DNA of 35,712 bases from Vulcanimicrobiota bacterium (GCA_019240755.1 JAFAXS010000157.1:1-35712); one strand, 5' to 3'; counted from the first letter of the stretch, positions 1 to 35,712 are shown. The notes: generated by a model from the letters alone, not told the origin. Numbers and translations: made by a program.

Positions 1-133
1 CCGCCGCGGGCTCCAAGCCGTCGCCGATTTCGTACACGATGCCGCGGAGGATGCGCACGTCGCGCAGCCCATCGAGCGGCAACGACGGATCGACCAATCG
101 TCCGCCTTTGATCAACAGGCTGCCGCGGCTCAT
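1..133 (-). CDS. pyrC: Dihydroorotase, N-terminal part (cut by window edge)
   Basis: Only the first 44 codons lie in the window. They read MSRGSLLIKGGRLVDPS and continue with a beta-rich segment, the usual N-terminal strand pair of amidohydrolase-superfamily dihydroorotases, which cyclise carbamoyl-aspartate in pyrimidine synthesis. The catalytic metal ligands lie outside the window. The ATG overlaps the stop of the aspartate carbamoyltransferase gene in an ATGA arrangement, so the two are probably translationally coupled. The position after pyrR-pyrB fits the usual pyr operon order. An inactive pyrC-like subunit, known in some pyrB-pyrC pairs, cannot be excluded from this fragment. Confidence 0.8.
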   Translation of the reverse strand, partial: MSRGSLLIKGGRLVDPSLPLDGLRDVRILRGIVYEIGDGLEPAA

Positions 134-1035
134 CGCCGCCCGTTAACCAAGAAGTCGAGAACGGCCATGCGGATGCCGACGCCATGATGCACTTGCTTGA
201 GGTAGCGCCATCCGGCAAACTCCAAGACGGAGTCGTCGAGCTCCATGCCGCGATTATAGGGCCCGGGATGCATGACGATCGCCTCGCTGCGAAGCTGCGC
301 GAGGCGGCGCTCGTCCAGGCGATACCCGCTGACGTACTCTTCATCGGTAATGGGCATCTCGACGAAGCGCTCCCGCTGAATGCGCAGCAGCACAATCGCG
401 TCCAACTGCGGGAGGACGCCGTCGAAGTCTCGCTCGATGGTGATGCCTTCGTCGGCGTAATCGTGCGGCAGAAAGCATTCCGGTCCGATCAAGACGACCG
501 CTGCGCCGAGGCGTTGCAGGCCGCGAATGGTCGAATGTGCGACCCGGCTGTGCAGAACGTCACCCACGATCCCAACGGAACGCCCCTTCAGCTCGCCAAA
601 CTCTTCCAAGAGCGTGTAGATGTCGAGTAGTGCCTGCGTGGGATGGGCGTGAACGCCATCACCCGCGTTCACCACGTGGCCGTCGAATGCCAGCGCGACG
701 CGCTGCGGAAACCCCGGCTCGTGGTGGCGCACGACGATAATCGAAACGCCGAGCGCGCCAAGCGTGAGCGCGGTATCTTCGAGCGTCTCCCCCTTCGTCG
801 CGAGGCTCAGGTCTCTTGGAGCGAGGTTGACAACCGCTGCGCCCAACCGCAACTCGGCGAGGTTGAACGACGTGAACGTGCGCGTGCTCTCTTCGAAAAA
901 CATGTTGACGCAGCCGAAGCCGTCGAGCAGCGCCCCCGGTGGCGCGGCCTCGAACTGTTCCGTGCGCTCGAAAACATAGGCCAGCTCCCGCGGCGTCAGG
1001 TCGTCCAGGTCGATCAGGCTCCGGCGTATTCGCAC
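130..1035 (-). CDS. pyrB: Aspartate carbamoyltransferase catalytic subunit
   Basis: 301 residues, a normal length for the catalytic chain. It transfers the carbamoyl group from carbamoyl phosphate to aspartate, the committed step of pyrimidine synthesis. The carbamoyl-phosphate loop is STRTF (residues 50-54), preceded by FFEE where most relatives have FFEP. The SKGET-like loop with Lys is present as TKGET (80-84), HPTQALLD is at 131-138, a GDVLHSRVA segment at 158-166, and the aspartate-side MHPGPYNRG at 255-263. No regulatory pyrI is seen nearby. The gene starts 2 nt after the pyrR stop and overlaps pyrC by 4 nt, so it sits inside the pyrimidine operon. Confidence 0.96.
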   Translation of the reverse strand: MRIRRSLIDLDDLTPRELAYVFERTEQFEAAPPGALLDGFGCVNMFFEESTRTFTSFNLAELRLGAAVVNLAPRDLSLATKGETLEDTALTLGALGVSIIVVRHHEPGFPQRVALAFDGHVVNAGDGVHAHPTQALLDIYTLLEEFGELKGRSVGIVGDVLHSRVAHSTIRGLQRLGAAVVLIGPECFLPHDYADEGITIERDFDGVLPQLDAIVLLRIQRERFVEMPITDEEYVSGYRLDERRLAQLRSEAIVMHPGPYNRGMELDDSVLEFAGWRYLKQVHHGVGIRMAVLDFLVNGRR

Positions 1036-1037
1036 GC

Positions 1038-1574
1038 CTAGCCGTCTTCCGAGATGGTGACCTGATCCGACTCCGTCCGTTGCGGCTGCAACGCGACGCG
1101 CACGCGCTCTCGCGGCAGCGTCGGAACGAAGCGCCCGACGTAATCGGCGCGGATCGGCAGCTCACGCAGGCCTCGGTCAATGAGCACACAGAGCCGCATC
1201 GCCGCCGGACGCCCGAGATCGGTGACCGCGTCGAGGGCGGACCGCACGGTGCGTCCGGTGTAGAGTACGTCGTCCACGATGACGACGGTGCGGCCCGGAA
1301 GGTCCACCGGAATCCGCGAGTCGGGCAACTCGTGCGTGACTCGGTCGTCTCGATAGAGGTTGATGTTGAGAAACCCGAGTGCGGGCGCGCAGCCGCTGAT
1401 CCTTTCTATATCCGCCGCGAGCCGAATGGCCAGCGCCTCTCCGCCGCGCCGAATGCCGAGCAGCACGAGGCCGTCTTGTGACTCCTCAGGCTCGAGAATT
1501 TGATGCGCGAGTCGCGCGATAATTCGCGCGATCTCGTTGCCGCCGATCAAGATCCGGCTCTCCGTACCGCTCAC
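1038..1574 (-). CDS. pyrR: PyrR: pyr operon regulator / uracil phosphoribosyltransferase
   Basis: 178 residues, typical of PyrR, which binds pyr mRNA in a UMP-dependent way and can also make UMP from uracil and PRPP. The PRPP loop VVIVDDVLYTGRTVRSAL lies at about residues 96-113, with the upstream LGIRRGGEALA segment matching the flexible loop region of type I phosphoribosyltransferases. The start is GTG, overlapping the valS stop as GTGA. Because pyrR follows valS with no leader, the classical attenuator upstream of pyrR is missing here. Regulation, if any, must act elsewhere or through the long upstream transcript. The family assignment is firm; which of its two activities dominates is not visible. 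Confidence 0.93.
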   Translation of the reverse strand: MSGTESRILIGGNEIARIIARLAHQILEPEESQDGLVLLGIRRGGEALAIRLAADIERISGCAPALGFLNINLYRDDRVTHELPDSRIPVDLPGRTVVIVDDVLYTGRTVRSALDAVTDLGRPAAMRLCVLIDRGLRELPIRADYVGRFVPTLPRERVRVALQPQRTESDQVTISEDG

Positions 1575-4180
1575 GCGGGTTCTTTCAAAGCATGCAGCGC
1601 GGCTTCAACGCGCGCAAGCTCGGCGCGATAGCCGTCGAGTTTTTCGCGCTCTTTTGCAACGACGTTCGCGGGAGCCTTAGCCACGAATGACTCGTTGCCG
1701 AGCTTCCTTTCGCCGCGGTCGATCTCCATTTGCAACGTCTTGAGATCTTTCCGATAACGCTCCTCGAGAATGCCGCGCGGGGCGCGGACCGAGACGGCCG
1801 CCAGGGCCTCATCGAGCGTCTTTCCCACGGCGGCAGAGCGCTCCACCGTCGCCGCTGTCTGCAGCGCCAAGAGGTCGCAGAGCTCCTCGGGAACGTCCTC
1901 GGGGACGTCGATCTCGACGCGCGCTCGAGGATGGAGGCCGATCGCGGCGCGCACGTTGCGAACGCGCTCGACCGTCCGTTGCAAGCGCTCGAAATCCCGG
2001 GCGTCTCGATCGAACGTGGGCACTTCCTGCGCATCGGGCCATGCCGCAGTTACGATCGTCGGCCCATCGTGCGGAAGCGCGAGCCATACCTCTTCGCTGA
2101 TGAAGGGTGCTATCGGGTGCAGCACTCGCATGGCGTTATTCCAAACGAACGACAGCACACCGGCCCGCGTGGCGCGATTGGCCGAAGCCTTTGTCGCTTC
2201 CACATACCAATCGCAAAACTCGTACCAGATGAAGCGCCACACGGTCTCCGCCACGTTTCCGAAGTCGTAACGGGCAAGGAACGCGTCGACGGCGACGATC
2301 GTCTCGTGAAGGCGCGTAAGGATCCAACGGTCCGCATGCGTCAAGGTCTCGCGGGCGGGCAGAACCATCGCCTTGGGCAGGCCTTCCGGCAAGCCTACGA
2401 TGTAGCGCGTCGCATTCCACACCTTGTTGTTGAAGTTACGGGCCTCTTCGCAGCGAGACTCCTGGTAGCGCAGCTCCTGATTCTCAAGACGCATCTGCCG
2501 CAGAATCGACACGCGGGTCGCGTCGGCGCCGTACGTCTCCGCGAGGACCAGCGGATCGATCGCATTGCCGAGCGACTTCGACATCTTACGTCCCACTTCG
2601 TCGAAGACGGTGGGCGTGATCAGCACGTCGGGGAAGGGCACTCGCCCCATGAAGTGGAGCCCGAGCATCACCATGCGCGCGACCCACAGGAAAATGATCT
2701 CGCCGGCCGTGACCAGGACTTGGGACGGATACCAGCAGCGCAGCTCGGGCGTCGCATCGGGCCAGCCCAGGATCGAGAACGGCCAAATGCCGCTCGAAAA
2801 CCACGTGTCCATGGTATCGCTGTCGCGCCGCAAGGTGCGCGTACCGTATTGCCGCTGCGCCAGCTCGAGCGCCTCGTCTTCGCTTTCTGCGACGATCTCG
2901 TCGCCGGCGTCGGTGTACCAGACCGGAAGCTGATGGCCCCACCAGATTTGGCGCGAGACGTTCCAGTCGCGAATGTTGCGCAGCCAGTATTCGTAGGTCT
3001 TTCCGTGCCGCTCGGGCACGAACCGAAGCTTGCCCTCCTGGTATGCTTTCAATGCCGGCTCGGCCAGCGGCGCCATCTTGACGAACCATTGCAGGGACAG
3101 GAGGGGTTCGACGATATCGCCGGTGCGCTCGCTGATCGCGATCGCGTGACGATGCGGCGCGCTCGCCAGGAGCAGCCCCTCCGCGCGGAGTTCCTCGAGA
3201 ATGCGATCGCGCGCCGCGAAGCGACCGAGCCCCGCAAAGGTGCCCACATCCACGTCGGCTCCTGTTATGCGCGCGTCGAGGTCAATCACTCCAGGCATCG
3301 CGAGGCCGTGGCGAACGCCGATCTCGTAGTCGAGCGGATCGTGTGCGGGCGTCACCTTCACCGCGCCCGTTCCGAACTCCGGATCCACCGCGTCGTCGGC
3401 GATGACGGGAATCTCGCGCTGTAATAACGGAGGGAGCCACACGCTGCGTCCGATGGCGCCGGCGTAGCGCGAATCGCTTGGATGTACCGCGATCGCGACG
3501 TCGCCGAGCATCGTTTCGGGGCGCGTGGTGGCGATCTCGATGCCCGTGGACGTTTCGTCCCGATCGAACGGATAGCGAATGCGCCACAGGATGCCGTCGC
3601 GTTCGACGCGTTCCAACTCGGCGTCCGAGACCGTGGTCTGTCCGGCGGGATCCCAGTTGACGAGTCGAGTGCCGCGATAGATCAATCCCTCGCGGTAGAG
3701 CTGGACGAAGACCCGCCTTACCGCGGCCGAGAGACCTTCATCCATGGTGAAGCGCGAGCGCTGCCAGTCGGGCCCGAACCCGAGGCGCCGGAACTGCGTT
3801 TCGATTGCGCCGCCGTACGTGCGCGACCACTCCCAGGCGCGTTCGACGAATCGCTCGCGCCCCAGCGATTCCCGCCGCGTTCCCTCTCTTGCGAGCTCAC
3901 GCACCAAAACGGCCTCGGTCGCGATGGCGGCGTGATCGGTCCCGGGAAGCCAGTCGGCATTGTTGCCGAGCATCCGGTGGTAGCGCGTGAGCACGTCCAT
4001 CGCCGTGAACGTCGAGGCAGTCCCCAGATGAGCCCGCCCCGTCACGTTCGGCGGCGGCATGCAAATGATGAACGGCGGACGCGCCGCATCGGGCTCCGCG
4101 TGAAAATAACCGTTACGTTCCCAGCGTTCGTAAAGGCGCGGCTCGACCGCTGCGGGATCGTAGTGTTTCGGAAGGTCCAT
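1571..4180 (-). CDS. valS: Valyl-tRNA synthetase
   Basis: 869 residues, normal for bacterial ValRS, which charges tRNA-Val and edits threonine. Seen in order: the class I signature region PPPNVTGRAHLGTAS (residues 42-56), a large editing (CP1) domain at roughly 175-360, KMSKS at 532-536, the anticodon-binding domain, and a C-terminal coiled coil from about 810 rich in K, R and E (the ValRS tRNA arm). The HIGH signature reads HLGT at 51-54, so the usual second His is Thr, an uncommon change. The start ATG at 4180 precedes MDLPKHYDP, a normal N terminus. It lies downstream of clpX on the same strand after a 68-nt gap in which I see no T-box. Confidence 0.97.
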   Translation of the reverse strand: MDLPKHYDPAAVEPRLYERWERNGYFHAEPDAARPPFIICMPPPNVTGRAHLGTASTFTAMDVLTRYHRMLGNNADWLPGTDHAAIATEAVLVRELAREGTRRESLGRERFVERAWEWSRTYGGAIETQFRRLGFGPDWQRSRFTMDEGLSAAVRRVFVQLYREGLIYRGTRLVNWDPAGQTTVSDAELERVERDGILWRIRYPFDRDETSTGIEIATTRPETMLGDVAIAVHPSDSRYAGAIGRSVWLPPLLQREIPVIADDAVDPEFGTGAVKVTPAHDPLDYEIGVRHGLAMPGVIDLDARITGADVDVGTFAGLGRFAARDRILEELRAEGLLLASAPHRHAIAISERTGDIVEPLLSLQWFVKMAPLAEPALKAYQEGKLRFVPERHGKTYEYWLRNIRDWNVSRQIWWGHQLPVWYTDAGDEIVAESEDEALELAQRQYGTRTLRRDSDTMDTWFSSGIWPFSILGWPDATPELRCWYPSQVLVTAGEIIFLWVARMVMLGLHFMGRVPFPDVLITPTVFDEVGRKMSKSLGNAIDPLVLAETYGADATRVSILRQMRLENQELRYQESRCEEARNFNNKVWNATRYIVGLPEGLPKAMVLPARETLTHADRWILTRLHETIVAVDAFLARYDFGNVAETVWRFIWYEFCDWYVEATKASANRATRAGVLSFVWNNAMRVLHPIAPFISEEVWLALPHDGPTIVTAAWPDAQEVPTFDRDARDFERLQRTVERVRNVRAAIGLHPRARVEIDVPEDVPEELCDLLALQTAATVERSAAVGKTLDEALAAVSVRAPRGILEERYRKDLKTLQMEIDRGERKLGNESFVAKAPANVVAKEREKLDGYRAELARVEAALHALKEPA

Positions 4181-4248
4181 CGGTTGCCCAGCGTTCAGCG
4201 GCCGCTGCTACGCAGCCTCTTGCTGGCGAGGGCGGCGCACCCCGAGTA

Positions 4249-5514
4249 TTACGCCGGCATGTCTTTCTTGTGGTCGTGGTTATGATAGACCAGCGTCGGC
4301 GACTCTCTCTTTTCGATGACGTCTTTGTTGACGACGCATTTCTTCACGCCTTGCAACGACGGCAAGTCGTACATCACTTCCAACATCGTCTCTTCCAAGA
4401 TCGAGCGCAGACCGCGGGCCCCGGTCTTGCGGCTTTGCGCCTTGGTGGCGATCGCGATCAACGCCTCCTTGGTGAACTGCAGATCCACGCCGTCCATGTT
4501 GAGGATCTTCTGGAACTGGCGGACCAATGCGTTGCGGGGCTCCGTGAGGATACGCCGGAGCGCCAGCTCATCGAGCGCGTCGAGGGTCACGACGATGGGC
4601 AGGCGGCCGATAAACTCCGGGATCAGTCCGAAGCGCAGCAAGTCTTCCGGCATCAGCTGCGCGAGCAGCTTGCCGACGCGAACCTCTCGTTTACCCTCCG
4701 GCTGTGCGCGAAAGCCCATGTTGTTGGCGGCCACGCGCGATTCGATCATGCGCTCTAACCCGTCGAAGGCTCCCCCGCAGATGAACAACACGTTCGTCGT
4801 GTCAATTTGTATGAACTCTTGATGCGGGTGCTTGCGGCCGCCCTGCGGCGGCACGTTGGCCGTGGTTCCTTCGAGGATCTTCAGCAGAGCCTGCTGCACG
4901 CCCTCACCGGAGACGTCGCGGGTGATCGACGGATTCTCGCTCTTACGAGCGATCTTGTCGATCTCGTCGATGTAGACGATTCCCTTTTCGGCGCGCTTGA
5001 CGTCGTAGTCCGCTGCCTGGATGAGTTTGAGCAAGATGTTCTCGACGTCTTCGCCGACGTAGCCGGCTTCGGTGAGCGAGGTCGCGTCGGCCATCGCGAG
5101 CGGAACGTCGAGGATCTTGGCGAGGGTTTGCGCCAGGTAGGTCTTCCCTGACCCCGTCGGACCGACGAGCAGAATGTTTGATTTTTGCAGCTCCACGTCG
5201 TCGGCCGTACCGCCCGCGTTGATGCGCTTGTAGTGGTTGTAGACTGCGACGGCAAGTGATTTCTTGGCACGCTCTTGGCCGATCACATACTGATTGAGGA
5301 TGTGATTGATCTCTTTGGGTTTCGGTATGTTCCGAAGCCGCAGGTGCTCGTCGACGTTCTTATACAGCTCTTCTTCGATGATCTCGTTGCAGAGCTCGAT
5401 GCACTCGTCGCAAATATAGACGCCGGGGCCGGCGATAAGCTTGCGCACCTGCTCCTGCGACTTGCCGCAGAAACTGCATTTGAGTTGGCCCTTATCGTCC
5501 CCGAATCGGAACAT
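4249..5514 (-). CDS. clpX: ATP-dependent Clp protease ATP-binding subunit ClpX
   Basis: 421 residues, matching the family length. ClpX is the AAA+ unfoldase that feeds substrates to ClpP. The N-terminal zinc domain has Cys13, Cys16, Cys35 and Cys38. Walker A is GPTGSGKT (118-125), Walker B is VYIDEIDK, and the pore loop is GYVG within [12 protein letters not shown]. The ClpP-docking loop reads MGF (in NNMGFRAQ) where most bacteria have IGF, a conservative variant. The reading frame stays open upstream to 5874, but ATG 5514 is chosen because [17 protein letters not shown] is the standard start and AAGGAG lies 11 nt before it. It follows clpP directly. Confidence 0.97.
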
Positions 5515-5525
5515 TCCGAACCGAT

Positions 5526-5531
5526 CTCCTT
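5526..5531 (-). promoter_or_regulatory. Shine-Dalgarno site of clpX
   Basis: AAGGAG on the minus strand, 11 nt before the ATG at 5514 and just downstream of the clpP stop. It settles the clpX start against the much longer open frame that runs back through clpP. Confidence 0.7.
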
Positions 5532-5540
5532 GCTCTGCTC

Positions 5541-6149
5541 TTACGCCGGTACCGGTAGACCTTGCCGGTTTTCGATGATCTGGTCGATTATCCCGTAATC
5601 CTTGGCCTCTTGGGCGGTCATGTAATAGTCGCGCTCTATATCCCTCAGCACCTGGTCCAGGGGTTTCTTGGTCGTCTGTTCGTAGATTCGTGCGACCGTC
5701 TGGCGGGTCGCGATCAGGTCCCGAGCGGCGATCTCCACGTCGGTGGCCTGTCCGCCGATCTGGGAGACCCAGGGTTGATGGATCACAATCTTCGAGTTCG
5801 GCAGCGCGTATCGCTTGCCGGGTGCGCCGCCGGTGAGCAGAATGGAGCCCATCGAGGCGGCGAAGCCCATGCAAATCGTCGCCACATCCGGTTTGATGAA
5901 ACGCATCGCGTCGTACATGGCGAGCCCTGCCGTAACGCTGCCTCCGGGGCTGTTGAGGTACATGTCGATGTCTTTGTCGGGATCTTCCTTCTCCAAAAAG
6001 AGAAGCTGCGCGATCACCAGGCTCGCCAAATGGTCGTCAACCGGGCCGCCCACGAAAACGATTCGGTCCTTCAGCAGACGAGAATAGATATCGTACGCGC
6101 GTTCGCCGCGCGCGGTCTGCTCGACGACCATCGGTACCAAGTGTCCCAT
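5541..6149 (-). CDS. clpP: ATP-dependent Clp protease proteolytic subunit ClpP
   Basis: 202 residues, typical for ClpP, the tetradecameric serine protease chamber. The catalytic triad is visible: Ser99 in GFAASMGS, His124 in IVIHQP, and Asp174 in IERDYYM. The N-terminal segment [20 protein letters not shown] is the normal axial loop and processing region, and LNSPGGSV (oxyanion strand) is at 65-72. It lies between tig and clpX on the same strand, the usual tig-clpP-clpX order, with 12 nt to tig and 26 nt to clpX. There is no second clpP copy in the window. Confidence 0.98.
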
Positions 6150-6162
6150 ACAACGGCCTTAA

Positions 6163-7422
6163 CTACGACGCCGGCCGCGGAGTTTCTTCGTTGAACCCCA
6201 CGGCGTTATCTATAAGGAAGTCAAGCGTCTTATTCCGGACGATTCCGTCGACAATGGATGCGACGTTGTTGCCGAGGGCCTTGCGGATTCGCCCAACCGG
6301 CTGCCCGTAACGCCGAGCGAGCACCTCGAGCTCCAGCGCGACGTCCGCCGGCGAGGCCGTGATCTTCTCGGCCTTTGCGATCTCTTCGATCAAGAGCGTC
6401 GCCTTGACGTTCGACTCCGCCGACGAACGCAGCGACTCCCGCATCTCGGGTTCCGCATTCTCCGGGAGGTCCTCGCTCATGCGTGAAACTTCGGCTTCGA
6501 CCAGCGAGGGCGGCAGCGGAAAGTCCGCCGCGGCGAGCAGCTGCGACATGATGGCGTTTCCCATGGCTTGACGCGCGCGGGCGGTCGCGATTGCTTCGAG
6601 CCGACGGCGCACGTCGGCACGAAGCTCGGCGATGCCTTGGTGGTTCGAGACTTGCTTTGCGAACTCGTCGTCGAGCGGGGGCAGCTCGTACTCCTTGAGG
6701 TCCTTCAGCGCGATCCTAAAGTCGGCGGTCTTACCGGCCAGTTCCGTTGCGCGATAGTCCGGAGGAAAATGCACTTCGACGCTTCTGCTCGCTCCGGCGC
6801 GCATGCCGACGATGCCGGAGAGAAACTCGGGGAGGAACCGCCCTTCGCTCAGCTCGACGATTTCGTTCTCGCCGCGTCCCCCTTCGAACGGTGTTCCGTC
6901 AACCTTGCCTTCGAAGTCGACCGTCGCGACGTCGCCCATCGCAGCCGGCCGGTCCACCGGAAGGAGCGTACCGCGTTCCTTCGCGAGGGCCGTCAGGCTA
7001 CGGTCCACGTCCGATTCGCTCACGCTTGCAGGCGGCCGCGCGACGGCAACGCCGCGATACGGCGGCAGAACGATCTCCGGCCGAACTTCGACCGTGGCCT
7101 TGAGCCTGCTCGGGCGCCCATCGGCCTCTTCCAGCACCTCGACGGTGGGGCGTTGTACGGGGCTCAGCGCGTGCTCTTCGAGCGCGCGGGCGTAGAGCTG
7201 CGGAACGACGTCGTCTACGGCTTGCGACGTTACCGCCTGGCTGCCGTAGTTCTGCTCGAAGATCTTGCGCGGAACTTTCCCCTTACGGAATCCCGGCAAC
7301 CGGACGTCCTTGGATAGCTTGCGAAACGCGCGCTCTTCGGCGGCGGCAAGCTCGTGATCGTCGATCGAGAATTCTAGCGCGACCTGCGTCGGCGCGATAC
7401 GAGTCAGCGTTGAGGTTCTCAT
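6163..7422 (-). CDS. tig: Trigger factor (ribosome-associated chaperone)
   Basis: 419 residues, typical. Trigger factor binds ribosomal protein L23 at the exit tunnel and shields nascent chains. The ribosome-docking signature GFRKGKVPR is at residues 44-52. A FKBP-like peptidyl-prolyl isomerase domain follows at about 150-240 (VDFEGKVDGTPFEGG, FPPDYRATELAGK), then the helical C-terminal arms. The ATG at 7422 is the only start that keeps the N-terminal strand intact, yet it lies only 8 nt (AATTATCT) from the mature 3' end of the tRNA-Gly gene. There is therefore no Shine-Dalgarno outside the tRNA, and the promoter must lie in or before the tRNA genes. Downstream genes are clpP and clpX. Confidence 0.96.
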   Translation of the reverse strand: MRTSTLTRIAPTQVALEFSIDDHELAAAEERAFRKLSKDVRLPGFRKGKVPRKIFEQNYGSQAVTSQAVDDVVPQLYARALEEHALSPVQRPTVEVLEEADGRPSRLKATVEVRPEIVLPPYRGVAVARPPASVSESDVDRSLTALAKERGTLLPVDRPAAMGDVATVDFEGKVDGTPFEGGRGENEIVELSEGRFLPEFLSGIVGMRAGASRSVEVHFPPDYRATELAGKTADFRIALKDLKEYELPPLDDEFAKQVSNHQGIAELRADVRRRLEAIATARARQAMGNAIMSQLLAAADFPLPPSLVEAEVSRMSEDLPENAEPEMRESLRSSAESNVKATLLIEEIAKAEKITASPADVALELEVLARRYGQPVGRIRKALGNNVASIVDGIVRNKTLDFLIDNAVGFNEETPRPAS

Positions 7423-7430
7423 AGATAATT

Positions 7431-7502
7431 AGCGGAAGACGAGATTCGAACTCGCGACCCTCGCCTTGGCAAGGCGATGCTCTACCACTGAGCTACTTCC
7501 GC
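7431..7502 (-). tRNA. tRNA-Gly (GCC)
   Basis: 72 nt on the minus strand with a complete cloverleaf. The acceptor stem GCGGAAG pairs with CTTCCGC, the discriminator is T, and the anticodon loop is CTTGCCAAG-like with anticodon GCC. The T arm carries the GTTCGAATC consensus. CCA is not encoded. The 3' end is 8 nt before the tig start codon, and tRNA-Leu(UAG) lies 34 nt upstream, so the three are probably on one transcript. Confidence 0.97.
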
Positions 7503-7536
7503 GCATAAACTCTCACAAGCAACTGCTCTCTGCCCG

Positions 7537-7618
7537 TGGGCAAGCAGAGACTCGAACTCTGACGGGTTGCCCCACTGGAACCTAAATCCAGCGCGTCTGC
7601 CAGTTCCGCCACTTGCCC
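7537..7618 (-). tRNA. tRNA-Leu (UAG)
   Basis: 82 nt, class II tRNA with a long variable arm. The acceptor stem GGGCAAG pairs with CTTGCCC, the discriminator is A, and the anticodon loop TTTAGGT contains UAG between CTGGA and TCCAG. The T arm has GTTCGAGTC. CCA is not encoded. The 5' end is only 18 nt from the stop of the upstream pentapeptide-repeat gene. Confidence 0.96.
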
Positions 7619-7636
7619 GGCGACCCCGGTTATTGG

Positions 7637-8350
7637 TCACGGCAGGACCGCACCCTGCAAAGGCGAGCCGGCCTTCTGGATCAGCGTTTTCGCGTCGACG
7701 AGAGTGCAGGCTCTGCGCGCGATCGGATCCTCGCACCTCATAACTTCGGCGAAGCTGGCAGCGGCGGTTTGGGCGTTGGCCATCGTGTCGCAACCGATTT
7801 GCGCTTTAGTCCCTTCGATCGTCTCCCAACACAGCACCGCCCCATCGAATCGGGTGCCGCGCAGATCGGCGCCCGACAGATCGACGGACAGCAATGTCGC
7901 CCCGGATAAGTCCCGCCCTGCCAGCTCCGCTCCGCTGAAGTTGCAACTCACGCACCCCGACAGGAGCGAACGTAGTTGTGCATCGTCGACTCTTGCTGCG
8001 AAGTTCTTGAAGTTTGCGGCCAACATTGTGACCTTCGTAAAGGTCGCCCCAGAAAGCTTCGCAGCGCTAAAGTTGCACGCCGTGCACTGTGCTCCATCGA
8101 AGGCGCCGTTCTCCAGGTTGGCGCCGTCGAAGTTAATCGCCACCAGCCGTGCGCCGCGAAACGAGGCGCCGCGCAGATCGGCCCCTTCGAAATTGACGCC
8201 GACGTACGTGCCGTCGTCGAAGATTGAACCCGCCAGGTTACCGCCCGCGAAATTACAGCCGCTACAAAATTTCGGCACGGCCGCGTCGCCGCGTTGAGGA
8301 CCGAGCAGCGAGAGAACTGCCACCGCAACGAAGCCGAGGGTAACCTTCAT
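7637..8350 (-). CDS. Secreted pentapeptide-repeat protein
   Basis: 237 residues. A signal peptide (residues 1 to about 24, MKVTLGFVAVAVLSLLG) is followed by repeated A(D/N)LxG/F-type pentapeptides, for example FEGADLRGASFRGARL and FDGANLENGAFDGAQC, up to about residue 180. These form a right-handed quadrilateral beta helix. Cysteines recur in the pattern CxxCNF (CSGCNF, CTACNF, CVSCNF), which suggests disulfides or metal binding outside the cytoplasm; that is inference. The C-terminal 60 residues are not repetitive. Function is unknown. It lies alone between a terminator hairpin (8366-8402) and tRNA-Leu, on the same strand. Confidence 0.82.
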   Translation of the reverse strand: MKVTLGFVAVAVLSLLGPQRGDAAVPKFCSGCNFAGGNLAGSIFDDGTYVGVNFEGADLRGASFRGARLVAINFDGANLENGAFDGAQCTACNFSAAKLSGATFTKVTMLAANFKNFAARVDDAQLRSLLSGCVSCNFSGAELAGRDLSGATLLSVDLSGADLRGTRFDGAVLCWETIEGTKAQIGCDTMANAQTAAASFAEVMRCEDPIARRACTLVDAKTLIQKAGSPLQGAVLP

Positions 8351-8365
8351 GCCGATGTGTTCACG

Positions 8366-8402
8366 AAAAAGCCCTGCAGGTTCCTATGGTGCTGCAGGGC
8401 TT
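8366..8402 (-). terminator. Rho-independent terminator of the small lipoprotein gene
   Basis: On the minus strand, AAGCCCTGCAG and CTGCAGGGCTT form an 11-bp perfect stem (8369-8379 with 8392-8402) with a 12-nt loop, followed by a run of five T (8366-8370, partly paired). It lies 60 nt after the lipoprotein stop and 16 nt before the pentapeptide-repeat gene start. Confidence 0.75.
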
Positions 8403-8414
8403 GGTTCTCGCGCG

Positions 8415-8439
8415 CGCTTCAGGCTCCGCACCTGAAGCG
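8415..8439. repeat. Perfect inverted repeat between lipoprotein stop and terminator
   Basis: CGCTTCAGG and CCTGAAGCG form a 9-bp perfect stem with a 7-nt loop. No T run follows on either strand. It precedes the terminator hairpin on the minus strand and may stabilise the 3' end of the lipoprotein mRNA or be an operator. Confidence 0.5.
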
Positions 8440-8462
8440 GCTGTCTAAGAGACGATCATCGT

Positions 8463-8897
8463 TTACTGGGTGCAGACCATGCCGTTGACTTCCACGCCTG
8501 GCCCTAGGTCTCTCGTGGTGTTCTCCTGCTGTACGAGAAGATGGCGATTCGGTGTAGTGATCGTTCTGCGCATCGGTGCCCGGAGGCCGGCCGGGACCGT
8601 CATCGCCTCGGCGGAATCGTTCTCAGGCCACACGGTTACGCTCTGATCGCGCAGGTGATTCCACACCACCATCGTTGTGTAGTAGGCCGTCGGGTCATAC
8701 GTCTTCAGTTCGATTATGCCGTGCTTGAACATCGTCCGCTCTTTGACGAAGCGACGGCGGTTGTAACAGGACGTGCTTGCGGGATGAATTGCAGTCGCCG
8801 TCCTGACGGCGGGATTGCTGGGCGCAACACCACTCGCGGCACCGCCGGCACAGCCGACGAGCACTGCGATAGGAGCGATCAGAAGTAGTCGGGTCAT
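8463..8897 (-). CDS. Small predicted lipoprotein, function unknown
   Basis: 144 residues. The N terminus MTRLLLIAPIAVLVGC carries a lipobox LVGC with Cys16 as the lipidation site. The mature part is Gly/Ala-rich at first, then holds a compact domain (about 55-144) with FKHGIIELKTYDPTAYYTT and a WPENDSAEAMTVPAGLRAP stretch that looks like beta strands. I do not recognise a family. An AAAGGCAAGGG purine stretch before the ATG can serve as ribosome binding site. The gene is monocistronic, bounded downstream by a clear terminator and upstream by a 336-nt gap. Confidence 0.7.
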   Translation of the reverse strand: MTRLLLIAPIAVLVGCAGGAASGVAPSNPAVRTATAIHPASTSCYNRRRFVKERTMFKHGIIELKTYDPTAYYTTMVVWNHLRDQSVTVWPENDSAEAMTVPAGLRAPMRRTITTPNRHLLVQQENTTRDLGPGVEVNGMVCTQ

Positions 8898-9027
8898 TTT
8901 CCCTTGCCTTTCATTGTGCGTTTTGTCGCATGCGATTGTCTGGTCACCATCAAATCCACGAATCGTGGCAGGTGCGAAGATGCCGCTTTGCGCCCGTTCC
9001 TTCCGGCCCCCATCAACCGCGAAAATT

Positions 9028-9045
9028 TCCCCTAGAAATAGGGGA
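9028..9045. repeat. Hairpin with GAAA tetraloop
   Basis: TCCCCTA and TAGGGGA form a perfect 7-bp stem closing a GAAA loop when read on plus. On minus the stem is followed by AATTTT, so it could be a weak second terminator for the tRNA cluster or a leader element of the lipoprotein mRNA. Confidence 0.4.
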
Positions 9046-9191
9046 GAGAATTTACCAGGACTGGGAACAAAAAGTACGGGGCAGTGGAAGATCTGTGTGT
9101 GATGGTGGCGTTACCGCCATGCGACATTGGTCATAGTGCTCGACACTGTGCGCATCGAGCAGCGAACCGTTCCGCGTGGGCTAGGTGCGCG

Positions 9192-9225
9192 CAAAAAAGA
9201 AGAACCCTTACAGTTGTAAGGGTTC
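9192..9225 (-). terminator. Rho-independent terminator of the tRNA cluster
   Basis: GAACCCTTAC and GTAAGGGTTC (10-bp perfect stem, 9202-9211 with 9216-9225, 4-nt loop). On the minus strand it is followed by TTCTTTTTTG. It lies 8 nt after the 3' end of tRNA-Lys(CUU), the last gene of the cluster. Confidence 0.88.
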
Positions 9226-9233
9226 GTAATCTT

Positions 9234-9305
9234 TACACCGCCCAGGACTCGAACCTGGAACCAACTGATTAAGAGTCAGCTGCTCTACCATTGAGCTAGC
9301 GGTGC
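9234..9305 (-). tRNA. tRNA-Lys (CUU)
   Basis: 72 nt. The acceptor GCACCGC pairs with GCGGTGT, giving a G1-U72 wobble pair at the end of the stem, which is unusual; the discriminator is A. The anticodon loop CTCTTAA (anticodon CUU) sits on the stem GCTGA/TCAGT. T arm CCAGG/CCTGG with GTTCGAGT. CCA is not encoded. It is the last gene of the cluster. Confidence 0.94.
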
Positions 9306-9311
9306 ACGTTC

Positions 9312-9334
9312 AAAATTTTGCGCCCTCCGGGACT
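9312..9334 (-). repeat. Partial duplicate of the tRNA-Lys(UUU) 3' end
   Basis: 23 nt identical to 9391-9413, which covers the T arm end, acceptor 3' strand, discriminator and first downstream bases of tRNA-Lys(UUU). The rest of the 80 nt between the two tRNA-Lys genes does not fold as a tRNA but contains an imperfect hairpin (CCCC-AGCGAT with ATCGCT-GGGG). I read this as a decayed tRNA or a duplicated 3' flank. Confidence 0.7.
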
Positions 9335-9397
9335 TTACCCCAAGCGATCTCCGATCGCTCGGGGACCCCAGTTCGTTCGGCGCGTCCGCAAAAATTT

Positions 9398-9470
9398 TGC
9401 GCCCTCCGGGACTCGAACCCGGGACCAACGGCTTAAAAGGCCGCTGCTCTACCGACTGAGCTAAAGGCGC
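9398..9470 (-). tRNA. tRNA-Lys (UUU)
   Basis: 73 nt. The acceptor GCGCCTT pairs with AGGGCGC, discriminator A, anticodon loop CTTTTAA (UUU) between GCGGC and GCCGT. The T arm is CCCGG/CCGGG with GTTCGAGT. CCA is not encoded. Its 3' end is duplicated at 9312-9334. Confidence 0.96.
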
Positions 9471-9523
9471 GCAATATGATCCTCGATTCTACGCAACGCT
9501 TTTGTACGCTCCTCCATGATAGG

Positions 9524-9601
9524 TGGGGTGACTGACGGGATTCGGACCCGCGGCCTTCGGTTCCACAGACCGACGCTCTAACCAGCTGAGCTACAGTCAC
9601 C
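9524..9601 (-). tRNA. tRNA-His (GUG), CCA encoded
   Basis: The acceptor GTGACTG pairs with CAGTCAC. A G at position -1 (complement of 9601) faces discriminator C73, the identity pair of tRNA-His. The anticodon loop CTGTGGA (GUG) sits on TCGGT/ACCGA. The 3' CCA is encoded at 9524-9526. Confidence 0.97.
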
Positions 9602-9620
9602 ACGAAACGAGAGTATAGCA

Positions 9621-9695
<75 letters not shown>

Positions 9696-9732
9696 CGGGC
9701 AAGGCATCCTTTCAAGGATACCATGCTGCATA

Positions 9733-9810
9733 TGGTCGGGGCGAGACGATTCGAACGTCCGGCCTTCGCGTCCCAAACGCGACGCTCTAACCAAGCTGAG
9801 CTACGCCCCG
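9733..9810 (-). tRNA. tRNA-Pro (UGG), CCA encoded
   Basis: The acceptor CGGGGCG pairs with CGCCCCG, discriminator A, CCA encoded at 9733-9735. The anticodon loop TTTGGGA (UGG) sits on TCGCG/CGCGA. C1-G72 is normal for tRNA-Pro. Its 5' 24 nt overlap the 3' end of the HNH gene on the same strand. Confidence 0.96.
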
Positions 9811-10239
9811 GTTTGCGTGTGGCCATCCAAGCTGCTCTACAGTCTTCCGGCGATGACAGTTCGCACACCGTACTTCACACTTCGCGATTTCCAAAACTAT
9901 CCTCTGCCACGCCGTACCCTGCCGAACTAGCTCGGCAACATTTCCTTCCTTTTTACCGCGAACATGGTCAAACTCTAAGACGCGGGTGTCGGTTTCTCCA
10001 CAGTCAAGGCAGGGATGCGCGGTCAAATACTCCCTTACATTCTTGCGATTCCGCGCTCGGTACCGAATCTGGTTAAACTGCCGAGTTCTATTGATTTTTA
10101 TCTTGTTCATTTGATAATACGCCATGCCGTATTCGCGTTGACATGGCTTGCACAGCCCTCCACGACGACGGCGCGCGGCAACCGACTTAGTGAATGCATC
10201 GAGTGGCAGAACCTGGTTACATTTAGCGCATTGCTTCAT
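9787..10239 (-). CDS. HNH endonuclease-like zinc protein
   Basis: 150 residues from ATG 10239. An N-terminal zinc-ribbon-like module (KQCAKCNQVLPLDAF, then CKPCQREY) precedes an HNH-like core: CLDCGETD, LEFDHVRGKK, and EVRCANCHRRKT. Such proteins are DNA nucleases found in phages and as free-standing genes. The stop codon TAG is formed inside the D loop of tRNA-Pro, so the last residues (ANRGVAQLG) are encoded by tRNA sequence. Base composition is clearly more AT-rich than neighbouring genes, suggesting acquisition by transfer. The frame continues to 10281, but MKQCAKCN is the usual N terminus. Activity is inferred from motifs only. Confidence 0.78.
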   Translation of the reverse strand: MKQCAKCNQVLPLDAFTKSVAARRRRGGLCKPCQREYGMAYYQMNKIKINRTRQFNQIRYRARNRKNVREYLTAHPCLDCGETDTRVLEFDHVRGKKEGNVAELVRQGTAWQRIVLEIAKCEVRCANCHRRKTVEQLGWPHANRGVAQLG

Positions 10240-10305
10240 AGCAATATTATCTGAGATCTGTGTGCCAACAGGGTCGCACATTGGTGAACGGGATATTTTA
10301 GTTTT

Positions 10306-11157
10306 CTAGAATAGCAGTTTCTGAAATCCCAAGTAGTTTGCCACGGCGCCACCCGGCGAGTCGGCAGCAAAGACAAAGGACTGTTGAATCCGGAGGCTCG
10401 CGCGCAACGCGGCGCGTGTGAGCCGCAGATTGGCGCTAGGCACGAGCACGGAACACCATGACGCTCCATACTGCCGCCTAAGTGTGACGAGAACGTAACC
10501 GAAGACCTGCACGAGGTACGCGGGCGAGACGCACGCGAGCGGACCGACGCGTCCGTCCGGCCAGACATACGCATAGGCGATGGGCTCGCCGTTGCGTGCA
10601 AAGATTTGTCCGAATGCTTCCCGCGAGAAATAATGGTGATCGCGCATTCGCATCGTCCCGCGCGCCTCTCGGTCGAGCGCATTCAACGCGAATTCGTGAG
10701 CGGCCAAATCGAGCGCCGCGACTTCGAAGCGATAGTCTCCGGCTGCCATGCGCGCGAGGTCGTCCTCGCGTGGAACCGCGCCCGCCAGATGAGCGACAAC
10801 GCCCGACGCGGTGAGACCGAAGCGCGCCGCGAGCGCATATGCGCCCCGATCCGACTCGTCGAGCAGCATCGAGCGTGCGACCTCTCCTGCTCCGGCAAAC
10901 GCGCCATCGAGGAGCCGTCGCCCGATTCCTTGGCCTCGATACGACGGCTCGACGAACAGGTCGCCCACGTATCGTTCTTCCTCTGAGTCGTGCGCGATCG
11001 CGATGCCGACGATTTCGGCAGCATCGCGCGCAGCCCAAACGGTGCCGCGCTCCGTGAGTTCGAGCGCTACACGAAAGGCGGTCTCCTCGAACTTCCGCCG
11101 GCGCGCGATCGCGCGAATGTCGTCTTCGGTCGCCGGCGCGATCGCAACGTCATCCAC
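10306..11157 (-). CDS. GNAT-family N-acetyltransferase
   Basis: 283 residues. The N-terminal half (about 5-130) is a GNAT domain with the acetyl-CoA loop RGQGIGRR preceded by the strand VGDLFVEPSY. The C-terminal half (about 140-283) has HEFALNALDREARGTMRM, then YAYVWPDGRVGPLACV, and looks like a second, divergent GNAT fold. The substrate is unknown. The start is GTG 11157, overlapping the rdgB end by 8 nt, so it is likely co-transcribed with lepA-rdgB. The last codons lie in an AT-rich stretch next to the HNH gene. Confidence 0.8.
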   Translation of the reverse strand: MDDVAIAPATEDDIRAIARRRKFEETAFRVALELTERGTVWAARDAAEIVGIAIAHDSEEERYVGDLFVEPSYRGQGIGRRLLDGAFAGAGEVARSMLLDESDRGAYALAARFGLTASGVVAHLAGAVPREDDLARMAAGDYRFEVAALDLAAHEFALNALDREARGTMRMRDHHYFSREAFGQIFARNGEPIAYAYVWPDGRVGPLACVSPAYLVQVFGYVLVTLRRQYGASWCSVLVPSANLRLTRAALRASLRIQQSFVFAADSPGGAVANYLGFQKLLF

Positions 11158-11746
11158 GTTCCGCCAGCAAAGCCAGCAGCGCGTCGCCCGCGCGGCGACG
11201 ATGGCTCACACCGTTCTTCTCCTTCTCGGAGAGCGCGGCGAAGCTCCGATTCAACGGCGGATAAAAAAAGAGGGGATCGTAGCCGAATCCCCCGCTGCCC
11301 GCCTCGGCCTCCAGGATGTAGCCGTGCACCTCACCCCGCGCGCTGACGGGATCTCGGCCGGGCTGCAGTAGCGTCAAGACGCAAACGAAGCGGGCGGTGC
11401 GGCGATAGGGCGGCACTCCGCGCAGCTCCGAGAGCAGCGCCGCTCGGCGCTCCGGCCAGGCGATCTCTACGCCGCCATAGCGTGCCGACTCCACGGCAGG
11501 TCTGCCGTCGAGGGCGTCCACCTCCAGACCGCTGTCGTCGGCGAGTACGGCCGCCGCGACGTGGCGCGCGTGCAACTCCGCGGCCATCGCCTGGGCCTTG
11601 AGCATTGCATTGCCCGTGTAGCTTTCGGCGTCCTCAACGACTTGGCTGACCTTGCGCGGCGTGACCAGTTGCAGCGCGGATCGTGCGAAGATGGCCTTGA
11701 GCTCGCGAATCTTGCCGGGATTGGAAGTGGCGAGATAGGCTTTCAC
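11150..11746 (-). CDS. rdgB: XTP/dITP diphosphatase (RdgB/HAM1 family)
   Basis: 198 residues. It hydrolyses non-canonical purine triphosphates (dITP, XTP) to monophosphates, keeping them out of DNA and RNA. Motifs: [11 protein letters not shown] at the N terminus (substrate loop), [12 protein letters not shown] (metal-binding acidic cluster), GFGYDPLF and GVSHR near the C terminus. The start is GTG 11746, overlapping the lepA stop as GTGA; the longer open frame reaching 11878 is within lepA. All key residues of the family are present. Confidence 0.95.
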
Positions 11747-13569
11747 GACTCCAGTCGCAGCACCGCCATGAAGGCTTCCTGGGGAAGCTCCACCTTGCCC
11801 ACGCGCTTCATCCGTTCTTTCCCGGCCTTCTGCTTCTCCAGCAGCTTGCGCTTCCGGGTGATGTCTCCGCCGTAGCACTTTGAGAGCACGTTCTTGCGCA
11901 TCGCGCTCACCGTCTCCCGTGCGACGACCTTTCCGCCGATCGCGGCTTGAATGGGCACCTCGAACATCTGGCGGGGAATCAACTCCTTGAGCTTCTCGGC
12001 CAGCGCTCGGCCGCGTGCGACGGCCTTATCTCGCGCCACGATGAACGACAGCGCGTCCACCGCCTCGCCGTTGAGCAGGATCTCCAGTTTCGCGAGATTG
12101 CCCTCACGATACCCGATGAGCTCGTAGTCGAGCGACGCGTAGCCCTTGGTGCGCGACTTCAGCGCGTCGAAGAAGTCCACGATCACCTCGATCAAGGGCA
12201 TCTCGTACGTGAGAATTACGCGGCCGTCGTGCAGGTATTCCATGTTGCCGAGCGCTCCGCGCCGGTTTTGCGTGAGCTCCATGATCGCGCCAACGTAGTC
12301 GGGCGGCGAGATGATCGTCGCCTTCACGTACGGTTCTTCGATCGACCGGATCTCGCTGGGCGGCGGCAGCTTCGACGGGTTGTCGATCGTCAGGATGCCG
12401 CCGTCGGCGCCGACCACGCGGAAGACGACTGATGGCGACGTGGCGATGAGATCGAGGCCGTAGTTGCGCTCCAGCCGTTCCTGAACGATCTCCATGTGGA
12501 GCAGGCCGAGGAATCCGCAGCGGAAACCGAAGCCCAGCGCCACCGAGCTCTCGGGTTCGTAGACCAGCGCGGCGTCGTTGAGCTTCAGTTTCTCCAATGC
12601 GTCGCGCAAGACGTCATACTGCCCCTCGTTGGGATAGAGGCCGCAGTAGACCATCGGAACGGCCTTGCGATAGCCGGGCAGCGCGACGTGTGCCGGGTCG
12701 CTCGCGGAGGTGACGGTGTCGCCGACGTCTATTTCGCCAAGCGACTTGATGTTCGCGATCACGTACCCGACGTCGCCGAGCTCCAGGGAGCCCGTCGCGC
12801 GCATCTGCGGCGCGAAGATTCCGACTTCCGTGCATTCGAAGACGCGCTCGTGCGCCATGGACATGAAGCGGGTCCCCGGCGATAGCCGGCCGTCAACGAC
12901 GCGCACGTAGCTCACCACGCCGCGGTACGGGTCGAACTGCGCGTTGAAAACGAGCGCACGAAGATGGTCGTGGTGGCCCTTCGGCGGCGGAATCCGCTGC
13001 ACGATGGCCTCGAGAATCTCCTCGATGCCCACGCCGTTCTTGGCGCTGGCCAGGATGCACTCGCTTTGCTCAATTACGAGCAACTCTTCGACTTCGCGCA
13101 TCACGCGTTGCGGATCGGCCGCCGGCAGATCGATCTTATTGATCACGGGAATAACGGCAAGATCGTGCTCCAGGGCCAAGTGATAGTTCGCCAAGGTTTG
13201 CGCCTCGATGCCCTGCGCGGCGTCGATGATCAGCACGGCGCCCTCACACGCCGCGAGCGACCGTGAGACCTCGTACGAAAAGTCGACGTGGCCGGGTGTG
13301 TCGATCAGGTTCAGGCGGTACGGCTCGCCGCTGCGCGCGCGGTAGTTCAACGTGACCGGGTGCATGCGAATCGTGATGCCGCGCTCGCGCTCCAGGTCCA
13401 TCGCGTCGAGCACCTGTTCTTCGAGTTCGCGGGCTTCGACCGTACGCGTGATCTCGAGCAATCGGTCGGAGAGCGTCGTTTTGCCGTGATCGATATGCGC
13501 GATGATGCAGAAGTTGCGGACGTTCTCGGCAACATCCAGGCGGTGAGGATGCTCGGTTTTCAGCGCCAC
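11743..13569 (-). CDS. lepA: Elongation factor 4 (LepA) GTPase
   Basis: 608 residues, close to the usual 600. LepA is a ribosome-associated translational GTPase that acts on stalled or slow initiation and elongation complexes. G motifs: [12 protein letters not shown] (P loop), [18 protein letters not shown], and [12 protein letters not shown]. The EF-G-like domains II, III and V and the LepA-specific C-terminal domain ([19 protein letters not shown]) are all present. The start is GTG, 7 nt after the yggT stop, without an evident Shine-Dalgarno, so coupling to yggT is likely. Confidence 0.97.
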
Positions 13570-13576
13570 TGACGAG

Positions 13577-13867
13577 TTAAAAGAGCGGAACGCAGGCGTC
13601 GAACGTCAACCGGGCAAGCTCCGGGCGAACGAGCAACTGCAACACCAGCAGCAGGATCAGGAACGCGATGTCGAGGCCACCCAACGGCGGGATGACGCGG
13701 CGAATCGGCATCAGCACCGGCTCGATCAACGAGGCGAGCCAATAGAACCAGCGTCCTCGCCGAAGGTCGGGAATCCAGGACGCGACTGCGTAGACGAAGA
13801 GCAGGACGGTGTAAATATTGACCGCCCACAATAGGACGTTCCAGAGGTCGCACAAGAACAGATTCAT
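13577..13867 (-). CDS. YggT family membrane protein
   Basis: 96 residues. Two hydrophobic segments (about 8-30 and 65-85) flank [21 protein letters not shown] and [18 protein letters not shown], the signature of YggT proteins: a helical hairpin with the PIRRxIPPxGGxDxSP-like motif. YggT proteins are linked to cell division, osmotic shock and chloroplast nucleoid or cytochrome assembly in different organisms; the role here is unknown. It overlaps the upstream DUF4446 gene by 4 nt (ATGA) and precedes lepA. Confidence 0.9.
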
Positions 13868-14379
13868 CGCGCGGGTCCGTCGGACGAGACGAGCCGAGCC
13901 CGCTCTATGGCTTTCAACTCCTCGGGTGAGGCTTCGACAGCCGGCTTGAACGCGGTCACCGACTTGCCGAACGTGCGCGTGTCGTTGCGTGAATAGATGC
14001 TGGTCAGCACCACGCCGTCGCCCTCGCGGTTGAGCAATGCCAGCGCGTACGAAAAACCCGGCTCGCCCTCCGGGGCGAAGGCGTCGTAACGCACGAACCC
14101 CACCCGGGAGAGATCGCTCTGCGCCAGCCGCTCGAGGCCGCCAACGCGGCGCGTCAGCTCCGCGAGTGCGGCGCCGTTCTCCCGGCCGGTGCGTTCCAGC
14201 GCAGTAAACCGTTCGCCCGCGCCGCTCGCGCCGCCCGAGAGCAGCCCGTCGTGCAGCTCGGCCGAGGCGTGCAACACAGCGAGGGCCGGGCGCACGGCGG
14301 CGAAATGGTAGATCAGCAGCGCGATCAACGCGCCGATCAGAGCCGCGGCCGAGAGTTCGATCGGTGTCATAGGCGTCAT
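13864..14379 (-). CDS. DUF4446 membrane-anchored protein
   Basis: 171 residues. One N-terminal transmembrane helix (about 8-28) is followed by a helical linker and the DUF4446 core, including LSRVGFVRYDAF, FSYALALLNREGDGVVLTSI and YSRNDTRTFGKSVTAF. The family is common in Firmicutes and Actinobacteria next to parB or housekeeping genes and has no known function. It begins the minus-strand run DUF4446-yggT-lepA-rdgB-GNAT and lies just downstream of the SRP RNA gene. Confidence 0.87.
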   Translation of the reverse strand: MTPMTPIELSAAALIGALIALLIYHFAAVRPALAVLHASAELHDGLLSGGASGAGERFTALERTGRENGAALAELTRRVGGLERLAQSDLSRVGFVRYDAFAPEGEPGFSYALALLNREGDGVVLTSIYSRNDTRTFGKSVTAFKPAVEASPEELKAIERARLVSSDGPAR

Positions 14380-14403
14380 AACTGTACAGGCACCACGACG
14401 AGA

Positions 14404-14499
14404 GTCAGGTGGTTCACGGCGCCCGTAAGGGCTCGTTTACCGTTGCTACCTTCCGGTTCTGGCGGGGTTCACGAGGTTACGCCGCGTGAAGCCCAACTC
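14404..14499 (-). ncRNA. ffs: Signal recognition particle RNA (4.5S, small bacterial type)
   Basis: On the minus strand the domain IV hallmark is present: CCGCCAGAACCGGAAGGTAG followed by CAACGG, containing the GGAAGGTAGCA internal loop recognised by Ffh. The flanks GGGCTTCACGCGGCG and CGCCGTGAACC pair to close the long hairpin. Ends are approximate. The RNA pairs with Ffh to target membrane proteins co-translationally. It lies 24 nt upstream of DUF4446 on the same strand. Confidence 0.9.
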
Positions 14500-14501
14500 C
14501 C

Positions 14502-14520
14502 ATCATGGCCACGCCATGAT
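14502..14520. repeat. Perfect inverted repeat between SRP RNA and PEBP gene
   Basis: ATCATGGC and GCCATGAT separated by CAC, in the short divergent gap between the SRP RNA 5' end and the PEBP gene start. It could be an operator or a 5' hairpin of either transcript. Confidence 0.45.
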
Positions 14521-14531
14521 ACCATACGCTC

Positions 14532-15044
14532 ATGATGCGTGCCGTTACCCTTGCCGCCGCGGCGCTGCTCGTCGCGGCAATGCCAGCCATGCAGATCCGC
14601 AGCGCCAGCTTCTCCGCCGGTGGGCGTATCGGGCTGCCCTTCATGGCGCGGGAATGCGCCGGTCAGAACCGCTCGCCTGCGCTCTCATGGAGCGCGCCAC
14701 CGCAAGCCGCAAAGTCGCTGGCCCTCATCATGCACGATCCGGACGCGCCGATGGCAGGCGGGTTCTACCATTGGGTCGTCTACAATCTTCCGGCATCCTC
14801 GCGGACGCTGGCACTCGGCGTGAGGTTGCGCAGCAACCAACTCGGGCTCACGAGCACCGGCAAGCCGGGCTACCATGGGCCCTGTCCGCCGCCCGGTCCG
14901 GCACACCACTACAACTTCACGATTTACGCGCTGGACGTCGCCTCCGTTGCGCGCGAATCGCCGCTGACCGGACCACAGCTCGAGCGCCTGCTCGCAGGCC
15001 ATACGCTCGCGCGTGGTTCGTTGCAGGGAATTGCTTCGCGTTAA
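14532..15044 (+). CDS. Exported YbhB/YbcL-type PEBP (Raf kinase inhibitor-like) protein
   Basis: 170 residues. A signal peptide (MMRAVTLAAAALLVAAMPA) precedes a PEBP domain with the anion-pocket motifs MHDPDAPMAGGFYHWVVYNL and GYHGPCPPPGPAHHYNF. Bacterial members are periplasmic or cytoplasmic proteins of unclear function; the pocket binds phosphate or phosphorylated ligands. ATG 14532 or 14535 may be used. It heads a plus-strand run with the CDGSH and homogentisate dioxygenase genes (16-nt gap to CDGSH), but a link to tyrosine breakdown is only positional. Confidence 0.9.
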   Translation: MMRAVTLAAAALLVAAMPAMQIRSASFSAGGRIGLPFMARECAGQNRSPALSWSAPPQAAKSLALIMHDPDAPMAGGFYHWVVYNLPASSRTLALGVRLRSNQLGLTSTGKPGYHGPCPPPGPAHHYNFTIYALDVASVARESPLTGPQLERLLAGHTLARGSLQGIASR

Positions 15045-15060
15045 CCCGAGGTAACGCAGG

Positions 15061-15282
15061 ATGGATGAAGTGACCATCAAGGTCCGCGAAAGCGGCCCAT
15101 ATCTGGTTCGCGGCAAGGTGACGCTTATCGACGCGGACGGCAACCAGCATACGGTCGAAGGCGAGAACTTCGTTCTCTGCCGCTGCGGCGGCTCGCAGAC
15201 CAAGCCGTTCTGCGACGGCTCCCACCGCGAGAACGGCTTTTGTGCAACGGAACGCGCCGTGCTAGCGAGCGAGAGCGCGTAA
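15061..15282 (+). CDS. CDGSH iron-sulfur domain protein
   Basis: 73 residues holding one CDGSH motif, CRCGGSQTKPFCDGSH, with ligands Cys40, Cys42, Cys51 and His55 of the labile 2Fe-2S cluster (3-Cys, 1-His). Preceded by a beta-sheet segment typical of the short bacterial form. A GAGGTAA site lies before the ATG. The stop overlaps the homogentisate dioxygenase start as TAATG, so the two are tightly coupled. A role in redox supply or iron delivery to the mononuclear-iron dioxygenases of the locus is plausible but inferred. Confidence 0.93.
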   Translation: MDEVTIKVRESGPYLVRGKVTLIDADGNQHTVEGENFVLCRCGGSQTKPFCDGSHRENGFCATERAVLASESA

Positions 15283-16448
15283 TGCCGTCGTACGTCCGCG
15301 CCGGGGAGCTGCCGCCGAAACGTCACATCCAGTTCCGGCGGCCCGACGGCGGGCTTTATGCCGAAGAGCTGTTCTCGACCAAGGGATTCGAGAGCGTCTA
15401 CTCGCTGCTCTACCATCTGCGGCCGCCGACCGCGACGCTCGACGTGCGCCCCTGGAAGCGACCACCCGCGAAGCTCTCGGTGAACGAGCCGTTGCGCAAC
15501 CGCCACCTCAAGACGCAGTCGTTGGAGCTGAAGGGCGACGATCCAATTGAGTCGCTCACGCCGCTGCTCGGCAACGACGACGTTCTCATCTCGGTCGCTC
15601 AAGCGACGGCGCCGATGGAGTACTTCTATCGGAACACCGGCGGCGACGAGCTAATCTTCGTCCATCACGGAACCGGCGCCATCGAAACGCAGTTCGGAGA
15701 GTTAGCCTATCGCGAACGCGACTATCTCGTGATTCCTACCGGCACGATCTACCGCGTCGCGCCGGCCTCTCCGACCCGCATGCTCGTCTATCAATCCAAC
15801 GGTGCGGTGACGATCCCGCGCAAATACCGAAACGAGTTCGGCCAACTCGAGGAGCATGCGCCGTATTACGAGCGGGACTTTCGTTCCCCGGTCCTCAAGC
15901 CGCCGGTCGAGCTGCAGGGCGAGTACGAGGTCCGCGTCACCAACGGCGGACGCAACGCCGTCTACATCGTGCAGAACCACCCGTTCGACGTCGTCGGCTG
16001 GGACGGTTATTGCTATCCGTACGCCTTCAACCTCGACGAGTTCGCGCCGATCACGGGAAAGCTGCATCAGCCGCCGCCCGCGCATGCCACGTTTGAAGCG
16101 CCGGGCGCAGCCTTCTGCGCCTTCGTTCCGCGGCTGTTCGACTACCATCCGCTGGCGATTCCCGTGCCGTACAACCACTCGAGCGTGGATTGCGATGAAG
16201 TGCTGTACTACGTGAGCGGCAACTTCATGAGCCGCCGCGGCGTGGAAGAGGGCTCGATCACGCTGCACGCGGCCGGCGCGCCCCACGGGCCGCAGCCCGG
16301 CGCGGTAGAACAGAGCCTCGGCAAGAAGTCCACCGACGAAATCGCCGTCATGATCGACACGTTCAAGCCGCTGCAGCTGGCAGATCCGGCGCTGCGCTGC
16401 GAGGACGCGGAGTACTTCCGTTCTTGGGTCGAAGCCGCGACGATCTAA
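15282..16448 (+). CDS. hmgA: Homogentisate 1,2-dioxygenase
   Basis: 388 residues, the short bacterial form. It opens the homogentisate ring to maleylacetoacetate using Fe(II) and O2. The bicupin fold is visible: VHHGTGAIETQFGEL and DYLVIPTGTIYRV in the first cupin, then NHSSVDCDEVLYYVSGNF and HGPQPG in the second. Likely iron ligands are His299, Glu306 and His335. ATG 15282 is chosen because MPSYVRAGELPPKRH matches the family start and couples to the CDGSH stop; the frame remains open to 15240. The next gene is convergent fumarylacetoacetase, two steps on in the pathway. Confidence 0.94.
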   Translation: MPSYVRAGELPPKRHIQFRRPDGGLYAEELFSTKGFESVYSLLYHLRPPTATLDVRPWKRPPAKLSVNEPLRNRHLKTQSLELKGDDPIESLTPLLGNDDVLISVAQATAPMEYFYRNTGGDELIFVHHGTGAIETQFGELAYRERDYLVIPTGTIYRVAPASPTRMLVYQSNGAVTIPRKYRNEFGQLEEHAPYYERDFRSPVLKPPVELQGEYEVRVTNGGRNAVYIVQNHPFDVVGWDGYCYPYAFNLDEFAPITGKLHQPPPAHATFEAPGAAFCAFVPRLFDYHPLAIPVPYNHSSVDCDEVLYYVSGNFMSRRGVEEGSITLHAAGAPHGPQPGAVEQSLGKKSTDEIAVMIDTFKPLQLADPALRCEDAEYFRSWVEAATI

Positions 16449-16464
16449 GGCACGAATGCCTTTT
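16447..16464. terminator. Short hairpin between convergent hmgA and fah genes
   Basis: AAGGCA-CGAA-TGCCTT, a 6-bp stem with tetraloop followed by TT on plus, spanning the 14-nt gap between the two stops. It may be a weak bidirectional terminator. Confidence 0.4.
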
Positions 16465-17755
16465 AGGCTGCTTCGATGCGGCCGCGTGCCGCGCCGAAGC
16501 CGATTCGGCGCGCGCCGGGCTTTTCGCACCAACCGTGCAGCGTTACCTCGTCGCCATCTTCTAGAAACGTTCGCGTCTCGCCGTCGGGGAGTTTGATCGG
16601 TCGTTCGCCGTTCCAGGTGAGCTCGATCAAACTTCCCTGCGAACCGGGCGCCGAACCGCTGATCGTTCCGGACGCGTAAAGATCGCCCGGTCGGGTCGCG
16701 GCGCCGTTCACCGTCGCGTGCGCGAGTTGCTGCGCCGCGGTCCAATAGATATCGCGAAAGCTCGTTTGCGAAATTCGCTGCGGCGGCATTCCGCGCTCGC
16801 GCATGTCTTCGGTCTGCAGGTCGACGGCCAAGTCGACCGCGTAGGATGATCCATCGGTTTTGAGATATTCGAGCGGCGGCGGATCTTGGGGCTTTGCCGC
16901 GACGCGAAAGGGTTCCAAGGCTTCAAGCGTGACGATCCACGGCGAGATCGTGGTAGCAAACGATTTGCCTAGGAACGGCCCGAGCGGCTGATACTCCCAG
17001 GCCTGGATGTCGCGGGCGCTCCAATCGTTCACGAGCACGAAGCCAAAGATGTGATTCTCTGCGCCATGAATCGGAACAGGCCGCCCCAGTTCGTTGCCGG
17101 GACCAACGACGAAGCCCATCTCAAGCTCGATATCTAAGCGCCGAGTGGGCCCAAACTCCGGCTCGGCCGCGCCCGGCGGCTTCCGCTGGCCGCGCGGGCG
17201 GCGGATCGGCGTGCCGTCGATCACGATTGTCGCCGACCGCCCGTGATAACCGACGGGCAACCACTTCCAATTCGGCAGCAACGGCTCAGCCTCGGGGCGG
17301 AACAGGCGGCCCAGATTGGTCGCATGTTCGATTGAAGAATAGAAATCAACGTAGTCGCCGATCTCCATGGGAACGCGCAGCGCCGCGTCGTCGCGTTTGA
17401 TCAAGAAGCGATCCGCGTTGCCCTCCCGCAGACGTGCGTCGCCGTCGATCCGCAGCAGGTTTGAGATCCTCCTGCGGACCAACGTCCAAACATCGGGCCC
17501 TGCGGCGAGAAACGGATTGAGAAGCGGCGCCCGCAACAGTGCGCGATCGCAGCAGTCGTCGAAGAAGCCGGCGCCGGCCGCGTTGTGAAGGTCGAGAATA
17601 CGATCCCCGATGGCGATACCGATGCGTGGGCCCGCATCAGGCGTGCTAAAAGACCCAAACGGCAGGTTCTGAATTGGGAAATCACTTTCGGGCGACACCG
17701 GAAGCCACGACTGCAACGGAAGATCGGTCGTCGCGTCGCCGTCGCTTACGCGCAC
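16463..17755 (-). CDS. fahA: Fumarylacetoacetase
   Basis: 430 residues, typical. It splits fumarylacetoacetate to fumarate and acetoacetate, the last step of tyrosine degradation. Active-site residues line up with the animal enzyme: Asp137 and His144 in VDFYSSIEHATN, Glu210 and Glu212 in LDIELEMGF, Asp244 in LVNDWSARDIQAWEY, and Lys264 in PFLGKSF. The N-terminal SH3-like domain carries SDFPIQNLPFGSFS. The start is GTG 17755, overlapping the upstream unknown gene by 10 nt, so both are made from one minus-strand transcript. No feature suggests loss of function. Confidence 0.95.
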   Translation of the reverse strand: MRVSDGDATTDLPLQSWLPVSPESDFPIQNLPFGSFSTPDAGPRIGIAIGDRILDLHNAAGAGFFDDCCDRALLRAPLLNPFLAAGPDVWTLVRRRISNLLRIDGDARLREGNADRFLIKRDDAALRVPMEIGDYVDFYSSIEHATNLGRLFRPEAEPLLPNWKWLPVGYHGRSATIVIDGTPIRRPRGQRKPPGAAEPEFGPTRRLDIELEMGFVVGPGNELGRPVPIHGAENHIFGFVLVNDWSARDIQAWEYQPLGPFLGKSFATTISPWIVTLEALEPFRVAAKPQDPPPLEYLKTDGSSYAVDLAVDLQTEDMRERGMPPQRISQTSFRDIYWTAAQQLAHATVNGAATRPGDLYASGTISGSAPGSQGSLIELTWNGERPIKLPDGETRTFLEDGDEVTLHGWCEKPGARRIGFGAARGRIEAA

Positions 17756-18642
17756 TGCAACATTCCGAGCGCCGTAAGATCGTCAATGGGTTCGCGTAAG
17801 CTGCAGCTTCCATACGACACGAACGCGGAACGTCGCGTTTGTTCGAGTTCGGCAACCTCGATCCGCTCGTCACGCCAGTAGAGCGCGCGCTCGTCGAAGC
17901 GAAAAGCGGCGGCGTCTTCTTCTGCCAGAACGAACACGAGCGCGTCGCGTTCGATCCGCGGGGCTAGTGCCGCCGCCGCGATCACGTTCAGAAAGCCATG
18001 CATCATGGTACCCGTTGCTGCATCGAGGTGACGGACCGGATGATGCAGCCCGGCTGTGGCCTTGAAGGGTACGGCGTTTTTTCGCGCGTGCGCGATGAAC
18101 TCGGCCACCTCGTCAATGGTAGGAAAATCGGCCGGCGTTACGCCCCCGCAACGGAGCTTCGCTGACAGCCCGGCACGCTCGAGCGCTTCCATTGCGACGG
18201 GAACGATCTCCGGCCAGTGCTGCGATCGAGGAAGCTCTACGAAGATAGGCAGCGCTCCAAGCTCATTTTTGGACGTCAGCTGCGTGATGGCGTCGATTGC
18301 ATCGGCCGTCTCGTCCCACGAAAGGGCCGTCGGCAGCGGGATTTCGAGCGATTCGATCGGGGCGCCGCCTTTTCGCAGCGCGGCGGTCGCCAAGAGCGCC
18401 TCGGGGTCGTTCTGAACGATCGCGGAGAACGGTCGCTCGAGCCCACGCGCGCCTTCGCTCGCGAGTCTCCCCGGGATGATGAATCGTCCTAGCATCCACG
18501 CATGTGGGCCGCGCCGCGCGGCATCGTACTCCGCAAGCGCGTCGGGCAGCGACAACTGCGCCGGCGGAAATAGGCCTGCATAATCGATCAGTCGCGAAAA
18601 CGCCGCTCGTGCGGACGGGGATGCGACCGTTGACGTGCTCAT
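17746..18642 (-). CDS. Conserved protein of unknown function in tyrosine-catabolism operon
   Basis: 298 residues, no signal peptide and no membrane segment. Conserved-looking blocks are RLIDYAGLFPPAQLSLPDAL near the N terminus, RRGPHAWMLGRFIIP, the middle block SAKLRCGGVTPADFPTIDEV, and PFKATAGLHHPVRHLD followed by MHGFLNVI. The alternation of strands and helices (IVQND, IESLEIPLP, LPIFVELP, LRCGG, FKATAGLHH) fits a TIM-barrel-like enzyme. Lys in FKATAG and the HH pair are candidate catalytic residues. It overlaps fumarylacetoacetase by 10 nt and is divergent from 4-hydroxyphenylpyruvate dioxygenase, so a catabolic role is likely. No family name can be given from sequence alone. Confidence 0.8.
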   Translation of the reverse strand: MSTSTVASPSARAAFSRLIDYAGLFPPAQLSLPDALAEYDAARRGPHAWMLGRFIIPGRLASEGARGLERPFSAIVQNDPEALLATAALRKGGAPIESLEIPLPTALSWDETADAIDAITQLTSKNELGALPIFVELPRSQHWPEIVPVAMEALERAGLSAKLRCGGVTPADFPTIDEVAEFIAHARKNAVPFKATAGLHHPVRHLDAATGTMMHGFLNVIAAAALAPRIERDALVFVLAEEDAAAFRFDERALYWRDERIEVAELEQTRRSAFVSYGSCSLREPIDDLTALGMLQCA

Positions 18643-18695
18643 GCGCGGCTGCTTTGACAGGGCCGGGGAGGGGCCTTCGCCAAGTCGCCCCGCCT

Positions 18696-19811
18696 ATGAG
18701 TACGGCCACCGAAGCGCGCAGCAATCCGCTCGCGCAGATTGACTGGGATTACGTCGAATTTTACGTCGGAAACGCGAAGCAGGCCGCCCACTACTACATG
18801 TCGGCCTTTGGTTTCGATCAAGTGGGATATGCCGGGCCGGAGACGGGCGTTCACGATCGCGTCAGCTATCTGCTGGTACAAAACAAGCTCCGCTTCGTGC
18901 TGACGGCCAGCCTCGTTCCGGCCGACGAGATCTCGCGACACGTGATGGAGCACGGGGACGGGGTCAAAGATATCGCCATCTTGGTCGAAGACGCGAAGGC
19001 GGCGTTCGACATGGCGGTTCGCGGCGGCGCTCGGGTCGTGCTCGAGCCGACGGTATTGGACGACGAGCACGGCAGAATCGTCAAGGCGACGATCGCGACC
19101 TACGGCGACACGGTGCACTCCTTCATCCAGCGCGAGGGATATGGCGGCATCTTCGCGCCCGGCTTCGTTGAAGCCCGACGAACCATTGCGCACATCGCAA
19201 AGCCCGGTCTCCAGTTTCTCGACCACTGCGTCGGCAACGTGGGCTGGGGCGAGATGGATTCCTGGGGCGACTTCTACGCGCGCGTCTTCGGCTTTTCGCA
19301 GCTCGTCTCGTTCGACGACAAGGACATCTCGACCGACTACACTGCGCTCCGCTCGAAGGTGATGACGGATCCGCGCCACCAGGTGAAGTTTCCGATCAAT
19401 GAGCCGGCACAGGGCAAGAAGAAATCGCAGATCGAGGAGTACCTGGACTTTTATCGCGGCGCCGGCGTGCAGCACATGGCGATTCGCACCGACGACATCG
19501 CGGCGACCGTTCGTGCGCTCAAGAGCAACGGAGTAGAGTTCCTCGATACGCCCGACTCCTATTACGACATGCTGGCCGAGCGCGTCGGCCGTATCGATGA
19601 AGCGCTCGAGACGCTACGCGAGCTGCGGATCCTCGTGGATCGCGACGATCTCGGCTACATGCTCCAGATCTTTACGAAGCCGCTGCAAGACCGTCCGACG
19701 GTCTTCTTCGAGATCATCCAGCGCAAGGGCAGCCTGTCGTTCGGCAAGGGCAACTTCAAGGCGCTCTTCGTTTCGATCGAGCGCGAACAGGAGAAACGAG
19801 GAACCCTCTAA
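18696..19811 (+). CDS. hpd: 4-Hydroxyphenylpyruvate dioxygenase
   Basis: 371 residues. It converts 4-hydroxyphenylpyruvate to homogentisate. Two vicinal-oxygen-chelate repeats are visible. The iron ligands are His177 (FLDHCVGNV), His260 (GVQHMAIRTDD) and Glu339 (VFFEIIQR), and the C-terminal gating helix region SFGKGNFKALF is intact. ATG 18696 is chosen since MSTATEARSNPLAQIDWDYVEF begins at the domain; the frame is open to 18504 but runs over the divergent neighbour. A TTGACA hexamer at 18654-18659 in the 53-nt divergent gap could be a -35 box. An EgtB-like gene follows after 24 nt. Confidence 0.95.
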   Translation: MSTATEARSNPLAQIDWDYVEFYVGNAKQAAHYYMSAFGFDQVGYAGPETGVHDRVSYLLVQNKLRFVLTASLVPADEISRHVMEHGDGVKDIAILVEDAKAAFDMAVRGGARVVLEPTVLDDEHGRIVKATIATYGDTVHSFIQREGYGGIFAPGFVEARRTIAHIAKPGLQFLDHCVGNVGWGEMDSWGDFYARVFGFSQLVSFDDKDISTDYTALRSKVMTDPRHQVKFPINEPAQGKKKSQIEEYLDFYRGAGVQHMAIRTDDIAATVRALKSNGVEFLDTPDSYYDMLAERVGRIDEALETLRELRILVDRDDLGYMLQIFTKPLQDRPTVFFEIIQRKGSLSFGKGNFKALFVSIEREQEKRGTL

Positions 19812-19835
19812 ACCACTCGGGGGTTATACCGCAAC

Positions 19836-21098
19836 GTGATTACTCACCCAGGACTCGATCGTGCCCGTCTGCTCGAATGGTTTCGTCGCAACCGCGAGCG
19901 TTCGGAAAGCATTTTCGCGCTGATCGACGAGAACGCGTTTTACGATCGGCCGATTCCGCTGCGGCATCCGTTCGCGTTCTACGAAGGGCACCTCCCGGCG
20001 TTCAACTTTCTCACGCTCAACGAACGCGCGTTAGGCGAGGGCGCCATCGACGCTGCGCTCGAAAAGCTCTTCGAGCGCGGGATCGATCCGTCGTCGGCCG
20101 AGGCGGCGCGCGGGCACGATCGAGCGGAGTGGCCCTCTCGCGAAAGCGTGGCGGAGTTTGCGGCGCGGTGCGATGCGGAAGTCGAACGCGCGCTTACGTC
20201 GTCGAGGATCGACGATGCAAGCGTTCCACGCCTGGTGCGCGGCCAGGCGGCCTATACGATCCTCGAGCACGAGCCGATGCATCACGAAACGCTGATCTAC
20301 CTGATCCATCAACTTCCCTACGACCGTAAGCGGCGGCTCAACGGTCATCACGAGGATCGTGCGATCGCGCCGGTCGAGTTTCGCAGCGTACCGGCGGGTA
20401 TCGCAACGCTCGGCGCTGATTCAGGTGAGGCGGCGTTCGGATGGGATAACGAGTTCGAGCGCACCGAGATTGCCGTCCAGGGATTCGAGATCGCTTCGAG
20501 GCCGGTAACGAATGGCGACTGGCTGCGCTTTCTTAATGAGGGCGGCCCGCTGCCGCCCTTCTGGCGCGAACGCAACGGCGAGTGGTTTCTCAGACTCGTC
20601 TTTGAAGAGATACGACTGCCGCTCTCGTGGCCGGCGTACGTCACGCACGACCAGGCGAGCGCTTACGCACGTTGGATCGGGACACGGCTACCAACCGAGG
20701 CGGAATACCATCGGGCCGCCTTCGGCACGCCCGAAGGGAACGAGCGTCCATTTCCATGGGGCGACGAGTCGCCCAGCGCCGCGCATGGCAACTTCGATTT
20801 CGAGCGTTTCGACCCCGAGCCGGTCGACGCGCACCCGGCAGGCGATAGCGCCTGGGGCGTGGCCGATCTCATCGGGAATGGCTGGGAGTGGACCTCCACT
20901 CCCTTCGGGCCGCTTCCCGGCTTCCGCCCAATGGCGTCGTACCCTCAGTACTCCGCCGACTTCTTCGACGGCAAACACTTCGTGATGAAGGGGGGCTCGC
21001 CGGTGACGTCGCGCGAGCTGATCCGCCGCTCCTTCCGCAACTGGTTCTACGGCGACTACCCGTATATGTATGCGAAATTCCGCTGCGTCGCCACGTAG
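19836..21098 (+). CDS. EgtB/SUMF1-like non-heme iron enzyme (DinB_2 plus FGE-sulfatase domains)
   Basis: 420 residues. The N-terminal DinB-like four-helix domain (about 10-165) carries a His triad as in EgtB: His52 in YEGHLPAFN, and His145 and His149 in EHEPMHHETL. The C-terminal domain (about 180-420) is of the formylglycine-generating/sulfatase-modifying type with FEIASRPVTNGDWLRFL, GTRLPTEAEYHRAAF, GNGWEWTSTPFGP and RSFRNWFYGDYPYMYAKFRC. EgtB joins cysteine species to trimethylhistidine in ergothioneine synthesis; relatives (OvoA, SenA) make related bonds. No EgtD methyltransferase is nearby, so the product is uncertain. The start is GTG, 24 nt after hpd, so it is likely co-transcribed with it. 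Confidence 0.85.
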   Translation: MITHPGLDRARLLEWFRRNRERSESIFALIDENAFYDRPIPLRHPFAFYEGHLPAFNFLTLNERALGEGAIDAALEKLFERGIDPSSAEAARGHDRAEWPSRESVAEFAARCDAEVERALTSSRIDDASVPRLVRGQAAYTILEHEPMHHETLIYLIHQLPYDRKRRLNGHHEDRAIAPVEFRSVPAGIATLGADSGEAAFGWDNEFERTEIAVQGFEIASRPVTNGDWLRFLNEGGPLPPFWRERNGEWFLRLVFEEIRLPLSWPAYVTHDQASAYARWIGTRLPTEAEYHRAAFGTPEGNERPFPWGDESPSAAHGNFDFERFDPEPVDAHPAGDSAWGVADLIGNGWEWTSTPFGPLPGFRPMASYPQYSADFFDGKHFVMKGGSPVTSRELIRRSFRNWFYGDYPYMYAKFRCVAT

Positions 21099-21107
21099 AA
21101 TAGAGGC

Positions 21108-22577
21108 ATGACAACCACCGTTCCAACGGTCGGCACCGCGAAGAAGACCCCCGTTACCGTGGCGTACGGCGACGGCATCGGCCCCGAGATCATGACCGCG
21201 ACGCTGCGGATCATCGAGGCGGGCGGCGCGTGCTTGGATCTCGATCCCATCGTGATCGGCGAGGCCGTCTACGAAAAGGGCGTCAGCAACGGCATCGAGC
21301 CGGCTTCCTGGGAGTCGCTGCGCCGAACGAAGGTCTTCCTAAAGGCGCCGATCACGACGCCGCAGGGCGGCGGCTTCAAGAGCCTCAACGTTACCGTGCG
21401 CAAGACGCTCGGGATGTACGCCAACGTTCGTCCCTGCACGTCGTTGTATCCCTACGTCGCAACGAAGCATCCGCGCATGGACGTCGTGATCGTGCGAGAG
21501 AACGAGGAAGACGTTTACGGCGGCATCGAGCACCGCCAGACCAATCAGGTAGCGCAGTGCCTGAAGCTGATCTCGCGCCCCGGCAGCAAGCGTATCATTC
21601 GGTATGCCTTCGAGTACGCGCACGCGAATAAGCGCCAAAAAGTCACGTGCTTCACCAAAGACAACATCATGAAGATCACGGACGGCCTATTCCATCGCAC
21701 GTTCAACGAGATCGCGACCGAGTATCCCGACATCGAGCACGAGCACTGGATCGTCGACATCGGCGCGGCGAAAATGGCCGACACGCCGGAAGCGTTCGAC
21801 GTGATCGTGATGCCGAATCTCTACGGCGACGTGCTCTCCGACGTGGCGGCGCAGATCACGGGCTCCGTCGGCTTGGCGGGGTCGGCCAACATCGGCGACC
21901 ATTGCTCAATGTTCGAGGCGATCCACGGATCGGCGCCTCGGCGCGCGGGGCAGAATCTGGCCAACCCATCGGGGTTGCTGCACGGCGCGATCCTGATGCT
22001 GGTTCATATCGGTCAGGCTGAAGCCGCCGAACGCATCCACAATGCATGGCTGCGCACGATCGAAGACGGCGTGCACACGTACGATATTTACGAGGAAGGC
22101 ACGTCAAAGGAAAAGGTCGGCACGAAGGAGTTCGCCGACGCGGTGATCGAGCGTCTCGGCGAAAAACCGCAGCACTTGAAGGCCGCCGAATACGACAAAG
22201 AAGCGCAAATGAATCTTGCCATTCGGCCGGCCGGAAAGCCGCCGATGAAGCTGCGCGCGGGTGTGGACATCTTTATCGACCGCCGCGACGGCAATCCCGA
22301 CCAGATCGCCGCAGTGATGGAGCAGTTTCACATCCCCGGCATCAAGCTCACGACGATCAGCAATCGCGGCACGAAAGTCTGGCCGAACGGCAATCCCGAC
22401 ACCTACTGGAGCGATCACTGGTGCTGTCGCTTCGAGTCCGGCGGCGAGCCGTTCTCGGCCGAGCACGTGGTTAAGCTGTTACAGGCCGCGAATCAGGCCG
22501 GCTTCGACGTCATCAAAACGGAGGGTCTGTACACCTTCAACGGCGAGCGCGGCTACTCGCTCGCGCAAGGCGAGTAG
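21108..22577 (+). CDS. icd: Isocitrate dehydrogenase, long (Thermus-like) form
   Basis: 489 residues. It oxidatively decarboxylates isocitrate to 2-oxoglutarate. The substrate loop SLNVTVRKTLGMYANVRP (from residue 92) supplies Ser92, Asn94, Arg98 and Arg108. IVRENEEDVYGGIEH, MPNLYGDVLSDVAAQI and the cofactor loop HGSAPRRAGQNLANPSGLL follow. The cofactor loop has Arg-Arg where E. coli has Lys-Tyr, so NAD or NADP preference cannot be fixed. A C-terminal extension of about 140 residues (from LAIRPAGKPPMKL) matches the longer Thermus/Rickettsia-type enzymes. AGAGG precedes the ATG, 9 nt after the EgtB-like gene. Confidence 0.93.
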   Translation: MTTTVPTVGTAKKTPVTVAYGDGIGPEIMTATLRIIEAGGACLDLDPIVIGEAVYEKGVSNGIEPASWESLRRTKVFLKAPITTPQGGGFKSLNVTVRKTLGMYANVRPCTSLYPYVATKHPRMDVVIVRENEEDVYGGIEHRQTNQVAQCLKLISRPGSKRIIRYAFEYAHANKRQKVTCFTKDNIMKITDGLFHRTFNEIATEYPDIEHEHWIVDIGAAKMADTPEAFDVIVMPNLYGDVLSDVAAQITGSVGLAGSANIGDHCSMFEAIHGSAPRRAGQNLANPSGLLHGAILMLVHIGQAEAAERIHNAWLRTIEDGVHTYDIYEEGTSKEKVGTKEFADAVIERLGEKPQHLKAAEYDKEAQMNLAIRPAGKPPMKLRAGVDIFIDRRDGNPDQIAAVMEQFHIPGIKLTTISNRGTKVWPNGNPDTYWSDHWCCRFESGGEPFSAEHVVKLLQAANQAGFDVIKTEGLYTFNGERGYSLAQGE

Positions 22578-22584
22578 AGGATGC

Positions 22585-22590
22585 TATAGT
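22585..22590 (+). promoter_or_regulatory. Predicted -10 box of rnpB
   Basis: TATAGT, ending 6 nt before the first base of RNase P RNA at 22597 and just after the icd stop. No good -35 is seen at 16-18 nt upstream. The same hexamer occurs before the DUF1858 gene (22972-22977). Confidence 0.5.
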
Positions 22591-22596
22591 GGCCAT

Positions 22597-22941
22597 GCGG
22601 AGTACGCCGGATGACCGGGGCCAGGTCGGCTCAGGAAAGTCCGGGCTTCACGGGGCAGGGTGCAGGATAACGTCCTGTCGGGGTGACTCGAAGGAAAGTG
22701 CCACAGAAACATACCGCGGGGAGCCTGCTCTCCGTAAGGGTGAAATCGCGAGGTAAGAGCTCACGGAGCGCTGCGGTGACGCAGCCTCGGGCAAACCCCA
22801 CCTGAAGCAAGACTGCTCGACGAAAATGGACGGCCCGTCCAAACGAGCTACGTCGCAACGAGGCGCTCGGTAACGTGCGTCCCAGAGAGATGGTCATCGC
22901 CCGCTCGCGGGAACAGAATCCGGCTTACAGGCGTACTCCGC
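22597..22941 (+). ncRNA. rnpB: RNase P RNA (class A)
   Basis: 345 nt. The terminal helix P1 GCGGAGTACGCC (22597-22608) pairs exactly with GGCGTACTCCGC (22930-22941). Conserved core segments are present in order: GAAAGTCCGGGC, ACAGAAACATACCGC, GTAAGGGTGAAA, GCAAGACTG, and ACAGAATCCGGCTTACAGG. It is the catalytic RNA for tRNA 5' maturation. A T5 run immediately follows. It lies between icd and the DUF1858 gene on the same strand. Confidence 0.97.
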
Positions 22942-22971
22942 TTTTTGCAACGGACGGGACAAAAAAGGCGT

Positions 22972-22977
22972 TATAGT
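22972..22977 (+). promoter_or_regulatory. Predicted -10 box of the DUF1858 gene
   Basis: TATAGT ends 11 nt before the ATG at 22989, predicting a leader of only about 4-6 nt. There is no clear -35 at the normal distance. Confidence 0.4.
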
Positions 22978-22988
22978 GAAAGAGTCTT

Positions 22989-23402
22989 ATGGAAATGGCC
23001 CATCAGTATTTCACTCCGGAGATGACGGTCGACGAGGCGTTCAAGCTGCATGCCGGCGCGCGCCGCGTCTTCGCGCGATTTCACCTCGGCGGCTGCTCAA
23101 ACTGCGCGATCAGCGAATCGCATACAATCGGCGCGATCAGCGTAGATTACGGCATCCCGCTGCCGATGCTGCTGGATAGCCTCAACGCGCTGTTCGATCA
23201 GGGAACCCTCGCCATCGGCGCGCGCGTCCGCATTCCCGACGAGATTCGAGCGAAGATCCCGCAACTCGCGAACGTACCGGAGACGGGTGAAATCGTCGGC
23301 GTTGAGAGCGGCGCCTATACCGCCGATTTCGGCGAGGTGCGGCTCCAAGGACTCGCCGAGGATTTCATTTCGGTTCCGTCGGACCAACCGGCGACAGCGT
23401 AA
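22989..23402 (+). CDS. DUF1858-domain protein with CxxC motif
   Basis: 137 residues. The N-terminal 65 residues form a DUF1858 domain: FTPEMTVDEAFKLHAGARRV, then FHLGGCSNCAISESHT with a CxxC pair and a helix LPMLLDSLNALF. DUF1858 domains are small redox-disulfide modules often found next to hybrid cluster or iron-sulfur proteins. The C-terminal 70 residues (from LAIGARVRIPDEI) are an extra domain I do not recognise. The predicted mRNA is almost leaderless. The 3' end overlaps the convergent propeller lipoprotein gene by 38 nt. Confidence 0.85.
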   Translation: MEMAHQYFTPEMTVDEAFKLHAGARRVFARFHLGGCSNCAISESHTIGAISVDYGIPLPMLLDSLNALFDQGTLAIGARVRIPDEIRAKIPQLANVPETGEIVGVESGAYTADFGEVRLQGLAEDFISVPSDQPATA

Positions 23403-24492
23403 GCGCGGTCGGCAAACCGTAGACGCCGCCGCGGACCGAACGCGTCGGCGTTTGGGAGAGCGGGGGGTAAAGCGTTATTCGCCCCTTGCTGCGCGGCAGA
23501 CCCCAATCGTCGTTCGCGACGTAGAGCTCGCCCGAACCTCCCACCGCCAACGCGACCGGGTCGCTGATCCCATCCGTGATTACGTAGCGAGGCCGAGAGC
23601 TTCCGGCCGCATACACCGAGACGGTGCCCTTCGCGGGAAACTGATAGCTATTTGCCACGTAGAGATTCCCCGACGCATCGAACGCGAGCGCGGTCGGGCT
23701 GGCGACCTGCGCCGTGATCGTTCGCAGCACTTTCGTCAGCGCAGGGGCGTATTCGAGAATATGCCCGCTGTCATTGACCAGGACGACGTTGCCTTGGGCG
23801 TCGGTCGTTAGCAAGGCGGGCTGCTCGATGCCGCGCCTGAGAACGCGTAACGGCGTGGACGCGCCGGGAGCGTAGACCGCGAGCGAGGGGCGCCGCCGGC
23901 TCGAACTGTTCGGCAGGTTTGCCACGTACAGATAACCGTCCGGGCCGACCGCGATCGAGCGCGGCGAATGCAGGCCGGCCGTAATCGTCCGCCAGAGTTT
24001 CGTTTGGTGAGCGCGGTACACATAAATCGCGTCGTGAGCTTTGCTCGCCTCCGCATCGCCGTCGGGACACGTGTTGCAGTCGGCGACGTAGAGATTATTC
24101 GAAGTGTCGAGGGCCATCGAGAGGGCCCACAGGAAGCCCTTCACTCGACGCGTCCACTTCTTAGCGCCGCGGTCCCACTCCGTGACGGCGACGCCGTAGT
24201 AGAAGCCTTGAGAAAAGTTTAGCGCGTACAGGGTGCCCGAGCGATCGAAGGCGATCGTGTATGCGTCGCCCGCGCCACCGACGATGCGCCGCTCCAGGCG
24301 CTTGAGGTTTGCATTGTACACGTTGATGTCGCCATTGTTTAAAACGCCGCAGCAATCGATCGAGTACACGCGTGACGTGGCGGCAGCGGTCATGAGAGCG
24401 ACTGAATCCGGCGCCGCGTGGGGAAGCTGCGCCGACCCGCAGCCGGCCAAAATAAGGGCGCCCGCCCAGGCCTTTGCGAACCTGGCGGTCAC
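23365..24492 (-). CDS. Predicted beta-propeller lipoprotein (NHL/SMP-30-like)
   Basis: 375 residues from GTG 24492. A lipobox LAGC places the lipidated Cys at 18. Repeats of about 45-50 residues share the pattern SPxxIAVGPDGYLYVANL, SPTALAFDASGNLYVANS, DPVALAVGGSGELYVANDD, making a five- or six-bladed propeller. Each blade ends with a short segment like VYAPGASTPLRVL, typical of large paralog families in soil bacteria. Such proteins probably bind ligands or cell-wall material outside the membrane; function is unknown. It starts 7 nt after the DUF2203 stop and its 3' end overlaps DUF1858 in the opposite direction. Confidence 0.82.
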   Translation of the reverse strand: MTARFAKAWAGALILAGCGSAQLPHAAPDSVALMTAAATSRVYSIDCCGVLNNGDINVYNANLKRLERRIVGGAGDAYTIAFDRSGTLYALNFSQGFYYGVAVTEWDRGAKKWTRRVKGFLWALSMALDTSNNLYVADCNTCPDGDAEASKAHDAIYVYRAHQTKLWRTITAGLHSPRSIAVGPDGYLYVANLPNSSSRRRPSLAVYAPGASTPLRVLRRGIEQPALLTTDAQGNVVLVNDSGHILEYAPALTKVLRTITAQVASPTALAFDASGNLYVANSYQFPAKGTVSVYAAGSSRPRYVITDGISDPVALAVGGSGELYVANDDWGLPRSKGRITLYPPLSQTPTRSVRGGVYGLPTALTLSPVGPTEPK

Positions 24493-24499
24493 GCCGGCA

Positions 24500-24904
24500 T
24501 TACTTCGGATCCCAGGGGCGGCGGGCGCCGAAGCCCTCCTCGATACCGTGCCAGTGGGCGACCTCCGGCTCCCCCAACTTCCAGCAGAGATAGATCGGCT
24601 GCTCGTCGAGCAAGGCGGGAAAATCGATCAGGCCCAGATCGATGTCTTTGACGATGCATCCATGCGCCTCGATCCGGTAGATCAAGCGGCCGATTTCGTG
24701 CTTCAGCTCCGCGAAGCGCGGCGCCGGCAACGGCGAGCCGACGCCCGCCAGCCGGGGCCTGCGGAGGGGTTCCGCGTGGTGGAGCGCCGGATCAGCCTCG
24801 AGCAGCTTGATGGCAAGCTCCCGCCGCCGGTTCAGCAGTTCCTCGACGAGAGGTCCGAGCTTTCCGATGAGGGCGTTGGCACGTTCAGGCGAAAAGAGTT
24901 TCAT
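24500..24904 (-). CDS. DUF2203 family protein
   Basis: 134 residues. The start MKLFSPERANALIGKLGPLV and the C-terminal signature VKDIDLGLIDFPALLDEQ, IYLCWKLGEPEVAHWHGIEE and GFGAR match DUF2203 throughout. Helix-rich, cytoplasmic, function unknown. Its ATG directly abuts the divergent rapZ ATG (CATATG at 24902-24907), so its ribosome binding site (AGGGA) lies within rapZ codons. An open frame extends further to 25222 but only as antisense to rapZ. Confidence 0.88.
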   Translation of the reverse strand: MKLFSPERANALIGKLGPLVEELLNRRRELAIKLLEADPALHHAEPLRRPRLAGVGSPLPAPRFAELKHEIGRLIYRIEAHGCIVKDIDLGLIDFPALLDEQPIYLCWKLGEPEVAHWHGIEEGFGARRPWDPK

Positions 24905-25765
24905 ATGGGTTCCCTGCGCATCGTCTTCGTGACGGGTCTGTCCGGTGCAGGCTTGAGCCAAGCGATCAAGTCGTTCGAAGATTTGGGATTTTACTGCATC
25001 GAGCACCTTCCTCCCGTCGTGCTCGAGTCGGCGCTGGTCGCATTGCAAAACTCGGCGGTACGCGACGTTGCCATCGCGCTCGACGTTCGCAGCGACGGAC
25101 ACTTGGGCGATGCGCGCGGCGCCATCGACCGGATCTCCAACGCGAACGACGTCAAGGTGCTTTTTCTCGACGCGTCCGACGAGCTGCTGGTGCGGCGGTT
25201 CAGCGAGACCCGCCGTAGGCATCCGTTACTCGAAGCTGGATCCGTGCGCGAGGCCATTGACGCCGACCGCCGCGCGCTTGCGTCGCTTCGCGAATGCGCG
25301 GACGTCGTGCTCGATACCACGAACTTGACGCATGGCGCCTTGAAGGATCGCATAGCGAGGGCGTTCGTCAGCGACGGACCGGTGCGTTTGGCGGTCACCT
25401 TTCTTTCGTTCGGCTTCAAGTTCGGCGTGCCGACGGACTTGGATCTGCTCTTCGACGTGCGCTTCCTGCGCAATCCGAACTACGAGGAGCACCTCGCGCC
25501 GCTGACCGGAAGCGACCCCGAAGTCGGCGCGTTCATCGAAGGTGACCCGTCGTTGGAACCGTTCCTCTCGAAGGTGACGGACCTGTTGCAATATCTGTTG
25601 CCGCGCTACCGTGCGGAGGGGAAGACCCAGTTGACCGTCGGCTTCGGCTGTACTGGCGGACGGCACCGTTCCGTGTACGTCGCGCGCCGCGTTATGCTCG
25701 GCTTTCGCGACGACGCGCGCCTGACGCTCAAGTTCGAGGCGCGGGAGTTGGGCGGGGCCGCATGA
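24905..25765 (+). CDS. rapZ: RapZ family protein (RNase adapter / nucleotide-binding)
   Basis: 286 residues. The N-terminal kinase-like domain begins RIVFVTGLSGAGLSQAIKSF, where the Walker A lysine is replaced by Leu17 (GLSGAGLS). IEHLPPVVLES, FLDASDELLVRRFSETRR and DTTNLTHGALKDRI follow. The C-terminal domain has FLSFGFKFGVPTDLDLLFDV, RFLRNPNYEEHLAPLTG and GFGCTGGRHRSVYVAR, the latter a conserved phosphate-binding loop. In E. coli RapZ controls GlmS through small RNAs; in other phyla the role is unclear. The gene overlaps yvcK by 4 nt (ATGA), the usual rapZ-yvcK pair; whiA does not follow. Confidence 0.94.
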   Translation: MGSLRIVFVTGLSGAGLSQAIKSFEDLGFYCIEHLPPVVLESALVALQNSAVRDVAIALDVRSDGHLGDARGAIDRISNANDVKVLFLDASDELLVRRFSETRRRHPLLEAGSVREAIDADRRALASLRECADVVLDTTNLTHGALKDRIARAFVSDGPVRLAVTFLSFGFKFGVPTDLDLLFDVRFLRNPNYEEHLAPLTGSDPEVGAFIEGDPSLEPFLSKVTDLLQYLLPRYRAEGKTQLTVGFGCTGGRHRSVYVARRVMLGFRDDARLTLKFEARELGGAA

Positions 25766-27105
25766 TGCGCCAACGCTTGCGCGGCGCTGTGCACTGGCTG
25801 GCTCCCGGCCTGGGAGTGAAACGCTGGCTGCTCATTGCCGCGCTCGGGACGATTCTGTTGTTCGACGCCGTCGCGCGCTGGTTCGTTGCAGAAGGAACGG
25901 GGATCCACATCAACGAGATGCTCGACGACATCGTCGACGACTACTTCTCTCCCGCCTATCTCACGTGGATATTGGGTCTTGCCGGTTTGGCGGCAATCGG
26001 CATCGCGGTTTGGATGGAGTTGCGCACGATAGCGCGCGTGGTGCGAGAGCGGAATCCGAAGGGGTTTCGCGACGCATTGGTCGGCCGGCGTCTGCAGCAA
26101 GGCTATAAGATCGTGGCGATCGGGGGCGGCACCGGGCTTTCCACGCTGCTGCGCGGGCTCAAACGCCGCACGAGTAACTTGACCGCGGTCGTGACGGTCA
26201 GCGATGACGGCGGCTCCTCCGGCCGCTTGCAGAAAGAGCTCGGGGTGCTGCCGCCGGGTGACGTACGCAACTGCCTCGTTGCGTTGGCCGACGACGAAGC
26301 GCTGGTCACCGATCTCTTCCGGTATCGTTTCACCGAAGGCGAGGGCCTGAGCGGTCACTCCTTCGGCAACCTGTTCTTGGCTGCGATGTGCGGCATCGCC
26401 GGAGACTTCGATCGCGCGATCAAGGAGTCGAGCCGCGTACTCAATGTTGTGGGCCGAGTATTGCCCGCGACCCTGGGCGTCGTCCGCCTGTGCGCCGAGC
26501 TGGAGGACGGGACGATCGTTTCAGGGGAATCGAACATTTCGAATGCGACGCGCCGGATTCGCCGCGTCTTCTTCGAACCGGCCGCGGCGGCGCCGCTGGA
26601 CGAAGTGATCGAGGCGATTCGGGACGCCGACGCGATCGTGCTCGGCCCGGGCTCCCTGTTCACGTCGGTGGCGCCCAACTTTTTGGTGGGCCGAATTGCG
26701 CACGAAGTGGCGCAATCCCACGCCGTGAAGATCTACGTCTGCAACGTGATGACCCAGCCGGGCGAAACCGATGGCATGACGGCCGCCGACCACGTTGAAG
26801 CGCTGCTCAACAACGCGGGTGAGCGCGTCTGCGAATACGTGGTCGTGAACGATCAGCCGCCGTCGCGACTACGCGAAGCGTACGCGCAAGAGGGACAGAC
26901 GCCCGTCGAACCCGACGTTGCGCGAATCGCGGCGATGGATTTGGAGCCCGTTCGCGCGGCGGTCATCGGCGAAACCGAGACGGTGCGGCACGATCCGGAA
27001 AAGCTGGCCGCCGTCGTCGTGGGAATCGTCGACCGAACGGTCGCGCACCGGGCGACGCTCGTGAAGCCCGCCAGCGCGTACCGGCGGTCGACCGCCGTGG
27101 GCTAG
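25762..27105 (+). CDS. yvcK: YvcK/CofD-like gluconeogenesis factor with N-terminal membrane anchor
   Basis: 447 residues. Two N-terminal transmembrane helices (about 21-42 and 68-88) precede a CofD-like domain: IVAIGGGTGLSTLLRGLKR, VTVSDDGGSSGRLQKELG, PPGDVRNCLVALAD, SFGNLFLAAM and VLGPGSLFTSVAPN. YvcK binds UDP-sugars and supports cell-wall synthesis during growth on gluconeogenic carbon. Many homologues lack the membrane part, so this protein likely acts at the membrane. It overlaps rapZ, and its stop shares a CTAG palindrome with the convergent lipoprotein gene. Confidence 0.94.
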   Translation: MMRQRLRGAVHWLAPGLGVKRWLLIAALGTILLFDAVARWFVAEGTGIHINEMLDDIVDDYFSPAYLTWILGLAGLAAIGIAVWMELRTIARVVRERNPKGFRDALVGRRLQQGYKIVAIGGGTGLSTLLRGLKRRTSNLTAVVTVSDDGGSSGRLQKELGVLPPGDVRNCLVALADDEALVTDLFRYRFTEGEGLSGHSFGNLFLAAMCGIAGDFDRAIKESSRVLNVVGRVLPATLGVVRLCAELEDGTIVSGESNISNATRRIRRVFFEPAAAAPLDEVIEAIRDADAIVLGPGSLFTSVAPNFLVGRIAHEVAQSHAVKIYVCNVMTQPGETDGMTAADHVEALLNNAGERVCEYVVVNDQPPSRLREAYAQEGQTPVEPDVARIAAMDLEPVRAAVIGETETVRHDPEKLAAVVVGIVDRTVAHRATLVKPASAYRRSTAVG

Positions 27106-27452
27106 TGGCCCGGCGGCTGTGCCAGAGTCAAGTTGAGCGTAAAGGACTTGCCCGGTTCGGCGTTCGTCGTGGCGTTGAGCGTCGCGTAGCCTTTGGCCGC
27201 AACGGAGTAGTCGACGATGCCGCTCGGCACTTTATCGATCGTGTAGCGGCCGGACGCGTCGGTCGTTCCCGTCAATACCGTATCGATCGTCACGACCGCG
27301 CCCACGATGGGAGCGTTGGTCGTCGAATCCAGGACCGTTCCGGTGACCGTTGTATAGCCTGCCGCGGGCGGCAGCGCATCGCTGTTGCACGCCGTTACGG
27401 CAACGAGCAACAACGCAACGACGAGTGCCGCGCGTCCTCCCAGCAGTTTCAT
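27102..27452 (-). CDS. Small lipoprotein with carboxypeptidase-regulatory-like domain
   Basis: 116 residues from ATG 27452. The signal MKLLGGRAALVVALLLVAVT leads to a lipobox VTAC with Cys22. The mature part is one Ig-like carboxypeptidase-regulatory repeat: TVTGTVLDSTTNAPIVGAVV, TTDASGRYTIDKVPSG, then YSVAAKGYATL. Such domains occur in cell-surface adhesion and polysaccharide-handling proteins. It stands alone, convergent to yvcK (stops overlap in CTAG) and divergent from cystathionine beta-synthase with a 37-nt gap. Confidence 0.82.
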   Translation of the reverse strand: MKLLGGRAALVVALLLVAVTACNSDALPPAAGYTTVTGTVLDSTTNAPIVGAVVTIDTVLTGTTDASGRYTIDKVPSGIVDYSVAAKGYATLNATTNAEPGKSFTLNLTLAQPPGH

Positions 27453-27489
27453 AGGTGATGGTGTTCGCCATGCGGAAGCGGCGGGTCCT

Positions 27490-28893
27490 ATGGCCACCAC
27501 CGCGCCGTCTTCGCGCGCGTCCGGACTTACGTATTACGAGAATGCACTAGCGGCCATCGGCCGCACCCCCCTAATCAAGCTGAACAAGGTGGTCGACGAT
27601 GCCGCATGTTTGGTCTTGGCAAAGGTCGAGTATGTCAATCCAGGCGGCAGCGTCAAGGACCGGCCGGCGCTTGCCATGCTCGAAGCGGCGGAACGCGAAG
27701 GCCTGCTAAAGCCCGGCGGCACCATCGTAGAGCCCACGAGCGGCAACACGGGCACCGGCCTGGCGATGGCGGCGGCGATCCGCGGATATCGCTGTATCCT
27801 AGTGATGCCCGACAAGATGTCGCGCGAGAAGATCGATCTGCTGCGCGCCTACGGTGCCGACGTCGTGATCACGCCCACGAACGTGCCGGCCGATTCGCCC
27901 GAGTCGTACTACGGCGTCGCCAACCGCTTGGCGTCCGAGATTCCCGGCGCATTTCAGCCGAATCAGTTTCACAATCACTTCAACCCCGAGGCGCACTACC
28001 GCACGACGGGCCCGGAAATCTGGGAGCAGACGGGCGGGGCGATCACGCACTTCGTCGCCGGCATTGGAACCGGCGGAACGATCTCGGGCAGCGCGCGATT
28101 TCTGAAGGAACAGAATCCGCAAATCCACGTGATCGGCGCCGACCCCGAGGGCTCCATCTATTCGGGCGATATTCCGCGATCGTATGCGGTCGAAGGAATC
28201 GGCATGAGCTACCTGCCGGAGACCGTCGACCTGCGCGTGATCGACGAGATGGTGCGCGTCTCCGATCGTGACTCGTTTCTCATGGCGCGCAGAATCACTC
28301 GCGAGGAGGGACTTCTGGTCGGAGGATCGTCGGGGACCGCCGCCGTCGCGGCCGCCAGACTCGCAAAGACGCTTCCGCCCGAGGCTGTTGTCGTCGTCAT
28401 TCTTCCGGATTCCGGTCGCGGTTATATGTCGAAGATCTTCAACGACGACTGGATGATCGCCAACGGTTTCCTGGCCGATTCAAAGCGTCGCGCGACCGTT
28501 GGAGACGTGCTGCGCAGCAAGACGCCCGTACCGCCCCTCATCACGGTGCAGCAGGACGATACGGTAAAGACGGCCCTCGATCTGCTCCGCGAATATGAGA
28601 TCTCACAGCTCCCCGTGATGCACGGCCGCGAGCTTGTGGGCAGCGTCAACGACGTCGGCGTTATGCAGAGCGTCTTCGATCATGCCGACATCATCCACGA
28701 ACCCGTGAGCGAGATCATGGGACGGCCGTTCCCCGCACTCGAACAGTCCGAGGAGATCGATCGCGCCTATAAGCTTCTGACGCTCGCCAATCCCGCGATC
28801 GTCGTCACCGACGACGGTGAGCCGATCGGCGTCCTGACGCGGCAAGACATCATCACGTTTCTCTCGACCAGCTCCGACGTCGTCCGCAAGTAG
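27490..28893 (+). CDS. Cystathionine beta-synthase with CBS domain pair
   Basis: 467 residues. The PLP-enzyme domain (1 to about 335) has NPGGSVKDR with catalytic Lys56, PTSGNTGTGLAMAAA and the phosphate loop GIGTGGTISG. The C-terminal CBS pair (about 340-465) carries TVKTALDLLREYEISQLPVM and VVTDDGEPIGVLTRQDI, which in relatives binds adenosine ligands such as AdoMet. No N-terminal heme-binding region is seen. It condenses homocysteine and serine to cystathionine. ATG 27490 is chosen, as the longer frame to 27385 crosses a divergent gene. The next gene, 3 nt on, encodes a partner enzyme. A plain cysteine synthase with CBS domains is an alternative. Confidence 0.92.
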   Translation: MATTAPSSRASGLTYYENALAAIGRTPLIKLNKVVDDAACLVLAKVEYVNPGGSVKDRPALAMLEAAEREGLLKPGGTIVEPTSGNTGTGLAMAAAIRGYRCILVMPDKMSREKIDLLRAYGADVVITPTNVPADSPESYYGVANRLASEIPGAFQPNQFHNHFNPEAHYRTTGPEIWEQTGGAITHFVAGIGTGGTISGSARFLKEQNPQIHVIGADPEGSIYSGDIPRSYAVEGIGMSYLPETVDLRVIDEMVRVSDRDSFLMARRITREEGLLVGGSSGTAAVAAARLAKTLPPEAVVVVILPDSGRGYMSKIFNDDWMIANGFLADSKRRATVGDVLRSKTPVPPLITVQQDDTVKTALDLLREYEISQLPVMHGRELVGSVNDVGVMQSVFDHADIIHEPVSEIMGRPFPALEQSEEIDRAYKLLTLANPAIVVTDDGEPIGVLTRQDIITFLSTSSDVVRK

Positions 28894-28896
28894 CTC

Positions 28897-30060
28897 GTGA
28901 AGTTTTCTACGAGGGCCATACACGTCGGGCAGGAAGCGGATCCGACTACCGGGGCGACGATCGTTCCGATCTACCAAACCTCCACGTACACGCAGGAACG
29001 AGTCGGCGAGCATAAAGGATTCGATTACAGCAGAACCGTCAACCCGACGCGACTCGCCCTGGAGCGCCAACTAGCCGCACTCGAGGACGGCCGGTACGCC
29101 AACGCGTTTGCGAGCGGGATGGCGGCGACGTCCGCGGTCGTGGGATTGCTCTCGAGCGGAGATCACGTCGTGGCAGGCGACGATCTCTACGGGGGAACCT
29201 ACCGCGTCTTCACTCACGTCTTCCGTCGCTACGGCATCGAGTTCAGCTACGCCGATACCTCGGACCTCGAAGCGGTTCGGGCGGCGATTCGGCCCACTAC
29301 GAAGCTGTTTTGGCTGGAAACGCCGACGAACCCGTTATTGAAGATCGCCGATATCGCGGCGATTGCGGCGCTACGAACCGGCGAGCAGATCGTCGTGGTG
29401 GACAATACCTTCGCGACGCCCTACTTTCAGCGGCCGCTCGCGCTCGGCGCCGACGTCGTCGTGCACTCGACGACCAAGTATATCGGCGGACACAGCGACG
29501 TCATCGGCGGCGTGACGGTTACGAACGATGCCGCGCTGTACGACCGAATCCGCTTCATGCAGAACTCCGTGGGCGCCGTTCCCGGCGCGCAAGACGCGTG
29601 GCTCACGATGCGCGGCGCCAAGACGCTCGCCGTGCGAATGCGCGAACACGCGCGCAACGCGCAGGTCGTCGCCGAGTTTCTGCAAGGGCGGCCCGACGTT
29701 TCGCGTGTCTACTATCCCGGGCTCGCTTCGCATGCGCAGCACGAAGTCGCGCGCCGGCAAATGAGCGGGTTCGGCGGCATGGTTTCGTTCGTGCTGGACG
29801 ATACCGCGCGCGCGATGGAGCTGGCGCACAGCCTGAAGTACTTCAGTCTGGCGGAGAGCCTGGGCGGCGTCGAATCGCTGATCTGCCACCCGGCTCGAAT
29901 GACGCACGGCTCCATTCCAACCGAACAGCGGGAGCGGCGTGGAATCAGCGACGGATTGTTGCGGCTCTCCGTCGGAATCGAAGATGCCGCCGATCTGCTC
30001 GAGGACCTTCGGACCGCGCTCGATCGCACCGCAGCACCGGCTACGGTTGGTCTTCGCTAA
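28897..30060 (+). CDS. Cystathionine gamma-lyase / gamma-synthase (PLP, Cys/Met metabolism family)
   Basis: 387 residues from GTG 28897. PLP Lys194 lies in HSTTKYIGGHSDVIGG. YQTSTYTQERVGEHKGFDYSR, FASGMAATSAVV, ETPTNPLLKI and the C-terminal SLGGVESLICHPARMTH are family signatures. These enzymes form or split cystathionine. Because the gene starts 3 nt after cystathionine beta-synthase, reverse transsulfuration (homocysteine to cysteine) with gamma-lyase activity is the likely role; gamma-synthase cannot be ruled out from sequence. The stop overlaps that of the convergent secreted-protein gene. Confidence 0.93.
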   Translation: MKFSTRAIHVGQEADPTTGATIVPIYQTSTYTQERVGEHKGFDYSRTVNPTRLALERQLAALEDGRYANAFASGMAATSAVVGLLSSGDHVVAGDDLYGGTYRVFTHVFRRYGIEFSYADTSDLEAVRAAIRPTTKLFWLETPTNPLLKIADIAAIAALRTGEQIVVVDNTFATPYFQRPLALGADVVVHSTTKYIGGHSDVIGGVTVTNDAALYDRIRFMQNSVGAVPGAQDAWLTMRGAKTLAVRMREHARNAQVVAEFLQGRPDVSRVYYPGLASHAQHEVARRQMSGFGGMVSFVLDDTARAMELAHSLKYFSLAESLGGVESLICHPARMTHGSIPTEQRERRGISDGLLRLSVGIEDAADLLEDLRTALDRTAAPATVGLR

Positions 30061-30635
30061 GGCTGATCGACCGGGTAGCGAACTGCGCTGACGTCGCTTA
30101 AGACGCGGCGAGCTTCCTCGGGGCCAGCGTCGCCTAGTCGTTCCGTTTCGGAAAGCACGACGCCGCGCTGACCATCGGCCCAAACGATCGAGTACTGTTT
30201 GCGCGCATCGAAGCCACTGCCGTACGCGACCTCCACGAAGTAGGCCGGCATGCCGTTCTTTAGCGTCATGGCCGTCTTGTTACGGATCAGCACTCCTTCT
30301 TGGGTGCTGTGCTCTTGGCTCTCGAACTGGCCTTCCCACTGATTCGGCGGCCCGCCATACGCTTCCATCGCGAGCGTAATCGTGCGGGCATCTTCCTTCC
30401 CGGGCCGCAGCACCCACACCGCAACGGTTTGCAGGTCCTGCGACAGCGCGTCGAGCGACCCTTGCTGGCGGCCGAGCAGCACCGCGTCGGCGGGCGCCAC
30501 GAACGTCATCGCGGGATCGGTGTAGACATGCGGATCGGGGTTCGGGGTCGCCGTCGGCTCGGCATCTTGCGCAATCGACCGCAGCGGCGCACCGAGGGCG
30601 CAAAGGAGCATCGCGGCAATATATAACCGTTTCAT
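30057..30635 (-). CDS. Exported protein of unknown function
   Basis: 192 residues with a signal peptide (MKRLYIAAMLLCALGAPLRSIAQ, cleavage after SIAQ) and a Pro/Thr linker (AEPTATPNPDP). The mature domain, with VYTDPAMTFVAPADAVLLG, TITLAMEAYGGPPNQWEGQF and QYSIVWADGQRGVVLSET, looks like a single alpha/beta domain for which I have no family name. It overlaps the upstream esterase gene by 4 nt (ATGA), so both are translated from one transcript. A link to the esterase is inferred only from this coupling. Confidence 0.75.
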   Translation of the reverse strand: MKRLYIAAMLLCALGAPLRSIAQDAEPTATPNPDPHVYTDPAMTFVAPADAVLLGRQQGSLDALSQDLQTVAVWVLRPGKEDARTITLAMEAYGGPPNQWEGQFESQEHSTQEGVLIRNKTAMTLKNGMPAYFVEVAYGSGFDARKQYSIVWADGQRGVVLSETERLGDAGPEEARRVLSDVSAVRYPVDQP

Positions 30636-31672
30636 TCGCGGTCTAGTACGTTCGCCAGCGCCGGCAGGGACACTTCGTACCGATAGGCGACGTTGCGATG
30701 GTCGTCGTCGAACTCCTCGTGGCGCACGTCGAGCCCGAGATCTCTAATCCGCGCCGCAACGGCCCGAGACCCGATATCGAGGTGGTACTCGTCTTTGCGT
30801 CCACAGTCGAGATAACGCAGCCGGAGCCGTTCGAGTTCTGCGCGAGAGCGGCTGATGCGCAGCGCGGGGTCGAAGGCAAGCCACCGGTCGAACACATCCT
30901 CGCGCAGCTCGCCCGTCGCACTGTCGAAGGGCAAATCGAGATCGAACGCCTTGGCGCTCCGCGGCGAGTATGCCGCGGCATATGCCAGCATTTCCATGGT
31001 CGTATACTCCGCGGGGCTGCGTTTGTGTTTCTCCTCGAAGAATTTCACGAAGCTCTCGATGTCGAAGGCGTGCGCCTCGAGCGTTCGATGTACCACCGGG
31101 AACGCCATCAGATGGGCATACCGAAAGTATGCGTCGCCGCTGTGCGATGCGAACGCCGCAAACGTTCCCGGATGCTCCAAGACGAGGTGCATGGCGCCGA
31201 AGCCGCCTGACGACTTTCCAACGACGGCGCGCCCGCCCTCGGACGCGATCGTACCGTACGACCGATCCACATGACCGATAACGTCGCGGACGACATAGGT
31301 TGCGTAATCGCCGTTATGAATTGAGTCAACGTACTGCGAGCCTCCCAACCGAGTGAAGCCGTCCACCAGCACGACGAGCGCCTGCGGCATGCGCTTGCGC
31401 CGCATCAATCGGTCCGCCCATTGCAATACGTTCGTTTCCCATGGACGGGTCGCAATGAGCGCCCGCACGTCGCCTGTGTAGCCGTGTAGCACGTAGATGG
31501 CCGGATAACGGCGTTGGACGCTCGCGTCATATCCATCGGGTAGATACACGATCACCGGTCGCTCCGCGGGATCGCCGAGCGGGTTGCCGCGCAAGGCGTC
31601 GCTCGAAACGGTGTCGAGGCGGACGTCGCCCCCGAGGCCGAGCAGTCGCGCGACCTCGGATTGCCGGTGCAT
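30632..31672 (-). CDS. Esterase D-type alpha/beta hydrolase
   Basis: 346 residues, no signal peptide. Features of the esterase family (PF00756-like): VIVYLPDGYDASVQRRYPAI, YVLHGYTG (oxyanion region), the nucleophile elbow VVGKSSGGFGAM with Ser154, and a C-terminal FDDDHRNVAYRY segment supplying Asp and His. The insert FFEEKHKRSPAEYTTMEMLA is a helical lid. Related enzymes cleave feruloyl esters, enterobactin or trehalose mycolates, so the substrate is not evident. The start lies 39 nt from the divergent permease-hydrolase fusion gene, suggesting shared control, and the secreted protein follows with overlap. Confidence 0.87.
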   Translation of the reverse strand: MHRQSEVARLLGLGGDVRLDTVSSDALRGNPLGDPAERPVIVYLPDGYDASVQRRYPAIYVLHGYTGDVRALIATRPWETNVLQWADRLMRRKRMPQALVVLVDGFTRLGGSQYVDSIHNGDYATYVVRDVIGHVDRSYGTIASEGGRAVVGKSSGGFGAMHLVLEHPGTFAAFASHSGDAYFRYAHLMAFPVVHRTLEAHAFDIESFVKFFEEKHKRSPAEYTTMEMLAYAAAYSPRSAKAFDLDLPFDSATGELREDVFDRWLAFDPALRISRSRAELERLRLRYLDCGRKDEYHLDIGSRAVAARIRDLGLDVRHEEFDDDHRNVAYRYEVSLPALANVLDRE

Positions 31673-31711
31673 GGCGGCTTCGTTCGTCGCACGAAGAATG
31701 CTCGCCTAGAG

Positions 31712-34700
31712 ATGGCGGAACGAATGCTTGAGCTCAAGCGTGCAATTGACGTGCGCGGCGCGCTTTCGATCAATGTCATCACGATGATCGGGATAGGCCC
31801 GCTCGTGACGATTCCGCTAGTTATCGCCGCACTCGGCGGTCCGCTGGCGCTCGTCGGCTGGATCGCAGGAGCGATCGTCGCGCTCTGCGACGGCCTCGTC
31901 TGGGCAGAGCTCGCCTCGGCGTTTCCAGGCTCCGGCGGCACGTACGTTTACCTGCGCAACATCTTCGGGCCGAACGGACTCGGCCGGGCGTTGGCCTTTC
32001 TTTTCAACTGGCAGTTCTTGCTCTACGCGCCGTGTCTGCTCGCCAGCGGCTACATCGGTTTTGCCAACTATGCAGCCTACCTGTATCCGAGCATCGGCAA
32101 TAACGCCTACATCCACGATGCTCTCGCCGTCGCGATCGGGATCGTGACGATTCTGTTGCTCTATCGCCGCACCGCGCAAGTCGCGACCCTGGGCGCGATA
32201 CTCGCCGTCGTGGCGACCCTCACCGTGGCGATCGTCGCCGTCGCCGGCCTTTCGCAGGCGAACTTCACGCAGATCCTTCACCTCGGAGCTCCGCTGCGTT
32301 TGGGTGTCGGCTTTCTGGCCGGCTTCGCCGCTGCACTCTATATCACGCTGTACGATTACGTTGGATATGCGGACGCTGCGTTGCTCGGCGACGAGGTCGT
32401 GCGACCGGACCGCACGATTCCCTTAGCAATCGTCCTCTCGGTCATCATCGTCGCCGCGCTCTACGTGCTGCTGCAGATCGGCGTGCTCGGCGCGGTGCCG
32501 TGGCGCTCGCTGCTCGACGCGCACGGTCAACCAACGGTCGAGGCGCAATATGTCGGCGCGCTGGTCGTCCAACGGGCGTGGGGCCGCCTTGCGGCGCTCG
32601 GCGTCACCGTTGCAGTACTGGCGACCGCATTCGCCTCGCTGTACGGAAATTTGCTGGGCTTTTCGCGCATCTCGTTTGCCGCCGCCCGCGACGGCGCGTT
32701 CTTCGCGGTTTTTGGCAGGCTTCACCCAAGCAAAGAAATTCCGCACGTCGCGTTGCTGGTGGTGGGCGGCCTCTCCCTGATCGCGAGCCTCTTCACGCTG
32801 GACCAGGTAATCGCGTTTCTCACGGCGGGCATCGTGTTGATTCAGGGAGTCACGCAGATCGTCGCGCTTGCGCTGTTGCGCACTCGGCGAAACCCGGCCC
32901 GCTTTAGAATGCCCCTCTACCCGCTGCCCGCGCTGATCGCGCTCGTAGGCTGGACGATCGCCTTTATCGGTTCCGGCGTTACCGCGATCGCGCTCGGGTC
33001 CGCGTGGCTCGCAATCGGGACGATCGTCTTCTTGGCGGCGGCGTGGCGGCAGCGATGGTGGCCGTTCGCCCTGGCCGCAGTAGTCGTTTTCGCAGTGGTG
33101 GCGGCGCCCACTTTCGCCGTGAGCTCTTCGCAAGAGAGTCAACGCTGGTCGAATTGGGATACGTCCCGCGTGACATCGGATCACGGCTATCCGGTGTTTA
33201 GCGTGGAGGGGCGCCCGTATTTTCCGTACGGCGCGGCGTTTTTCTACGAACGGATTCCGCGCGATCGCTGGCGCGCGTCGCTGCTTGCCTATAAGGCACT
33301 CGGAATCAACACGATCGATCTGTACTGCATCTGGAACTGGCACGCGCCCGAGCAGGGCGTCTTGGATTTCAACGGCGCGACCGACCCGCGGCGGGACCTC
33401 GTAGGCCTCTTGAACATCACGCACGAGCTGGGATTCAAGCTGATTCTCCGCCCAGGGCCCGTCATCCGCAACGAGTGGCGTAACGGCGGATATCCGGGAT
33501 GGCTCCTCGAGCGCCCGCCCTACCACATGCCGCTGCACGACGTGCTCGAGGCCCGCTATCCCGCAACGGCGACGTTGCAGAATCGCCATGCCGACGCCGC
33601 GGCCGGCGAATGGCTGGCGAACACGACGCATCTCGACAATGCCGCCGCTTGGCTACGCGAAGTGCTTCGCGCGGTCGAGCCGTACTCGCATGACGTTCTT
33701 GCGATTGCGCTCGACGACGATCAAGGCGCGTATCTCGATAACGATACCTGGCCGGCACCGCACTGGCACGCATACGTTCGTTGGCTGCGACAGACGGTGC
33801 AGTCGGTGACCGGGACGCGGGTGCCGCTCTTCATCAATACGTACGAGATGAAGGTTCCGGCCGCCGCGCCGGCCTGGGCATGGGGCAACTGGTACCAGAG
33901 CAACTCGTATCGCCTGAACGCGCACGACCTCGCCGATCTCGACTTCGCGACCGGCCTGCTGCAAACGCAGGCGCGATTTCCCGTCATGCAATCGGAGTTT
34001 CAAGCCGGATGGCTGCAGGGCGCCGACGAGGGCGCCCCGCGCCCGAGCGATCCTGCCAACACTGCGCTGGCGCTGGGAGAGCTGCTGCGCGACGGCGCGC
34101 ACGGCATCGTGAACTTTCCGGTGCAGGATACCATCGATCCGCACGGGTGGGAAGCTCCGTGGGCCAATTGGTCATACGCATGGGATGCCGCGTTGACGGT
34201 CGACCTCCATGCCTCCCCGCGGTATGGGCCGACGCGCGCCGTCGGCGACGTCGTTCGGCGTTACGGCGCCTTGCTCGCGCGAACGCACGTCGCAGCGGAT
34301 GCCGCGATCGTCTGGGCGCCGACCCTGTTTGCGCCGGGAACGCTGAGCAACGCGGACTTCGACGAACTGGCATCCTCGACGATTGCGTTGCAGCGAACTT
34401 GCAACGCGCGCGGCGTCACCTGTGAGCTCGTCGATCTCGCTGCATTAGACCCGCCCGGGCTGCGGAGGAACCAATTCTTGCTTGCGCTTCCGCCCGGCTT
34501 CGCCCGGCGCATGACGCCGCGCGCAGCGCGTATGCTGACGACGCTACGCACATCGGGCCGGCTCTTCTTGTCGCTCGAGGGCTTTCGAGGCACGAGCCCC
34601 TATCGCGGTGTGCGCAACGTAACGCTCTTGACGGCCAACGACTCCCGTTATGGCTTCGTCGTCGCGATCGATCCCGACGCCGTCCGTCATCATATTCCAT

Positions 34701-35515
34701 CGAGGACCGTACGTTTGAGAGGCCGCTCGCTGAAGGTCGCGGGATTCGACGTGGCCGCCGGCAGCATGCGCGTCGTTCCCGTCGGAGTTACCGCGCCGAA
34801 GGTGGCCGCGCCGGAGCCCCCGGCGACCGGAACTCCGCCGCCGTTCGCCGATCCTGGCGGGATCGTGATCTCCAATTCGCATCTGCGCGTCGTGTTTGCG
34901 CCGTTCGCGGGCGCGCGAATCGCGGAGCTGGGCGATGGAAGTTGGAATGCGGCAACCGGAATCGGCCTGCTGCGCGACGCCGTCGACCCAGCACCGCCGG
35001 CATCCTCACGCGACTACATCCGAAGCTACACGCATCCAATTGCTGCAGGCACGTTCAATCGCGCCTACCTCTGCAACGGCGAAGACGTTCTAACGACGCG
35101 CCGCGTCAGTTGCTCGTACGACGCCCCGGACGTGCCGCGCGGCGGTGCAGTGTTTCAAAGAACTCTGACGCTAACCGGGGCGAGCACCGATTTGATCGTC
35201 GGCGAAACGTTCGTGCCCCACGGCGTTCCCTCGACGGAACGGCTCGAAAGCATCTCGGGGTTCGCATTTGTGGCCGGGGATCGACTCTACCAAGCGCAGG
35301 CTGGCGACGCGCTCGGCATTCTCCACGACGGTCGCCTTGCAACGCTGCGATGGCGGCGAAGCGACGTCGCTCGGATCGAGTTGCGCCGTACCCGCGGGGC
35401 CGAAATCGCAGGATTGATCTTTGCGCGGCGTTCCGTCGAGCTGCGTCTCGGACTGTACCACGTTCACACGGCTGCCGAGGCTCGTACGCTGCTCGACTCT
35501 GCACCGCCGCAGTAA
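31712..35515 (+). CDS. Fusion of an APC-type permease with a GH35-type glycoside hydrolase
   Basis: 1267 residues in one uninterrupted frame. Residues about 5-445 are an APC amino acid permease: LKRAIDVRGALSINVITMIG, then about 12 helices with GSGGTYVYLRNIFGPNGLG and ISFAAARDGAFFAVFGRLHP. An added 13th helix (about 450-471) leads to a GH35-like barrel: GAAFFYERIPRDRWRASLLA, WNWHAPEQGVLDFNG, ILRPGPVIRNEW (Glu588) and VMQSEFQAGW (Glu762, the nucleophile position). The acid/base motif ENEYG is replaced by DDDQG (Asp670). C-terminal beta domains follow from about 830. The frame starts at TTG 31661, but ATG 31712 is preferred. Odd helix number puts the hydrolase outside. Substrate unknown. Confidence 0.9.
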   Translation: MAERMLELKRAIDVRGALSINVITMIGIGPLVTIPLVIAALGGPLALVGWIAGAIVALCDGLVWAELASAFPGSGGTYVYLRNIFGPNGLGRALAFLFNWQFLLYAPCLLASGYIGFANYAAYLYPSIGNNAYIHDALAVAIGIVTILLLYRRTAQVATLGAILAVVATLTVAIVAVAGLSQANFTQILHLGAPLRLGVGFLAGFAAALYITLYDYVGYADAALLGDEVVRPDRTIPLAIVLSVIIVAALYVLLQIGVLGAVPWRSLLDAHGQPTVEAQYVGALVVQRAWGRLAALGVTVAVLATAFASLYGNLLGFSRISFAAARDGAFFAVFGRLHPSKEIPHVALLVVGGLSLIASLFTLDQVIAFLTAGIVLIQGVTQIVALALLRTRRNPARFRMPLYPLPALIALVGWTIAFIGSGVTAIALGSAWLAIGTIVFLAAAWRQRWWPFALAAVVVFAVVAAPTFAVSSSQESQRWSNWDTSRVTSDHGYPVFSVEGRPYFPYGAAFFYERIPRDRWRASLLAYKALGINTIDLYCIWNWHAPEQGVLDFNGATDPRRDLVGLLNITHELGFKLILRPGPVIRNEWRNGGYPGWLLERPPYHMPLHDVLEARYPATATLQNRHADAAAGEWLANTTHLDNAAAWLREVLRAVEPYSHDVLAIALDDDQGAYLDNDTWPAPHWHAYVRWLRQTVQSVTGTRVPLFINTYEMKVPAAAPAWAWGNWYQSNSYRLNAHDLADLDFATGLLQTQARFPVMQSEFQAGWLQGADEGAPRPSDPANTALALGELLRDGAHGIVNFPVQDTIDPHGWEAPWANWSYAWDAALTVDLHASPRYGPTRAVGDVVRRYGALLARTHVAADAAIVWAPTLFAPGTLSNADFDELASSTIALQRTCNARGVTCELVDLAALDPPGLRRNQFLLALPPGFARRMTPRAARMLTTLRTSGRLFLSLEGFRGTSPYRGVRNVTLLTANDSRYGFVVAIDPDAVRHHIPSRTVRLRGRSLKVAGFDVAAGSMRVVPVGVTAPKVAAPEPPATGTPPPFADPGGIVISNSHLRVVFAPFAGARIAELGDGSWNAATGIGLLRDAVDPAPPASSRDYIRSYTHPIAAGTFNRAYLCNGEDVLTTRRVSCSYDAPDVPRGGAVFQRTLTLTGASTDLIVGETFVPHGVPSTERLESISGFAFVAGDRLYQAQAGDALGILHDGRLATLRWRRSDVARIELRRTRGAEIAGLIFARRSVELRLGLYHVHTAAEARTLLDSAPPQ

Positions 35516-35560
35516 ATCGAGGCGCTAGCTCCTACTGAGGAGAATCCGATGAGGCCCCGC

Positions 35561-35644
35561 GGGGAAGTGGCGGAATGGCAGACGCAGCCGCCTCAAAAGC
35601 GGCCGAGGCAACTCATGTGGGTTCGACTCCCACCTTCCCCACCA
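35561..35644 (+). tRNA. tRNA-Leu (CAA), CCA encoded
   Basis: 84 nt including CCA, class II. The acceptor GGGGAAG pairs with CTTCCCC, discriminator A, CCA encoded at 35642-35644. The anticodon loop CTCAAAA (CAA) sits on GCCGC/GCGGC. It has a long variable arm and a GTTCGACTC T loop. The 68 nt after it to the window end show nothing I can support. Confidence 0.97.
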
Positions 35645-35712
35645 CGCCGTTGAGCACGGCAAGAGCTACGCAGCCTATGTAGACGGCGTTCTCGCGGGCA
35701 GAGTTTCCGGCT

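Follow-up and report, generated by a model that had tools for sequence, protein, structure and literature searches.

Why would a bacterial permease carry a glycosidase in the same reading frame, and do the two parts stay joined once they are made? The question is raised by a window of 35,712 nucleotides (the whole stretch of DNA analysed here) from a Vulcanimicrobiota bacterium, in which positions 31712-35515 of the plus strand form a single stop-free frame of 1267 amino acids, with an ATG at 31712 and the stop codon at 35513-35515. An original prediction, made from the DNA alone, held that this one frame joins an APC-type permease to a GH35-like part, and domain searches recover both: AA_permease_2 (PF13520) matches residues 18-410 (1e-38, 133.9 bits against a gathering score of 27) and Glyco_hydro_35 (PF01301) matches residues 496-603 (1.5e-28, 100.8 bits against a gathering score of 27). 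The latter match is limited to positions 2-105 of the 319 in the Pfam model, that is, its first third, and the remainder of the GH35 fold is supported by the predicted AlphaFold model and its Foldseek matches. A chance open frame is ruled out by the expected probability of 1267 codons without a stop at the GC content of the window (~3e-16) and by a GC3 of 0.68-0.84 along the whole frame, junction included. A separate internal start for the enzyme is likewise ruled out, there being no Met between residues 470 and 500. The start codon may be ATG 31712 or ATG 31724, since homologues begin near residue 8. The features of the locus, with the evidence for each, are:

31712..33067, plus strand: APC permease of the LAT type with 12 transmembrane helices and a native WPF tail, residues 1-452 (Pfam, Foldseek, free relatives)
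33068..33124, plus strand: internal signal-peptide-like segment, residues 453-471 (hydropathy, column conservation, AlphaFold)
33149..35512, plus strand: predicted exported GH35/GlmA-like enzyme domain, residues 480-1267, with the stop codon directly after (Pfam, NCBIfam, AlphaFold, Foldseek)
33713..33721, plus strand: Asp668-Asp669-Asp670, end of barrel strand 4 (alignment to 5gsl, invariance in 76/76, model strand)
33995..33997, plus strand: Glu762, predicted nucleophile, end of barrel strand 7, in SEFQAGW (invariance in 76/76, model strand 280-284)
30632..31672, minus strand: divergent esterase (PF00756), head-to-head neighbour of the fused gene (Pfam, kept in fused and separate genomes)
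30057..30635, minus strand: putative exported protein of 192 amino acids, conserved neighbour (found at this locus in the majority of genomes)

The permease-glycosidase fusion is conserved and restricted to one lineage. A protein scan of 84,980 species genomes returned 46 loci, about half of them complete fused frames, and the named hosts all belong to the Eremiobacterota/Vulcanimicrobiota. Within the phylum, a profile search found the enzyme in 89 of 149 genomes, all but one in a single family, and a search for the permease subfamily found it in 82 of 148. Both parts lie in one frame, in the same permease-enzyme order, in at least 49 genomes, assemblies of 5-9 contigs among them, and most members of one Eremiobacterota family, a group of little-studied soil bacteria, have the fused gene at the same locus.

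The permease part belongs structurally with the LAT-type APC permeases (SLC7 light chains, BasC, and the proteins modelled by NCBIfam 2A0306/2A0308), with which it shares the fold, a full-length sequence match and the canonical region after TM6, D-E-V-x-x-P-x-R-x-I-P. The first half of a second AlphaFold model (residues 2-868) matches BasC (6f2g) in Foldseek with a TM-score of 0.87 of the target over 450 columns, and also LAT1, y+LAT1 and AdiC; the LeuT-type fold of 12 helices is present in this predicted model. The closest NCBIfam models are the 2A0306 amino acid transporters, although the permease scores far below the cut-offs of all 2A0306/2A0308 models. It differs from known LAT-type permeases in the predicted exported enzyme at its C-terminus and in TM1, which reads GIGPL, not GSGIF, in nearly all fused and free permeases. 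GSGIF in TM1 is the carboxylate-binding motif of amino acid carriers. Since this GSG-type motif is missing here, an amino-acid substrate is not assured. A comparison of fused with free permeases found no residue that consistently separates them. Hydropathy shows the helices of an APC carrier plus one extra hydrophobic segment at 452-470; the permease is complete, as originally predicted, and its proper end is residue 452 rather than about 445, with the extra segment (453-471) following it.

The enzyme part was modelled on 29 relatives (pLDDT 80.7, pTM 0.82), and the PDB structures that resemble it most are the archaeal GlmA exo-beta-D-glucosaminidases, followed by the Ignavibacterium GH35 beta-1,2-glucosyltransferase IaSGT (TM 0.40-0.53) and GH35 beta-galactosidases. 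IaSGT differs from the enzyme in having an Asn-Glu motif, in being cytosolic and in having no permease. The NCBIfam model exo_beta_glucsam matches the first 110 residues at 9e-34, with 116.7 bits where the GlmA equivalog calls for more than 1500. With GlmA (5gsl, 5gsm, 6jow, 8oug) the enzyme has in common the N-terminal barrel sequence, the strand-4 and strand-7 catalytic positions, the amine-binding Asp and the Tyr and Glu of subsite -1, whereas its acid/base residue is Asp instead of Glu, its C-terminal beta domains differ, it is permease-fused and predicted to be exported, and the sequence match is confined to the first 110-180 residues. Thermococcus GlmA has Glu179 as acid/base and Glu347 as nucleophile, and its Asp178 binds the amine at C2 of glucosamine; the D178N mutant is inactive (PMC6566704). 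Pairwise alignment to Pyrococcus GlmA (5gsl), taken together with position on the barrel strands, places Asp669 at Asp178 and Asp670 at Glu179; in the model, Asp670 lies at the end of barrel strand 4 (model strand 183-189, residues 662-668), and strand 7 has Glu762 at its end. All 76 enzymes compared, fused and free, keep Asp668-670 and Glu762 unchanged, and Tyr538 and Glu588 (by alignment Tyr53 and Glu103 of GlmA) are likewise invariant wherever that region is present.

GH35 enzymes are recognised by a (beta/alpha)8 barrel with a catalytic Glu at strand 4 and another at strand 7. The strand-7 residue is here Glu762, and the strand-4 residue is Asp670 in all 76 sequences, so that the predicted catalytic pair is Asp670/Glu762 in place of two Glu, and the enzyme is GH35-like, possibly a new subfamily. 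The hallmark of GlmA, an amine-binding Asp directly before the acid/base residue, is present and invariant (Asp669, 76/76). The beta-galactoside specificity that the original prediction associated with GH35 is doubtful on this comparison: the site is of the GlmA type, the Asn-Glu of beta-galactosidases is absent, and the acid/base is Asp. The exchange of Glu for Asp could signal a weak or dead enzyme. Since the acid/base of the GH2 exo-glucosaminidase CsxA is also an Asp (Asp469; PMC6566704), this exchange would not be fatal to catalysis, and the strong constraint on the site in both fused and free states speaks for a catalytic role.

The junction bears on what happens to the chain. Most free permeases extend only a few to about 15 residues beyond a conserved WPF, which fixes the breakpoint at 452/453. 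In the fused proteins WPF occupies residues 450-452 (35/35, 35/35 and 34/35) and passes, without a spacer, into about 13 hydrophobic residues; the preceding R-x-x-R-W-WPF forms a positive n-region. Pro stands at -6 (P466) in 23 of 35, columns 469 and 471 (-3/-1) are each Ala in 32 of 35 while the surrounding residues vary, and a stretch of variable length follows. The window protein itself reads A469-V-S471, within the conserved pattern P466-x-x-A469-x-[A/S]471 (P-x-x-A-x-A in its prevailing form). Because the segment is Ala-rich, the plain count of AxA against shuffles is weak (z 2.3 on representatives), and we used column conservation instead; Pro followed by AxA lies above composition shuffles with z = 3.1 (31 dissimilar representatives). 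A positive n-region, a hydrophobic stretch and small residues at -3/-1 are the marks of a type I signal-peptidase substrate, and all are present. The junction thus appears to have the anatomy of a type I cleavage site in which the permease tail replaces the n-region, with signal peptidase I predicted to cut after residue 471. On the simplest reading, a complete permease was joined to an exported precursor that was itself complete, and selection still acts on the -3/-1 residues, which would imply cleavage. We infer that the chain is probably cut at the junction and that the mature product may be two proteins; the gene product is probably a polyprotein, so the earlier description of a single-chain fusion holds for the frame and may fail for the protein.

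Should the chain remain uncut, residues 453-471 would be a thirteenth transmembrane anchor, and the GH35-like ectodomain, perhaps catalytically dead, would stabilise or modulate the permease as SLC3 does SLC7. We regard this as unlikely. In its favour, the permease shares its fold with SLC7 light chains and bacterial LATs, an outside location of the C-terminal domain follows from the 12 helices and from the positive residues that precede the segment, the acid/base Glu is replaced by Asp, and the GH13-like ectodomains of animal SLC3 have no shown glucosidase activity (PMC8537225). An anchor, however, has no need of Ala at -3/-1 in 32 of 35 proteins, and the predicted helix is only about 14 residues long (449-462, of low confidence, followed by a linker with pLDDT <50). 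The AlphaFold model of residues 2-868 predicts no interface and no fixed contact between permease and enzyme (pTM 0.56); this fits cleavage and does not show cooperation. Moreover, the catalytic residues are invariant also in stand-alone secreted enzymes, which argues for a working active site, and some genomes have the enzyme without any close permease.

In the SLC7-SLC3 transporters of animals, the partner of a LAT-type carrier is a protein whose glycosidase-like barrel lies on the outer face (PMC8537225). The fusion likewise combines a LAT permease with a glycoside-hydrolase-type TIM barrel that is predicted to lie outside, as in LAT1-4F2hc and b0,+AT-rBAT. The barrel is GH13 in SLC7-SLC3 and GH35-like here; the animal system consists of two genes and a disulfide, its heavy chain having its own N-terminal anchor, whereas the bacterial parts lie in the same chain and in a different order; and SLC7-SLC3 is confined to animals, with ectodomains of no shown activity. 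Since heteromeric transporters are defined by a separate GH13 heavy chain and a disulfide, neither of which is found here, the fused gene would be a bacterial analogue of that system and not a member of it. The families are known and their combination is a new architecture; in the open-licence literature we found no amino acid permease with a glycoside hydrolase attached. A bacterial precedent for a polytopic protein and an exported domain made as a single chain, whose internal signal sequence is cleaved, is the Bradyrhizobium FbcH cytochrome b/c1 precursor, a respiratory complex whose proteins are unrelated to the permease-enzyme fusion. An internal signal peptide giving two proteins from one bacterial gene would be unusual, if true.

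We propose a model in which one precursor would encode a two-part nutrient scavenging unit. The 12-helix LAT-type permease would insert in the inner membrane, and its native cytoplasmic WPF tail would continue without a break into the signal peptide of an exported enzyme that was once separate, the remainder being handled by the Sec machinery as a secreted protein. Signal peptidase would probably cut after residue 471 and free a periplasmic GH35-like exo-glycosidase, 1:1 with the permease; if uncut, the enzyme would be tethered to the permease's outer face. The enzyme would trim a beta-linked, glucosamine-like amino-sugar unit from a conjugate or oligosaccharide, and the permease would import the amino-bearing product. 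That the permease takes up the enzyme's own product is, in our judgement, rather likely, and the whole model, with a probably cleaved exo-glycosidase acting on an amino-sugar substrate, has about an even chance of being right. The most specific version, a polyprotein comprising an APC-family amino-sugar transporter and a glycosidase, exported by means of the internal signal peptide, that feeds it, is put forward only tentatively. If the polyprotein reading is true, the locus would represent an enzyme-coupled uptake unit that arose independently of animal SLC7-SLC3, and it would show by what route transporters gain (or lose) a glycosidase ectodomain. In animals the outer part of SLC3 is a glycosidase-like barrel; the bacterial pair has an apparently intact active site and natural split relatives, which make the question of why a permease carries a glycosidase directly testable.

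The split relatives bear on whether the two parts work together. At the same locus, 29 genomes have the enzyme gene alone, encoding about 790-1000 amino acids with an ordinary predicted signal peptide. A free close permease is present in 19 of these, at other loci and not beside the enzyme; the remaining 10 have none above the cut-off, and a deeper search of 6 of them found remote carriers only, or nothing. Among the 49 fused genomes, a second permease of the subfamily occurs in none (19/29 against 0/49, Fisher 3e-11, a value that is descriptive only, the genomes being related). Fused and free permeases thus trade off against each other. The genomes that are at least 90% complete comprise 36 fused, 11 separate with a free permease and 3 separate without, the last showing that the enzyme can do without a close permease. 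The original prediction linked an enzyme at the cell surface to uptake, and a functional link is supported by the distribution of the pair: many genomes have it fused, others have it as separate genes, and no fused genome holds a second permease copy; homologues are accordingly not always two genes.

The two states have interchanged repeatedly. Quick trees give no fewer than 9 switches between fused and separate when built from the enzyme, and 5 when built from the permease, 2 of the latter being required by branches with good support. The majority of the free permeases group in a single clade, which includes those of two genomes (G025, G028) from another family that lack the enzyme. The free permeases of genus g13 (G072, G073) fall outside this clade, and that of G073 is nested in a fused clade, which makes at least one of the splits look secondary. 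Such frequent interchange, like the location of the free permease away from the enzyme, could be read as a tolerated fusion without functional coupling, in which an adjacent or relocated permease was joined by deletion and the two parts have unrelated substrates. We consider this improbable, because dozens of species retain the fusion, down to about 45-50% identity, with neither part degraded, and because a free permease is neither kept nor gained in fused genomes, while most separate genomes hold exactly one.

As for the substrate of the proposed permease-enzyme unit, genes beside the free permeases offer a lead. A SIS-domain gene matching GlmS, NagB-II and GlmD adjoins the free permease in 8 genomes, mostly directly upstream on the same strand and often 4 bases apart (tail to tail in G073); a mannose-6-phosphate-isomerase-like gene is near it in 4, and a GH20 hexosaminidase is next to it in 2. 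Asp669, together with these amino-sugar genes, makes an amino-sugar conjugate likelier than a beta-galactoside. Close SIS homologues are absent from the genus to which the window belongs, and its genome offers no more than a weak GH20 match, so the inference draws on other genera and on the active site, and an amino sugar is a possible substrate at somewhat less than an even chance. To our knowledge, an APC-family amino-sugar carrier would be new.

The same neighbours could instead point to Amadori compounds or glyco-amino acids, as in the E. coli Frl system (APC permease and SIS deglycase), with the GH35-like enzyme deglycosylating an amine or amino acid, as originally proposed. The FrlA model does match the permease, at 6.9e-23, and a SIS gene does adjoin the free permease. 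The SIS proteins, however, reach 67-168 bits against GlmS, NagB-II and GlmD, and against FrlB only 27-29 bits or no match at all, and the carboxylate motif is GIGPL in free and fused permeases alike, which leaves an Frl-like role quite improbable.

An assembly error or frameshift joining two genes, conceivable for a window from a 174-contig draft, is refuted by the same frame and conserved junction in genomes from independent projects, including the 5-9 contig assemblies, so resequencing is unneeded to exclude it. Around the fusion, the esterase was originally suggested as able to remove acyl groups from the same substrate; it has no evident signal peptide, and it is present with or without the fused permease, which rules it out as part of the fusion's logic. 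The 192-residue putative exported protein has no Pfam or NCBIfam match. Where flanks suffice, the locus order is cystathionine beta-synthase, cystathionine gamma-lyase, the small exported protein, the divergent esterase and the fused or enzyme gene.

The free permease gene, the close relative of the fused gene's permease part that other genomes encode separately, is preceded at L042:3159-7368 (L095 being the same locus) by a SIS-domain GlmS/NagB-II-like gene, and the pairing recurs at L094, L097, L099, L103, L105, L116 and L119. The gap between the two genes is often 4 bases; at L094 the pair lies tail to tail. A GH20 hexosaminidase adjoins the free permease in genus g13. The SIS gene and the free permease, together with GH20 in g13, possibly constitute an operon for the uptake of amino sugars through an APC carrier. 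In genus g37, the SIS protein is replaced by a mannose-6-phosphate-isomerase-like protein, whose gene lies directly upstream of the free permease:

L096:6353-7438, mannose-6-phosphate-isomerase-like gene
L108:3902-4996, the same
L110 and L113, the same

Several free permeases are directly adjoined by a protein of 1170-1420 aa (L042:7428-11063, with relatives in L094, L105 and L107), which carries at its N-terminus a carboxypeptidase-regulatory-like domain that Pfam shows for L042 only.

The GH35/GlmA-like enzyme and the permease are separate genes about 0.53 Mb apart in genome G118:

L072, C1:1917720, enzyme
L096, C1:2450188, permease

In MAG palsa_1483, a frameshift inside the permease breaks the fused gene (L046:5653-7789), reflecting either sequencing error or decay.

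Beside the divergent esterase, the window encodes a further protein without a match in Pfam or NCBIfam:

30057-30635 (-), putative exported protein, 192 aa

Most genomes that have this locus retain it as the esterase's neighbour.
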